Source: Chloracidobacterium thermophilum B | Lineage (GTDB): Bacteria > Acidobacteriota > Blastocatellia > Chloracidobacteriales > Chloracidobacteriaceae | Direction of reading: 5' to 3' | NCBI RefSeq assembly: GCF_000226295.1 | Contig: NC_016025.1 | Coordinates: 1-64,000, forward strand | Length of the DNA: 64,000 bases | Shown here: piece after piece, positions 1-64,000 of the stretch | Numbering within the stretch: position 1 is the first letter of the stretch | How the letters are laid out: each line of letters opens with the position of its first letter | Made by a program: the position numbers and the translations under genes | The notes under the pieces: model-generated | Database searches by the model: none | Told to the model about the DNA's origin: nothing | The model's input: only the letters and a program-made list of their open reading frames with translations

Positions 1-801
1 ATGGTGGGGCTGATGCGCGTGGCAATTTTCAACCAGTCGGGTGGGGTGGGAAAAACGTCGCTGACGCGCGACCTGGGCTATGAACTGGCCACACGCGGTC
101 AGCGGGTGCTCGTCATTGACGCCGACCCGCAGGGAACGCTCGGCAGCTTTCTGGGGATGGAACCGGCGGCGCGCCCCCGCGAGGAGACATTCTGGGCCGC
201 CGTCTGCGACGGCGCAGAAGCCGCTCCGCGCCTGTGGCCGACGGAGTTTGACCTGACCATCGGACTGGCCAACCGGTTTCTCGTGGGCGACGAGCTGAGC
301 CTGATGCAGCAGAGCGATCCGGCCCGGCTGCTGGCTGTGGTCGAGGCGCACCTGACGGCCTACGACTGGGTGCTGTTTGACTGCCCGCCGAAGATTTCCG
401 AAATCACGCTTCAGATTCTGCTGGCGGCCGATGCCCTGCTGGCCCCCGTCCAGACCGAGGCCAAGTCGGTGGAGAGCTTCGCCGAGGTGCAACTGGAGGT
501 CGTCCGGGCGCAGCGGCGGCGCAAGAACATGCGGCTGCCGCCGCTGCGGGTGCTGGGCGTGGTGCCGACGCTGTACAACCCCCGTCTGGTGCTGCACCGC
601 CACCACTACGCCGAACTCACCGGGCGGATTTGCCCCTCGTTCGGGTTTCACGTCTTCAGTCCCATTCGGGACTATGTGGCTGTCTCCGAAGCCGGTACGC
701 GGCGGCAGCCGCTCAAGTGCTATGCACCCCGGTGTCCGGCGGCGGCCGATGTGGCCGCGCTGGCGACGGCGGTGCTCCAGATGTCATCTGACCACGGGTG
801 A
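1..801 (+). CDS. parA: ParA-family chromosome/plasmid partition ATPase
   Basis: A 266-residue P-loop ATPase of the ParA/Soj/MinD type, which positions replicons during segregation with ParB. The N-terminus has a deviant Walker A motif, SGGVGKTS, at residues 13-20. The usual upstream signature lysine (KGGxGKT) is replaced by serine, a variant known in some plasmid and cyanobacterial ParA proteins. Walker A' (DADPQG, about residues 40-45) and Walker B (VLFDCPP, about 124-130) are intact. The ATG at 1 is the first base of the window. The ATG at 13 (MRVAIFNQ) fits the family start better, so the first four residues may be spurious. The stop is 4 bases before the parB start, so the two are almost certainly co-transcribed. 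Family identity is secure; which replicon it serves is inferred. Confidence 0.9.
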   Translation: MVGLMRVAIFNQSGGVGKTSLTRDLGYELATRGQRVLVIDADPQGTLGSFLGMEPAARPREETFWAAVCDGAEAAPRLWPTEFDLTIGLANRFLVGDELSLMQQSDPARLLAVVEAHLTAYDWVLFDCPPKISEITLQILLAADALLAPVQTEAKSVESFAEVQLEVVRAQRRRKNMRLPPLRVLGVVPTLYNPRLVLHRHHYAELTGRICPSFGFHVFSPIRDYVAVSEAGTRRQPLKCYAPRCPAAADVAALATAVLQMSSDHG

Positions 802-805
802 GGTT

Positions 806-1708
806 ATGTCCAAAAGCAAGCGATTTGCCACAAGTACGACCCTTTCGCCCGCCCGCCTGTCGGCGCTGGCCGACCACGTGGCGGCTGAACTGGGGGCGGA
901 GCCGGCGGCCCGGGTGCTGGACGTGCCGCTCGACGCGCTGCGGGAAAATCCCTACCAGCCACGGCGTACCTTCGATGCCGACGCCCTGCGCGACCTGACG
1001 GCTTCAATACAGCAGCACGGGATTTTGCAGCCGCTCATCGGGCGGCGCGAAGCCGATGGGCGGGTGACGGTCATTGCCGGCCACCGGCGCTGGCAGGCGG
1101 CCAGAGCGGCCGGGCTGTCGGCGGTGCCCGTCGTGCTGCGGTCGGAAGTCTCGGATGCCGACCTGCAGGTGCTGGCGCTCATCGAGAACCTTCAGCGGGA
1201 AGACCTCCACGCCGTGGAAAAGGCACGCGCACTGGGGGCGGTGGCGCGGCGGTTTCCGACCCAGGCGCAGGCGGCGCAGGCGCTGGGGATGAAGCGGTCG
1301 GCGCTGGCGATGTGGCTGCGCGTGCTGGAGCTGGACGCCGCCGTGCTGGAAGTCTGCGCGACGATTCCCCAGTGTTCGCTGCGGATGCTGCTCGATCTGC
1401 TGGCATTGGCTCCGGCGCGGCGGCTGGCCGCCGCCAGGCGGCTGGCCCTGGGGCCGTCCGCCGGGCCGGCCCCGGAAGCCGGACGCGCCCCCGCCCGCGA
1501 GGGAGGACAACCGGCGGCCGCACCGACCCGGAAGGCGGAAGCGCCGGCCGGGGCGGCGGTCTTCCGGTTTGCCTACCGCCTGCCGGACAAGCCCGCCACG
1601 CTGCGGGTGACGGTGACGACGACGGCCCGCCGGGCGGTGACAACGGCGGCCGAGGTGCGGGCGGCCCTTCAGGCGGCGCTCGACCGGCTGGCCGCCGGGG
1701 AGGCGTGA
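806..1708 (+). CDS. parB: ParB-family partition protein
   Basis: A 300-residue ParB/Spo0J-type DNA-binding protein that loads at parS and stimulates ParA. The N-terminal CTPase/ParB domain carries ENPYQPRR (about 47-54), the GHRRW box II (92-96; GERRxR in most relatives) and ENLQREDL (127-134). A helix-turn-helix lies around 153-173. A low-complexity Ala/Pro/Arg linker (about 215-250) leads to a short C-terminal domain, presumably for dimerisation, that does not look like a standard ParB tail. The ATG at 806 follows the parA stop closely; a longer in-frame extension back into parA is a shadow reading frame. The C-terminal divergence suggests a replicon-specific partition system rather than the canonical chromosomal Spo0J. 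That last point is inference. Confidence 0.9.
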   Translation: MSKSKRFATSTTLSPARLSALADHVAAELGAEPAARVLDVPLDALRENPYQPRRTFDADALRDLTASIQQHGILQPLIGRREADGRVTVIAGHRRWQAARAAGLSAVPVVLRSEVSDADLQVLALIENLQREDLHAVEKARALGAVARRFPTQAQAAQALGMKRSALAMWLRVLELDAAVLEVCATIPQCSLRMLLDLLALAPARRLAAARRLALGPSAGPAPEAGRAPAREGGQPAAAPTRKAEAPAGAAVFRFAYRLPDKPATLRVTVTTTARRAVTTAAEVRAALQAALDRLAAGEA

Positions 1709-1719
1709 CCGGCGGGTGC

Positions 1720-1735
1720 TGTCAACGCGTTGACA
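1720..1735. promoter_or_regulatory. Candidate parS centromere (16-bp perfect palindrome)
   Basis: TGTCAACGCGTTGACA is a perfect 16-bp inverted repeat 11 bases after the parB stop. Length, perfect symmetry and position match parS sites of ParABS systems, although the sequence differs from the Bacillus-type TGTTTCACGTGAAACA. No second copy was noticed in the window, but it was not searched exhaustively. The function is inferred from position and symmetry only. Confidence 0.5.
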
Positions 1736-1834
1736 ACGCTGCAAATTGTTGCTGGCAAAGCCTTTGAGATGCATTAGCCGGGGTGCGGCGGGCGTCGCCC
1801 CCGGCCGGGCCGCGGATGTTCCGATAATGCCTGA

Positions 1835-4800
1835 CTAGAAGTTAAACCGCAGGCTCAGGATGACGCGCCGGTTGCCGGCGTCCACCGGTTCGCCCCCACC
1901 GAACCGGCCGCCAAAGAAGCCGGCCGTGTTCGTGGACTGCCCGAAGAAAGGCGACGCCAGGTTGCCCACCGGCGGCCCCGGATTGACACGGTTGAGCAGG
2001 TTCTGCACCTGGACGCTGAAGGTCAGGCTGAAACGCCGGTCAGAGCCACTGCCGCCGCCGAAGCCCCCAAAACCACCGAAACCACCAAAACCGCCAAAGC
2101 CGCCGCCCCCACCGCCGCGCCGGCCGCCACCCCGACTGCCGCCGGCAGCGCTGGCATCCGGGCCGCCCTCACGCTTGGGGCCGAACCCGAAGGTTTTGGC
2201 CAGCCGCAGGTTGATGATGAAAAAGCCGGGCCCCTGGGCAAAGTTGCGCGGAATGAGGCGCTGCCCCGGCAACGGCTCGGTGTCAAAAGTGCCGAACCGG
2301 GTTGTGACCACGCTGGGACGGGTCAGGTCGGTGGCAAAGGCCGGCCGGTCGTTGAAGACCGTATCGCCGTTGAGATCGCGCCCGACGGTGATGTTGAACG
2401 GTGCACCGCTGCGGGCAATGACAAACGGCGACAGCGTGATGCCGAACGGCAGGTTGAAGTTGGAGAACATAAACAGGTTGTGCCGGATGTCGAGCGAGGA
2501 GCGCCCGAACTCGGCGCGCAGGTCGTAGGGGTCAGCCGGCTGGATAAAGGCCCCGTCCGTGTCGCTTTCCGCCTTCGAGAGCCGGTAGAAAGCGCCCAGC
2601 GAGAAGCGGCTGTTGAAGCCCGTCCGGACGCCGATGACAAGCTGGTGCTGGATGAGCTTGCCTGTGGATTCCGTCTCAAACACATTGCCAATCGGCCCCA
2701 GCGGAAACACGCCGCTCCCTGGCTGGCGCGGGTTGAACGTCCCCGGCAGCGGCGCGTTGACGTTGCGCGTCCGCAGGGCGTGCAGCGTACGGTTGAAAAT
2801 GTAGTTGACCGAGGCCACGACGCCCTTGGGCAACTGCCGCTCGATGCCGATGTTGGACTGGATGGAATAGGGCGCCTGAATGGCGTTGTTCAGCCGCCGG
2901 ATGTTCTGGGCGCGCCGGAAGGGTGCCAGCAACTCCGCCGGCGGAATGGCCGGAAACAGGTCGAGCAGTGCCGGATCGGCAACGATGAACTGCTGCTGGG
3001 TCTGGCCGTCGAAGCGCCGGGCCTGCAGCGTCAGCGATTCGTCAATCCGGTTGTAGAACACTCCTGCCCCGAAGCGCAGCACGGTTCTGGTCTGTCCGCC
3101 GTTGCGCCCGTCGAGCCCCCAGGCCAGCCCGACGCGCGGCGCAAAGTTGAAGTTGCTCGCAATGTTGGTCTGGTTTTCGTACCGCAGCCCGTAGCTCAGC
3201 GTCAGGTTCGGGCGCACTTTCCAGTCGTCCTGGGCAAACACTCCCACATCGTGCTGCCCCACCGTGGCGAGCGGGTTGCCAGCCGACAGCGTAAGCTGCG
3301 TGGCTCCGCCGCCAAGGGCGCGAATCTGCGCCGGCGGCAGGCCGAGCCGTTGGCCGAGCAGCGTCCGGCGGTAGCGTTCGAGGCTGGTGATCTGCACGAC
3401 CGAACCGGGAACGGGCTGGTTGTTGGCATCGAGTTCCGGAGCGACACCGCCGGCAAAAATGTACGTCCCGCCGAAGTTGTTGGGCGAGATGTCCTCCGTG
3501 CGGATGTAGCGGTAGCGTCCGCCGAACTTGATCGTGTGATCGCCCACGGTCCAGGTGGTGAAGTTGTTGACCTCAAAGCGGTTGGTGCTGGAACGCGCGT
3601 TACCGGTCTGGGCGCCGCCGCCAATGAACGCCCCCTGAACGTTGATGGCCGGGGTGTCCAGCGCCGGGGTCGTGGCCAGGGTCGTCCGCACGAACTGAAA
3701 GCGCGTCTCGTTGACGGCGGAAGGTGACAGAATCGCCGTTTCGGTCAGTTGCAGCCGGTGGTCGCGCAGTTCGTTGGACAGCGCCTGCTCCGGCAGGCTG
3801 AAGGAAGACAACCCGCCGTTGCTGATGCGGCTGCTGTTGAAGCTGTAGCGGCCAACGAGCGTGTGCTTTTCACTCAACTGCACGTCAAAGCGCGGTGTGA
3901 TCTCCCACTGCCGCCGGGGGACGACGACGGCGCGCGCAAAGCTCGTCGGGTTGAGATTGGCGTCGAGGATGGTGGCATTGAGGTTGGCGTTGTCATCCGT
4001 TTCCCGGCGCTCGGCATCCAGGGCAAACGACGCCTTGCCTTTTTTGAGCGGGCCGCCGAGGTTGAGTCCATACTGCCGCTGCTGGAAGGACGCGCGGCGC
4101 GGGGTGAACGGATTGCGGGAGTTGAAGATGGCATCTCCGGCGTTGAAAAACGCCGAGCCACGGAAGCTGTCGCTGCCCGGCTTGGTCAGGATTTCGATCC
4201 GCCCGAAGCCAATCTGGTCGAACTCGGCGGCAAAGGGGTTGGCGTTGATGCGGATTTCCCGGATGGCGTTCTTCGAGGGAAGCCGTCCGCCGGAAAAGCC
4301 ATCCACGAAAATCTGCCCGCCGTTGGGGCCGGCGGAAGGTCCGGCCAGGGCCTGCAGGGCGCTTTGCAGGTCATCGGGGTCATCGGGCAGGGCTTCGAGG
4401 TCCTTGCCGCGCAGCACGATGGCCCCGGCATTGTTGTCCGGGGCCGTCGAAACGGGCGCTTCGGAGTTGACCTGCACCTGTTCGGCCACCTCGATGGCCA
4501 GCTTGATGGTGACGTTTTCCCGCCGCCCCGGCGCAATCGTCACCGTGATGTCCTCGTAGGGCTTGAAGCCTTCCATTTCCACATGCAGCGTGTAGGTGCC
4601 GGGCGGCAGGTTGGCAAGGGTGAAGCTCCCCAGTTCGTCGCTGGTGGCGGACAGGCGTTTGCCGGCGGCGTCGGTCAGGGTGACGTTGGCGCCGCCGATG
4701 ACGGCGCCGGTTTCGTCCGTCACCTGCCCCCGCAAGGCCCCCTTGCTCTGGCTGGGTCCGGAGGTTGTGCGGCGTTCCTGGGCCGGCGTGGGCGTGATGG

Positions 4801-4894
4801 TTGCCGCCATCCAGCCGGCGCCCAGCGCCAGAAAGCATCCCAAGGTTTGCCAGGTCGTCAGCGTTTTCATCTTGGTGTGTTTCTTTTCCTTCAT
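1835..4894 (-). CDS. Oar-like TonB-dependent outer-membrane receptor
   Basis: A 1019-residue secreted protein. It has an N-terminal signal peptide ending about TPAQ, then a carboxypeptidase-regulatory-like (CarboxypepD_reg) beta-sandwich (about 50-135; GQVTDETGAVIGGANVTL). A plug region follows (LPDDPDDLQSALQALAG; IFVDGFSG), then a long beta-barrel with repeated aromatic-terminated strands and a C-terminal RVILSLRFNF. This is the acidobacterial Oar/TonB-dependent-transporter architecture; the substrate cannot be read from sequence. A Gly/Arg/Phe-rich insert lies near residues 890-940 in a predicted surface loop. The start at 4894 has a weak ribosome site; an in-frame ATG at 4870 (MKTLTTWQ) is a good alternative. 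It lies upstream of, and on the same strand as, nothing obviously related. Confidence 0.8.
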   Translation of the reverse strand: MKEKKHTKMKTLTTWQTLGCFLALGAGWMAATITPTPAQERRTTSGPSQSKGALRGQVTDETGAVIGGANVTLTDAAGKRLSATSDELGSFTLANLPPGTYTLHVEMEGFKPYEDITVTIAPGRRENVTIKLAIEVAEQVQVNSEAPVSTAPDNNAGAIVLRGKDLEALPDDPDDLQSALQALAGPSAGPNGGQIFVDGFSGGRLPSKNAIREIRINANPFAAEFDQIGFGRIEILTKPGSDSFRGSAFFNAGDAIFNSRNPFTPRRASFQQRQYGLNLGGPLKKGKASFALDAERRETDDNANLNATILDANLNPTSFARAVVVPRRQWEITPRFDVQLSEKHTLVGRYSFNSSRISNGGLSSFSLPEQALSNELRDHRLQLTETAILSPSAVNETRFQFVRTTLATTPALDTPAINVQGAFIGGGAQTGNARSSTNRFEVNNFTTWTVGDHTIKFGGRYRYIRTEDISPNNFGGTYIFAGGVAPELDANNQPVPGSVVQITSLERYRRTLLGQRLGLPPAQIRALGGGATQLTLSAGNPLATVGQHDVGVFAQDDWKVRPNLTLSYGLRYENQTNIASNFNFAPRVGLAWGLDGRNGGQTRTVLRFGAGVFYNRIDESLTLQARRFDGQTQQQFIVADPALLDLFPAIPPAELLAPFRRAQNIRRLNNAIQAPYSIQSNIGIERQLPKGVVASVNYIFNRTLHALRTRNVNAPLPGTFNPRQPGSGVFPLGPIGNVFETESTGKLIQHQLVIGVRTGFNSRFSLGAFYRLSKAESDTDGAFIQPADPYDLRAEFGRSSLDIRHNLFMFSNFNLPFGITLSPFVIARSGAPFNITVGRDLNGDTVFNDRPAFATDLTRPSVVTTRFGTFDTEPLPGQRLIPRNFAQGPGFFIINLRLAKTFGFGPKREGGPDASAAGGSRGGGRRGGGGGGFGGFGGFGGFGGFGGGSGSDRRFSLTFSVQVQNLLNRVNPGPPVGNLASPFFGQSTNTAGFFGGRFGGGEPVDAGNRRVILSLRFNF
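2060..2104. repeat. 9-bp tandem repeat encoding (Gly-Gly-Phe)n
   Basis: Five near-identical 9-bp units encode consecutive Gly-Gly-Phe triplets in the minus-strand receptor gene. All changes are multiples of three, so copy-number change would alter loop length without breaking the frame. It is flanked by further Gly/Arg-rich codons (to about 2150). Confidence 0.75.
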
Positions 4895-5008
4895 TCTGCG
4901 TTCAGGTTGCTTTTGGGCAGGTTGCTTTTGGGTTCGTGCCGGGCTCTCGTCTGGTCAGGTCCGTCGTGGCGGCACTGTGTTCAGGGGGTGTGTTCCGGGA
5001 AAACCTTT

Positions 5009-6184
5009 TCAGGGCAGTCCGATGCCGAGTTCCAGTCCGCCAAAGCCACCACCCCCGACGCCAGCAGCGCCGCCAGCCTGCCGGGCAAACCGGGCAAAGA
5101 GGGTGTCGAGTCCCTTGACGACGGTAATTGCCGTCACGCGGTTGGGCGTAGCGCCTTCGGTGGTCAGGACCAGCAGTTTGGTCTCCGGCTTGAGTTCGCT
5201 CAGTTGCAGTGGGGGCAGGAACTCGATGAGCGCCGCCGGGTCGAATCCACCGGCCATGAAACGCCTGCCTCCCGGGCCGCCCACGCCGCCGGGGCGCGGC
5301 CCTTCACCAGTTGGCGGCGCGTCCGGCGGGCCTCCCGGGCGCTGGCCACCAGGAGGCCCGAAGAACCCGCCCTGTTCGGGCACCTGTTTGAGGCTGGAAT
5401 CCGGCGTGATGCGCAGGGTCAGCGTCGCGCCGCTGTCATCCTTGGCGATAATTTCCTTGCTTTCGGCATTCACGCTCACAACCGTCACAGAGAGCGTTTT
5501 GAACGTCCCGAAAACAACCTGTTCGGCTTCATAGCTCGTGCCGTCCGCGTTGCGCTTGCCGAGCGCCCGCACCTGGTCGCCGACGCGGATGGCTTCAAGC
5601 CGACTCGGTTGCGCATCGCTGAACTTCACGGAGTCCGGCGCATAGCGGCGAAAGGTCGTTTTGTCGTTCGTCACAATGGTCAGCTCTTTGAGACCTTCGC
5701 GGGTACGCTGACTGACGGTGATGGTGCGTTTTGCAGGGTCAACGGCCGTGACCTTGCCGAATGTCCCCCGCTCGCGCCACGCCGCCCGCTCGATTTCCTG
5801 CTTTTTGGCGATGTCGCCCTTGCTCATGACAATCATGAGCGTGATTGGTGCCACACTGCCCGTTGGCGTCAGGCGCTTTTTGGCTGTGACGCGGTCGCCC
5901 AGCTCAATCTCCGCCAGGGTGATGGGAACGGCGTCCGCCATGGCGGTTTTGCCCAGCGGCAGCCGTTTGAACTGTGATTTGTCGTCGTAGGGAAAAACAA
6001 CGACTTCGCCAGTGTCGCTTTTGACCGTGATGGTTGAGGTTTCAATGTCGAGGTCCGTCACCGTGCCAATGACGGTGACGCTGGCCGGGGCCGGCGCCGG
6101 GGTTTCCTGTCCCCAGATCGTGTGCTGGAGCAGCTCCGGACTGCCTGCCAGACAGCAGGAAATGATGAAGGCTCGGATATACAT
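5009..6184 (-). CDS. Secreted protein with repeated DUF5666-like domains
   Basis: A 391-residue protein with a hydrophobic N-terminus that looks like a signal peptide (IRAFIISCCLAG). Two or three copies of a small beta-barrel repeat follow, each with the pattern GxVTxxDxxxxTITV...F...L..I..GD.V.A (about 45-120, 150-230 and 235-290). This resembles the DUF5666/OB-like periplasmic repeat. A Gly/Pro-rich segment (about 300-330) and a Gly/Ala-rich C-terminus complete it. The ATG at 6184 has GAGG 11 bases upstream; a GTG four codons earlier overlaps that site and is less likely. Function unknown. It is probably transcribed towards the neighbouring receptor gene (115-bp gap), but nothing in the sequence links them functionally. 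Confidence 0.6.
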   Translation of the reverse strand: MYIRAFIISCCLAGSPELLQHTIWGQETPAPAPASVTVIGTVTDLDIETSTITVKSDTGEVVVFPYDDKSQFKRLPLGKTAMADAVPITLAEIELGDRVTAKKRLTPTGSVAPITLMIVMSKGDIAKKQEIERAAWRERGTFGKVTAVDPAKRTITVSQRTREGLKELTIVTNDKTTFRRYAPDSVKFSDAQPSRLEAIRVGDQVRALGKRNADGTSYEAEQVVFGTFKTLSVTVVSVNAESKEIIAKDDSGATLTLRITPDSSLKQVPEQGGFFGPPGGQRPGGPPDAPPTGEGPRPGGVGGPGGRRFMAGGFDPAALIEFLPPLQLSELKPETKLLVLTTEGATPNRVTAITVVKGLDTLFARFARQAGGAAGVGGGGFGGLELGIGLP

Positions 6185-7407
<1,223 letters not shown>

Positions 7408-7435
7408 TGCAACGGTGGTGCCAAGGGCGGGGGCG

Positions 7436-7505
7436 GGTCCCTGACCTGCCCAATCAGAGGAGGCAGGTTCATATCGGTCCAACCGAGGGGACAGGTCAAG
7501 GGACC
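7436..7505. repeat. Imperfect inverted repeat between convergent genes
   Basis: GGTCCCTGACCTG (7436-7448) and CAGGTCAAGGGACC (7492-7505) can pair over 13 bp with a one-base bulge, enclosing a 43-nt loop. It lies between the 3' ends of petH and pyrG. There is no T-run, so it is not a typical intrinsic terminator. It may be a remnant repeat or an mRNA 3'-end structure. Confidence 0.5.
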
Positions 7506-7520
7506 TGACCCTGCGCTGTT

Positions 7521-15016
<7,496 letters not shown>

Positions 15017-15247
15017 GGCACAGACCTCGTTGCGGAGGGATGACGGTCAAGCAGGTCCTGTTGACGTTTGAAAGCCGGCCGGGTTCCCTGGCGAAAAAAA
15101 GATCAAGGAAAGCTCAAACCTCGACGGGTTCAAGGCGGTGGGCGGTGTCGGCTGGTGTCCATAGGCAGACAGTTCCAAACAAAGGTTTCCTGCCTTCCGC
15201 CTTTGTGAGAAACATCAGGGACAAACAGAAAACCGGTAAGTGCTGCG

Positions 15248-17206
15248 ATGTCTTTCGATGTACACCCTGCTGTCGGTCAGAACCGCCTGGAGTGGCGAAA
15301 AAGGTTTCAGTGGCGTGGCTGGACTTTCGTTCTGTATGTTGCATTGACCTTGACCACACAGGGGCAAATGCCAGTCCCTGACCTTGAAACTGCACTGCCT
15401 ATGCCTGTCAAACTCGAACCCATGCCGCCCTGCTCCGGCTATGAAGCCCCGGCCGCAGCCGCGGCCCGTTCGCTCGTGGAAAGTACGGCGGCCGCGCCCA
15501 AAGCCTTTCTGACGCACTGCGAAAAAACCGGCTATGCCGAAACCGGCCATTACGCCGAAACCGTGCGTCTGTGGCAGAAGATGGCAGCCGCCTCGCCGCT
15601 GGCCAAACTGCTGACCATTGGAAAAACGGCCGAAGGACGGCCGCTGTACGTCCTCGTGGCCTCGAAGGACAAAGCCTTCACACCGGCTGCCGCCCAGGCG
15701 ACGGGCAAACCGCTGGTCTTTATCCAGAACGGCATCCATCCCGGCGAAATTTCAGGCAAGGATGCGACCTCAATGCTGCTGCGCGACATCCTCATCACCA
15801 AACGCCATGCAGCGCTGCTCGATTCGGTCATCATCCTCGCCATGCCGGTCTTCAATGCCGATGGGCACGAGCGGTTCAGTCCGTGGCACCGCATCAACCA
15901 GAATGGGCCGCGGGAAATGGGCTTTCGCGCCACGGCCACCCGCCTGAACCTCAACCGCGATTACCTCAAAGCTGATGCACCGGAAATGCGCGCCTGGCTG
16001 CGGTTTTTCACCACCTGGAAGCCGGATTTCTTTGTGGACAACCACGTGACGGACGGCATGGATCATCAGTACGACGTGACGCTCGACATGCCCACCGAGC
16101 AGAACATCTGGCCCTCCGTTGGGGCATGGTCAAAGGAAACCTTCCTGCCCCGGCTCTATGAAAGACTGGAAGCCGATGGCCACATTGTCGGCCCCTATGC
16201 CGAGCCGCGCGATCCATCCGACTGGTCGAAGGGATTTGATGTCGGCGTCATCGAGCCACGGTATTCGACGACCTATGTTGCGCTGTGGCACCGTCCGGCC
16301 CTGCTCGTCGAAACCCACAGCCTCAAGTCGCACCGGACACAGATGTGGGCGCACTACGACATCATGGTGCACACACTGGAACTGGTGGGCGCAGAAGGGC
16401 CACGACTGCGTGCACTCATCTCCACCGCTGAACGGGAAATGGCGCAGCTCGGCGCACGCTATGACCCAAAATCCCCGCTGTTCCTTGCCGGGACGTGGAG
16501 CAGCGCTGGCGAAGCATTTACCTACAAAGGCGTCGCCTGGCATGAGGAAACCAGCGTCGTGACGGGCCAGCCTGTGCGCGTCTATGAAAGCCAGCCGGTG
16601 GACATCCCCACCCGGCTGTTCAGAAAGCTGAAAACCACGGCAGCCGTTCCCGTGCCGCTGGGCTATCTCATCCCGGCGGCCTGGACGGGCATCCTCGATG
16701 TGCTGGCGGCCCACGGCGTTGAAATGCACCGTCTGAAGCAGCCCACGACCGTAACCGGCGAGACCTACCGGTTGACCGAGCCAAAGTGGGCCGCGCGGCC
16801 TTTTGAAGGTCGTGTGATGCTGACCGGTGTTACGGCCAAGCGGGTGCGGGCGACACAGACGTTTCCAGCGGGGACGGTTTATGTACCCATGACGCAGCCG
16901 GCGGCGCGCGTTATTTTCAACTGGCTCGAACCTGAAGGCCCTGACTCCGCCGTACGTTGGGGGTGGTTCAACACCATCTTTGAGCAGAAGGAATACGCGG
17001 CGGATTACGTTTTCGAGCCGATTGCCCGCGAGCTGCTGGCCAGAAACCCGAAACTCAAGGCTGAGTTCGAGCGACGGCTGGCCACAGACGCCGATTTTGC
17101 CGCCAGTCCCCGGGCGCGGTTGCAGTTTCTCTACGAGCAGACACCGTACTACGAAGCCGACAAGGACCGCTATCCAGTGGTGCGCGTCATCGAACCGTTG
17201 CCGTAG
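15248..17206 (+). CDS. Secreted M14-family zinc carboxypeptidase
   Basis: A 652-residue protein with an N-terminal hydrophobic segment (about 27-40) after a basic stretch, consistent with a signal peptide or anchor. The zinc ligands are visible as HPGE in NGIHPGEISG (about 163-172). The third ligand is the His of DNHVTDGMDHQYD (about 262-274). The substrate-binding RLNLNRDY (about 235-242) precedes it. The region after about residue 400 is an M14 C-terminal extension. It matches the large family of peptidase M14 proteins in Acidobacteria and Bacteroidetes. Substrate unknown. The start was chosen as the first ATG in the open frame; the ribosome site is weak and later starts are possible. A hairpin without a T-run (17224-17252) follows the stop. 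Confidence 0.8.
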   Translation: MSFDVHPAVGQNRLEWRKRFQWRGWTFVLYVALTLTTQGQMPVPDLETALPMPVKLEPMPPCSGYEAPAAAAARSLVESTAAAPKAFLTHCEKTGYAETGHYAETVRLWQKMAAASPLAKLLTIGKTAEGRPLYVLVASKDKAFTPAAAQATGKPLVFIQNGIHPGEISGKDATSMLLRDILITKRHAALLDSVIILAMPVFNADGHERFSPWHRINQNGPREMGFRATATRLNLNRDYLKADAPEMRAWLRFFTTWKPDFFVDNHVTDGMDHQYDVTLDMPTEQNIWPSVGAWSKETFLPRLYERLEADGHIVGPYAEPRDPSDWSKGFDVGVIEPRYSTTYVALWHRPALLVETHSLKSHRTQMWAHYDIMVHTLELVGAEGPRLRALISTAEREMAQLGARYDPKSPLFLAGTWSSAGEAFTYKGVAWHEETSVVTGQPVRVYESQPVDIPTRLFRKLKTTAAVPVPLGYLIPAAWTGILDVLAAHGVEMHRLKQPTTVTGETYRLTEPKWAARPFEGRVMLTGVTAKRVRATQTFPAGTVYVPMTQPAARVIFNWLEPEGPDSAVRWGWFNTIFEQKEYAADYVFEPIARELLARNPKLKAEFERRLATDADFAASPRARLQFLYEQTPYYEADKDRYPVVRVIEPLP

Positions 17207-17223
17207 TTGCCGGTTGGGTTCGG

Positions 17224-17252
17224 GTGGGACGGGCTGGTAGTGCCCGACCCAC
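17224..17252 (+). repeat. Hairpin downstream of the M14 peptidase
   Basis: GTGGGACGGGC and GCCCGACCCAC form an 11-bp stem with one central A-A mismatch and a 7-nt loop, 18 bases after the stop codon. It is not followed by a T-run, so it is probably an mRNA 3' structure rather than a strict intrinsic terminator. Confidence 0.5.
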
Positions 17253-17281
17253 CGGGGACGAAGCAAAGAAACGAGATCGGG

Positions 17282-17312
17282 CAAAAAAGAAGCGCGCCGA
17301 CCGAGGGCGCGC
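17282..17312 (-). terminator. Rho-independent terminator of the small-protein operon
   Basis: Read on the minus strand, GCGCGCC-CTCGGTC-GGCGCGC forms a perfect 7-bp GC stem with a 7-nt loop. It is followed at once by TTCTTTTTTG. It lies 57 bases past the stop of the last minus-strand gene, ending the TPR/small-protein transcript. Confidence 0.85.
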
Positions 17313-17368
17313 CGCGTTCTGCTATGTGGTGGGACTGCCGACAGAGAACCAGCAGTGGGCTGCCAAAA

Positions 17369-17776
17369 CTACATCGCCAGTTGCGCCTGCTTGACCTTGT
17401 CGGCGACAGCATCGCGTCCCGTCACCGCATCCATCAGCGTCTTGAGAGCTTCGTTGAACTTCGTCAGCGCCGTGGAAATCTTCTGCAGCCGCTCGGCAAA
17501 ACTCTGCAACCGCTGAGCGAAGCTGCTGAGACCGCCGGCTGCCCGATCAAGGAAGTCTGTCGCACGTCCAAAGGGCCCGAGCGGGGGATTCTTGGCGATG
17601 TTGGTATTGTTGCCGCTGAGCAGCGAAGTTCCAATCCGTTGTACGAGGCTGGCCAACGCACCCTTGACGCCATTGCTCAAGAGGGAGGTGGCCAAGCCTT
17701 TGACCGCATTCATCGCAATACCCTTCAGCATCGGAAGGGCAACTTTCGCAAGACCAGCAAGTACCGGAAGTGGCAT
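17369..17776 (-). CDS. Small helical protein, N-module only (putative T3SS substrate)
   Basis: A 135-residue protein, not recognisable as a named family. It is hydrophobic and Gly/Ala-rich for the first about 55 residues. Then comes the motif NIAKNPPLGPFG (about 59-70) and a long amphipathic helix (about 75-120; SFAQRLQSFAERLQKISTALTKFNEALKT split over adjacent heptads). The whole protein aligns with the first about 140 residues of the 234-residue neighbour, including the NIAKNPPLGPFG block and the KFNEALKTLMDA(V/I)TGR tail. It has no signal peptide and a strong AGGAGG ribosome site. It is last in a four-gene minus-strand operon headed by a TPR protein and divergent from sctD/sctV. A secreted T3SS component is inferred from context. 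Confidence 0.55.
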   Translation of the reverse strand: MPLPVLAGLAKVALPMLKGIAMNAVKGLATSLLSNGVKGALASLVQRIGTSLLSGNNTNIAKNPPLGPFGRATDFLDRAAGGLSSFAQRLQSFAERLQKISTALTKFNEALKTLMDAVTGRDAVADKVKQAQLAM

Positions 17777-17810
17777 GATGGAATCCTCCTAAGAAGTGTG
17801 TGCGGTGTGC

Positions 17811-18515
17811 CTACCGCAGGTTGTTGAGCGCCTGCATCACGGCGTCATTCATGGCTTTCTGCAGGTTTGACTTTGCCAGGCCAGCCTGCGTAATCGCATC
17901 TTTGATCTGCTGAAGGGCAAATTGATATTCCTGCATCTTCTGCTGATAGCGCAAACGTTCTTCGTCGGAGGCATTCGGACCCGGCATCTGCGGCTTTTCC
18001 GGCAGGCCGAACTCATTGCTGGTGGCACGCGGCATCACCGCCGTGGAAGGTGTGGCAGAGGAAGCCGGTGGCCCGGTTGCGGCCGGTTGCCCCGTCGAAG
18101 GTGCGGAAACTTGCGCCTGCTTGACCTTGTCCTCAACCGCTGTACGCCCGGTGATGGCGTCCATCAGCGTCTTGAGGGCTTCGTTGAACTTCGTCAACGC
18201 TGAGGAAATGTTCTGGAGGCGCTGGCTAAACTGCTGAAGCCGCTGCGCGAAATCACTGAGACCTTTCGCCGTGCGATCAAGAAAATTGCTTACCTGACCA
18301 AAGGGGCCAAGCGGCGGATTCTTGGCGATGTTGAGGTTGCCGCCCCGGAGGAAGGAACTGCTGATGCGCTGAACCAGGTTGGTGAGTGCGTTACCAATGC
18401 CTCCCCCACGGAGAAACGAGGTGGCGATACCCAGCAGCGGATTGCTGCCGGCGACAGTTCTGAGAATCGGTACGGCCACGCGGGCAATACCACCGAGTAT
18501 CTTTCCTAACGGCAT
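17811..18515 (-). CDS. Two-module helical protein (putative T3SS substrate)
   Basis: A 234-residue protein made of two modules. Residues about 1-140 match the 135-residue downstream neighbour (shared NIAKNPPLGPFG, AQRLQ.F.QRLQ repeats, TKFNEALKTLMDAITGR). Residues about 168-234 match the 69-residue upstream protein (shared FGLP.KP.MPGPNASD, RL.YQQ.MQ.YQFALQQ, KSNLQKA..DA.MQ..NNLR). A Ser/Thr/Pro/Ala linker (about 140-167) joins them. It thus looks like a fusion of its two neighbours, or they are its split duplicates. It has no signal peptide and a good GGGAGG ribosome site. No known family was recognised. The coiled, Ala/Gln-rich modules and the context beside a class-II-chaperone-like TPR protein and sctV suggest an exported structural or translocator protein. 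Confidence 0.55.
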   Translation of the reverse strand: MPLGKILGGIARVAVPILRTVAGSNPLLGIATSFLRGGGIGNALTNLVQRISSSFLRGGNLNIAKNPPLGPFGQVSNFLDRTAKGLSDFAQRLQQFSQRLQNISSALTKFNEALKTLMDAITGRTAVEDKVKQAQVSAPSTGQPAATGPPASSATPSTAVMPRATSNEFGLPEKPQMPGPNASDEERLRYQQKMQEYQFALQQIKDAITQAGLAKSNLQKAMNDAVMQALNNLR

Positions 18516-18566
18516 GACGAGCCTCCCTTCATAAATCAGGCCCGGGCGTGACCCAGGCCCGCAGGT

Positions 18567-18776
18567 TTAGCGCAGGTTGTTGATCATCTGCATAATGGCA
18601 TCGTGAGCTGCCTTCTGCAGGTTCGACTTCGTCACACCTTCCTGCGTGATGGCGTTGACCGCCTGCTGGAGGGCAAACTGGTAGTTCTGCATGTCCTGCT
18701 GATACTTGAGACGTTCAACGTCTGAAGCATTGGGACCGGGCATCACTGGCTTTGGTGGAAGACCGAAGTTCGACAT
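18567..18776 (-). CDS. 69-aa protein resembling T3SS needle subunit (SctF-like)
   Basis: A 69-residue protein with a Pro-rich start (FGLPPKPVMPGPNASD) and two predicted helices. The segment RLKYQQDMQNYQFALQQ followed by a Gly turn and KSNLQKAAHDAIMQMINNLR resembles the C-terminal half of needle proteins MxiH/PrgI (AEYQSKLSEYxLYRNAQ ... KDxDAAIIQNFR) in spacing and in its terminal Asn-x-Arg. Typical SctF proteins are about 80 residues, so size also fits. The similarity is by eye and short. The same sequence is fused to the C-terminus of the 234-residue downstream protein. It is preceded by the TPR chaperone-like gene in the same operon, the usual chaperone-before-substrate order. Confidence 0.5.
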   Translation of the reverse strand: MSNFGLPPKPVMPGPNASDVERLKYQQDMQNYQFALQQAVNAITQEGVTKSNLQKAAHDAIMQMINNLR

Positions 18777-18824
18777 CGTGCGAGCGTTCCTTTCTTTGAG
18801 AGTAGGTCAAGAAGACCGGTTGGG

Positions 18825-19283
18825 TTACTGAATGCTGTCGCCGCCCTGCTCGGCAGCTTCCTGCACAATCTGGTGAATGCCCAGCGCAATGGCGCGGGCG
18901 CGATTGGCACCGGGGTCCTTTTCTTCGGGGTCGAGGTCAATGGCGCGTTGCAAATCAGCGATGGCTTCTTCATAACGCTCCATGCGCAGAAAGACCTCGG
19001 CGCGGTTGACGTAAGGGGCAATCATCTGCGGGTCAAGGGCAATCGCCCGTTCCAGGCTGGCGAGTGCCAACTCATCTTCCTGCGTTCGGGTGTAAAGCGC
19101 ACCCAGTGCGGCGTGGGCCGCAGCACTGTTGGGATCGACTTCCACCAGTCCCTCGAAAATCGTGCGGGCGCGCTTCAGGTCGCCTTGTTCATAGTACATG
19201 GCACCGATTTCGCCCATGCGTTGGAAGTCTTCATCGGTAATGCCGAGTTGCTGGCGTGGCGTTTCGTTTCCGTTGGCACTCAT
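18825..19283 (-). CDS. TPR protein, LcrH/SycD-like class II T3SS chaperone candidate
   Basis: A 153-residue protein with three to four tetratricopeptide repeats (about 20-125; YYEQGDLKRARTIFEGLVEVDP, LGALYTRTQEDELALASLERAIALDP, RAEVFLRMERYEEAIADLQRAIDLDP). Size and repeat number match class II chaperones of T3SS translocators (SycD/LcrH/IpgC) and the needle co-chaperone type. The ATG at 19283 has AGGAG nine bases upstream and was preferred over two earlier in-frame ATGs (19316 and 19379). It heads a minus-strand operon of small helical proteins and is divergent from sctD/sctV. TPR identity is certain; the chaperone role is inferred from size and location. Confidence 0.65.
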   Translation of the reverse strand: MSANGNETPRQQLGITDEDFQRMGEIGAMYYEQGDLKRARTIFEGLVEVDPNSAAAHAALGALYTRTQEDELALASLERAIALDPQMIAPYVNRAEVFLRMERYEEAIADLQRAIDLDPEEKDPGANRARAIALGIHQIVQEAAEQGGDSIQ

Positions 19284-19396
19284 CGGGAGGGTCTCCTGTA
19301 CGTTCTCTGTGGTCATCGGATTCGGACGCAACCGTGAAGCCGTTTCCGCTTGCACTCTCGTTATCGAAGCGGGCGTCACAGTGTTGCGTCCAAAGC

Positions 19397-19421
19397 GGCA
19401 GAACCGGGAAAATTTTCTGCC
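19397..19421. promoter_or_regulatory. Inverted repeat in the divergent T3SS promoter region
   Basis: GGCAGAA (19397-19403) and TTCTGCC (19415-19421) form a perfect 7-bp inverted repeat with an 11-nt centre. It lies between the TPR operon and the sctD-sctV pair, so it could be an operator or a 5'-leader hairpin for the minus-strand operon. No regulator for it is evident in the window. Confidence 0.4.
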
Positions 19422-19599
19422 CTGAGTTTGTGGCGTACGCCAGAAACATCAAGGTTACAGCGATGTGACGTTGGCCATGCACTAACCTGAAGTTTACATG
19501 TGTCGGCTAGCATGACCCAACATCGGTTGGAAAGACAAGCGCCACGGCGTGCAGCCCGGTTCGCAGGTGGCGCCGGTCGCCAGTCGGAGGAGTTTCTGA

Positions 19600-20853
19600 A
19601 TGGAAGTCAAACTCATCGTGCGTGAGGTGGGTGCGCCACCTGCTGCCAAACCGCTGCTGGAAGACATCTGGCGCACGAGTGTCATCAGTGTGGGAAGCAG
19701 CCCCCAGGCCACCCTGCGGCTGACCGGCCTGGGGATTGCCGCCGAACACGTGATCATCTTTGAGGAAAACGGGCACATCATCTTCGTCAACCATGGTGAC
19801 GGCACACGCCTCAACGGCCTGCCGGTCCGCATCGGCGACCGGCGGCCGCTGACCTTTGGCGACCGGATACACATCGGCAACTACGTCATCACGGTGCTCG
19901 ACGGCAACTCCCCGGCGGCCCGACTTGATGACCCCCGGGCCACGAGCCTGCTCCAGGCAGCCACCCGTGAACTGTTCACGAGTGGACTGAAGTTCGACCT
20001 TGACAGCCTGCTGCCGGCGGCATTTCGCCCTTCCAGCCCGCGCAAGTCGCTGGAGATTCCCGAAAACGCCAGTTTTGCACAGATACTCGAAGCCCTGGTC
20101 GCGCCAGAGGACAGTTTCCGCTTCGTCATCGAGGGGGGCTACCAGCCGAACGTCTCCCTGCCGCTGCCGGCCGGGGATGCCGAAGTCCCGCTGGGATGGG
20201 AGGCTTCGGGCCTGCGCATCACGATCAACCAGCAGGAACTGGTGACGTACTGCGCACTTGTCCGCAAGACCGGAGAGCGGGTTGTGTTGCATCCGGTTCT
20301 ACCCGACCATCGCCTGACGGTCAATGACGAGCCGGTGACGGAGCCACGGGTCCTCGTTGACCGCGACCGCATCCGGTTTGCCTCGCCACTGACCCGTCCG
20401 CTGGAGCGGCCCCTGCCGACGCTCGTCTTCCGTACGCCGTCCACCCTGTCCATGCTGACCGAAGCCGTGGCCACGGCACCGCTGCGGCCAACGGAGCCAC
20501 TTTTGAATGGAACGCTGGCTGCTCCCGAACCTGCTGCCGGCCCATTGGAGGTGGATGATGTTCCCTTGCGCCAGGTGATGGAAATGCCGGCTGTGACCGA
20601 AGCGGACATCCGTTCCGTGGCGCCTGAATCGCCGCCATCGGCGTCACTGTCATCGGCGGCTGCGCCCGATGCGCCGGCTGTGTCGTCCGAGGTCTCATCC
20701 GGCGCGTCCCCGGCAACCGGCGGCACAGCGTCGGCAACGGGAGCCGTGACGTACTATTATCTGGGCTATTTCACCGGCATTGAACTGGCGGTCATGGCTG
20801 TGGGGACGCTTCTGGGGGCGCTGCTCGTCTATGTGCTTCTTGAAACGCTCTAG
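19600..20853 (+). CDS. FHA-domain tail-anchored protein, SctD-like
   Basis: A 417-residue protein. Residues about 1-100 form an FHA-type fold (ISVGSSPQATLRL; AAEHVIIF; GDGTRLNG; LTFGDRIHIGNYVI). A second FHA-like domain may lie around 190-275 (LRITINQQELVTYCALVRKTG ... LTVNDEPV ... DRIRFA). An acidic, Ser/Ala/Pro-rich linker follows, then one membrane segment near the C-terminus (about 390-414) with almost nothing after it. SctD, the inner-membrane ring protein of injectisomes, starts with a cytosolic FHA domain and one membrane helix but continues into a periplasmic region, which is absent here. It has a GGAGGAG ribosome site and sits 72 bp upstream of sctV. SctD-like by context; a dedicated FHA adaptor is the alternative. 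Confidence 0.55.
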   Translation: MEVKLIVREVGAPPAAKPLLEDIWRTSVISVGSSPQATLRLTGLGIAAEHVIIFEENGHIIFVNHGDGTRLNGLPVRIGDRRPLTFGDRIHIGNYVITVLDGNSPAARLDDPRATSLLQAATRELFTSGLKFDLDSLLPAAFRPSSPRKSLEIPENASFAQILEALVAPEDSFRFVIEGGYQPNVSLPLPAGDAEVPLGWEASGLRITINQQELVTYCALVRKTGERVVLHPVLPDHRLTVNDEPVTEPRVLVDRDRIRFASPLTRPLERPLPTLVFRTPSTLSMLTEAVATAPLRPTEPLLNGTLAAPEPAAGPLEVDDVPLRQVMEMPAVTEADIRSVAPESPPSASLSSAAAPDAPAVSSEVSSGASPATGGTASATGAVTYYYLGYFTGIELAVMAVGTLLGALLVYVLLETL

Positions 20854-20925
20854 GCCGGCGACGCTGTGTGTTGCCCGGTTTGTCCAAACGCTTCTGATTT
20901 GACGGTGACTGGTGCGGAGAAAGCT

Positions 20926-23073
20926 ATGACTTCCCTGACTGACCAGGTGAAAAGCTTCAGCGGCATTGACTTTGCCGCGGCCCTCTCGAAAAACAGCGAC
21001 ATGCTCATTGCGGCCGGAATGATTGTGCTCATCGGCACGATCATCGTGCCCGTGCCGACCTTCATCCTCTCCATCCTCATCGTGGTCAACATCACCATTT
21101 CACTCGCGGTGATGATGGTGTCGCTCTACATTTCGAGTCCGTTGCAGCTTTCGACCTACCCAACCATCCTGCTGTTGACGACGCTGTTCCGGCTGGCGCT
21201 GAGCATTTCCTGTACGCGCAGCATCCTGACAAAGGGCGACGCCGGCGATGTCATCCGGGCGCTGGGAGAAATCACGGCCCAGGGCAACCTTGTCGTCGGG
21301 TTCGTGATGTTCATCATCCTGCTGGTCGTCCAGTTTCTGGTCGTGGCCAAAGGCGCTGAGCGCGTCGCCGAAGTGGCGGCCCGGTTTACCCTCGATGCGC
21401 TGCCCGGCAAGCAGATGGCCATTGACGCCGATATGCGGTCTGGCCTCATCACGATGGATGTCGCCAAAAAGCTGCGCTCGGACCTGGCGAAGGAATCCCG
21501 GCTGTACGGCGCGATGGACGGGGCGATGAAGTTCGTCAAGGGCGACTCCATCGCCACCATCATCATTGCCGTTGTCAACATCGTGGCGGGGATGACGATT
21601 GGGGTGCTGTACAAGGGGCTTTCTCCGGCTGTGGCAGCGAAGAAGTACCTCATCCTGACCATTGGCGATGGTCTCGGTGCCATTTTCGCCTCGATCTTCA
21701 TCGCCATTTCAGCCGGTCTGGTGGTGACGCGCGTTGCTGGCGACGATACGGACGAAAGCAGCAACGTCGGCGCGGATATGAGCGCCCAGATGCTGGCCAA
21801 TCCCAAGCCGCTGCTCGTGGTTTCGGGGCTGTTGGGTTCGCTGGCTGTCGTGGCGGTACTGGCCGGGAGCGTCGTCGCCCTGCCGGTGCTCATCGTGGCG
21901 GCCGTGGTGGCCCCGTTGGCGTTCAGTCTGCGCAAACGCCAGCAGGCGTTGGCGGCGCAGGCGGCCGAGAAGAAAGGGCCGGCAGCGGAGGCTTCCGAAA
22001 GTGACGACATCCAGCCGTCCTACACCGTCCCGATGGCGATTGTGACGAGCGCCGAGCTGGCGCCCTACATTGACCCGGAGTTTCCGGCCGGCGCGAAGTT
22101 CCGCGAAGGACTGACGGCGCTGCGCAACACGATGTACTACGACACCGGCGTGCTCATGCCGCAGATTTACGTCACCGGCAACGCCCCGCTCGAACCCTTC
22201 CACTATGTGTTTGCCGTCAAGGAAGTACCCGTGGCGCAGGGCGTCGTCAAACCGTTTCACTTCTACGTCAACGATTCGGTGGAGAACATCCGGGTGTTTG
22301 GCATTGAGGGCGAGGAAGTGCGCAACCCGGCCGATTTGCGTCCCGGCGCGTGGGTGCCAGATGAGTACCGCCTGCTGGCAGCCGTGGCTGGTCTCAAAAT
22401 CTGGGAGCCAAGCGACTTTCTGCTGCTCCATATCTCGAACATTCTGCGCCGCCACGCGCACGAATATGTGGGCATCCAGGAAGCGCAGGCGCTGCTGGAT
22501 TTCGTCGGGCGCGGCGCACCGAAGCTGGTGGAGGAAGTCGTCCCGAAGATTGTCTCGCTGCACCTGTTTACGGATGTCCTGCAGCGCCTCGTGCAGGAAG
22601 GCGTCTCGATCCGGGATGTGAAGTCCATTCTCGATGCACTGGCGGAGTGGGGACGCATCGAGAAAGACCCGGCGCAACTGACCGAATACGTGCGCGCCTC
22701 GATGAAGCGGGTCATTTCCTTCAAGGCTTCCGGCGGACGCGGGACGCTGTTTGTCTATCTGCTTGACCCGGAAATTGAGGACATCGTACGCGGCTCGATC
22801 CGGCGCACCTCGACTTCGGCCTTTCTGGCGCTTGACCCGACCATCAGCAACGACATCCTGGCGGCGCTGCGGGCGGAAATCGGCGAGTTGCCGCCCACGG
22901 CGCAGAAGCCTGTCATCGTGACGGATATGGACATCCGGCGGTTCGTCCGCAAGCTCGTGGAAGTGGAGTTTCCGAATGTCTCGGTGCTTTCCTACCAGGA
23001 ATTGTCGCCGGATTTGACCATCCAGCCCATTGCCCGGATTGCCCTGCCGCACGGCGGGCGACTGGCGGCCTAG
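20926..23073 (+). CDS. sctV: Non-flagellar type III secretion export gate protein SctV
   Basis: A 715-residue FlhA/SctV (FHIPEP) family protein, the nonameric inner-membrane export gate. The first about 330 residues hold roughly eight membrane helices, with the family signature ARFTLDALPGKQMAIDADM at about 152-170. The segment SRLYGAMDGAMKFVKGD (about 191-207) matches injectisome SctV (YGSMDGAMKFVKGD) better than flagellar FlhA (YGAMDGASKFVRGD). So does FRLALSISCTRSIL (about 88-101). The cytosolic domain spans about 365-715. The ATG at 20926 has GGAG seven bases upstream; an earlier in-frame ATG (20866) lacks one. It is co-directional with the FHA gene and ends at an intrinsic terminator. No other export-gate gene (sctRSTU) is in the window. 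Confidence 0.93.
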   Translation: MTSLTDQVKSFSGIDFAAALSKNSDMLIAAGMIVLIGTIIVPVPTFILSILIVVNITISLAVMMVSLYISSPLQLSTYPTILLLTTLFRLALSISCTRSILTKGDAGDVIRALGEITAQGNLVVGFVMFIILLVVQFLVVAKGAERVAEVAARFTLDALPGKQMAIDADMRSGLITMDVAKKLRSDLAKESRLYGAMDGAMKFVKGDSIATIIIAVVNIVAGMTIGVLYKGLSPAVAAKKYLILTIGDGLGAIFASIFIAISAGLVVTRVAGDDTDESSNVGADMSAQMLANPKPLLVVSGLLGSLAVVAVLAGSVVALPVLIVAAVVAPLAFSLRKRQQALAAQAAEKKGPAAEASESDDIQPSYTVPMAIVTSAELAPYIDPEFPAGAKFREGLTALRNTMYYDTGVLMPQIYVTGNAPLEPFHYVFAVKEVPVAQGVVKPFHFYVNDSVENIRVFGIEGEEVRNPADLRPGAWVPDEYRLLAAVAGLKIWEPSDFLLLHISNILRRHAHEYVGIQEAQALLDFVGRGAPKLVEEVVPKIVSLHLFTDVLQRLVQEGVSIRDVKSILDALAEWGRIEKDPAQLTEYVRASMKRVISFKASGGRGTLFVYLLDPEIEDIVRGSIRRTSTSAFLALDPTISNDILAALRAEIGELPPTAQKPVIVTDMDIRRFVRKLVEVEFPNVSVLSYQELSPDLTIQPIARIALPHGGRLAA

Positions 23074-23097
23074 CCGGGTTGGGTGGGAAGCACTGCG

Positions 23098-23129
23098 CCG
23101 GCTGGCGCGGGCGGCCAGCGCGGTTTTTT
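23098..23129 (+). terminator. Intrinsic terminator after sctV
   Basis: CCGGCTGGC and GCCAGCGCGG pair as a GC-rich stem with a one-base bulge around a GCGGGCG loop, followed by TTTTTTC. It lies 25 bases past the sctV stop. Confidence 0.75.
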
Positions 23130-23256
23130 CTGCATCCGTCAGGTTTTTTGTAGCCCCACCCCTTCAGGTGGTGTTAGCTTGGTAACACTTTCTGGTGTTC
23201 CACACCCGTCCTGTTTTGGGTAGCCGAGTCTCTGTCCGGCGGAGCCGGACTCTAGC

Positions 23257-23285
23257 TTGCCGTATAGTACGCGATAGTGTATAAT
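23257..23285 (+). promoter_or_regulatory. Sigma-70-type promoter of the IS607 transposase
   Basis: TTGCCG (23257-23262), a 17-bp spacer, then TATAAT (23280-23285). The predicted transcription start falls at about 23291-23293, on or next to the ATG at 23293, so the message may be leaderless. This is the only near-consensus promoter noticed in the window. Confidence 0.7.
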
Positions 23286-23292
23286 GGTGCTC

Positions 23293-23937
23293 ATGGAAAA
23301 CACCATGAGCACAGGTAAAGCCGCAAAACTCCTTGGTGTCTCGGTCAAGACGTTGCAGCGTTGGGAACGCGAAGGAAGGCTGATTCCGGTGGCCCGAACG
23401 GACAGCAACCGCCGCCTCTACACTGAGACGCAGATCCGTGAGTTCATCGGTTTGCGGCAGGCCAACCATGCGCCAACAAAGCTTGTCGCCTACTGTCGGG
23501 TATCGAGTGCGGCGCAGAAGCCGGACCTGGCGAATCAGCGCAAAGTGCTGGAAGAGTTCGTGGTGGCGAAGGGATTGGCGGGGGTCGAGTTTATCGAGGA
23601 AGTGGGCAGCGGGCTGGACTTCAGGCGCAAGCGGTTTCTGGCCCTTATGGACGAGATCGGGCGACGGGAAGTCAGGATGCTGATCCTCGCTCACCGGGAC
23701 CGCCTCACCCGTTTCGGCTTTGAGTGGTTTGAACATTACGCCCAAACCCATGGCTGCGAAGTGCTGGTACTCAACCAGGAACGGCTGTCTCCCGAACAGG
23801 AAATGGTGCGGGACTTGATGACCATCGTGCGCTGTTTTTCGTCCCGGCTGTACGGTTTGAGGAACTATCGAAAGAAGTTGAATGAAGCGCTGAAACAGGA
23901 TGTAAATGACGTCAAAAAGGCCCAACAATGCAACTGA
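23293..23937 (+). CDS. tnpA: IS607-family serine recombinase transposase
   Basis: A 214-residue protein. An N-terminal MerR-type helix-turn-helix (STGKAAKLLGVSVKTLQRWE, about 6-25) binds DNA. It is followed by a small serine recombinase domain. The nucleophile is Ser71 in AYCRVSSAAQ (66-75), with the conserved arginines in HRDRLTRFG (about 138-146) and a C-terminal helical tail. The N-terminal DNA-binding domain ahead of the catalytic domain is the diagnostic IS607 order. ATG 23293 lies just after the -10 box; ATG 23305 is an alternative, and an ATG at 23284 overlaps the -10 box and is unlikely. It overlaps tnpB by 10 bases. Confidence 0.92.
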   Translation: MENTMSTGKAAKLLGVSVKTLQRWEREGRLIPVARTDSNRRLYTETQIREFIGLRQANHAPTKLVAYCRVSSAAQKPDLANQRKVLEEFVVAKGLAGVEFIEEVGSGLDFRRKRFLALMDEIGRREVRMLILAHRDRLTRFGFEWFEHYAQTHGCEVLVLNQERLSPEQEMVRDLMTIVRCFSSRLYGLRNYRKKLNEALKQDVNDVKKAQQCN

Positions 23938-25268
23938 CACACAAGACCGCTCTTTGTCCGACTCCTGAGCAGGTGGACTACTTCAAGCGCGCCTGCGGCA
24001 CGGCGCGGCGTGTTTGGAACTGGGCGCTCAATGAGTGGAACAGGCAATACGCAGCAGGCGGCAGGCCAAACGCCATGGCGCTCAAAGAACAGTTCAACGC
24101 CATCAAGTACACCGACCCGCAGTGGCTCGATGAGAACGGTCGGCCTTGGTTGCAAGACATTCACCGGGATGCCCACGCCCAGCCGTTTGCCCATCTCGCC
24201 AAAGCCTGGGAAAGATTCTTCACCGACCTCAAGGCTGGCAAAGAGGCACACGCACCGCGCTTCAAGAAAAAGGGGCGCTGCCGCGACAGCTTTTACGTAG
24301 CCAACGACAAGTTCCGTCTGGTCGGTAAGACGATCCGCCTACCCAAGATCGGTGAAGTCGCCATGACCAAGGAGCTGCGCTTCGCGGGCAGGATTTTGGG
24401 CGCAACGGTTTCTCGCACCGCGGATCGTTGGTTTGTGGCCATACAGGTCGAGGTGCCTGATGCGCAATTCTATCGGCGTCGCACGTCGCACGAGGTCAAC
24501 GGCATCGACCTAGGCATCAAGGCTGCCGCAACGATCTCCAGCGGTGAAGTCATCGAGGTGCCAAAGCCGCTCAAAGCAGCGCTGCGCCGTCTGGAAATCC
24601 GTAGCCGACGTCTCAGCCGCAAGCTGGAAGCCGCCAAGAAGGCAGCAGGATTTGAACGCCATGCCCGCCTGCCTAAAGGAACGCGCCTGCCGGTATCGAA
24701 CAACCGGCAGAAGTCCGCTGCGATATTGGCAAGGCTCTATGCCCGCATTGCCAATATCCGAGCGGATTTCACCCACAAGCTCACGACTCGACTCTGCCGC
24801 GAAAACCAAGCGTTAGTGATCGAGGATTTAAACGTCAAAGGGATGCTGGAGAACGAGAAACTCGCCCGCGCCATCTCTGACGTGGGTTTTGGGATGTTGC
24901 GCTCGCAGTTGGAATACAAGGCCCGGCGCTACGGTACTCAGCTTACCATCGCTGATCGCTGGTATCCAGGCAGCCGACTGTGCTCCATCTGTGGCTGGAA
25001 GAACGAGGCGCTGACATTGAGAGATCGAACATGGGTGTGTGCTCAATGTGGTGCGCACCATGACCGTGACCTCAATGCGGCGCTGAACCTGAAACGGCTG
25101 GCAACCGAAACTGCCCTACCCGTGGCGAGTCCGTCCAGCAATGGCGGCGCTGCGGCGGGGACCGTCCCCGCCGTAGTCGGGAAAGTCACGCCTGTCAGAT
25201 ACGACGGTGGTCAACAGGACACGTCGGGGCAGGAAGAGAACCGTGCGCACTTTTGCGCACATTCTTGA
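23928..25268 (+). CDS. tnpB: TnpB, RNA-guided nuclease of IS607/IS605 elements
   Basis: A 446-residue TnpB, the ancestor-type of Cas12 nucleases, which uses an omega RNA made from the element's 3' end to cut target DNA. It has an N-terminal helix-turn-helix/OrfB region and a RuvC fold with all three acidic residues visible: Asp194 in NGIDLGIK, Glu299 in VIEDLNVKGM, Asp381 in HHDRDLNAALNL. A four-cysteine zinc ribbon (Cys352, 355, 371, 374) sits between the second and third. The C-terminal tail ending SGQEENRAHFCAHS is typical of this group and probably overlaps the omega-RNA scaffold. Its start is translationally coupled to tnpA. Full length and apparently intact. Confidence 0.93.
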   Translation: MQLTHKTALCPTPEQVDYFKRACGTARRVWNWALNEWNRQYAAGGRPNAMALKEQFNAIKYTDPQWLDENGRPWLQDIHRDAHAQPFAHLAKAWERFFTDLKAGKEAHAPRFKKKGRCRDSFYVANDKFRLVGKTIRLPKIGEVAMTKELRFAGRILGATVSRTADRWFVAIQVEVPDAQFYRRRTSHEVNGIDLGIKAAATISSGEVIEVPKPLKAALRRLEIRSRRLSRKLEAAKKAAGFERHARLPKGTRLPVSNNRQKSAAILARLYARIANIRADFTHKLTTRLCRENQALVIEDLNVKGMLENEKLARAISDVGFGMLRSQLEYKARRYGTQLTIADRWYPGSRLCSICGWKNEALTLRDRTWVCAQCGAHHDRDLNAALNLKRLATETALPVASPSSNGGAAAGTVPAVVGKVTPVRYDGGQQDTSGQEENRAHFCAHS

Positions 25269-25354
25269 TAGCAGACAGTTGAACCCCTGTGGCTGACTGG
25301 CGGGCGGACCTGCCGGCGCGCATCCAGCGCTGGAAGCTGTGTCTGCCAGAAAGG

Positions 25355-26362
25355 TCAGTGCCGGTAAGCGGTCGGCGGCGTTGGGGAAGCCTCAGCGCCG
25401 CCGATTGGCTTTTCCAACTGATAGTCGGAAGGCACCGGCGTGTGTTGCCCAAGGTAATGCCAGCCGATGAGCGCCGGAAGGACGCTGTTGATGACAAACA
25501 GCAACAGCGTGGCATTGACGGCCGTGGCGACCTGTACGCCACAGGTGTGCAGCAGTGCCACGGCCGTCCCCTCACGGACGCCCAGACCGGCCGGCGTGAT
25601 GGGCACCAGATTGGTGAGCAGAATCCAGGGAAAGGCAAAGGCCACGGCCGCAAAGGCCACCGGCTCGAAGGCGCAGGCCAGCACGTACAGCGACACGACA
25701 TCCAGCGCCATAAGCACAATACTGGCAAGAAGGTTGACCGCCACATCGCGCCGGCGCAGCGCCGCAAAGGCCGCCGCCAGCGTGGCCAGCCGCGTGCGTA
25801 CCGGCTCCGGCAGCCGTTCCCACCGGAGCACCACCGGAACGACAGCCGGCAGCGCCAGAACCAGTCCCCCGGCGCTGAGTCCGGCCAGAACGAGCCAGCC
25901 ACGCCATGCCGCCGGCGCAACGGCCGCCGTGCCAAAACCGGCCGCCATGGCGATGGCCGCCACATCGGCAGACCGATCTACAAGAAACAGCCCGCCCACG
26001 GCCAGCCGCGCGCCTGGCGGAAAGGCCGCGGCGCGGCCGACCTCGCCGATACGCCCCGGCGTCAGCAACCCCAGCGCCATGCCGCCCAGCAGGGAGCGCC
26101 AGGCGTAAGCCACCGGCAAGCCCGGCAGGACGCGCCGGAGCAGAATCCACCACTTGGCCGCCCGGATGACCAGCATGATGCCGCCCAGAAGCAGAGCCAG
26201 GGCAATCCAGTGCCGTTCCGCCCGGCGCAGCGCCGCCAGAACTCCACCCAGATGACCCGACCGGGCAAGGAAAAAGAGCAGGGCCAACAGGAGCAGCCAC
26301 CGGGTGACGGCCCACCACCGGCGCTGCACTCGTCCGTCCGGCGTTGCCGTTGTCGTTGTCAC
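25355..26362 (-). CDS. Lysylphosphatidylglycerol synthase TM region/UPF0104 membrane protein
   Basis: A 335-residue integral membrane protein with about eight hydrophobic helices. It belongs to the flippase-like LPG_synthase_TM (UPF0104, AglD/MprF-N-like) family. The two conserved motifs are visible: LLTPGRIGEVGRA (about 128-140) and NLVPITPAGLGVREG (about 262-276). Family members handle or flip lipid-linked substrates; the substrate here is unknown. The start is GTG at 26362, overlapping the stop of the upstream TPR gene by four bases (GTGA), so the two are translationally coupled. No soluble synthase domain is attached. Confidence 0.8.
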   Translation of the reverse strand: MTTTTATPDGRVQRRWWAVTRWLLLLALLFFLARSGHLGGVLAALRRAERHWIALALLLGGIMLVIRAAKWWILLRRVLPGLPVAYAWRSLLGGMALGLLTPGRIGEVGRAAAFPPGARLAVGGLFLVDRSADVAAIAMAAGFGTAAVAPAAWRGWLVLAGLSAGGLVLALPAVVPVVLRWERLPEPVRTRLATLAAAFAALRRRDVAVNLLASIVLMALDVVSLYVLACAFEPVAFAAVAFAFPWILLTNLVPITPAGLGVREGTAVALLHTCGVQVATAVNATLLLFVINSVLPALIGWHYLGQHTPVPSDYQLEKPIGGAEASPTPPTAYRH

Positions 26363-26871
26363 AACTGGAAGCCGTCCCCAAGCTGGCGGGTGTCACGCTG
26401 GGGCAGTGCCGTCCGCGCTGGCGGTCGCCCGCCCTGCTCGATAAACATCAGCAGCGCCCGCGCCCGCTGGATGTAGGGTGGCGGCGTTGGCTCACGGACA
26501 AGCGCCACTGCCCGCTGCAAATCAGCGCGCGCCCCGGCAATGTCACCCAGATGGAGCAGGGTTTCACCCCGGTTGACGAGCGCCACGGCGTCGTCGGGCG
26601 TTGCTGCCAGGACGCGGTTCAGATGGGGAAGCGCCCCGGCATAGTCGCGGATACGCAGTTTGAGCGCCCCGAGCGCCGACTGGAAGTACAGCGTCGCCGG
26701 CACGAGCGCCGCCAGCCCCTCAAACACCGTAATGGCTTCCGCATGACGGCCCTGCTCGGCCAGACTGTAGCCCAGATCGGTGACAAGACGGACTTCTTCG
26801 GGCGTCCAGCCGGTCGCCGCCGCCAGCGACAGCCCTCCCTGCAACCAGTCGTGGTCCTGTTTGGTGAGCAT
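26359..26871 (-). CDS. TPR protein, second SycD-like chaperone candidate
   Basis: A 170-residue protein with three TPR-like repeats (about 25-125; LGYSLAEQGRHAEAITVFEGLAALVP, LGALKLRIRDYAGALPHLNRVLAATP, RGETLLHLGDIAGARADLQRAVAL). It has the same size and repeat layout as the TPR protein beside sctD, and both share the LGALxxRxxD...AL.HL.RVLA/AIAL.P pattern. The ATG at 26871 has AGGTGA about ten bases upstream; an in-frame ATG at 27012 is less likely. A Pro/Arg tail follows. It is coupled to the flippase-like gene. It may be a T3SS chaperone or a general TPR adaptor; only the fold is certain. Confidence 0.55.
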   Translation of the reverse strand: MLTKQDHDWLQGGLSLAAATGWTPEEVRLVTDLGYSLAEQGRHAEAITVFEGLAALVPATLYFQSALGALKLRIRDYAGALPHLNRVLAATPDDAVALVNRGETLLHLGDIAGARADLQRAVALVREPTPPPYIQRARALLMFIEQGGRPPARTALPQRDTRQLGDGFQL

Positions 26872-27086
26872 GGGCGCTTTCACCTGAAATGTCCTGCTGC
26901 TGCGCACAACGCTACCCGTGGAAAGGCACAACTGCAAGCCGGCCTTTTCCAGTCCCCGGAAGCGCCACAGAAAGCCGGGCTTTGACATTTCAAGCCGGCT
27001 TTGCGAAAACAAGACGCTTGCCTGAAACCCACGGCGCGCAAGGTATCTCCGGCAACGGCATCTCCGGCATCGGTCGCATCCGCCCT

Positions 27087-28421
27087 ATGTTGAAAAAGAT
27101 TCCCCTGCACTGGCAAATCCTGACCGGGATGGCAGCCGGCGTTCTCATCGGCTTTGCCGCCGACCGGCTGGGGGCGCAGCAGTTCGTCAGGCACTGGATC
27201 AAGCCCTTCGGGACGATCTTCATCAACCTGCTCAAGATGATTGCCGTCCCGCTCATTCTGGCCTCGCTCATCAAGGGGACGTCCGACATGAAGGACATCG
27301 GCCGCCTGTCCCGGATGGGCGGCCGAACTCTTGTGCTGTACCTGCTGACGACCGCCGTGGCTGTTGCTCTGGGGTTGGTCATCGTCAATGTCGTCAAACC
27401 GGGCGCTGGCGTCACCCCGGCTACACGCGAAACCCTGCTGCGCGCCTATGCCGGTGAAGCCGGCCAGCGTATCAGCACCGCCCAGGCCGAGCAGGAAAAA
27501 GGGCCGCTCCAGCCGCTGGTGGACATCATTCCCGACAACGTCTTTGCCGCCACGACGGACAACCGCCGCATGCTCCAGGTTATTTTCTTTGCGCTGCTGG
27601 TCGGCGTCGGGCTGATGCTTGTGGCGGAAGACAAAGCCAAGCCGGTCAAGGACTTCTTCGACGGCCTGAACGAGGTGATTCTCCGGTTGGTGGACCTCAT
27701 CATGCTGGCCGCACCGGTGGGCGTCATGGCACTGCTGGCAGCCCTGATGACGGAATCGCCCAGCGCCGACATTCTGGTGAGCCTCGTCTGGTATGCACTG
27801 TGTGTGCTGGCCGGCCTCGCCGTACTGGTGCTGCTGTTCTATCCGCTGCTCGTGCAGACCTTCACCGGGAAATCCTACGGCTTCTTTGTGCGCGGCATCC
27901 TGCCGGCGCAGTTGGTGGCCTTTTCGACGAGTTCGAGCGCGGCGACCCTGCCCGTGACGATGGAGCGCGTACAGGAACATCTGGGCGTTCATGAAGAAGT
28001 CGCCAGCTTCGTCCTGCCGGTCGGCGCGACAGTGAACATGGACGGAACGGCGCTGTACCAGGGCGTGGCGGCGGTATTCATCGCACAGGTGTTGGGCCTG
28101 AACCTCGACTTGGGCGACCAGTTGAGCATCCTGCTGACGGCAACGCTGGCCTCGATTGGAGCGGCCGCCGTGCCCGGAGCCGGACTGGTCATTCTCGTCA
28201 TCGTTCTGGGCGCTGCCGGGATTCCCCAGGAGGGGCTGGCGTTGATTTTTGCCATTGACCGCCCGCTGGACATGTGCCGTACCGTTGCCAATGTGACGAG
28301 CGACGCCTGTGTGTCCATGCTGGTGGCCCATAACCTGGGTCTGCTGGGCGAACCGCACGAGCGCCGCTTGGATGACTTCTATCCCAAACACACGGCGTCA
28401 GTTTCGGAGACGCCGGAATAG
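27087..28421 (+). CDS. Sodium/proton:dicarboxylate or glutamate symporter (DAACS family)
   Basis: A 444-residue membrane transporter of the glutamate/aspartate and C4-dicarboxylate symporter family. It starts MLKKIPLHWQILTGMAAG, has FGTIFINLLKMIAVPLI in the second membrane region, and STSSSAATLPVTM (hairpin 1 serine-rich tip, about 280-292). The substrate- and cation-binding motif GATVNMDGTALY lies at about 313-324. These are hallmark DAACS motifs. The substrate (glutamate, aspartate, succinate) cannot be decided. The start at 27087 aligns with relatives; the open frame extends further back without a good ribosome site. It may supply organic carbon to a photoheterotroph. Confidence 0.9.
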   Translation: MLKKIPLHWQILTGMAAGVLIGFAADRLGAQQFVRHWIKPFGTIFINLLKMIAVPLILASLIKGTSDMKDIGRLSRMGGRTLVLYLLTTAVAVALGLVIVNVVKPGAGVTPATRETLLRAYAGEAGQRISTAQAEQEKGPLQPLVDIIPDNVFAATTDNRRMLQVIFFALLVGVGLMLVAEDKAKPVKDFFDGLNEVILRLVDLIMLAAPVGVMALLAALMTESPSADILVSLVWYALCVLAGLAVLVLLFYPLLVQTFTGKSYGFFVRGILPAQLVAFSTSSSAATLPVTMERVQEHLGVHEEVASFVLPVGATVNMDGTALYQGVAAVFIAQVLGLNLDLGDQLSILLTATLASIGAAAVPGAGLVILVIVLGAAGIPQEGLALIFAIDRPLDMCRTVANVTSDACVSMLVAHNLGLLGEPHERRLDDFYPKHTASVSETPE

Positions 28422-28487
28422 GCCCGGGCGCAGCGGCCCCTGGGTTTCCGACAGTCTCCGGCCGGCTGCCACGCGGAGAACAACGCC

Positions 28488-29480
28488 ATGGGAAATCCCA
28501 CCGACTGGTTACTGGCACTGGCGCTGGCGTATGAGCGCAACACCGCACAGCAGCCCATTCCGCCTTCCGAACTGTTCGCGCTTCTGCCAGCAGAGGCGCA
28601 GCAACGCCTGACTTCCCGTCAGCAGGAAATAAGCGCGCAGGATGACGCCACGGTGACGGCCTGGCTGGCGCAGACGCTCGACGGTTTGCGGCAACGGGTG
28701 CGGCAGCGGTCGCCAGCGCTTGATGAACGGGTCCATCCGTCGCACATCGCGGCGGCGCTGCGCCATGAGCCGCTCTACATTCAGCGGCTGTTGCTGGCGT
28801 CGTTGCCGGCTGCCATTGGAACGGCCGTGGCGCGCGCGCTCCGCCAGAGCCAGATACGTCTCAATATGGATGACCTTGCCCCCGTAGCCCCGGTGCTCAA
28901 TGCCATCCGCCAGCGTTTCCTGAGCCAGTTTGTGAGCGCCGACCAGATTGCGCCGCTGACGGTGTTTGACGAACTGACCGAAGCTGAGTTGTACCGGGTG
29001 GCGCACGCCATGGGAGTTGCCGAGGTGGCGCTGGCCAGCTATGACCTGCCCACGACCGAGGCGGTTACGGCGCTGCTGCGGCGCTTTCCTGAAGCTGAGG
29101 CCCGCGCCATCGCCGAACAGATTGCGGCGCTGCGCGTCCGCCCCCGGCCGCCAGCGGCCGCGCGGCGGGAGTTTGCGCGCCAGCTCGTACGGACCGCCAT
29201 GACCGCTCACAAACGCGACCCCGAACTGGTGATGACGCTGGGCTGGCAGGTCATCATGGTGGCGCTGCCGGCCGCCGGTGATGCCAACCGCCTGGCCTTT
29301 ACCTTTCAGAAGCTGCCGCCGAAGCTCGTCCGGCGCCTGCAGGAGTGGCTCGACGCCCCACCGGCCGCCGCGCGCCCGGAGCTGCAAAAACAACTGTTTG
29401 AGGACGTTTTGCGCTGGGCGCAACATCATCGTAACCAATCTATGCCCGACTTGTCGGGTGCAGCCGTCGTGCTCAAATAG
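28488..29480 (+). CDS. Uncharacterised 330-aa helical protein in the sctL operon
   Basis: An Ala/Leu/Arg-rich, almost wholly helical cytosolic protein without signal peptide or membrane segment, not recognised as a named family. A region at about 80-115 (HPSHIAAALRHEPLYIQRLLLASLP) faintly recalls FliG-middle-domain wording, and repeated short helical hairpins suggest a scaffold. Its position immediately upstream of sctL, with 27 bp between, is where cytosolic sorting-platform proteins such as SctK or SctQ often sit. A SctK-like role is a context guess only. The start has GGAG about ten bases upstream. Confidence 0.45.
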   Translation: MGNPTDWLLALALAYERNTAQQPIPPSELFALLPAEAQQRLTSRQQEISAQDDATVTAWLAQTLDGLRQRVRQRSPALDERVHPSHIAAALRHEPLYIQRLLLASLPAAIGTAVARALRQSQIRLNMDDLAPVAPVLNAIRQRFLSQFVSADQIAPLTVFDELTEAELYRVAHAMGVAEVALASYDLPTTEAVTALLRRFPEAEARAIAEQIAALRVRPRPPAAARREFARQLVRTAMTAHKRDPELVMTLGWQVIMVALPAAGDANRLAFTFQKLPPKLVRRLQEWLDAPPAAARPELQKQLFEDVLRWAQHHRNQSMPDLSGAAVVLK

Positions 29481-29507
29481 CGCCCGTCGGTCCGGCCCAC
29501 GTTGTCT

Positions 29508-30155
29508 ATGCTCGTCGTCAAGCCATCTGTCACCGACCTGCTCCCGCTCACCGGAGGGATCGTCAAACGCGCCGTCGTCGAGGCCCGCGCCGAGGCCCGG
29601 CGGCTTGTGCGTGAGGCACAGGCTGAAGCCAACCGCCGCATTGCCGAAGCCCAGGCCGAAGTGGAGCGGATTCGTACGGAAGCCTGGAAGGCCGGTTACG
29701 AAGCCGGACTGGCGGAGTTCACCACGCGCCTGCTTGACCTTCAGCGCCGCCGCGAGGCGCTGCTCAACGATGCCGAGCAGGAAGTGCTGCGCCTGGCGCT
29801 GCGCATTGCCGAGAAAATCATCGGGCGGGAGCTGGAAGTCCAGGAAACAACCCTGCTGGACATTGTCCGCACGGCGATGCGCAACCTCCGCCAGGCCAGT
29901 ACCGTCACCATCTGCGTCAACCCGGCTGATGTGCCCCGGCTTGAACGGCACCGCGAAGCGATTGAAACCCTCCGGCGGGGACAGTTTGTCAACATCGTTC
30001 CCGATACCCGCGTGTCGGTGGGGGGCTGCATCCTGGAAAGCGAATCCGGTATTGTGGATGCCCAACTCGACACCCAACTGCGCGTCATCGAGCAGGCATT
30101 GCTCGAAATGCATGCCACGCAGCGGCGTGAGGCGCGCCAAAGCTCACCTGAATGA
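29508..30155 (+). CDS. sctL: Type III secretion stator protein SctL (FliH/YscL family)
   Basis: A 215-residue protein. It has an N-terminal Ala/Glu/Arg coiled coil with AExR heptads (about 20-60), then WKAGYEAGLAEF (about 63-74) and a central helix (EQEVLRLALRIAEKIIGRELE). The conserved C-terminal FliH/HrpE domain runs ICVNPADVPRL ... VNIVPDTRVSVGGCILESESG ... DAQLDTQL (about 135-200). SctL tethers the SctN ATPase to the sorting platform. The ATG at 29508 was chosen; TTG two codons earlier is possible. Its stop overlaps the next gene's ATG (ATGA). The GGC.LES..G.VDA block is clear, so family membership is firm. Injectisome rather than flagellar assignment follows from sctV. Confidence 0.85.
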   Translation: MLVVKPSVTDLLPLTGGIVKRAVVEARAEARRLVREAQAEANRRIAEAQAEVERIRTEAWKAGYEAGLAEFTTRLLDLQRRREALLNDAEQEVLRLALRIAEKIIGRELEVQETTLLDIVRTAMRNLRQASTVTICVNPADVPRLERHREAIETLRRGQFVNIVPDTRVSVGGCILESESGIVDAQLDTQLRVIEQALLEMHATQRREARQSSPE

Positions 30156-31090
30156 ACTTTCGGACGCAACAGAAACCCTCAGACAGCGCCCGCCTGGTGG
30201 CTCTCAGTATCGCCACGGCGGTGTGCCTGTTGCTCTCTATTCTGCTGGGTAGCGGATTGTGGTTTTTCTTTGGGGGGCAGTCCTCACCGGCCCCAGTGGC
30301 TGCGCCGCCGTCCCCGCCAGCCAACCTGCCTGCGTCGCCCCCGCCGTCACCGGTGCCGCCTACGCCGGTCATCGGCACCGTTCTCATTCCGGGTGGAACG
30401 GTCGCTATGGGAGGTGTCGAGGGCATCCCCCCGCGCAAGGTTGCCGTGGAGGCATTTTTCATCTCCGAAACGGAAGTGACCAACCAGCAGTATCACGAAT
30501 TCATCGTGGCCACACGCCACGCTGCCCCGGCCGGCTGGACGGGGAACAACTTTCCCGTCGGAACCGCCATGCAGCCGGTGACGAATGTTTCCTGGTACGA
30601 TGCCAATGACTTCTGCGCCTGGTATAGCACCAAAATTGGCGCGACCGTCCGCCTGCCCACGGAAGCCGAGTGGATGCGCGCCGCGCAGGGCGATGACAAC
30701 CTGGTGTATCCTTGGGGGCGCACCTGGCAGGACAACATGGCCGCTTCCAAACAGACCGGCGGCAAGATATTTCCGGTCAAGAGCTTCCCGGCCGGGCGCA
30801 GCCCCTACGGCGTCTATGACCTGGCCGGCAACGTCTGGGAATGGACCAACGATGTGGAACTCGATGCCGAAGGCGCTCCGAAAACGGACGAAAAAGGGCA
30901 GACCCGGCGCATCATCAAGGGTGGCTCGGCAGATGAAGAGCCGCGTACACTGAGCCTTTTCGTACGTAAGGCCGTTCCGCCCACGGTGACGGACCCGATG
31001 CTTGGATTTCGTTACATCGTCGTGCCAAGCTCAGCACCGGCAAACAACGCCACGACGGCCGGCACGCCCCGGCCGTCCACGACGCCCTAG
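30152..31090 (+). CDS. Membrane-anchored FGE-sulfatase (SUMF1) domain protein
   Basis: A 312-residue protein with one N-terminal membrane segment (about 15-42), a Pro/Ala/Ser-rich spacer (about 45-70), then a formylglycine-generating-enzyme-type domain (about 70-305). Typical blocks are present: IPGGTVAMGG, ISETEVTNQQYHEFI, PVTNVSWYDANDFCAWYS, RLPTEAEWMRAA, SPYGVYDLAGNVWEWTND, RRIIKGGSADEE and LGFRYIV. The active-site cysteine pair of true FGE was not located near the C-terminus, so catalytic oxidation of sulfatases is unlikely. Many such domains act in binding or signalling. It overlaps sctL by four bases, tying it to the secretion operon. Its role there is unknown. Confidence 0.75.
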   Translation: MNFRTQQKPSDSARLVALSIATAVCLLLSILLGSGLWFFFGGQSSPAPVAAPPSPPANLPASPPPSPVPPTPVIGTVLIPGGTVAMGGVEGIPPRKVAVEAFFISETEVTNQQYHEFIVATRHAAPAGWTGNNFPVGTAMQPVTNVSWYDANDFCAWYSTKIGATVRLPTEAEWMRAAQGDDNLVYPWGRTWQDNMAASKQTGGKIFPVKSFPAGRSPYGVYDLAGNVWEWTNDVELDAEGAPKTDEKGQTRRIIKGGSADEEPRTLSLFVRKAVPPTVTDPMLGFRYIVVPSSAPANNATTAGTPRPSTTP

Positions 31091-31135
31091 ACCCAGGCAA
31101 ACCCCTGGCGAGGTGAGCTGATGAGGTGAGGAAGC

Positions 31136-32428
31136 ATGACCCGGCAATCTGGCGCAATGCTTGTGGGGCTGCTCATTGGGCTGATGGGTGGGAACTGGTC
31201 GGAGGCGTCCTGCCTGGCCCAGGAATCCAACATTGAGCGGCGCTTGAAGGGTGAGCCAAAGCCGGCCGAGCCGGCTCCCGACCCGGAGCCAGCACCCACC
31301 AGCGACAGAAAAGCTGCGCCACGTCCGCGAACTCCGGCACCGCCACGGAAGAAACCCGTTCCAGTAGCTGAGCCAGCCCCGCCGGCCGCCCCACCGGACG
31401 AAGCGCCACCCAAGCCACTGGACATTCTCGTGACGGTCAATGTTCCCAAGGCGGATATTCTGATTGGAGAGAAAGTGGTCGGTGTGGCCCGCCGCGACCA
31501 GCCGCTCAAGCTCCAACTGCTGCCCGGTGTCGTGCGCATCAGCGCCACAAGTGAGAACTACCTGCCCTTTTCGCAGGAAGTCGAGATCATCCCGGAGACA
31601 AAGCGCCTCGACATTGCGCTGGATTACGATGTCGGCGCCCTGTTTGCGCGCTATGAGAACCCCCGGACGACGAACCTCGTCACGGCCGAGGAGTGGGAAG
31701 CTCTGGTGGAGACGGCCAACCGCCACATCGAGGCCGGAGACCTGCGCATCGAGTACCGGGCGCTGGGGCTGTTGGGCCAGGGCCAGTTGGCGCTGCGCAT
31801 TGGCGATACGGCCAGCGCCATCCCACGGCTGCTGGAAGCGACCCGGCTGGTGCCGGCTTCCTCGATTGCCAACTATGCCTTGGGGCTGGCCTATCTGGCC
31901 GCCAACCAGCCGGCCGAAGCCACCACTGCCTTCCAGCGGGCGATTGCCGCCAATCCCGTGCTGCCCATGGCGCACTACGGCCTGGGGCTGGCTTTGCTGC
32001 GGCGCGGTCAGTCGCGCGAAGCCATCGCCAGTCTGGAACGCGCTGAAGCCCTGGGTTACGCGCCGCCGGAACTGCCGTTGCAGCTTGCCCGCGCACTGGT
32101 GGCCCAACGGGCATATAGTGCGGCTATCGAGCGCTTGCGGCCGCTGATGCTGTCGCCTTCAGTTGAGGTGCTCGTTACGCTGGGCGACGCCTACGCCGGG
32201 CAGAAGAAAACCGATATGGCGCGGGAAGCTTACGAAACCGCCCTGCAACGCAACCCATCCTCGCCCTTGCCCCATGCGCGCTTGGGCGAAATGTTGTTCC
32301 GCGCCAAAAAGTACAAGGAAGCGCGCCCGTATCTTCAGCAGGCTGTGGAGCTGGACCCGGACGGGCAGCAGGTCAACACGACCGAACTGCGTACGCTGCT
32401 CCAGAAGGCTGCCGGCAAGAAAAAGTAG
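31136..32428 (+). CDS. Secreted or anchored PEGA-like/TPR protein
   Basis: A 430-residue protein with a signal-peptide-like N-terminus (LVGLLIGLMGGNWSEASCLAQ split around residue 20) and a Pro/Ala/Lys-rich linker (about 35-95). A PEGA-like beta-domain follows (about 98-160; VNVPKADILIGEKVVGVARR ... LLPGVVRISATSENYLPF). Then come six or more TPR units to the end. A Cys within the leader (SCLA) might allow lipidation. It lies between the FGE-domain gene and the SctP-like gene with short gaps, so it belongs to the same operon. PEGA-TPR proteins are typical envelope scaffolds; a pilotin-like or ring-associated role is possible but not shown. Confidence 0.6.
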   Translation: MTRQSGAMLVGLLIGLMGGNWSEASCLAQESNIERRLKGEPKPAEPAPDPEPAPTSDRKAAPRPRTPAPPRKKPVPVAEPAPPAAPPDEAPPKPLDILVTVNVPKADILIGEKVVGVARRDQPLKLQLLPGVVRISATSENYLPFSQEVEIIPETKRLDIALDYDVGALFARYENPRTTNLVTAEEWEALVETANRHIEAGDLRIEYRALGLLGQGQLALRIGDTASAIPRLLEATRLVPASSIANYALGLAYLAANQPAEATTAFQRAIAANPVLPMAHYGLGLALLRRGQSREAIASLERAEALGYAPPELPLQLARALVAQRAYSAAIERLRPLMLSPSVEVLVTLGDAYAGQKKTDMAREAYETALQRNPSSPLPHARLGEMLFRAKKYKEARPYLQQAVELDPDGQQVNTTELRTLLQKAAGKKK

Positions 32429-32544
32429 AAAGGCAGCGGGTGCAAAGGTGTCCGCTTGCGGGACGCAACATTGGCTGCAAAGTGCCGAAAACCTGGATAG
32501 GCCGCCCTGCGCCGTTATGTTTCACTGTTGGGAGCCAGGCACCA

Positions 32545-33315
32545 ATGAAGGTCAACCCGTCAGCAAATCCGTCAGTGTCTTCCCGTCCGACCGGCAAACC
32601 GTCCACTCCGCCACCGACGCGCGGCTTTAATGACCTGCTCAGCCAGCTCGATGAACTGACCGAAGGCGAAGCTCCCGGCCAGCCTGACGCGGCCACCCCG
32701 TTGGGACAGGACTTCCTGCACGACACCCAGGCCGAAAGCGCCGGCGCGTCTGACCACAAACAGACTGCCGAAGACGACCGAAAGACCCCGACCGCCGCCG
32801 AGGATGCGGCCCGCGCGGCCATGCTCCCGACCAACCGGGAAATCCGCCCGGAAGCCACGGCCGAAGTGACGCCGCGCCGTATCCTGCACATCCTCGACAT
32901 GGAAAAAATCGTGGCGACGGTGCGCACGCAGACCTTTTCCGGCAACGAAGCGCAGGCCACGATTCAGCTCAGCCATTCAGTGCTGCACGGGCTGAGCATC
33001 ACGCTACAAACTGACGCCCGCGGCCGTGTCTCGGCGGAAATCACGGCCACGACCGAAGCCGCCAAGCGCATCGTGGATGCCCACGCGCGCGAACTCAATG
33101 AACTGCTCCAGGCGCGGGGTCTCGATGTGGTTTCCTTCTCGACCAGACTGGCCGGCGCGGACGCCGGGGCGTCATCCGGCAACGGCGGCGATGGCCCGGC
33201 AGCGTCACCTTTCGGGCAGCACCAGATGACCGACACAGTGGCCGAAAGCGTGGAAACCACGGACGCCACTACCCCGGCGGCGCTGTCCGGCAGCGAGAAC
33301 ATCTACACGGCCTGA
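32545..33315 (+). CDS. SctP/FliK-like needle-length or hook-length control protein
   Basis: A 256-residue protein. The first about 110 residues are Pro/Thr/Ser/Ala-rich and disordered (FNDLLSQLDELTEGEAPGQP). A compact domain follows (about 125-205; ATIQLSHSVLHGLSITLQTD, GRVSAEITATTEAAKRIVDAH, ELNELLQARGLDVVSFS). The alternating beta strands, with LxVxLxxxxGxVxVxxxAxxxxxxxxxxxxxxxLxxxLxxxGLxV spacing, match the FliK C-terminal/T3S4 substrate-switch domain. It is short for SctP but has the right order of disordered ruler then switch domain. The ATG at 32545 has a GGGAG-type site upstream. It is last in the sctL operon and overlaps the convergent trpA 3' end by 13 bases. Confidence 0.65.
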   Translation: MKVNPSANPSVSSRPTGKPSTPPPTRGFNDLLSQLDELTEGEAPGQPDAATPLGQDFLHDTQAESAGASDHKQTAEDDRKTPTAAEDAARAAMLPTNREIRPEATAEVTPRRILHILDMEKIVATVRTQTFSGNEAQATIQLSHSVLHGLSITLQTDARGRVSAEITATTEAAKRIVDAHARELNELLQARGLDVVSFSTRLAGADAGASSGNGGDGPAASPFGQHQMTDTVAESVETTDATTPAALSGSENIYTA

Positions 33316-34118
33316 ACGGCCGTGCCATCCACCGCAGCCTGCATCGTGCGGCAGAACTGCTCCACTGCCGGCCCGAAGTCTTCCCCGGCGGCGCGGATGA
33401 TTTCAATGATCCGCGAGCCGGTGATGACCCCATCCGCGCCGAGCGCCACCATGTGTTGCGCGGCCGCCGGCGTCGAAACCCCGAATCCGACACAGAGCGG
33501 CAGGTCCACAACGGCGCGCGCCCGCTCCAGCGTCGCCCGGAGTTGGTTGTCGAAGTGCGTCTGGCTGCCGGTGATGCCCAAGCGGGAGACGACATAGAGA
33601 AAGCCCTCCGCCAGTGCAGCCAACCGCTCCAACCGCGCAGCATCGGTCAGCGGAGAGACCATAAAAATCGGCGCAATGCCGGCCTGTTTGGCGGCAGCCG
33701 TCGTCTCGTGGGCCATTTCCGGCGGCAGGTCGGCAATGAGAACACCATCCGCGCCGGCTGCGCGTACATCGGCAAAAAACCGCCCGGCCTCACGGGCCGC
33801 CACCGTGTTGTGATAGACCAGCAGACCAATGGGAATGTCGGCATCCCGTTGCCGTACCTGGGCGATGAGCGCCAGCGCATCGTCAACTCCGAAACCGGAC
33901 GCCAGCACGTCGTGGGTGGCCTGCTGGATGACCGGCCCATCGGCAATCGGGTCACTGAAGGCAATGCCCAGTTCCAGCGCCGTCGCGCCGCCGGCCAGCA
34001 TGGCCTCGATGCTGGCCAGGCAGCGCGCCCGGTCAGGGAAGCCGAGAACGGTGAAGGGAATGAAGGCTTTTCGTCCAGCCTGGCGAAGCGCGGCAAACCG
34101 CGCGGCATACCGATTCAT
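33303..34118 (-). CDS. trpA: Tryptophan synthase alpha chain
   Basis: A 271-residue TIM-barrel enzyme that cleaves indole-3-glycerol phosphate to indole and glyceraldehyde-3-phosphate, passing indole to TrpB. The catalytic Glu and Asp lie in ALELGIAFSDPIADGP (about 47-62). LIADLPPE (about 128-135), VSRLGITGSQ (about 178-187) and PLCVGFGVSTP (about 208-218) are the other conserved blocks. Length is normal. trpB is not adjacent, so the trp genes are dispersed. It is followed upstream by queC on the same strand (36-bp gap). Confidence 0.96.
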   Translation of the reverse strand: MNRYAARFAALRQAGRKAFIPFTVLGFPDRARCLASIEAMLAGGATALELGIAFSDPIADGPVIQQATHDVLASGFGVDDALALIAQVRQRDADIPIGLLVYHNTVAAREAGRFFADVRAAGADGVLIADLPPEMAHETTAAAKQAGIAPIFMVSPLTDAARLERLAALAEGFLYVVSRLGITGSQTHFDNQLRATLERARAVVDLPLCVGFGVSTPAAAQHMVALGADGVITGSRIIEIIRAAGEDFGPAVEQFCRTMQAAVDGTAVQAV

Positions 34119-34154
34119 GGTTGGTAAGGGTTCGTTCGTGCGGGAGTGTTGGAT

Positions 34155-34856
34155 TCAGGAAGCATAGCGCAGCGGATCGGTTGCGCCAGCCTCGGCAAAT
34201 CCTTTCAGACGAAAACGGCAGCTATCACAGCGGCCGCAGGCGAGTCCTTCCGGCGTCGGGTCATAGCAACTGTGTGTCAGGCCGTAGTCTATGCCCAGCT
34301 CCAGTCCACGCCGGATGATTTCGGCCTTGGTCAGCGTGATGAGCGGCGCGTGAATCTTCCACGGCCGGGCGCCTTCAACGCCGGCGCGGGTCGCCAGTTT
34401 GGCCATGGCTTCGTAGGCGCGCAGATATTCCGGCCGGCAATCGGGATAACCGGCGTAGTCATAGACGTTGACACCCAGAAAAATATCCGTGCACGCCAGG
34501 GTTTCCGCCCAGGCGAGCGCAAAGGAAAGAAAAATCGTGTTGCGGGCCGGAACGTACGTTGGCGGAATTCCCACGCTTTCAAGCGGGCGGTCTTTGGGTA
34601 CGGGCAGATCAGAGGTCAGCGCCGAACCGCCGATGGCGCGCAGGTCGAACGTCACCACCAGATGGCGGGCCACGTTGAACGCCGCTGCCACCCGGCGGGC
34701 GGCTTCCAGCTCCAGCCGGTGCCGCTGTCCGTAGTCGAACGACAGGGCATGGCAGGTGAAGCCTTCGGCCTGGGCAATGGCCAGCGCGGTGGTCGAGTCA
34801 AGTCCACCGCTCAGCAGAACGACTGCCGGGCGGGATGAATGGCTCATCTGCGACAT
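34155..34856 (-). CDS. queC: 7-cyano-7-deazaguanine synthase
   Basis: A 233-residue ATP-dependent enzyme that converts 7-carboxy-7-deazaguanine to preQ0 in queuosine synthesis. The PP-loop [10 protein letters not shown] lies at 16-25. DYGQRH (about 41-46) and [16 protein letters not shown] (about 97-112) are typical. The C-terminal zinc site uses the cysteines of [20 protein letters not shown] (about 198-217). No queD or queE is next to it. Confidence 0.95.
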
Positions 34857-34896
34857 AGGGTGACTTCACGTGCGGGCATGATGGGGGCGGCAGGCA

Positions 34897-36345
34897 TCAC
34901 TGGCGGCTGTCGAAGACAACCTTGCCGAGATCACGCTCAACCCGGCGTTGGGCGCGCAGCCGTTCGGCTTCTTCGAGTTCCAGTGTGATGATGGGGAATT
35001 CATAGAGCACCTGCCCTTGGGCATCGGTGCGTATCTCGCCGGGCAGGTCGCGCACCAGCCGCGCCAGGATGTCTTCGACGGTCTTTTTTGAGAGTGGTTC
35101 GGGCCCGCCGGGCTGATTGACAATATGCAGCACCTGTTCCGGCGTTTGCGCCCGGCCGCGGTTGAGAAAGATGGCGCGCATGACCCTGCGGCGTTGGTTT
35201 TCGGCGTTGCGGCGCGCCTCCCGCCGCAGTACCACCGGCAGGCGCAGCAGGGGCACGGCAAAAAAGATGACCGAAAAAAGCAGGGGCACGGTTCCCAGCC
35301 AGAACAGCGACAGGGCCTCCCCGAACGCACCGGACAGGATGATAAGCGAAAACAGCAGGTTGAAGCCGTTGAGAAAGACAATCAGGACATTCATCTGGGG
35401 CGTATTGCCGGTCAGAAAGTGCGGCGGCTCGTATTCGTCCCAGTAGTACACAATGCGGCCTTCATCCTCGCCGGCAGTGCGCAGCAGCCGGTCAAACAGC
35501 CCGTACATCAGCTTGCGGTCGCTAATCCGAATATCGCCCTGAAAGCGTCCGATGCAATCGGAGAACAGAAGCGCCGCCGGCATCGAATCCAGTCCCGTCA
35601 GCGCCTTGATTTCGGAAACAAACAGGATTCCCTTGTTGCGGCGCACATAGGCGGCGATTTCCTTCTGGTTTTCGAGTGGGTCACGGGTTACGCGCGGCGG
35701 CCCGAAAACGAAGTCATACACGGAAGCAATAAAGCTCTTTTTGGCGGGTTGTGCCGTCTGGGCGTTCTTCGGCTGGAAGGGGGAAAGGGGGGCGGATTTG
35801 GGCTGGTAGGTTGCATACCGATAGCCATGCTGATCGGTCTGGTAGGTTGTCGTCGCCGCCGCCGTCCCCCAGTCGAAAATGGCCACGAACAGCCGCGCGG
35901 CGTAGTAGATCAGGTGAAACGGAGCCGCACTCTGCGAGCGTCGTCCCTTGCTTTTGTTGCCTCCCGCAAACAGCAGTGCAATGACGGCCATCACGAGTAT
36001 GGTGAGGAAAATCAGAAAATAGACCACCAGTGTGATGGCAATCCACGCCTTGAAAAACAGGACAAAGCCTTTCCACAACAGCTCCAGAAATTCGTCGAGA
36101 TATTCGCGGAATGATTTTTCATCGCGGCGGTGCAGTCGCGGGCCGAAGTCGTAGATGAGGTCGCCGTTTTCCGTGACCTGAAGAACGCAGTCATAGCGCA
36201 TAAGCAGTTCACGGAGCGCAGCTTCGGCTTCGTCAATGGACAGTCCCGTGGTTGCGGCCGCCTCAGTGAGGGTCAACCGTTTGGCGCCTTCCGCCAGCCG
36301 GCGTTCCATCACGCTGAATCGTTCTGCCGGAGTGAGGTTGGTCAT
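34897..36345 (-). CDS. Membrane protein with N-terminal winged-helix-like domain
   Basis: A 482-residue protein not assigned to a named family. The N-terminus (about 5-65) looks like a winged helix (LTLTEAAATTGLSIDEAEAALREL ... VTENGDLIYDFG). Two hydrophobic segments follow (about 80-120). Next is a soluble region with a second helical wing-like domain (about 225-300; LENQKEIAAYVRRNKGILFVSEIKALTG). Another membrane pair sits around 320-375, and then a third similar domain (about 400-450; EQVLHIVNQPGGPEPLSKKTVEDILARLV). The repeated wHTH-membrane layout suggests a membrane-linked regulator. The ATG at 36345 aligns with the first structured residues; the open frame extends 39 codons further back. 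Confidence 0.5.
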   Translation of the reverse strand: MTNLTPAERFSVMERRLAEGAKRLTLTEAAATTGLSIDEAEAALRELLMRYDCVLQVTENGDLIYDFGPRLHRRDEKSFREYLDEFLELLWKGFVLFFKAWIAITLVVYFLIFLTILVMAVIALLFAGGNKSKGRRSQSAAPFHLIYYAARLFVAIFDWGTAAATTTYQTDQHGYRYATYQPKSAPLSPFQPKNAQTAQPAKKSFIASVYDFVFGPPRVTRDPLENQKEIAAYVRRNKGILFVSEIKALTGLDSMPAALLFSDCIGRFQGDIRISDRKLMYGLFDRLLRTAGEDEGRIVYYWDEYEPPHFLTGNTPQMNVLIVFLNGFNLLFSLIILSGAFGEALSLFWLGTVPLLFSVIFFAVPLLRLPVVLRREARRNAENQRRRVMRAIFLNRGRAQTPEQVLHIVNQPGGPEPLSKKTVEDILARLVRDLPGEIRTDAQGQVLYEFPIITLELEEAERLRAQRRVERDLGKVVFDSRQ

Positions 36346-36485
36346 AGAGGTGTTGGACTGAAGCAGGATCGGGACGAAGCAAGCATACGCAAGCTGCCGC
36401 CCGCCAGGCAAAATGCGGCCGCAGGGGTCCGAAAACCCGGTTGGTGCCACCACACCGGACAAGGCGACACTCAGAAAGCGGCCAC

Positions 36486-37763
36486 TCAGACCGGACGGTA
36501 GGCGGTGGCGGTCGCCGGTCGCTCGACAAAGAGCGTCGCGCCGGCCGCCGCCAGCAGGCTTGCTCCGCCCAGCAGTACGACAGAGAGCGGGTTGCCGCCA
36601 AACACGTATTTGACGAGCGGCTGGAAGGTCAGCGCCGCCGCAATTTCAGGCAGCACGATGAAGAAATTGAAGACGCCCATAAAGACGCCCATCCGGTGGC
36701 CGGGCAGGGCGCGCGCCAGAATGGCGTAGGGCATCGAGAGAATCGAGGCCCAGGCAATGCCGACGCCAACCATGGCGACCAGCAGCCAGTAGCGGTTGGC
36801 GACGAGTCCCGTTGAGAGCAGGCCCAGCCCGCCGCAGGTGAGGGCGATGGCATGGACGGTTGCACAGCCATGACGCGCTGCCAGCTTGGGCAGGGCAAAG
36901 GCCACGACAAAACAGACGACCGAATACGTGGCAAAGCAGATACCACCCCAGTTGATGCCTTCATCGTAGGCGGAAGCCTTTGGATCAGCCGCCCCGAAGA
37001 CATGACGCGCGATGGCCGGGCCAAAAAACAGCCACATGCAGAACAGCCCCAGCCAGGTCAACACCTGCACCACAGCCAGCCGCTTCATCACCGATGGCAT
37101 GGCCGTCAGGGCATTTCCAATGTCGCCAACCCAGTCAAAGACACCGGCCTGCGCCTTCGCCCGGCGGAACGCCTCCAGGTCAGAGGGCGGGTCTTCGGGC
37201 GTCGTCAGTACCGTGACAAGTACCGCGCCCAGAAACGCTGCTGCACCAAGTTGGAAGGAGTAGAGCGTTGCCAGCGGTACGCCATTGGCGGCGCGCCCGG
37301 TGATGTCCAGCCATTCGCGCAGGATGTAGGGAAGAACATTCGCCAGTGTTGCGCCAACGCCGATGAAAAAGCTCTGCATGACGAAGCCCAGCGGACGCTG
37401 TTCGTCGTCCAGCCGGTCGGCGACAAAGGCCCGAAACGGCTCCATGCTGATGTTGATGCTGCTGTCGAGCACCCAGAGCAGCGTTGCCGCAACCCACAGC
37501 GCCGGAGCATGGGGCATGGCAAACAGCGCCAGGCTGGCCAGGATCGCCCCGGTCAGAAAGTAGGGCCGGCGGCGGCCCAGGCGCGTCCATGTCCGGTCAC
37601 TCAGCGCGCCGACGATGGGCTGGACGATGAGACCCGTCATCGGCGCGGCCAGCCAGAGCAGAGGAATCTCGTCCGGCTGTGCGCCAAGTTTTTCGTAGAT
37701 GGCGCTCATATTGGCCATCTGCAAGCCCCAGCCGAACTGGATGCCCAGAAAGCCGAAATTCAT
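36486..37763 (-). CDS. MFS sugar transporter (maltose/sucrose-type), N-terminus uncertain
   Basis: A 425-residue major facilitator transporter of the GPH/sucrose-maltose group. It begins [27 protein letters not shown] and has [32 protein letters not shown] with the MFS loop 2-3 motif. About twelve hydrophobic helices follow. In relatives about 15-20 residues precede the NFGF block. Here the open frame continues upstream ([14 protein letters not shown]) without an ATG, GTG or TTG before its stop at 37884-37886, and an 8-bp tandem repeat lies in that stretch. The usual start may therefore be frameshifted. It lies beside alpha-glucan hydrolases, so maltose or maltodextrin uptake is inferred. Confidence 0.75.
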
Positions 37764-37782
37764 GGTGAAGATGTCGCCGAAC

Positions 37783-37806
37783 GAGCGACGGCGCGACGGC
37801 GCGACG
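37783..37806. repeat. 8-bp tandem repeat at the sugar-transporter N-terminus
   Basis: On the plus strand: gagcgacg, gcgcgacg, gcgcgacg. It lies between a minus-strand ATG at 37831 and the transporter ATG at 37763. The 68-bp distance is out of frame. Losing one 8-bp unit gives 60 bp and would join MDSYPSAVPSRRR to [12 protein letters not shown]. Confidence 0.7.
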
Positions 37807-37831
37807 GAACGGCAGATGGATAGGAGTCCAT

Positions 37832-38251
37832 AGAAGTTTTGTTTTCTGGCGGCAAGAGTCAGCTTTGGATTACGGCCTGGCTGTTACCAGGGGCTTTGGG
37901 CATATCCCCGCAATACAGCCGAACAGCCGATCCGAAGACCGGGAAATCAGTTTTTTCACCTTTCAGTCAGTGGGCAGTTGACACCGTGAAACAGACTTCG
38001 TAAGTTTTCGCACGCTCTAACACGCTTATAACGCAGCGTCAACATTGATGACGCGCTTATTCCGGTCCCCCCGACGGAATGAGTCTTGCTGCTATAGCCA
38101 GCCGAAGGCGGTGTATGCCCGAAAGCGGGCCTGCGTGCCGTCCCGGTTGGTGGCAGTGCCCTGTGTGCAGATGCCTCAGCCTGACTCGACTGGATTCGGT
38201 CGCCCCCTGTTGGCTGCAATTAGAGCATCATTTCTCAGGAGGAATCTCACT
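37832..38251. other. Divergent intergenic region of the glucan locus, nothing firm
   Basis: About 420 bp between the transporter and the outer-membrane receptor. It must hold promoters for both directions. No RNA gene or credible short gene was seen, and the open reading frame running into it from 38045 lacks a ribosome site at its first ATG. A possible AraC-type operator could not be picked out. Confidence 0.45.
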
Positions 38252-41200
38252 ATGTCTTACGCTCACCCCGCGCGAACGAGGCAACGTGTGTCAATCGCAG
38301 AAAACAGTTTGAAACCCCTGCGAACACATCACTGGCTCCGTTCGTGCGGCATAATTTTGGGCATTCTGTATAGCTTCGTCTGGCCGGCGCTGGCCCAGAG
38401 TGATACGGCGCGGCTGACCGGTGTTGTCACCGACACCAGCGGCGGCGTCATTGCCGGTGCGACCGTCACCGCCACCGAAACCGCAACGAATGCCAAGCTT
38501 GAAACAACGACCAATGCGGATGGGGTCTATGTGTTCCCGGTACTCAAAGCCGGAACTTACCTCATCGAATTTTCGGCCCCCAACTTCAAAAAACTCTCCC
38601 GCCCGGAGGTCGTTTTGCGCGTCAACCAGGTGCTCAGCCTGAATGCCGAGCTGGAACCGGGCAACATCACGGACGTTGTCGAAGTCACGGCCGGCGCGCC
38701 GCTGGTGGAGACGGCAAGCTCGTCGGTCGGGCAGACCATTACCGGCCGGCAGATCATTGACCTGCCCATCAACGGGCGGAACTTCACCCAGTTGGCTACC
38801 CTGACGCCGGGCGTGACGCGCGGCACACCGGGCAGCAACGCCGATGGGTCCGGCGGCAACGCGGAAACCTTCCGCCAGGGCGACACCGGCTCGGCGGCGC
38901 TCTCCGTCAACGGCCTGCGGGAGCAGAACAACAACTTCACCCTCGACGGTATTGACAACAACGAGTCCATTGTCAACACCATCGTCTTTTTCCCGCCCAT
39001 TGAAGCTATCGAGGAGTTTCGGGTCATCACGAGTGTGGCCCCGGCCGAGTTTGGGCGCGGTGGCGGGGCTATTGTCAGCGCCACGATTCGCTCCGGCTCG
39101 AATGATTTTCACGGCTCGGCTTTTGAGTTTTTCCGCAACTCGGCCATGGATGCCCGCGCCACCGATCTGGTCGGTGTTGTACCGCCCAAGCCGGTGTTCA
39201 TTCGGCACCAGTTTGGCGGCACCTTTGGCGGCCCCATCGTCCGTGGGAAGACGTTTTTCTTTGCCGACTACCAACAACTACGGCAGCGGCTGCCGCGTGA
39301 GGAAGGGCGTACCTTCACCGTGCCGACGGCGCGCATGCGACAGGGCGATTTCAGCGAACTGCTCAACCCAAACTTTACCGGTCTGGGCGCGGCGGTGCAG
39401 ATTTTTGACCCGCTGACCGGCCTGCCGTTTCCAGGCAACATCATTCCCCAGAACCGGCTCGACCCGGCCGCCGTCCGGTATCTGAACTTCTTTCCGCTTC
39501 CCGACCTGCCCGACCGGGCGCGTTTCAACTTCTTCAACCGCCAAATCCAGCGGCAGAACTTCAAGGGTGGCGACCTCCGGTTGGACCACCGGTTCACGGA
39601 ACGGGATACCGTCTTTGTGCGGTTCAGCATTGCTGACGACCCGCAGTTTGATCCAGGGCGGTTGGGTATCAATGCCCAGACCGGCTTTGGTTCAGGCACG
39701 AACCGGCAGTTCAACCACAGTGTGATGGGCAACTACACGCGCACGTTCACGCCCAGCGTCGTCAATGAGCTGCGGTTTGGTTACGTCAAGCAGAACATCG
39801 AGTTTCTACCACTCGGCTTTGGGACAGACCTCAACCGTCAGCTCGGCATCCCCGGCATCAACGGCATCACCCGCGCCAACGGCATTTCGCTCATTGGCGG
39901 CGGCAACGGGGACTTTCTGGAATACCTGGGCGACTTTGGCGAGTTCATCCTCAACCAGCGGACAATTCAGTTCACCGATGCCGTGACCTGGGTTACTGGC
40001 AACCATTCGGCCAAGTTCGGGGCTTCCATCATTCAGCGCAACATCCGCTCGGTGCAGGCGGATTTCAGCAAGGGCTTCTACTTTTTCTCCGACCAGGTCG
40101 TGACCTTCACCCCTGGCGGGCCGCCGCCGGCGAGTCCGGGCCTGGGGCAGACCGGCTACCAGGTGGCGCAGATGCTCGTCGGGCGCACGGCCTTTACCAC
40201 CACGGCCAACCCGGAAATCCCGGCCGCGACGACGCGCAGCTATGAGATGGGCTTTTTTGCGCAGGATGACTGGCGCATCAACCGTCGGCTGACGCTCAAC
40301 GCCGGCTTGCGTTATGAGCTGTTTACGCCCTACTACGAACTCAACAACCGGATGGCCAACTTTGATCCCGCCAGCGGACGCATCCTGCTGGCCGGGCGCG
40401 ATGGCAATTCACGTTCGCTCGTGGATACCGACCGCAACAACTTTGCCCCGCGTATCGGGGCCGCGTTTGACCTGACCGGCAAGGGCCGTACCGTGCTACG
40501 TGGCGGCTGGGGAATATTCTACTCGCTGGACCGCGGCGGCATTGCCAACCAGTTGACGCAGAACCCGCCGTTCATCGTGACGCAGTTCCGCTTTGACGGT
40601 CCGGGCTCCAATGTCCGACTCAGTGATCCGATTCCACCGCCTGATCCGATCAACCTGGCGTCACCCAACCTTCCGCCCGGCACGCAGATTCGCTACACAC
40701 CCCGCAATACGCAAAATACGCGGGTACAGCAGTTCAACGTTGCCTTTGAGCACCAGTTGACGGACTTCCTGGCGTTCCACATTGCCTACGTCGGCACACG
40801 CGGCGCCAACGTCACCGCCGTGACAACTGTCGGCGGCTTTGGCGATGCCGAAATCACCCGGCGGTTGACGACCATCGCCAACGTGGGTGAATCGCGCTAT
40901 GACTCGCTCCAGATCAAGGTCAACCAACGGGCCTGGAAGGGATTGAGCTACCTGGCGGCCTACACCTTCGGGAAAGCCACCAACAACTCACCTGGACCGT
41001 TTCCTGGAACGGGCGGGGCCGGCCGCTCCACGCCGGCTGACCCCGGCGGACTGGCTCCGGGTCTGGCCGACTATGACGTACGACATCGGTTTACCTTTGG
41101 CTTCAATTACGACCTGCCGTTTTTCAAGGAAGCCAGCAACCGGGCCGTCCGGGCGCTGCTTTATGGCTACCAGCTCAACGGCATTGTGACGCTGCAGGGC

Positions 41201-41581
41201 GGAACGCCCTTCTCGGTCTTTGGCGGCGATGGCGGCCGGGCGCGACTCGTGCCGGGGCAGAACCCCAATGCCGGTCGGCGCAGTGCCGCGCGGTGGTTCA
41301 ACACCGCCGCCTTTGCGCCTTCCGCCAATCCGTCCGAACAATATCCGCGCAATGCCTTTCTCCGGTCGCCGGGTATCTCCACAGTGGATGCCTCCATTTT
41401 CCGGCGCTTCACGCTCACCGAGCGCTTGAACCTGGAGTTCCGGGCAGAGGCGTTCAACCTGTTCAACAAACCCCAGCTTGGTTTCCCGAACATCTTTTTG
41501 GGCGGCGACTTCGGGCGCATTTTCTCGGTGCGCAACCGCTCGAACCGTTCGGTGCAGCTTGGCCTGCGGTTGTCCTTCTAG
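38252..41581 (+). CDS. Oar-like TonB-dependent receptor of the alpha-glucan locus
   Basis: A 1109-residue outer-membrane protein. A long N-region with a signal-type hydrophobic segment (about 32-48, ending ALAQS) is followed by a CarboxypepD_reg domain (about 52-135; LTGVVTDTSGGVIAGATVTATE). The plug has LPINGRNFTQLATLTPGVTRG and FTLDGIDNNE. The rest is a large barrel ending in SVQLGLRLSF. AGGAGG lies seven bases before the ATG at 38252, which settles the start. It is followed by GH13 and GH15 glycosidases and flanked by a sugar transporter, so it is probably the outer-membrane importer of maltodextrins, by analogy with SusC. The substrate is inferred only from neighbours. Confidence 0.82.
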   Translation: MSYAHPARTRQRVSIAENSLKPLRTHHWLRSCGIILGILYSFVWPALAQSDTARLTGVVTDTSGGVIAGATVTATETATNAKLETTTNADGVYVFPVLKAGTYLIEFSAPNFKKLSRPEVVLRVNQVLSLNAELEPGNITDVVEVTAGAPLVETASSSVGQTITGRQIIDLPINGRNFTQLATLTPGVTRGTPGSNADGSGGNAETFRQGDTGSAALSVNGLREQNNNFTLDGIDNNESIVNTIVFFPPIEAIEEFRVITSVAPAEFGRGGGAIVSATIRSGSNDFHGSAFEFFRNSAMDARATDLVGVVPPKPVFIRHQFGGTFGGPIVRGKTFFFADYQQLRQRLPREEGRTFTVPTARMRQGDFSELLNPNFTGLGAAVQIFDPLTGLPFPGNIIPQNRLDPAAVRYLNFFPLPDLPDRARFNFFNRQIQRQNFKGGDLRLDHRFTERDTVFVRFSIADDPQFDPGRLGINAQTGFGSGTNRQFNHSVMGNYTRTFTPSVVNELRFGYVKQNIEFLPLGFGTDLNRQLGIPGINGITRANGISLIGGGNGDFLEYLGDFGEFILNQRTIQFTDAVTWVTGNHSAKFGASIIQRNIRSVQADFSKGFYFFSDQVVTFTPGGPPPASPGLGQTGYQVAQMLVGRTAFTTTANPEIPAATTRSYEMGFFAQDDWRINRRLTLNAGLRYELFTPYYELNNRMANFDPASGRILLAGRDGNSRSLVDTDRNNFAPRIGAAFDLTGKGRTVLRGGWGIFYSLDRGGIANQLTQNPPFIVTQFRFDGPGSNVRLSDPIPPPDPINLASPNLPPGTQIRYTPRNTQNTRVQQFNVAFEHQLTDFLAFHIAYVGTRGANVTAVTTVGGFGDAEITRRLTTIANVGESRYDSLQIKVNQRAWKGLSYLAAYTFGKATNNSPGPFPGTGGAGRSTPADPGGLAPGLADYDVRHRFTFGFNYDLPFFKEASNRAVRALLYGYQLNGIVTLQGGTPFSVFGGDGGRARLVPGQNPNAGRRSAARWFNTAAFAPSANPSEQYPRNAFLRSPGISTVDASIFRRFTLTERLNLEFRAEAFNLFNKPQLGFPNIFLGGDFGRIFSVRNRSNRSVQLGLRLSF

Positions 41582-41645
41582 CCTGTCACTGGACTCACTC
41601 CGGGCGTGAGCGGAATTCTTTTCTGCTCACGCCACTTTCCGGCTT

Positions 41646-43511
41646 ATGAAACGAAGCAAATGGTTGTTCTACACCGTCGGCGCTGGCTGGTGGCTGGTGT
41701 GGCTCACCGCGGCAGGCCTGGCCCAGGTTGTAACCAAAGTCGAGCCGCCCGACTGGCCTACCGTGATCCGTCCGACGACCATCGAGCTGCTCCTCACGGG
41801 CGAAAACCTGACCGGTGTGCACCTTGCCAGCAACACGCCCGGCATCACCACCGGCCGGGTCGAAGTGACCTCCAACGGGCGCTATGCGTTCTGCGAAGTG
41901 ACCATCACCCCGGAGGCGCGTCCCGGACCTGTCCAACTCAATCTGCTTACGCCCAATGGTGTGCGTCCGCTCCCCTGGGCGCTGTTTGCGCCCCTGCCCC
42001 GCACGGCGGCCTTTCGCGGCCTGACACCGGATGATGTCGTCTATCTGCTGATGATTGACCGCTTTGCCAACGGCGATCGCAGCAATGACGCGCCACCCGG
42101 AATGCCGCCGGCCAACCGTGCCAACCCACGGGCCTATCACGGGGGCGACCTGCGCGGCGTCATCGAGAAACTCGATTACCTCCAGGCGCTGGGCGTCACC
42201 GCTATCTGGATGACGCCGGTTTATGACAACGCCGATGCCAGCGAGGATTATCACGGCTACGGCGCGACGGACTTTTACGCCGTCGAATCGCGCTTCGGGA
42301 CGCTGGAGCAATACCAGACGCTGGCGCAGGAAGTGCGGCGACGCGGCATGAAGCTGCTTCAGGATGTCATTCCCAACCACACCGGGCCGCTGCACCCGTG
42401 GGTGCGCCGTCCGCCAACGCCGACCTGGTTCAACGGAACCCCGGAACAACATCTCGTCTGTAACTTTGACATCCCGGCATTGACGCGCCCCGACGCCACG
42501 CCGCACGAGCGCGCGCTGGTGCTTGAAGGCTGGTTTGCCGGCATTCTGCCCGACCTCAACGGTGCAGATGAGAAGTACAAACGCTATGCCATCCAGAATT
42601 CCCTCTGGTGGACGGAAAAAGTGGGCCTTGACGGCATGCGGCTCGACACCTACCCGTATGTTGTTCGGACGTTCTGGCGGGACTGGCAGCGCGCCATGGA
42701 TGACGCCTTTCCGAACTTCACGGCCGTCGGCGAAATCTGGCACGGCGACCCGAATATCATCGCCTTCTTTCGTGGCGGGCGAACGGGCTGGGACGGCATT
42801 GACACGGGCCTGCGGTCGCAGTTTGACTTTCCGCTCTTTTATGCCATCCGGGACTTTGCCGCCGGAAATGCTCCGGCGTCCCGTCTTGCCGGTTTGTTGC
42901 AGCAGGATGCGCTCTACGGCAATGCCCACATGAACGTCACCTTCATCGGCAATCACGACGTGCCGCGCATTATGCGCGCCTGTGGCGGCGACTGGCGGCG
43001 CGTCAAGCTGGCGCTGGCCTTGCTCATGACACTGCGCGGCATCCCCCAGCTCTACGCCGGGGATGAAATCGGGATGGATGGTGGCGAAGACCCTGACAAC
43101 CGGCGTGATTTTCCCGGCGGCTTTGGCGATACGCCGAATGCCTTTACCCCGGCCGGGCGGGCGCCCGACCAACAGCGATTGTGGGAAGAAACCCAGCAAT
43201 TGCTGGCGCTCCGTCGCCGCCACCGGGCGCTGCGGCATGGCCGGCATCGCGATCTGGTTGTGGAAGGCCGGCAGTGGGCCTTTGTGCGCGAAGACGGCAA
43301 GGAAAAGTTGCTCGTCGTCGTCAACGGCAACGGAAACCGGGTGGAAGTGCCGATACCTGCGGCCTCCATTTGTGACGGCGCACCCAACCGGCCGTGCACG
43401 GTGAATCCGGTACACAGTTCATTTCCCGTCAACGACAGAAAAATGCAGGCGCGGGAAACCCTGCGTGTGCCGGTGGAAGCCTTTGGCTACCGGGTGTTTC
43501 GTGTTCGATAA
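41646..43511 (+). CDS. Secreted GH13 alpha-amylase/cyclomaltodextrinase-like enzyme
   Basis: A 621-residue protein with a signal peptide (hydrophobic about 8-26, ending GLAQ). It has an N-terminal immunoglobulin-like domain of the cyclomaltodextrinase type (about 28-115). The GH13 barrel starts at DDVVYLLMIDRFANGD. The conserved regions are visible: LQDVIPNH (I), GMRLDTYPYV with the nucleophile Asp near 333 (II), AVGEIWHG with the acid Glu near 363 (III), FIGNHDVPR with Asp near 437 (IV). A C-terminal beta-domain completes it. It resembles neopullulanase SusA-type enzymes that cut alpha-glucans in the periplasm. Likely operon with the receptor upstream (64-bp gap) and the GH15 gene downstream (24 bp). 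Confidence 0.88.
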   Translation: MKRSKWLFYTVGAGWWLVWLTAAGLAQVVTKVEPPDWPTVIRPTTIELLLTGENLTGVHLASNTPGITTGRVEVTSNGRYAFCEVTITPEARPGPVQLNLLTPNGVRPLPWALFAPLPRTAAFRGLTPDDVVYLLMIDRFANGDRSNDAPPGMPPANRANPRAYHGGDLRGVIEKLDYLQALGVTAIWMTPVYDNADASEDYHGYGATDFYAVESRFGTLEQYQTLAQEVRRRGMKLLQDVIPNHTGPLHPWVRRPPTPTWFNGTPEQHLVCNFDIPALTRPDATPHERALVLEGWFAGILPDLNGADEKYKRYAIQNSLWWTEKVGLDGMRLDTYPYVVRTFWRDWQRAMDDAFPNFTAVGEIWHGDPNIIAFFRGGRTGWDGIDTGLRSQFDFPLFYAIRDFAAGNAPASRLAGLLQQDALYGNAHMNVTFIGNHDVPRIMRACGGDWRRVKLALALLMTLRGIPQLYAGDEIGMDGGEDPDNRRDFPGGFGDTPNAFTPAGRAPDQQRLWEETQQLLALRRRHRALRHGRHRDLVVEGRQWAFVREDGKEKLLVVVNGNGNRVEVPIPAASICDGAPNRPCTVNPVHSSFPVNDRKMQARETLRVPVEAFGYRVFRVR

Positions 43512-43535
43512 GCGTGTTTTCCACAAGGAGTCACC

Positions 43536-45677
43536 ATGATGAAACTGGTAAGCATCGTGCTTGCCGTGGCGCTGGTCTGTCCGGGGCTGTTTTCCCTGTC
43601 GCCATCGGGAGACGCAACAAGAGAGGCTCCGGGCCGGCCCGGCGTCAAGTCCACGTGGACTTCCGGCGGCAAGCTGGGCGTGGGCACGGCCGTCAGTCGG
43701 CGATCACGGGTGTGGTTCACCCTGGGCGCAACGGGCCTGACGGAGGTCTATTACCCGACGGTGGATATGCCCAACCTGCGGGCGCTGGATTTTGTCATCG
43801 TCGGCAACGGGTACGTTGGGTGTGCGTCCCGCGATGCCTTGGAGCGGGAGACGCGCCGGACCCGCGACGATGCCCTGTCCTTTGCCCAGACCATGAGCGA
43901 CGGCAAGCGGTGGCGCATCACACAGCGTTATGCCTGTGACCCCAACCGCGATGCGCTGCTCATCGAAGTCGAAGTCACGGCGCTGGACGGCGGCAACTAC
44001 GAGGTCTTTGCCCTGCTTGACCCGGCCGTGGCCAACAGTGGCCTGGGAGATACGGGCGAACACCGCGGCCGGACGCTCGTCGCTTCCGACCGCGATGCCA
44101 CAACCAACCAGACCATTGCCATGGCGTTCGCCGCACAGCCGGCCTTTGAGGTGGTGTCGAGTGGCTTTGCCGGGGTCAGCGACGGCTGGACCGATCTGGC
44201 TGCCGACGGACGGCTGGACGGACGTGAACAGCGCGCCGTGGATGGCAACGTCGTGCAGATTGGAAAGTTGTCTGCACCCCGGACGACTTTGGCACTGGCC
44301 TTTGCCGACCGCCCGGAAGCGGCGGCCGATGTTGCCGCAGCAGCGCTGGCCGAGGGCTTTGCCGCCATTGCCGGGCGTTACGAAGCCGAATGGCAGGCCT
44401 TTACGGCGCGGTTGCCACGGGTGGCTGCCGAATACCGCGCCCAGTTTGCCGTGGCCGCCATGACCCTGCTGGCCCACGAGGACAAAACCTACCCTGGCGC
44501 GGGCGTCGCCAGCCTGAGCATTCCCTGGGGGGAAGCCGCTGATGCCGACCGCCCGACCTCCGGTGGCTATCATCTTGTCTGGTCGCGTGACCTCTACCAC
44601 GTCGCCACCGCCTGGCTGGCCCTTGGCGACCGTGCCGCCGCCGGCCGCGCCTTGGACTACCTTTTCAAGGTGCAGCAGAACGCTGACGGCAGTTTTCCGC
44701 AGAATAGCTGGCTGGATGGGCGTCCCTACTGGCCGAGCGTCCAGCTTGACGAAGTGGCCTACCCCATCATCCTGGCCTGGCAACTCGAACGCTTTGACCG
44801 CGAGACCTACACCCAGCACGTCCGGCCGGCCGCCGAATACATCCTGCGCCATGGCCCCTACACGCCACAGGAGCGGTGGGAGGAGGAAGAGGGCTATTCC
44901 CCTTCCACGATAGCCGCCGAAATCGCCGGTCTGATCTGCGCGGCAGACATTGCCCGGCGGCTGGGCCGCGCTGAAGACGCCGAACGCTATGAGCGCACGG
45001 CTGACCGCTGGGCCGAAGGCGTCCAGCAGTGGTGCTACACAACGACCGGCCCGTGGGACGAAGGTGAAGCCGAACGGGGGTACTACCTGCGCATCAATAA
45101 CAACCGCGACCCAAACGACGGTTTCAAGCTCGACATCAACAACGGCGGCGGCCAACACGATGAGCGCGCCATCGTGGATGCGGGTTTTCTGGAACTCGTA
45201 CGGTTGGGCATCGTACCGCCCGACGACCCCAAAATCCTGCGTTCACTGCGGATGGTTGACCGGGTGATTCGGGTTGAAACGCCCATGGGGCCGGGCTGGC
45301 GACGCTACAACTACGACGGGTATGGCGAGCGCGCCGACGGCAGCGGCTGGCAGGACAAAGGCATCGGGCGTATCTGGCCGTTGTTGACCGGCGAGCGCGG
45401 CGAATACGTCATTGCCAGCGGCGGCGATGCCAATCCCTACGCGAAAACCATGCTGGCCTTTGCCGGCCCAACGGGGATGATCCCTGAACAGGTTTGGGAT
45501 CAGGCATATCCGCCCGATACCCGCTACCGGATAGGTCAGGGCACGGGCAGCGCCACGCCTCTGGCCTGGAGCATGGCGCAGTTCGTGCGGCTCGTGATGT
45601 GCATCGAAGCCAGGCGGGTCGTCGAACAGCCGGCCGTGGTCTTTCAGCGGTACGCCGGAAAGCAACGCCCCCGCTGA
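43536..45677 (+). CDS. Secreted GH15 glucoamylase (glucan 1,4-alpha-glucosidase)
   Basis: A 713-residue enzyme releasing glucose from alpha-1,4-glucan ends. It has a signal peptide (about 1-25) and an N-terminal beta-sandwich characteristic of prokaryotic glucoamylases (about 35-275; SRVWFTLGATGLTEVYYPTVD). The (alpha/alpha)6 catalytic barrel contains YHLVWSRDLYHVATAWLALGD, FPQNSWLDGRPYWPSVQLDEVAYPI, and the acid-bearing WEEEEGYSPSTIAAEIAGL (about 448-466). AAGGAG precedes the ATG by seven bases. It is the third gene of the receptor-amylase-glucoamylase set. Starch or glycogen breakdown is strongly implied. Confidence 0.9.
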   Translation: MMKLVSIVLAVALVCPGLFSLSPSGDATREAPGRPGVKSTWTSGGKLGVGTAVSRRSRVWFTLGATGLTEVYYPTVDMPNLRALDFVIVGNGYVGCASRDALERETRRTRDDALSFAQTMSDGKRWRITQRYACDPNRDALLIEVEVTALDGGNYEVFALLDPAVANSGLGDTGEHRGRTLVASDRDATTNQTIAMAFAAQPAFEVVSSGFAGVSDGWTDLAADGRLDGREQRAVDGNVVQIGKLSAPRTTLALAFADRPEAAADVAAAALAEGFAAIAGRYEAEWQAFTARLPRVAAEYRAQFAVAAMTLLAHEDKTYPGAGVASLSIPWGEAADADRPTSGGYHLVWSRDLYHVATAWLALGDRAAAGRALDYLFKVQQNADGSFPQNSWLDGRPYWPSVQLDEVAYPIILAWQLERFDRETYTQHVRPAAEYILRHGPYTPQERWEEEEGYSPSTIAAEIAGLICAADIARRLGRAEDAERYERTADRWAEGVQQWCYTTTGPWDEGEAERGYYLRINNNRDPNDGFKLDINNGGGQHDERAIVDAGFLELVRLGIVPPDDPKILRSLRMVDRVIRVETPMGPGWRRYNYDGYGERADGSGWQDKGIGRIWPLLTGERGEYVIASGGDANPYAKTMLAFAGPTGMIPEQVWDQAYPPDTRYRIGQGTGSATPLAWSMAQFVRLVMCIEARRVVEQPAVVFQRYAGKQRPR

Positions 45678-45754
45678 CGGGCAGGAATGTCATGCCTGCC
45701 TGTCATTTGGGGGCTCGCCCGCATCACACCGGGCCGTCCCGCGCGCTGCCGGTC

Positions 45755-46510
45755 CTACTGAAGGGCGCTGTTTTCGCGGTACTCCGTGGCGCAGCAGCCC
45801 GTGTAGCGTTTGAACGCCCGTGAAAAGTAGTCGCTGTCTGCAAAACCGACCTTGAAGGCCACTTCCTTGATGGTCGTGCAGTTGGCTGTCATCAGCAACT
45901 GCTTGGCGGCTTCGAGGCGGGTCTGCTGAAGCAACTGCCGGAACCGCATTCCGGCATGGCGGTTGAGCAGCCGCGACAACTGCCCCGAAGAAAGGTTGAG
46001 CCGGCTTGCCACCGCGCGCAGGTTGAGGTTCGGGTCCTGATAGTGCGCGGCAACGACTTTCATCACCCGGTCCATCAGAAACGCTTCGGCCGGCGGTTCA
46101 AGTTCGGCGGTCGTCGGCAGCGGAAACATGTGCTTCAGAGACTGTGCGGCCTGCCAGACCTCATCCGGCGAGGAAGCACTCAGCATAAAGTCGGCCGAGA
46201 CCGTGTTTTTGACCTCCAGCGGAGACTGCCCGTTAGAGAACTCATGGGAGCGCCGCAGGAACACGAGACAGGCATTCGGCGCGACCCGCCGCAGTTCATT
46301 CACAATTCGCCGCCGGATGGGAAACAGCGACACCCCAACGATGATGATGTGGTACTTGCTCAGTTCGGAAAGTCGCGTCCCAGCCTCTTCGAGCGTATAG
46401 GTCGCCGTTACCGGCAGCCCGTATTTCTCGACCGCCTTAGCCGCATGGTTGAGTTCATCTATGACGGCGACGCGGAAATCGGGAACCTGACCGTTCGTGT
46501 AGGTGCTCAT
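45755..46510 (-). CDS. AraC-family regulator with receiver-like N-domain
   Basis: A 251-residue transcription factor. The C-terminal about 100 residues contain the double helix-turn-helix of AraC/XylS proteins (LNLRAVASRLNLSSGQLSRLLNRHAG; TIKEVAFKVGFADSDYFSRAFKRYTG). The N-terminal domain (about 14-110) has a response-regulator-like alpha/beta pattern (FRVAVIDE, YHIIIVGVSLF, CLVFLRR). The phospho-acceptor Asp position appears to be Gly/Val, so it is a pseudo-receiver. ATG 46510 has GGAGG five bases upstream and was preferred over one 13 codons earlier. It lies 77 bp from the GH15 gene in convergent orientation. Control of the glucan locus is plausible but inferred. Confidence 0.8.
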   Translation of the reverse strand: MSTYTNGQVPDFRVAVIDELNHAAKAVEKYGLPVTATYTLEEAGTRLSELSKYHIIIVGVSLFPIRRRIVNELRRVAPNACLVFLRRSHEFSNGQSPLEVKNTVSADFMLSASSPDEVWQAAQSLKHMFPLPTTAELEPPAEAFLMDRVMKVVAAHYQDPNLNLRAVASRLNLSSGQLSRLLNRHAGMRFRQLLQQTRLEAAKQLLMTANCTTIKEVAFKVGFADSDYFSRAFKRYTGCCATEYRENSALQ

Positions 46511-46683
46511 CACTCCCTCCCTGGGCAGCCGCGCCCAATGCGACATCACGAGCTTCTCAGGAAGCCACTGTGGAATGGCAAACTGGAAAAATCCAGCGAT
46601 GGCAGTGACAGTACCCTGTTCCAGCCGGGAGAGGCAAGAATTTTCTGCACTGAAAGGTGTGGCGAATTTTCTAGCTTGCTGGT

Positions 46684-48663
46684 CTAGGTCCGGGCGAAAG
46701 CCCGGTAACGCCCCAGCGCCATGAGCGGGAAGTAGTTCCGGTAGAAGTGATAGTTCATGTAGAAGTGGTTGGGGAAGCCGGTGCCGGTAAACTCGGCTTC
46801 CGTCCAGCTTCCGTCGTCATTCTGGTGGGTGACGAGATATTCGATGCCCCGGCGAGCGCAGTCGGACTTGCCTTCGCCGCCGGCCATCAGACCCAGCAGT
46901 GCCCAGGCCGTCTGGGAAGGCGTGCTTTTGCCGACGCCCATCAGGGTCCGGTCGCCGTAGCTGGCGCAGGTTTCGCCCCAGCCGCCGTCTTCGTTCTGGC
47001 AGGAGTTGAGCCACTGCGTACCGCGCATGATGAAGGCTTCGCGGGGGTCAAGCCCCAGAGCAACCAGGCCGCAGATGACCATGTGCGTGCCGTAGATATA
47101 GTTGACGCCCCAGCGTCCCCACCAGCAGCCTTCCGGTTCCTGTTTGCTTTTGATGAAGGCAATGGCCCGTTCGACCTTTTCCCGTGGCGCGGCATAACCG
47201 GTGACGCCCAGCATTTCGAGGATGTGTCCAGTGAGGTCGGCAGTGGGCGGGTCAATCATGGCTTTGAGGTCGCCATACGGGATGTCGTTGAGGATTTCGA
47301 GGGTGTTGTCCACATCAAAAGCGCCCCAGCCGCCGTTTTTGCTCTGCATCGAGAGTGTCCACTCGATGGCGAGTTTCAGGCGGCGCTGTTTTTCGGCTTC
47401 GTCGGGGAGCTTGAGCCGGTGCAGCGCCATGGTGACGACGGCTGTATCGTCCACATCGGGGAAAAAATCGTTCCAGAACTCGAAGGCCCAGCCGCCGGCC
47501 GGCCCGGTCCGGTTTTTGAACCGCCAGTCGCCGTCCCGGAAAATCTGCTTGGAGAGCAGCCACTCGCCGGCGCGGACGAGCGCCGGATGATCGTTGGGCA
47601 GCCCTGAATCGAGCAGGGCGAGGATGGTCAGGCCCGTATCCCAGACGGGAGAAACACAGGGCTGCGTGTGGAACTCATCTTCGGTCTCAATGCAGAACCG
47701 CTCCACGGCCGCGATGCCCTTCTGCATGACCGGGTGGGTCGGCGCATAGCCCCGGCAGTGCAGCCCCAGGAGCGAGTTGAGCATGGCCGGAATGATGCCG
47801 CCCCAGTCGCCGCTGTCGTCCTGGTGTTCGAGCGTCCACTGTTCGGCCCGCGCCAGGGCTTCCGCCCTACGTGGCGAGAGGTCGAACCGCTCCATGAGTT
47901 TGAGCATCCAGTCGAAGCCGATGAAAACACCTCCCAGCGACAGGAGGCCGGCGGGATTGGGCAGGGACAGGTCGGCCTGGGCGCGGCCTTCGGCATACAG
48001 CTCATCGGCATCGCCGCCCGGTACGCGCACGACGGGTTTCCGGTCGCTGACAAGGAGCAGGGGAACCGTCGAGCTGCGCGCCCAACTGGCGAGTTCGTAA
48101 ATGGTGAAGGGAAACCAGTCCGGCAGGAGCATAATCCACGGCGGAAGCGTCGGGCAGCCTTCCCAGGGAAACGCGCCGAACAGCGCCAGATGGATTTTGG
48201 TGAACACCCGCGCTTTGGTGATGCCGCCGCGCGCCAGAATGAACTGCCGGGCGCGCGCCATGTGCGGCAGGTCGGGGCTGTCGCCGAGCAGTTTGAGGGC
48301 AAAGTAGGCCTCGATGCTCGTGGAGAGTTCGCCGCCGTCGCCGTAGTACAGCTCCCAGCCGCCGTGTTCGCGCTGCTGGCGGCGCAGGTAGGTGCGGATT
48401 TTCTCAAACTGCCGCGTCCGTTCACCGTCCGTGCCGAGCACCTTGTGGAGAAACACGTACTCAGCCGTCAGGGTGACATTGGCTTCAAGTTCGGCCCACC
48501 AGTAGCCTTCCGGGTACTGCTTGGAAAGAAGATACGCTTGCGCTTTGCGGATGGCTGCCTCGACGGCGGCCGCTGTGGCCGGCGCCGGCCGCGCCGAGCG
48601 GAAGGCGGGCGGCAGTGGTGACTCGACGACAGGTTGTACAAAGCGGGGCGCAAATCCGGGCAT
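46684..48663 (-). CDS. shc: Squalene-hopene cyclase
   Basis: A 659-residue triterpene cyclase that turns squalene into hopene for hopanoids. The protonating DxDD motif is in FFPDVDDTAVV (about 398-408). Several QW repeats are visible (QxxxGxW; for example QEPEGCWWGRWG, QNEDGGWGETC, QNDDGSWTEAEFTGTGFPNHFYMNYHFYRN, with the first near residue 50, KQYPEGYWWAELE). Length is normal. It is a monotopic membrane enzyme facing the lipid core. It sits divergently from ispH, which supplies its isoprenoid precursors. Hopanoids are common in Acidobacteria. Confidence 0.96.
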   Translation of the reverse strand: MPGFAPRFVQPVVESPLPPAFRSARPAPATAAAVEAAIRKAQAYLLSKQYPEGYWWAELEANVTLTAEYVFLHKVLGTDGERTRQFEKIRTYLRRQQREHGGWELYYGDGGELSTSIEAYFALKLLGDSPDLPHMARARQFILARGGITKARVFTKIHLALFGAFPWEGCPTLPPWIMLLPDWFPFTIYELASWARSSTVPLLLVSDRKPVVRVPGGDADELYAEGRAQADLSLPNPAGLLSLGGVFIGFDWMLKLMERFDLSPRRAEALARAEQWTLEHQDDSGDWGGIIPAMLNSLLGLHCRGYAPTHPVMQKGIAAVERFCIETEDEFHTQPCVSPVWDTGLTILALLDSGLPNDHPALVRAGEWLLSKQIFRDGDWRFKNRTGPAGGWAFEFWNDFFPDVDDTAVVTMALHRLKLPDEAEKQRRLKLAIEWTLSMQSKNGGWGAFDVDNTLEILNDIPYGDLKAMIDPPTADLTGHILEMLGVTGYAAPREKVERAIAFIKSKQEPEGCWWGRWGVNYIYGTHMVICGLVALGLDPREAFIMRGTQWLNSCQNEDGGWGETCASYGDRTLMGVGKSTPSQTAWALLGLMAGGEGKSDCARRGIEYLVTHQNDDGSWTEAEFTGTGFPNHFYMNYHFYRNYFPLMALGRYRAFART

Positions 48664-48883
48664 AGCGGTGGTTCCTCGGAAAAGCAGGGTACGGACGCCG
48701 GCTGTCGGGCAGCCAGCGCGAAGTCGGCGACTCTATCTCAGAATCAGAAGCCAGGCTACACCTGCCGGGGGTGAGAAGGTCACTGGCTGGAGTGCTTTCG
48801 GCGTTGCTTGGCGAATGGTGAGGGTGCGATGTAAGCTTGCATCCAAGGTCGTTGACTCTTCCCGGAAGACACAGGTGTTTCTC

Positions 48884-50080
48884 ATGGCAATAGCGAATGA
48901 TGCGGCTGCGCCGGCAAAACGGCAAAATCCTTCCCGGAGCGGGTTTGGTCTGCGCGCTGAAGTTCACGATGAAATCCGAAACGACTTTGACAGTGCGTTG
49001 GTCCAGCGCATCAAGGCTTCTGGGGGGACGCACCAGGCGGGCCGTCTCACCTTCCGTCTCGCGCAGGAGTTCGGTTTCTGCTATGGCGTTGACCACGCCC
49101 TTGACCTGGCCTACGAGACCCACGTGCGGTTTCCCAACCGGCGGGTGTATCTGACCGGGGAAATCATCCACAACCCCACAGTCAACGAGCAGTTGGCCCG
49201 GATGGGCTACTGTTTTCTGCGGCCGGGCGACGAAGTGACAGCCGATGATATTGTCCTGATCCCGGCCTTTGGCGCCCCGACCCACGAGCTGGAACGTCTC
49301 AAGCGCATCGGCTGCCTGCTGGTGGATACGACCTGCGGCTCGGTGGTCCACGTCTGGAAGCGGGTCGAAAAGTATGCGCGGGAAGGTTTTACGGCCATCA
49401 TTCACGGCAAGTACGACCACGAGGAAACCGAGGCCACGCGCTCGCGGACGACGCTCTATCCCAACGGCAAGTTTCTTGTCGTGCGCGACCGGGTGCAGGC
49501 GCAGGATGTCTGTGATTACATCCTTGGGCGCGGCAGCCGCGAAGCCTTCCTGGCCAGGTATGCTGCCGTGGCGACGCCGGGTTTTGACCCGGACCGCGAC
49601 TTGCAGCGCGTCGGGCTGGCCAACCAGACAACGATGCTTTCGAGTGAGTCCCTGGAAATTGCGGAGATGATTCGGCGCGCTATCGAGCAGCGGTACGGGC
49701 CGGAAGAAGTCAAAACACGCTTTCGTTCGTTTGATACCATCTGCAGCGCCACCCAGGAACGGCAGGATGCCATCCTGAAGCTCATCGAAGAACCGCTTGA
49801 TCTGGTCATTGTGGTGGGCGGCTACAACAGCAGCAACACCGAGCACCTGTGTGAAATTGCCGCAGAGCGGTTGCCGACTTACCACATCAATGCGCCGGAG
49901 TGTCTGGTATCGGCAAGGGAAATCCGCCACAAGCCGGCTTTCAGCAAGGAAGAGACGACTTCGTGGGACTGGCTCCCGGAAGGGCCTGTCACCATTGGCA
50001 TCACGGCTGGGGCTTCGACGCCCAACAAGGTCGTCGGAGATTGTATTGAACGCATTGTGGCACTGGCCGACGTGGGCTGA
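48884..50080 (+). CDS. ispH: 4-hydroxy-3-methylbut-2-enyl diphosphate reductase
   Basis: A 398-residue iron-sulfur enzyme (LytB) that makes IPP and DMAPP in the last MEP-pathway step. The three cluster cysteines lie in FGFCYGVD (about 63-70), DTTCGSV (about 148-154) and DTICSATQERQ (about 284-294). The catalytic Glu/His region HEETEA and the final GITAGASTPNKVV are intact. It is the long form, about 80-100 residues longer than E. coli IspH, as in cyanobacteria and plastids. ATG 48884 precedes the first conserved block by about 60 residues; the open frame extends upstream without support. It supplies precursors for hopanoids, carotenoids and the chlorophyll tail. Confidence 0.94.
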   Translation: MAIANDAAAPAKRQNPSRSGFGLRAEVHDEIRNDFDSALVQRIKASGGTHQAGRLTFRLAQEFGFCYGVDHALDLAYETHVRFPNRRVYLTGEIIHNPTVNEQLARMGYCFLRPGDEVTADDIVLIPAFGAPTHELERLKRIGCLLVDTTCGSVVHVWKRVEKYAREGFTAIIHGKYDHEETEATRSRTTLYPNGKFLVVRDRVQAQDVCDYILGRGSREAFLARYAAVATPGFDPDRDLQRVGLANQTTMLSSESLEIAEMIRRAIEQRYGPEEVKTRFRSFDTICSATQERQDAILKLIEEPLDLVIVVGGYNSSNTEHLCEIAAERLPTYHINAPECLVSAREIRHKPAFSKEETTSWDWLPEGPVTIGITAGASTPNKVVGDCIERIVALADVG

Positions 50081-50113
50081 GCGTCCCCCGGTCAGATTAG
50101 CGAGGAGTGTCGG

Positions 50114-51121
50114 TTGACGATGGTTGTGGGAGAACGGGGCGAGGAATTCCGCCAGACGGGCCGGCGGCCACTGCTGGCGCCGGCTGTGGTCAAACAGCTT
50201 TCGGCGCTCTCGCCGTTGCGGGCAACGTCTTCGCTGCTTCTTGACTGGGGTATCATCGTCGGTCTTGTCACCGCAACGGTCTGGCTCAACCATCCGCTGT
50301 TGTGGTGCCTGGCACCCTTAGGTATCGCGGCGGCGCAGCACGGACTGGCCATTCTAGCCCACCAGGCGGCGCACTACCGGATGTATGAAACCCGATGGCT
50401 CAACGATGCAGTGGGGATGCTGTGTGCTGCTCCGCTGGGGGTTTCCATGCACACGTACCGCATCATTCACCGGATTCACCACAACCATCTGTACAGCCCG
50501 ATTGACCCGGACATGGCGCTGATGGCGGGGTATCCCCGTGGACGCTGGCACCTGCTCAAAAAGTTCATCAAGGACCTGCTGGGGATTACGGCGGTCAAAA
50601 ACTACCTGTACTTTTTCGGCCGGCCGCTGCGCCGCACCGCGCCGGAAAAGCCAGCGGCACATGTGTCCATAGTGGATGACACTTCGGAAAACCTGCGGCG
50701 GGCGGCCCGTCGGGATCAGCGTTTTGTCATTGTCTTCCAGGTGACGCTGCTTGTCGCTGCCGTTGCTGGTGGGTGGTGGCAGAGTTATGTCGTTTTATGG
50801 CTTTTACCACTGGTAACGCTGCTTCAGTGGCTGTTGCGGCTGCGCGCGCTCTGTGAACATGGCGCGGTAGCGGACACTTCGACGCCGTTGCGTGCAGCGC
50901 GCACGAACCTGGTGCCGTGGTACATCCGCTGGTGGCTTTTCCCGCACCAGATGCACTATCACATCGAACATCACCTGTATCCCAGTGTGCCGCACTACCG
51001 GCTGCCGGCCTGCCATGCGGCATTGCGGGAAGCCGGCGCGCTGGCCGACGCTGAAGTGTCGTCGTCACTGCGTGCTACGTGGCGGAAGTTTTATGCGCCG
51101 GCTGCCCGGCCGACGGCGTGA
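50114..51121 (+). CDS. Membrane fatty-acid-desaturase-family protein
   Basis: A 335-residue membrane di-iron enzyme. The three histidine boxes are HQAAH (about 77-81), HRIHHNH (about 118-124) and HIEHH (about 285-289) in QMHYHIEHHLYPSVPHYRLP. Four membrane helices are evident. The start is ambiguous: TTG 50114 is seven bases from CGAGGAG, while ATG 50120 is 13 away. The family includes acyl-lipid desaturases, sphingolipid hydroxylases and carotenoid ketolases/hydroxylases, and the sequence alone does not decide. It follows ispH by 33 bp, which makes a carotenoid or lipid-modifying role in the photosynthetic membrane plausible. Confidence 0.82.
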   Translation: MTMVVGERGEEFRQTGRRPLLAPAVVKQLSALSPLRATSSLLLDWGIIVGLVTATVWLNHPLLWCLAPLGIAAAQHGLAILAHQAAHYRMYETRWLNDAVGMLCAAPLGVSMHTYRIIHRIHHNHLYSPIDPDMALMAGYPRGRWHLLKKFIKDLLGITAVKNYLYFFGRPLRRTAPEKPAAHVSIVDDTSENLRRAARRDQRFVIVFQVTLLVAAVAGGWWQSYVVLWLLPLVTLLQWLLRLRALCEHGAVADTSTPLRAARTNLVPWYIRWWLFPHQMHYHIEHHLYPSVPHYRLPACHAALREAGALADAEVSSSLRATWRKFYAPAARPTA

Positions 51122-51131
51122 AGCCGTGCTT

Positions 51132-52697
51132 ATGGGTAGGTCAGTCAATGCACCGGAGGTCGCCACGGCGGCTGCTCCGGTCGAAATCGAAATCAAACTG
51201 GCGCTCTCGCCCAGGCTGATGCCCCGCTTCAGACGGCATCCTCTTCTGCGCCAGGCGGCGCGGTCCCGCGCCAAACTGTACACCCTGTATGTGGACACCC
51301 CGGATGCCGCCCTGCTCCGCCAGGGCATTGCCCTGCGCCTGCGCCGCAGTGGACGCCGCTGGCTGCAAACCCTGAAGGCGGGGGCTGGCAGCGGTGGGCT
51401 GCTTGCCGAACGCCCGGAGTGGGAGATGCCGGTTTCCGGCAAACGCCTGAAGTTGGACCTGCTGCCTGCTGAAGCCCGGTCGCTGCTCCCGCCGGAGGCT
51501 GCCGCCAGCCTTGCGCCCTGTTTCGAGACAGAAGTCTGGCGCGACACCTGGCAACTCAACCACGAGGGCGCTCTCATTGAAGTCGCCCTGGATCGCGGTG
51601 AAGTACGCGCCGGAGCACGGGTCTGCCCTATTGCCGAAGTTGAACTGGAACTCAGGAGCGGCGACCTGCCGCCGTTGTTCGACATCGCCGAACGCCTGGC
51701 CGCCGACCTGCCATTCCAACTCGAACCTCGCAGCAAGGCGCAGCGTGGCTACCAGCTCGTGGGTGCATTGCCCTGCACGCCGGTCAAAGCCAGCCCGCCG
51801 CTCCTGCTGCTCGATGCTCCGGCCAGTGTGTCGTTTCAGCACATCGTACGGAGTTGCCTGCGCCAGTTTGAAGCCAATCTGCCGGGCCTGCTCAGCACGT
51901 CCGATCCCGACCCCGAATTCATTCACCAGATGCGGGTTGCCCTGCGCCGTATGCGGGCGGCCATCGGCCTGCTGCGCTTTATGGGCTATACCAAACCGGA
52001 CTGGCTTGGCGAACTCAAGTGGCTGATGGGTGAACTGTCCGTAGCGCGTGACTGGGACGTGCTGGCGACGGAAACCCTGCCCCGGATTCAGGCGCATCTG
52101 CCGCAACCGGAGCGGCTGGCCGTCCTGCTTGAAGCTGCCGAAGCGCAGCGCCGGGCGGCCAATGACCGGGCGCGCGCGGCAGTGACATCGCCGCGTCTGG
52201 TACCGTTGTGGCTGAAGGTTGAGCGCGAGCTGGCACTGCTGCCCGTCTCGCCGGCCACGACGGCCGACTGGTCGCGGGCGGCCCTGCGCCGCCGGCGGCG
52301 CCAGTTGGTACGCCTGGGCGAGCGGTTGCACGAGCTGGATGCCACTGAACGCCATGCCATGCGGATTGCGGCCAAAAAACTCCGCTACAGCGCGGAATTT
52401 TTTGCCGTCTGGCATCCCAAGGCGGCCCGGCGCTTCATCCGGCACCTGGCCGACCTGCAGGATGTGCTGGGCGTACTCAATGATGCCGCCGTGACGGTGC
52501 GCCTGCTGTCCGAGCTTGCTCCAGCCGGCGAGGCTGCCAGCCGGGAAGCCGTGGGCCTGGTCATGGGCTTTCTGGCCTGTGAGCAGGCCTACCGTCTGGC
52601 CAGGCTGGAGCAGCTCTGGCGCGAGTTCCACGACATCCCGCCCTACTGGAAAAAAGGCAAACCTCCCCTTCCGGCGGAAGTTCACGCAGAAGACTGA
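51132..52697 (+). CDS. CYTH-CHAD domain protein
   Basis: A 521-residue protein. The N-terminal CYTH domain (about 15-205) begins with the metal-binding ExExK motif, EIEIK. It has the alternating charged strands (TLYVDTPDAALLRQGIALRLRR; EVELELRSGD; LEPRSKAQRGY). The C-terminal CHAD domain (about 225-510) is helical and rich in conserved His/Arg (IHQMRVALRRMRAAIGLL; HAMRIAAKKLRYSAEFF; LADLQDVLGVLNDAAV). CYTH domains act on triphosphates (tripolyphosphate or thiamine triphosphate), and CHAD domains bind polyphosphate. Polyphosphate-related function is therefore likely. It starts 10 bases after the desaturase stop and ends 6 bases before the convergent bchG stop. Confidence 0.88.
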   Translation: MGRSVNAPEVATAAAPVEIEIKLALSPRLMPRFRRHPLLRQAARSRAKLYTLYVDTPDAALLRQGIALRLRRSGRRWLQTLKAGAGSGGLLAERPEWEMPVSGKRLKLDLLPAEARSLLPPEAAASLAPCFETEVWRDTWQLNHEGALIEVALDRGEVRAGARVCPIAEVELELRSGDLPPLFDIAERLAADLPFQLEPRSKAQRGYQLVGALPCTPVKASPPLLLLDAPASVSFQHIVRSCLRQFEANLPGLLSTSDPDPEFIHQMRVALRRMRAAIGLLRFMGYTKPDWLGELKWLMGELSVARDWDVLATETLPRIQAHLPQPERLAVLLEAAEAQRRAANDRARAAVTSPRLVPLWLKVERELALLPVSPATTADWSRAALRRRRRQLVRLGERLHELDATERHAMRIAAKKLRYSAEFFAVWHPKAARRFIRHLADLQDVLGVLNDAAVTVRLLSELAPAGEAASREAVGLVMGFLACEQAYRLARLEQLWREFHDIPPYWKKGKPPLPAEVHAED

Positions 52698-52703
52698 TGG
52701 CCG

Positions 52704-53663
52704 TCAGGCGCGGACGGCCCAGGCGGCAAGGAACATCCCCAGCACGAGAAAGCCCTGGGCGTGGGCGTTGTACCAGATAGCCTTGTGGATGGGATCGGCC
52801 AGAAATGTGCGCTGAAACCACATCTGCGGCAGTACCGTAGCGCCCACCAGCACTGCCCACAGCCATTCACCCAGCAGCGCCAGCAGTCCGGCGGCGGCGA
52901 GTTGTCCGGCGTCCAGCACGAAGATGCCCAGCCAGGCTCCCCGCGCCACCCCAAAGACCTGGGGCAGGGTGTGGATGCCCATCCGCGCATCGCCTTCAAG
53001 TGACTTGAAATCATTGGTCGTCATGCTGCCGATGCTGGCAATGACGTAGCAGACGGCGACGGCGGTGGCCGTCCAACTGATGTGGCCCTTGAAGGCCAGC
53101 TCGCCCGACATCCAGGGAAGCAGGATGTACGAAGCCGCAACCGTGGCATTGCCGACCCACACAATGCGCTTCAGCTTGATGGGTTTGGCGCTGTAAAGGT
53201 GAGCGTTGACGATGCCGATGATCGCCAGCGCCACAATCCACGGATGGATGAGGTAGGCCGTCAGAAGGGTGAGGGCGCACAGCAGGCTGATGCCCAGTGT
53301 GGCTTCGCGCAGCCCAATCCGGCCTGAAGGAATGGGCCGGTAGGGTTCGTTGATGGCATCCACGTCGCGGTCGAAGTAGTCGTTCATGGCCTGGCAGGTG
53401 CCGGAAATGAGCGGCCCGCTCATCAGCAGTCCCAGCCACAGCCGCCAGTCGGCGAGGCTCGCCACGGTGAACGCAGCGCTGCACAGGGCGCCAGCGACGT
53501 AGGCGCACATGACGGGAATCCAGGTGACAGGCTTGAGCAACTCGACCCATGCCGAGACTTTATGGCGCGCCGGACTGGCGGTGCGAGGTGTCGCCCGTGA
53601 CAGCGGAAGCGATGATGGTGCAATACCTTCTTTCACGGCCAGACGTTTCCTCAACCCTTCCAT
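52704..53663 (-). CDS. bchG: (Bacterio)chlorophyll synthase, UbiA family
   Basis: A 319-residue membrane prenyltransferase that attaches the isoprenoid tail to (bacterio)chlorophyllide. The first aspartate-rich motif NDYFDRDVDAINEPYRPIPS (94-113) is the specific chlorophyll-synthase form (ChlG/BchG), not the UbiA or MenA form. The second polar motif is DFKSLEGDARMGIHTLP (about 217-233). About eight membrane helices are evident. A hydrophilic leader of about 35 residues precedes the first helix. Its presence shows that the organism makes chlorophylls. It stands alone, without other bch genes in this window. Confidence 0.93.
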   Translation of the reverse strand: MEGLRKRLAVKEGIAPSSLPLSRATPRTASPARHKVSAWVELLKPVTWIPVMCAYVAGALCSAAFTVASLADWRLWLGLLMSGPLISGTCQAMNDYFDRDVDAINEPYRPIPSGRIGLREATLGISLLCALTLLTAYLIHPWIVALAIIGIVNAHLYSAKPIKLKRIVWVGNATVAASYILLPWMSGELAFKGHISWTATAVAVCYVIASIGSMTTNDFKSLEGDARMGIHTLPQVFGVARGAWLGIFVLDAGQLAAAGLLALLGEWLWAVLVGATVLPQMWFQRTFLADPIHKAIWYNAHAQGFLVLGMFLAAWAVRA

Positions 53664-53670
53664 GGCGTTA

Positions 53671-53689
53671 TTTCCAACTTATGGAATCG
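53671..53689. promoter_or_regulatory. Short inverted-repeat motif upstream of bchG
   Basis: TTTCCAACTTATGGAATCG contains TTCCA-N5-TGGAA, eight bases upstream of the bchG start. An almost identical string (TTTCCAACGTATGGGAATCG) occurs at 61616-61635 upstream of a secreted-protein gene. It may be a shared operator; two copies could also be chance. Confidence 0.3.
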
Positions 53690-54146
53690 CCCGGCGGATG
53701 CAAAACCCATTTTCTCGATGGCTGGTGTCCAGCGGCGTGGCTGGCCCGGGCGCTTCGGATGCTGCCTGATAGTTCCCCGGATGTACCCGGCGTGGAGAAA
53801 TCTTGTCAGCGCGGCGCGCGTGAGTCAGCGCGGCCGGTTAAAGCCTCAACCGGGCAGTGGGTGTTGCCGGTGGCCGTGTCCGGCGTGTGGTGTCCTTCAC
53901 GTTCCTGATTGGGCAGGAACGGGTAAGTCTGACGGGACGGTTCATGATGACCCAACCTGTCCCACGTGGATGTGGCACCGTAGGCTGCCTGCCTGAGAAA
54001 GCCTATCTGCGCACCGTAGCCACAGACACCCGGTGAATACTTTTTTTGGCGAAAAGCTGCGGGCAAGCAGGCGGTGCCCGCCCTTGGGCGTCACTGGCAG
54101 GGCCGCGCGCAGAATCAAGATGTGTACCCTACCAACCAGCGTCACT

Positions 54147-54161
54147 ACCAGATATAGTGGT
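54147..54161. promoter_or_regulatory. Possible NrdR box upstream of nrdJ
   Basis: ACCAGATATAGTGGT (reverse ACCACTATATCTGGT) resembles the NrdR consensus ACACTATATATAGTGT at its core and has ACCA/TGGT symmetry. NrdR boxes normally occur in pairs and no second box was found, so this is weak. Confidence 0.3.
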
Positions 54162-54238
54162 TCTGTCTGATTTTCGTTTTCCAGCCGTGCATGCCGGCGC
54201 GCTTCATCCCTCTGTCCAGCCAAGGAGTTTTACGATCC

Positions 54239-57200
54239 ATGATGAAACAGGAACCTGCCCCCGCCAGTCTCACCGACATCGCCCGTACGGTCCTGATGAA
54301 ACGCTATCTGCTCAAGAACGAGCAGGGCGAGGTGATTGAGACCCCCGAAGCCATGTTCTGGCGGGTAGCTAAAACTATTGCTGCAGTTGATGCCCGCTAT
54401 GGGGCATCGGCCGGGCAGGTTGCAGAACGTGCCGAACGTTTTTACGAACTGATGGCGCAGGGCTGGTTTGAGCCAAACAGCCCGACCCTGATGAATGCCG
54501 GGCGTCCTCTGGGACAGCTCAGCGCGTGCTTCGCCGCCCGTACGATGATCGAGACGATCGCTGGGCCGCAGCCCATCGAGGAGGTGCAGGTCGGCACCCT
54601 TGTGCTTACCCACGCCGGCCGCTACCGTCCCGTCACCGGGACGATGCGCCGCACCGGCTGCCTCTACCGGGTGAAGGTTGATAAGTTGCCGGCGCTTTAT
54701 GTCACCGCCGAGCATCCCTTCCTCACGACCGATGGCTGGGTGCAGGTCAGGGATCTGGCGCCCAAACAGCACTTCGTGAAGATCGGCTGCCCAGAGATCG
54801 GGAGCGCAACCGTCACGATGCATTTTGACGGCCACGTTGAGGATGGCTGGGTCCATGCCCGGCTTGAGGGCACCAGCCCACGCTCACAGCGCCGCTACGC
54901 CCAGCGTGATGCGATCTCGCGCCAGGTCGCTCCGATCCGCGACGGCGTCACAATTGATGCAGCTCTCGCCTGGATGCTGGGCCTCTACCTCGCGGAAGGG
55001 TCCATCTCGGCCGGGTACGATATCCGCTTCACGCTCTCCTGGGATGAGGATGAGCACGCCGCACGCCTCGCCGCGATCCTTGAGGGTAAACTCGGCCTGC
55101 CCGCCCGTGTGCAGAAAAGCACCCAGCCGCAAGGCCGGCGGGGCGATGGCTGGACGACCGTGCGCCTCCAGAGCAAGCTGCTTGCGCAGTGGCTCGTCGA
55201 GCATTTCGGCGCCGGCTTCGACCAGAAGCGGCTGCCCGCCTGGGCCATGAGCCTGTCGCCCGATCTTCGCCAGGCGCTGCTCCAGGGTGTCGCCGACGGC
55301 GACGGCACCCCGATCAACAGCCATCAGACCCGGATCACCCTCTGCAATGAGGTGCTGGTCCGCCAGCTCTTCACCTTGGCCTACAGCCTGGGCTACTACC
55401 CGACGCTACGGGCAGATTCGCTGCCAGCCCTCGGCACCGTGCAGCCTTGGTCGCTGGCCTATGGCGAAACGTACAACGCCGGGATGGTCCGCGACGGCGC
55501 CTATCGGGTCCTTGAAGTCGCCGCGCTTGATGAAGAGGCGATCGTCTATAACCTTGAGGTCGAGGAGGATCACACCTACGTCGCCAACCAGATGGTGGTG
55601 CATAACTGCTTTGTGCTCCCCATTGAAGATACCCTCAACAGCATTTACGACACCCTCAAGCATCAGGCGCTGATTCATCAGAGCGGCGGGGGCACTGGCT
55701 TCAGCTTTTCGCGGCTGCGCCCGCGCAACGACGTGGTGCGCAGCACCATGGGCGTAGCGAGCGGCCCGGTCAGTTTTATGGAGGTGTATAACCACTCGAC
55801 CGAGGCGATTAAGCAGGGGGGAACGCGCCGTGGGGCGAACATGGGTATTCTGCGCTGCGATCACCCCGATATTCTGGAGTTTATTACCTGCAAGCGCGAT
55901 ACGACGAAAATCACGAACTTCAACATCTCGGTGGCTATCACCGATGCTTTCATGCGCGCCGTTGAGCGCGATGAAACCTATGAACTGATCAACCCGCGCA
56001 CCCGCGCCGTGCAGATGGCTTCACGCGACGGACTGAAACACCCGTTGACCGGCGAGATACTGGTGCCGCCCGGTCAACCCATGCGCCTGCGCGCCCGGAT
56101 GGTCTTTGACCTGATCGTGCAGTGCGCGCATGCCACTGGCGAGCCGGGTCTGTTCTTCATTGACCGGGCCAACGAGTACAACCCGGTGCCGTCCCTGGGC
56201 GGGTACGAGGCCACGAATCCGTGCATCACCCGTGATGCCTGGGTGCAGACGAGCGACGGCCCCCGTCAGGTCGCTGAACTGGTCGGCTCGCCGTTTACAG
56301 CCATCGTTGACGGAATGGCGTATGGCAGCGACGCCCGTGGCTTCTGGTCCAACGGACTCAAGCCAATCTATGAACTGAAGACTTCCAGCGGTTACTCGCT
56401 CCGGCTGACTGGTAATCACCGTGTGATGCGCGTGAACGCCGTGGAGCGCAACGGTGAGCAGACCGAGTGGGTCGAGGTTCAGCGCCTTCAGCCGGGCGAC
56501 TTGGTGAAGCTTCACAATCATCGTGAGTTCACCCAGTGGGAGGGTGCCGGCACGCTGGAGCAGGGCTGGCTCCTGGGTCTCCTCGTCGGTGATGGAACGT
56601 TCAGTGAGGACCGGGCCGTACTCTCCTTCTGGGGGCAGGACGCTGAGTATATGGCCCAGCAGGCATTGGGTGCCATTAGTAGGGAAGCGGGTAGCGAATG
56701 GCAAGTAGCGAGTAGGAAGGAAGCGAGTAGCGAATGGCGAGTAGCGAGTAGTAGTTATTATCCACTCGCCACTCGCCACTCACCACTCGCCCCTGGCATC
56801 CAGCCGATCGAGGAGCGCAACGAATTCCGCGTGCGCTCCAGTGCGCTGGCCGCCCTTGCTGCTGCTTTCGGCATCACGCCTGAGAACAAGAGCCTCACAG
56901 ACAGCACCGAGCGCGCCTCCAGCCTGTTCTACCGCGGTCTGCTCCGTGGCCTGTTCGACGCCGATGGCACTGTACTGGACGGTGGCGGGAAGGGCATGTC
57001 GGTTCGCCTTGCCCAGTCGAACCTCGCCCTTCTGGAGCGCGTCCAGCGCATGCTGCTGCGCCTTGGCATTGCCAGCCGCCTCTACCGCAACCGCCGGCCG
57101 GCCGGCGAGCGTGTCCTGCCCGATGGCCGCGGCGGCGGGAAGCTCTATGCCACGAAGGCTCAGCACGAACTTTGCATCTCGAAGGACAACCTGCTGACCT

Positions 57201-58936
57201 TCGCTTCCCTGGTAGGTTTTACCAACCCGGCCAAGGCTCAGGCGCTCAGCTCCGCTCTCGCCGCTCGCTCTGCCCGCGGCCACTACCGTGAGTGCTTTGT
57301 GGCCGAGGTCGAGTCGTTGACGCTCATTGGTGAGGCTGAGGTCTTCGACTGCTCCATCCCGGGCGTCAACGCCTTCGACGCCAATGGACTTTATGTGCAC
57401 AACTGCGGAGAGCAGCCGTTGCTGCCCTACGATGTCTGCAATCTTGGCTCGATCAATCTGGGCAAGTTTGTCACGCCCGAACGAACCGTTGACTGGAATC
57501 ACCTGCGCGAGGTGGTCCACGAAAGCACACGCTTTCTCGACAACGTGATTGATGCCAACCACTACCCGCTGGAACAGATCACGCACCTGAGCCAGCGTAT
57601 CCGGCGGATCGGGCTGGGCGTGATGGGCTGGGCCGACATGCTGGTGCGGTTGGGGATTCCGTACAACTCGGATGAAGCCATCGAGCTGGCGCGGAAGGTC
57701 ATGCACTTTGTTGACGAGGAAGGGAAGGTGGCTTCCGAGCAGTTGGCCCGCGAGCGGGGCGCATTCCCCGAATGGGAGCACAGCATCTGGGGTCCCGACG
57801 CCACCTGCGCCCGCCGCCCGGACGGCGCGCGGATTCGTCCGCCGCGCCTGCTGCGCAACTGTAATGTCACCACCGTGGCCCCCACGGGCACCATCAGCAT
57901 GATTGCCGGCTGTTCGTCGGGCATAGAGCCGCTCTTTGCCATTGCCTTCTGGCGCTACCAGGCCGATAGCCGGATGCTTGACATCAATCAGGATTTCATG
58001 GCCCAGGCGAGACGGGAGGGCTGGTACAGCCCTGAACTCATGGAACGGATTGCCGATACCGGTCACATCCACCACCCGGAAGTTCCGGCCGAGGTGCAGC
58101 GGGTGTGGGTTACGGCCCACGACATCGCGCCGGAGTGGCATGTCCGCATGCAGGCCGCGTTCCAGGAATACACCGACAGTGCGATCTCGAAGACGATCAA
58201 CTTCCCCCACGAGGCGACTGCCGATCAGGTCCGTGAAGCCTACGAGCTGGCGTTCCGTCTGGGGTGCAAGGGCATCACCGTCTATCGCGACGGTTCACGG
58301 GCCAACCAGGTGCTCTCCACTGGTTCCACCGGCAGGAGCGCCAGTTCCGCACCGGCGGCGGAACCCGCACCGACCGGGCTGAAACCGCGACCGGTCCCGG
58401 CTGAAGGCTTGCCCAGCCATTCCTTCCCGGTGATGACCCCACTCGGCAAGCTGCGGTTGTTTGTCACTGAGTTGGACGGGAAACCGTTTGAAGTCTTTGC
58501 CATCATCGGGCGGGCTGGGAGTGATGTGACGGCCTTTACCGAAGCCATCGGGCGGTTGATTTCGCTGGCCCTGCGCTGTGGTGTGCCGGTGAAGCTCATT
58601 GCCGAGCAGCTTCGCGGCATTGGCGGTTCGCGTTCGGCCGGCTTTGGCCCGGCGCGCGTGCTTTCCGTCCCCGATGCCATCGGTAAGGTGTTGTTCGAGC
58701 ACTATGTCAGGAACGGCCGTGGGAACGGGACTGGTGACAGCCACGACGAAACTGTCCACGGGGATATGGCTCACACGGGCGAAGCCGCTTCACAGGCATC
58801 AGACTTCTTTCTGCACCATGACGCCGGGCCGGGGGTTTTGGAGGCGGCCGAGCTTTGTCCCGAATGTCAGAATGCAGCGCTGTTCAATGAGGAAGGGTGT
58901 CGCAAGTGTCACGCCTGTGGGTATAGCGAGTGCTAG
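54239..58936 (+). CDS. nrdJ: Adenosylcobalamin-dependent ribonucleotide reductase with two inteins
   Basis: A 1565-residue precursor. Removing two inteins (360 and 394 residues) leaves about 811 residues of class II ribonucleotide reductase, which makes deoxyribonucleotides with a B12-generated thiyl radical. Host blocks are [26 protein letters not shown] (redox Cys), [54 protein letters not shown] (active-site Asn-Cys-Glu), [20 protein letters not shown] and [14 protein letters not shown] TSCPD-like domain and a zinc-ribbon tail (CPECQ ... [12 protein letters not shown]) carry the C-terminal cysteines. ATG 54239 has AAGGAG 11 bases upstream and was preferred over 54191. No class I subunit or NrdD is nearby. 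Confidence 0.93.
   Translation: [1565 protein letters not shown]
54527..55606 (+). other. Intein 1 in nrdJ, with LAGLIDADG endonuclease
   Basis: A 360-residue in-frame intein between LSA and CFVLPIED. It begins with Cys (block [14 protein letters not shown]), has block B with [12 protein letters not shown], and two LAGLIDADG motifs ([21 protein letters not shown]). Block F is EVEEDHTY and it ends VVHN. The next residue is the host Cys, so all splicing residues (Cys1, His-Asn, Cys+1) are intact. The insertion point is the redox-active cysteine matching Cys225 of E. coli NrdA. Codon use looks different from flanking extein, suggesting transfer. Confidence 0.92.
56222..57403 (+). other. Intein 2 in nrdJ, with LAGLIDADG endonuclease
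   Basis: A 394-residue intein between YEATNP and CGEQPLL. Block A is [16 protein letters not shown]; block B has [19 protein letters not shown] motifs are [11 protein letters not shown] and [13 protein letters not shown]. Block F is [16 protein letters not shown] and it ends YVHN. Splicing residues are intact. The +1 residue is the catalytic thiyl-radical cysteine of the NPCGE active site, so the enzyme is inactive until splicing. A palindromic repeat is inserted between the two endonuclease motifs. Confidence 0.92.
56683..56797. repeat. Palindromic repeat inserted in frame inside intein 2
   Basis: A run of GAGTAGCGA/GAATGGCGA units (about 56690-56751) is followed, after TAGTTATTAT, by CACTCGCCACTCGCC units (56762-56790). 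The reverse complement of the right half matches the left half with scattered mismatches, so the transcript could form a long hairpin. It is read through in frame as about 37 residues rich in Ser, Glu, Trp and Arg ([20 protein letters not shown]) that have no place in the intein fold. Confidence 0.8.
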
Positions 58937-59072
58937 GGCGTTTCTCAGGAAACGCTGATCTCGGAAACGCTGGCCTCCATCGTGCGTGGCATCGGACGGG
59001 CTGATGGGCACAGACGCCTTCTCTCAGTAGCTCAGACGTAAGCCACCGAGCGGAAAATTGCGAAGAGGAGCA

Positions 59073-59726
59073 ATGAAACCGAAGCTGACACTTGAAATTC
59101 TTAAGGTAGAAGCACAGAAGTTTGCCAAGGTCGAGTCAGCACACCGGGAGCCATCATTGTATGGTGTTACGGATGGGAAGGCTGTTGGCACATACTTCGA
59201 GCGCAAGTTTCGGTCTTACCTCCGCGAAAAATACGACTTTGAGGAAGGAAGCTCTGCAAGTGGGATAGACTTTCCTGAACTTGAAGTTGACATGAAGGTG
59301 ACAAGCATAAGGCAACCACAATCATCATGTCCTTTTAAATCTGCCTGGCAGAAAATCTATGGCTTGGGCTATTCTTTACTTGTGTTCGTGTATGAAAAAG
59401 CAGACGACCCCCAAACAGCCACGGGCAATCTGAATGTTCTGCACACGATCTTTGTTAGTAAAGAGTGGACAGCAGACTTTCAAACGACCACAGGTCTTCA
59501 CCGAATTCTTGAGAATGATGGGAACAAGGATGACATCCTCGCTTTCATCGAGGAGCGCCGATTGCCAGTGGATGAGATCGAGGCATCAGCGATAGCTGAC
59601 GAAATTCTTTCAAACCCTCCGAGGGTCGGCTATCTTACCATCTCGAATGCTCTTCAATGGAGACTTCAATATGGTCGCATTATCGAGAAAGCCGGCCTCG
59701 TTACGGGAGTCGAGAGGCTGGGATAG
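59073..59726 (+). CDS. Putative type II restriction endonuclease (PD-(D/E)XK)
   Basis: A 217-residue protein. A catalytic motif of the PD-(D/E)XK nuclease type is readable as GIDFPELEVDMKVTS, with Asp66, Asp73 and Lys75. A charged N-terminal helix carries YFERKFRSYLREKYDF. A C-terminal region (about 160-210) could be the DNA-recognition part. The ATG at 59073 has AGAGGAG upstream. It ends two bases before an adenine-methyltransferase gene, the usual arrangement of a restriction-modification pair. Base composition is visibly AT-richer than its neighbours, as expected of recently acquired DNA. The recognition site cannot be predicted by eye. No specific named enzyme was recognised. Confidence 0.7.
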   Translation: MKPKLTLEILKVEAQKFAKVESAHREPSLYGVTDGKAVGTYFERKFRSYLREKYDFEEGSSASGIDFPELEVDMKVTSIRQPQSSCPFKSAWQKIYGLGYSLLVFVYEKADDPQTATGNLNVLHTIFVSKEWTADFQTTTGLHRILENDGNKDDILAFIEERRLPVDEIEASAIADEILSNPPRVGYLTISNALQWRLQYGRIIEKAGLVTGVERLG

Positions 59727-59728
59727 CA

Positions 59729-61390
59729 ATGCAGAACCAAAAACAGCGCAAAGTCGAATTCGGGGATTTTCAAACGCCTGTCAGCTTAGCCAGGGAAATT
59801 TGTTCCCTTATTGCTCAGACTGGATTTTGCCCTGTTTCGGTTCTTGAGCCAAATTGTGGGACAGGTTCATTTCTCAAAGCATCTTTGGAAACATTTCCAG
59901 ATGTGTCACGTGTTCTTGGCTTTGAGATTAATTCACAATATGTAGCACAGGCGCTACAGACTGTTGCACACTCATTTCCTCGTGCGCACGTTGAAGTTTA
60001 TCAAGCTGATTTCTTCTCTACGAATTGGTCTGAGATTATTAGGGCATTGCCCGATCCAATCCTTGTCATAGGCAATCCACCGTGGGTCACAAATGCAGTA
60101 CTAGGTGCTCTGGGCAGTAGCAATGTTCCAGCGAAGTCAAATCTCGACAACCTTTGTGGTATTGACGCGCGCACTGGTAAAAGCAATTTCGACATTTCGG
60201 AATGGATGATCAGAAAGAATGTCGAATGGCTCAATGGTAAGCATGGCGTGCTCGCAATGCTATGTAAGACGACGGTGGCACGTAAGACTCTTTTGTATGC
60301 TTGGCAGCACGAGTTACGCATTGGGTCAGCATCTTTGTATAACCTCGATGCGAAGGAGTATTTTGGGGTATCGGTTGATGCCTGCCTTTTGCTCATTCGA
60401 AGTGATCCGAACGGCCATAGTAAGGAATGCCAGGTTTTTCCTTCCCTTCGTGCACAACAGCCAGATAACACGTTTAGCTTGCAGGATGGAAGGCTTGTAG
60501 CTGATGTCAAATCATACCAGAAATGGAAAAACATCATAGGGAAGGGTTTCCAAGGTTGGCGATCAGGAATAAAGCACGATTGCAGTAAAGTGTTTGAATT
60601 GAAAATTGAGTCTGGAAAATTTGTCAATGGGCTAGGGGAATTTATTGAGCTTGAACCTGAAATACTCTTTCCTTTGCTAAAAAGCTCCGATCTTGTAGCA
60701 CATAGGAATCCTTGTCGTTGGATAATTGTTCCACAGCGCACGATGAGCGACGATCCAAGCCGTCTTAGGTTGGATGCTCCCAAAGCGTGGAACTACCTTA
60801 CCGGGCATGCTTGTTTTCTGGAAAAACGGAAGAGCTCAATATACAAGAACCGCCCCCCCTTCTCGATCTTTGGTGTTGGATCATATACGTTTGCTCCCTG
60901 GAAGGTTGCTATTTCCGGCTTATACAAGAAGCTTGAGTTTGTAAAAGTGATGCCTTTTCAAGGACTTCCGGTAGTTCTTGATGACACTTGTTATTTTTTT
61001 TCTTGCAAGTCTGAAGAAGAATGCAATGTCCTATACGAATTGGTAATGTCTGAGCCTGCCAGAGAGCTTTGGTCAGCCTTGATTTTCTGGGATGCAAAGC
61101 GGCCTATTACGGCACAACTTCTTAACCTGCTTGATTTGACATCTCTCGCAAGAGTGTTAGGGAAAGAAAGCAATGTCGTGCAAGCTCTGGCAAAACGGCA
61201 GATAGTAGAATCTATGGAAGGAGCTTACCAAAGGCTCCTTTTCATGGAAGAAGTTGCCGAGTATGAGGTGGGTCAGTTCCAAACAAATTTGGAACTGCCA
61301 CCTGCCCGACAAGCACTTGTACCTGATACCGACTCTGCCTGTGACATAGATCTGTGTAATGAGATGCACAGCAGTCACAGTTGCCGCTGA
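59729..61390 (+). CDS. N6-adenine DNA methyltransferase of a type II R-M system
   Basis: A 553-residue protein with an S-adenosylmethionine-binding motif I, LEPNCGTGSFL (39-49), then FEINSQYV (about 65-72). The catalytic NPPW motif IV is at 116-119. The order motif I then NPPW is that of gamma-class adenine methyltransferases. The C-terminal half (about 290-540) should hold the target-recognition domain (for example FLEKRKSSIYKNRPPFSIFGVGSYTFAPWKVAISG split across the region 385-425). The start at 59729 is two bases after the nuclease stop. Like its partner it is AT-rich compared with the window. It protects host DNA from the neighbouring nuclease. Confidence 0.85.
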   Translation: MQNQKQRKVEFGDFQTPVSLAREICSLIAQTGFCPVSVLEPNCGTGSFLKASLETFPDVSRVLGFEINSQYVAQALQTVAHSFPRAHVEVYQADFFSTNWSEIIRALPDPILVIGNPPWVTNAVLGALGSSNVPAKSNLDNLCGIDARTGKSNFDISEWMIRKNVEWLNGKHGVLAMLCKTTVARKTLLYAWQHELRIGSASLYNLDAKEYFGVSVDACLLLIRSDPNGHSKECQVFPSLRAQQPDNTFSLQDGRLVADVKSYQKWKNIIGKGFQGWRSGIKHDCSKVFELKIESGKFVNGLGEFIELEPEILFPLLKSSDLVAHRNPCRWIIVPQRTMSDDPSRLRLDAPKAWNYLTGHACFLEKRKSSIYKNRPPFSIFGVGSYTFAPWKVAISGLYKKLEFVKVMPFQGLPVVLDDTCYFFSCKSEEECNVLYELVMSEPARELWSALIFWDAKRPITAQLLNLLDLTSLARVLGKESNVVQALAKRQIVESMEGAYQRLLFMEEVAEYEVGQFQTNLELPPARQALVPDTDSACDIDLCNEMHSSHSCR

Positions 61391-61763
61391 GCCAACACAG
61401 GACTTTCATCCGCTGATAAAATACGCCAAAAATGCAATCCGAGCGCATGGATGAAACAGCCGCCTTGTAAACCGCCTGTCCAGCAGGGTTAGCAGGGCGA
61501 CCAAGTCAGTTTCGGAACGGAATGAACTCTCCAACAGACCCTGACTGTGAAAGGTCTGAGCCCATTAACATCCAGTACGTCCAACGCACGTTTGGGGATA
61601 TGCCGAATGGCATGATTTCCAACGTATGGGAATCGTCTGGCTGGTGCACAATCTTGTTCCCCGACGGACGGCTTCCGGCAGCCTGCTGGCCCAAGCGCTG
61701 CGTACGTCGCGTGAATACCCCCTGCGACTGCCCCCCGGACGTACTCTGCTGCAGAAAGAACCT
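61391..61763. other. Intergenic region after the R-M pair
   Basis: 373 bp with no supported gene. An open frame from 61626 leads into the next gene, but its first about 46 residues are Pro/Arg/Leu-rich without family character. A motif similar to the one upstream of bchG lies at 61616-61635. No tRNA or attachment-site repeat was seen that would mark the edge of the R-M island. Confidence 0.45.
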
Positions 61764-63380
61764 ATGTTGCCCTGCCTGTCATTGCGTCGCTTCGGTTTTG
61801 GTCATAAGTCTTTGCTGTGGATATTCGGCCGCCTCCTGCTGGGACTGGGCCTGACCGCTTCGGTCGCTGCCCAGTCTCCGGCACAAGCCCCGGCCCAGGC
61901 TTCGGTCCAAACTTCAGCCCCGGCCCTGCGTTCGGTCAAATCCCTGCCGGCGCCGAAAGTCGTGGCGCGGTACTGGGCGGCCTTGGGCGGCGAGAAAGCC
62001 CTGCGGGCAGCCGGTGCCACCACGCTGCGTGGAACCGTGCAGACGGCGGCAAGTGACACTGGCAGCTTTACGCTCGACCGCCGCGCCCCCAACCAGTTGC
62101 GTCTGGAACTCGTGTTTGAGGATGACCGTCGCTGCCTGGGCATCAATGGCACTTCAGCCTGGGTACAGACGACCCGCGACGGTGCTTCGACGCTCGTGGA
62201 TGAGATTGGCCGGCAGCGCTTGCTCGAAGGCTGGATTCTGGCCGGAAACCTGCTCGACGCCAAACAGCAGGGAATCGCCCTGCGTTCGCTGCCGGTTGTG
62301 GAACTCGCCGGGCAGCCCTGCTACCGCGTTGTCTTCACGTCACGCGAACGGGCCACAGCCACCGGCTATTTTGCCGCCGCTTCCGGTTTGCTCGTCCGCC
62401 TCGAGAGCGGGGAAGGTGCGGCGCGGCAGGTCTTTCAGTTTGCCGACTACCGTCTGGTCAACGGCCGGCGTGAACCTTACACCCTGACCCTCGAAGCGCC
62501 CGGCGAGCCGTCCCTGACCCTGACGGTGCAGGAAGCGATACCGGTCAACAGCTTTGCCACCAACCATTTTGACATTCCCACGGGCGATCCGGCCCTCGAT
62601 GTGCCAGCACTGCTGACACGCATCGCACAGAACCAAAAGGCATTGGATGAGCGCGTGACGCAGTACACCTACACGCTGACGGAGACCATCCGGCGGCTGG
62701 ACGGCGATGGACGGGTCAAGGAAACCGAAGTCAAGGTGTATGAAGTCTATCCCCTGACCGGCGGTGTGCGCGCCCGAAAGCTGGTCGCGGTCAATGGGAA
62801 ACCGCTTTCACCTTCGGAAGCTGAAAAGGAACAGCGCCGGGTGACGAAGTTCATCGAGGAAAACGAAGAACGGCAGCGAAAGGGCCAGGCCGGGAAAGTG
62901 GATGATAACGATGAAGCCCAGCGGCGACGCCTTGCCATTTCGCAGTTTCTGCGTGCCTGCGAGTTCTATAACCCGCGCCGGGAAAACCTTCGGGGGCGGG
63001 AGGTCATCGTCTGCGACTTTCGTCCACGCCCTGGCTACAAGCCGACCAATGACGCCGGGAAAATCATCCAGAAGCTCGTCGGCACAGTCTGGCTCGACGC
63101 CGAAGACGAGGAAGTGACGCGGCTTGAAGGACGCTTTGCGAGTGATTTCAAGGTTGGCGGCGGATTGCTGGCGTCGCTCAAGCGGGGGGCGGCATTTGTT
63201 TTTGAGCAGACCCGCAATGCGGAAGGCGTCTGGTTGCCGCTGCGCGAGGATTTCAACGCCGGCATCAAGGTCCTGCTGTTGGCAGGCCTGAACATCAGCG
63301 TTGAGAACCGCTACAGCGATTACCGGAAGTTTTCGACCGAAACCAAAGACGTTACCGAAAACCCACCCGCCACACCGTAG
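61764..63380 (+). CDS. Secreted protein of unknown function
   Basis: A 538-residue protein with a signal peptide (hydrophobic about 15-34, ending SVAAQS) and a Gln/Ala/Pro-rich stretch. A domain (about 60-270) with the LolA/outer-membrane-lipoprotein-sorting-like pattern of twisted beta strands follows (YWAALGGEKALRAAGATTLRGTVQ ... LRLELVFEDDRR ... VVELAGQPCYRVVFTSR). The second half (about 290-530) contains ALDERVTQYTYTLTETIRRLD, a charged helical stretch, and another strand-rich domain (LVGTVWLDAEDEEVTRLEGRF) resembling outer-membrane lipoprotein carrier folds. The start at 61764 gives a clean signal peptide. This is a common acidobacterial type of envelope protein, role unknown. Confidence 0.6.
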   Translation: MLPCLSLRRFGFGHKSLLWIFGRLLLGLGLTASVAAQSPAQAPAQASVQTSAPALRSVKSLPAPKVVARYWAALGGEKALRAAGATTLRGTVQTAASDTGSFTLDRRAPNQLRLELVFEDDRRCLGINGTSAWVQTTRDGASTLVDEIGRQRLLEGWILAGNLLDAKQQGIALRSLPVVELAGQPCYRVVFTSRERATATGYFAAASGLLVRLESGEGAARQVFQFADYRLVNGRREPYTLTLEAPGEPSLTLTVQEAIPVNSFATNHFDIPTGDPALDVPALLTRIAQNQKALDERVTQYTYTLTETIRRLDGDGRVKETEVKVYEVYPLTGGVRARKLVAVNGKPLSPSEAEKEQRRVTKFIEENEERQRKGQAGKVDDNDEAQRRRLAISQFLRACEFYNPRRENLRGREVIVCDFRPRPGYKPTNDAGKIIQKLVGTVWLDAEDEEVTRLEGRFASDFKVGGGLLASLKRGAAFVFEQTRNAEGVWLPLREDFNAGIKVLLLAGLNISVENRYSDYRKFSTETKDVTENPPATP

Positions 63381-63417
63381 GGGCGATTGGTCAATCACCC
63401 CTACAGGAAAACGTCCG

Positions 63418-64000
63418 TCACACACCAACGGCCGCGCCCTGATGCTTCGGGCGGTAGGCAATAGCCGGCTCGACGGCTGGCCGCGGGTGCAGCGCCGGAT
63501 GCAGCGCATGCGCCAGAATCTCCAGGCTTTCAACCAGGCGCGGCCCCGGACGGCTGAAGTAATGCGAGCCGTCGGTGACATAGACCTGCCCCTGCCGGAC
63601 GGCCGGCAGGGATGACCAGACGGGATGTGCTGCCAGCAGGTCGAGGTCTTCCAGCGTACGCTCAACCGAAAAGCCGCAGCAGGCCACGAACACGACTTCG
63701 GGACGGGCGGCAGCGACTTCTTCCCAGGTGAGCGTCCGGGAGGGTACGCCGGCCCGTCCCAGCACTTCTTCGCCACCAGCCAGATGTACCAGCTCCGGAC
63801 TCCAGTGGCCGCAGGAAAAGGGCGGATGGAGCCATTCCAGCAGGGCCACCCGTGGACGCCGGTCAACCATGGCGCTGCGGCGGGCAACGGCTTCTACCCG
63901 CGCCTGCAAGCCGGCGACGACTTCTTCGGCCACGGACTGCCGCCCGGTAGCGGCGGCCACCTGGTGTAGGCTGGCGAAGACTTCCTCCAGGGTTTGGGGT
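63418..64000 (-). CDS. BtuF-like cobalamin/iron-siderophore binding protein, partial
   Basis: The C-terminal part (at least 193 residues) of a class III periplasmic-binding protein. The reading frame stays open to the window edge (PQTLEEVFASLHQVAAATGR just upstream), so the 5' end is missing. Visible blocks are RVALLEWLHPPFSCGHWSPELVHLAGGEEVLG, WEEVAAARPEVVFVACCGF and WSSLPAVRQGQVYVTDGSHYFSRPGPRLVESLEILAH. These are typical of BtuF/HemT/FecB-type proteins, and the PGPR ending is BtuF-like. It would deliver vitamin B12, fitting the B12-dependent nrdJ 4.5 kb away. Substrate is inferred. Confidence 0.8.
   Translation of the reverse strand, partial: PQTLEEVFASLHQVAAATGRQSVAEEVVAGLQARVEAVARRSAMVDRRPRVALLEWLHPPFSCGHWSPELVHLAGGEEVLGRAGVPSRTLTWEEVAAARPEVVFVACCGFSVERTLEDLDLLAAHPVWSSLPAVRQGQVYVTDGSHYFSRPGPRLVESLEILAHALHPALHPRPAVEPAIAYRPKHQGAAVGV

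What the first reader, a model, noticed from the sequence alone, without database searches (positions are those of the whole stretch)
17369..18776. Three neighbouring proteins built from two shared modules
The 135-aa protein equals the N-terminal module and the 69-aa protein equals the C-terminal module of the 234-aa protein between them. Blocks such as NIAKNPPLGPFG and MPGPNASD are near-identical between copies. Each gene has its own strong ribosome site. They are encoded with a TPR chaperone-like gene and face sctD-sctV. This fits a new family of exported structural proteins, with a long form able to cap or bridge two short forms.
Basis: partly seen in the sequence, partly recalled or inferred. 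Interest (0 to 1): 0.82.

Follow-up and report, generated by a model that had tools for sequence, protein, structure and literature searches.

The report
Split and fused secretion-needle proteins
A bacterium related to hot-spring phototrophs carries, beside its type III secretion genes, a protein resembling the syringe needle, a small greasy partner protein and a fused version of the two, which suggests that the partner works on or at the tip of the needle.

Summary
The 135-aa and 234-aa proteins share an N-module (64% identity over 137 columns); the 69-aa and 234-aa proteins share a C-module (74% over 66). The three genes are kept in order in 6 of 7 genus genomes under purifying selection (dN/dS 0.01-0.15). 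The C-module is not a new family: profile comparison links it (96.3%, E 1.9e-9; controls 1.4% and 0.04%) to domains of other phylum members that match or approach Pfam's needle family PF09392. The N-module matches no family in the libraries searched. Its profile-supported relatives are separate small hydrophobic proteins in two genomes of the same class, encoded beside an orthologous TPR chaperone and a short needle-like gene. So 234 fuses two parts that elsewhere are separate neighbours. In 11 of 15 SctV-positive genomes I saw two needle-domain genes, each beside its own type of TPR gene; this cassette is the more LcrH-like pair. Best reading: a needle-anchored, translocator-like tip component. 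Secretion, assembly and membrane activity are inferred.

The parts
17369..17776 (-). 135-aa protein: N-module alone (moderately hydrophobic, amphipathic)
   Evidence: 81-93% identical orthologues in 5 other genus genomes
17811..18515 (-). 234-aa protein: N-module + linker + needle-like C-module
   Evidence: 79-94% identical orthologues in 5 other genus genomes
18105..18515 (-). N-module of the 234-aa protein (residues 1-137)
   Evidence: homologous to stand-alone proteins of G329 and G019 (hhalign 92.3%, E 5.5e-7)
18012..18104 (-). Pro/Ser/Thr-rich linker of the 234-aa protein (residues 138-168)
   Evidence: sequence; absent from the 135- and 69-aa proteins
17814..18011 (-). needle-like C-module of the 234-aa protein (residues 169-234)
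18567..18776 (-). 69-aa protein: C-module alone, needle (SctF)-like
   Evidence: AF2 single helix 19-68, mean pLDDT 71; no direct Pfam hit
18825..19379 (-). TPR chaperone gene; GTG ORF of 184 aa, in-frame ATG at 19283 (152 aa) is where the orthologous ORFs of G002, G003 and G005 start; LcrH/SycD-like
   Evidence: TIGR02552 71.8 bits, below the 104.8 cut-off; ORF starts; orthologue 57% identical in G329; chaperone tree
17570..17587 (-). PPLGPF block in the 135-aa protein, candidate chaperone-docking hexapeptide
   Evidence: motif definition from PMC3443056 (passages); position 6 fitted after looking
18300..18317 (-). PPLGPF block in the 234-aa protein
17291..17313 (-). terminator-like hairpin after the TPR-69-234-135 run
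   Evidence: 5 such sites in the 3-kb region, 3.8 expected by shuffling
19600..20853 (+). FHA-domain protein, SctD-like, divergent from the cassette
   Evidence: PF00498 E 1e-9; PF16697 20.0 bits, below its 33.2 cut-off
20866..23073 (+). SctV export gate
   Evidence: TIGR01399 715.8 bits, cut-off 692.25; PF00771
26359..27012 (-). second LcrH-like TPR gene; its likely orthologues in G329 and G019 lie near SctI
   Evidence: 54.9 bits, below cut-off
28488..29480 (+). 330-aa protein in the SctK position (between SctJ and SctL in G329)
   Evidence: no family hit of its own
29502..30155 (+). SctL stator
   Evidence: TIGR02499 93.8 bits over the 78.7 cut-off

Best explanation
The run TPR-69-234-135 encodes an extracellular needle/tip component of the host's type III secretion system together with its cytosolic chaperone. 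Shown: two modules, shared as described; the C-module goes with the needle family by profile; the N-module is an unnamed small hydrophobic protein that in two relatives is separate and encoded beside an orthologous chaperone and a short needle-like gene; the run is conserved with SctV. Inferred: the LcrH-like TPR protein holds the N-module in the cytosol, perhaps at the PPLGPF block; all three are exported through SctV/SctU; the 69-aa protein packs like a needle subunit; the 234-aa protein enters the same helical lattice by its C-module, most likely at or near the tip, and displays its N-module there; free 135-aa copies join it and together act on a target membrane. It would work like a translocon physically tied to the needle.
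For: Module sharing. C-module to needle domains of other phylum members: hhalign 96.3%, E 1.9e-9; controls SctI 1.4% and SctO 0.04%. Those domains match PF09392 over cut-off in 4 of 17 genomes, clearly so in G072 (40.1 bits on the ORF). A joint profile finds 12 PDB sequences at E<=10, of which 8 are MxiH or PrgI chains (E 0.14-1.2) and the first is 7y6c_F (2.5e-4) from a T3SS needle-chaperone entry. The needle HMM finds none of 4278 reversed ORFs at E<=10. N-module to stand-alone neighbours: 92.3%, E 5.5e-7; controls 0.07% and 0.2%. Orthologous TPR gene (57% identical in G329) in that neighbourhood. Two chaperone clades (95/95) follow the two kinds of neighbouring needle gene; both pairs seen in 11 of 15 SctV-positive genomes. 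SctI is a separate gene in 7 of 7 genus genomes. Triple and SctV are absent together in G006.
Against: The three window proteins themselves match no needle model (E<=10); the Chloracidobacterium-type profile A4 alone finds 0 PDB sequences, and A5 also picks up an unrelated human helical domain (22 chains, E 0.0025-0.021) ahead of MxiH (0.43). The 69-aa protein has no first needle helix in the model and a Pro-rich start. The N-module is less hydrophobic than a usual membrane helix (best 19-residue mean 1.36 and 1.54) and its AF2 model is unusable (pLDDT 46). LcrH scores of the chaperones are all below the family cut-off, and two of the 'LcrH-like' set score higher with a non-T3SS TPR model. N-parts of other long needle proteins are not demonstrably related. 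The needle-domain tree does not separate the two kinds. The PPLGPF motif does not extend to the other long proteins beyond chance. No secretin lies in the T3SS stretches read.
Confidence: 0.55

Rival explanations
1. The 69-aa protein is simply the major needle subunit and the 234-aa and 135-aa proteins are assembly helpers: the N-module is a chaperone-binding or secretion-control segment (an SctX-like adaptor to SctV) with no extracellular role.
For: Cassette lies beside SctV; TPR184 also matches the SctY chaperone model (38.7 bits, cut-off 70); in the Ysc system SctX:SctY binds SctV (PMC9163089, passages).
Against: No SctX-type family hit for the N-module at E<=10. A second needle-domain gene (121 aa) is present in 7 of 7 genus genomes, followed in all seven by an orthologous TPR gene and SctU; its TPR is of the other chaperone clade, and it fits the major needle at least as well. 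G006 keeps that pair and lacks the cassette.
Confidence: 0.2
2. The 234-aa protein is an inner-rod or rod-to-needle adaptor (SctI role), bridging the export gate and the needle.
For: A fused needle module plus an extra N-terminal part resembles the idea of an adaptor; encoded next to SctV.
Against: A separate SctI gene (E about 1e-24) exists in 7 of 7 genus genomes; the C-module profile does not match SctI (1.4%), nor does the N-module (0.2%).
Confidence: 0.08
3. The proteins form a surface or periplasmic filament exported by another route (Sec); the needle-like tail is a general C-terminal assembly helix in this phylum.
For: Needle-like tails, most ending N-x-[RK], occur in 13 of 396 genomes without SctV over the cut-off; 6 of the 10 inspected carry a Sec-looking leader by eye, two of them only from a downstream start.
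Against: Window proteins show no clear Sec leader by eye (hydrophobic start interrupted by Lys/Arg); adjacency to SctV and a T3SS-type chaperone; N-module strong only in SctV-positive genomes; joint absence with SctV in G006.
Confidence: 0.1
4. Recent duplication debris: 69 and 135 are partial copies of 234 without distinct roles.
For: Complementary partial copies lie on either side of 234.
Against: All three kept in 6 of 7 genomes with dN/dS 0.01-0.15 at dS 0.2-1.4; own ribosome sites; stand-alone forms of both modules exist in two relatives, so the free forms need not be fragments of a fusion.
Confidence: 0.04

Closest known systems
T3SS needle filament subunit SctF (PF09392; TIGR02105; MxiH, PrgI, YscF, SsaG)
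   Same: C-terminal helix pattern (Q and N columns invariant, K and M nearly so in 17 rows, most ending N-x-[RK]); profile-profile link; MxiH and PrgI chains among the PDB hits of the joint profile; 69 aa against a 71-position model; T3SS neighbours.
   Different: No direct curated hit; Pro-rich start instead of a first helix; a duplicate is fused to a hydrophobic module; the chaperone beside it is of the more LcrH-like clade.
Class II T3SS chaperones with hydrophobic translocators (LcrH/SycD with YopB/YopD)
   Same: Small hydrophobic T3SS-linked protein encoded beside an LcrH-like TPR gene; the block PPLGPF/PPLGGF/PPVGGF fits hydrophobic positions 1, 3 and 6 of the class II docking hexapeptide (PMC3443056, passages).
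   Different: No sequence relation to any translocator family in Pfam or NCBIfam; moderate hydrophobicity; fused to a needle module in one copy. I identified no separate tip or translocator gene, but did not search for one.
Chlamydial CdsF/CdsG needle and chaperone with FHA-domain CdsD (recalled, except the CdsG model hit)
   Same: FHA-domain SctD-like protein beside SctV; the TPR beside the other needle gene matches the CdsG model (32.9 bits, E 6.2e-8, below its 170 cut-off) as well as LcrH (32.5 bits).
   Different: That describes the 121-aa pair outside the window, not the cassette here.
Long proteins with a C-terminal needle domain in other phylum members (163-475 aa; G062, G072, G081, G105, G120, G237)
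   Same: Needle domain at the very C-terminus and a hydrophobic or Gly-rich N-part; a TPR gene of the LcrH-like set next door in 4 of these 6 (G062, G081, G105, G120).
   Different: N-parts are not demonstrably related to the window's N-module (1.2%, tested with G062, G105, G093, G067 and G237), so the architecture is shared, not shown homology.

Membership tests
SctF needle subunit | curated family hit (PF09392 / TIGR02105) on the window proteins | tested here: not met
   no needle family at E<=10; the G072 relative does hit (40.1 bits, cut-off 29.4)
SctF needle subunit | homology by profile-profile comparison | tested here: met
   96.3%, E 1.9e-9; controls 1.4% and 0.04%
SctF needle subunit | two-helix hairpin with long C-terminal helix | tested here: inconclusive
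   AF2: one helix 19-68, start not helical, mean pLDDT 71
SctF needle subunit | encoded with a non-flagellar T3SS export apparatus | tested here: met
   SctV over the hrcV cut-off; SctU, SctR, SctS and SctT elsewhere on the same contig
SctF needle subunit | polymerises into a hollow needle | not testable with these tools
   -
T3SS hydrophobic translocator (SctE/SctB) | sequence membership of a translocator family | tested here: not met
   none for the N-module proteins scanned
T3SS hydrophobic translocator (SctE/SctB) | predicted membrane helix or helices | tested here: inconclusive
   best 19-residue Kyte-Doolittle mean 1.36 (234) and 1.54 (135); no membrane-helix predictor available
T3SS hydrophobic translocator (SctE/SctB) | cognate class II TPR chaperone | tested here: inconclusive
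   TIGR02552 71.8 bits against a 104.8 cut-off; its clade is separate from the other TPR set, 95/95
T3SS hydrophobic translocator (SctE/SctB) | chaperone-docking hexapeptide | tested here: inconclusive
   present in all N-module proteins examined (6 genus copies each of 135 and 234, and 3 of G329/G019), but position 6 is F rather than P and the pattern was widened after looking
SctI inner rod | only rod gene of the system, SctI profile | tested here: not met
   separate SctI in 7 of 7 genus genomes; hhalign 1.4% and 0.2%
SctX/SctY | SctX family hit on the N-module | tested here: not met
   no SctX-type family at E<=10; TPR184 against the SctY model 38.7 bits, cut-off 70
Sec-exported filament protein | Sec signal peptide | tested here: inconclusive
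   by eye none; hydrophobic start interrupted by K/R; no signal-peptide predictor available

The most novel reading that the evidence does not exclude
T3SS of Acidobacteriota carry a second kind of needle protein, with its own LcrH-like chaperone, that serves as a needle-anchored translocon in place of separate tip and translocator proteins: usually one polypeptide with a hydrophobic N-part and a needle C-part; split into separate genes in some Blastocatellia; and in Chloracidobacterium present as both halves and the whole.
Probability: 0.35. Interest if true: 0.85.

Novelty: new variant of a known kind. Interest (0 to 1): 0.6.

Why it matters
How an injectisome needle is joined to its membrane pore is an open structural problem (my assessment), and needle, tip and translocon proteins evolve quickly and are hard to trace (PMC3459982, passages). 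A natural gene set with needle module, hydrophobic module and their fusion offers a direct handle: the fusion says which two parts meet. It also places a non-flagellar T3SS with unusual needle parts in a phylum where the survey of Abby and Rocha 2012 listed none (PMC3459982, passages), in a genus whose species C. thermophilum is an anoxygenic phototroph from a hot spring (PMC4791109, passages). What such a system is aimed at is unknown.

Tried and rejected
Direct Pfam, NCBIfam and PHROGs scans of the three window proteins gave no T3SS family. phmmer of the 69-aa protein against PDB gave 'PPa' miniproteins first (E 0.0075; that these are designed polyproline-helix proteins is partly recalled), read as the Pro-rich start. 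The N-module profile against PDB gave coiled-coil entries that look designed. Profile A5 against PDB also hit an unrelated human helical domain. Relating the N-module to the N-parts of other long needle proteins failed; the 234-aa protein has a weak full-length match to a 199-aa protein of another family of the same order (G010, E 1.4e-4), but the N-part is not borne out by profile (0.8%). A tree of 31 needle domains was unresolved (53 columns): the window's 69 and 234C group together (96/77) but the two kinds of needle gene do not separate. AF2 of the 234-aa protein was too poor (pLDDT 46), and no fold search was run. The chaperone hexapeptide idea holds only for the N-module family and was fitted after looking. 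phmmer of TPR184 against PDB gave generic TPR proteins. Inner-rod and Sec readings were set aside (rivals). Literature: the rows listed (some lists capped) show no title that treats a Chloracidobacterium or Acidobacteriota injectisome or a fused needle protein; I saw passages of four papers only (PMC3459982, PMC9163089, PMC3443056, PMC4791109), and subscription papers are mostly not held.

Dropped rows and limits: the needle profile matched 33 of 396 genomes: the 15 with SctV over the cut-off; 5 more with T3SS-like surroundings or partial SctV (G017 669 bits, just below the cut-off; G116 a truncated match; G109 a fragment; G085 and G097 no FHIPEP match); and 13 others (G118, G124, G154, G211, G214, G217, G218, G255, G303, G318, G390, G395, G417). 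Of the 13 I inspected proteins for 10 (not G124, G211, G417). In one search (E<=1e-100) only G255 of the 13 has a match, below the cut-off; FHIPEP at E<=1e-10 was sought in G217, G218, G303 (none) and G255 (848.7 bits). No other T3SS gene was searched for in the 13. Chaperone sets in the tree were assigned before building it, by neighbouring needle gene and with the scores already seen; TPR217 was put in by similarity. LcrH scores are 50-72 bits in the 11 of 13 first-set proteins scanned and at most 47.5 in the 9 of 9 of the other set; the latter are called SctG/CdsG-like by relation and place, since in five of the nine LcrH still scores as high as CdsG or nearly so or higher. In 4 of the 15 SctV-positive genomes I did not see both needle-chaperone pairs: G067 has only the long one (its TPR gene is there), and in G072, G120 and G237 one needle gene has no TPR gene in the stretch read.

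Full report
Observation. The three ORFs lie at the stated coordinates on the - strand. The 135-aa protein aligns with residues 1-137 of the 234-aa protein at 64% identity (E 3e-58), the 69-aa protein with residues 169-234 at 74% (E 5e-34), and the two short ones do not align with each other. A Pro/Ser/Thr-rich linker of about 31 residues in the 234-aa protein belongs to neither. The gene order is TPR-69-234-135 with gaps of 48, 51 and 34 nt and a terminator-like hairpin after the last gene. The run faces an FHA-domain SctD-like gene and SctV. Among 7 genus genomes, 6 hold the triple in this order; dN/dS of the three genes against five relatives is 0.01-0.15. So these are real, selected genes.

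Organism. The window is the start of the second contig (1,012,010 bases) of a 3,695,372-base genome. A named-genome scan found the long protein in two Chloracidobacterium MAGs and one MAG named only as Blastocatellia; their contig lengths equal those of G001, G002 and G003, which are of the window's genus. No call names the window's own record; by size I recall Chloracidobacterium thermophilum B. The phylum, Acidobacteriota, follows from the genus name.

The secretion system. SctV is over the hrcV cut-off and SctL over its cut-off. SctU, SctR, SctS and SctT are found elsewhere on the same contig. SctI is a separate gene in 7 of 7 genus genomes. Two secretins occur in each of four genomes searched, none of them in the T3SS stretches I read. 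The genus member G006 has no SctV match and no triple but has SctR, S, T and U.

What the C-module is. The window proteins match no needle model directly. A PF09392 search of 17 genomes found needle domains over the cut-off in 4 (G072, G093, G105, G067), each at the C-terminus of a 163-273-aa protein. On whole ORFs, G072 scores 40.1 bits and the other three 28.5-29.3 against a cut-off of 29.4, just below. Profile comparison of the Chloracidobacterium-type modules (A4, 10 rows) with these and related domains (A5, 7 rows) gives 96.3% and E 1.9e-9; the same query gives 1.4% with SctI and 0.04% with SctO. A joint profile (A3, 17 rows) finds 12 PDB sequences at E<=10: 7y6c_F at 2.5e-4 (deposited under a needle co-chaperone name; I take it to be the needle fragment of that complex), 8 MxiH or PrgI sequences at 0.14-1.2, and 3 unrelated ones. 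A5 alone also hits an unrelated human domain ahead of MxiH, and A4 alone finds nothing. An HMM of A3 hits 0 of 4278 reversed ORFs at E<=10.

What the N-module is. It matches no Pfam, NCBIfam or PHROGs family convincingly. In two other genomes of the class the orthologue of the TPR gene (57% identical in G329) lies between a short needle-like gene (72 and 83 aa) and one or two small hydrophobic proteins (149; 135 and 165 aa) that carry the block PPLGGF or PPVGGF. These are homologous to the N-module by profile (92.3%, E 5.5e-7; controls 0.07% and 0.2%). Thus the two modules are separate neighbours there, and both separate and fused here. A phylum search with this profile gives E<1e-40 in 5 of 396 genomes, all SctV-positive, and nothing better than 1.5e-3 elsewhere. 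The profile was built from sequences of four of those five genomes, so the absences carry the weight.

Two needle genes, two chaperones. SctV over cut-off occurs in 15 of 396 phylum genomes; the needle-module profile hits 33 of 396, including all 15. Reading the neighbourhoods shows two sorts of needle-domain gene: a shorter one (78-162 aa; 50 aa as called in G237) beside one sort of TPR gene, in several genomes next to SctI-SctJ; and another beside a more LcrH-like TPR gene, mostly 163-475 aa with a hydrophobic or Gly-rich N-part, but 69-83 aa in Chloracidobacterium, G329 and G019. A tree of 22 of these TPR proteins splits them into those two sets with 95/95 support. LcrH scores are 50-72 bits in the 11 of 13 first-set proteins scanned and at most 47.5 in the 9 of the other set; none reaches the 104.8 cut-off. 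Both pairs were seen in 11 of the 15 SctV-positive genomes: G000, G004, G005, G010, G011, G019, G062, G081, G093, G105, G329. In the genus the first pair is a 121-aa protein in 7 of 7 genomes, followed by its TPR gene and SctU in all seven; the window cassette is the second pair.

How it most likely works. Established elsewhere: class II TPR chaperones hold hydrophobic translocators, and SctF is held by a heterodimer with one TPR protein (PMC9163089, passages). From this and the anatomy I infer that TPR184 guards the N-module, that all three proteins are exported, and that the C-module docks the N-module onto the needle, probably at its end. The free 69-aa protein could build the docking layer and the free 135-aa protein could enlarge the membrane-active part. 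[quoted passage not shown] This fit was made after looking and does not extend to other long proteins (2 of 11 carry the pattern, as chance allows).

Against. The N-module is only moderately hydrophobic, its fold is unknown, the chaperone score is below the family cut-off, and needle-like tails occur in 13 genomes without SctV over the cut-off, several in proteins with Sec-looking leaders. The last point means that the C-terminal helix pattern alone is not proof of T3SS export.

Verdict. A real, conserved, lineage-specific rearrangement of a T3SS needle-type module and a hydrophobic partner module; a new variant of a known kind, with an N-module family that has no name in the libraries searched.

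Noticed in passing
L169:2346-2801, L170:1400-1855, L146:1060-1662, L153:1498-1824: Proteins with a Sec-looking leader (by eye; in L146 only from a downstream start) that end in a needle-like helix, in genomes with no SctV match at E<=1e-100; E 1.5e-7 to 4e-10 with the needle HMM.
   Followed up: partly
G006 (L033, L221): A 99%-complete genus member that keeps SctR, S, T, U and the 121-aa needle pair but has no SctV (FHIPEP) match and no cassette: perhaps a partly lost secretion system.
   Followed up: partly
window 23284-25268: IS607-family resolvase gene and a 446-aa TnpB-like gene (by eye) downstream of SctV; a near copy of the pair lies near the second T3SS locus of G004 (L035:16447-18428).
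   Followed up: no
G000, G006, G329, G019: Two secretins per genome, none in the T3SS stretches read: the system may borrow a secretin or lack one; Myxococcales systems are reported to lack a secretin (PMC3459982, passages).
   Followed up: no
L089:2866-4293 (G081): A 475-aa protein with long Gly-Leu-Ile repeats and a needle-like C-terminus, followed by two TPR genes of the LcrH-like set.
   Followed up: partly
L110:403-1704 (G017): A 433-aa protein with repeated QGGGAQ-type units and a needle-like C-terminus, in a genome whose SctV scores just below the hrcV cut-off.
   Followed up: no
window 9221-15016: Very large ORF on the - strand (1931 aa), beyond the 652-aa + strand ORF that lies on the cassette's 3' side; not studied.
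   Followed up: no
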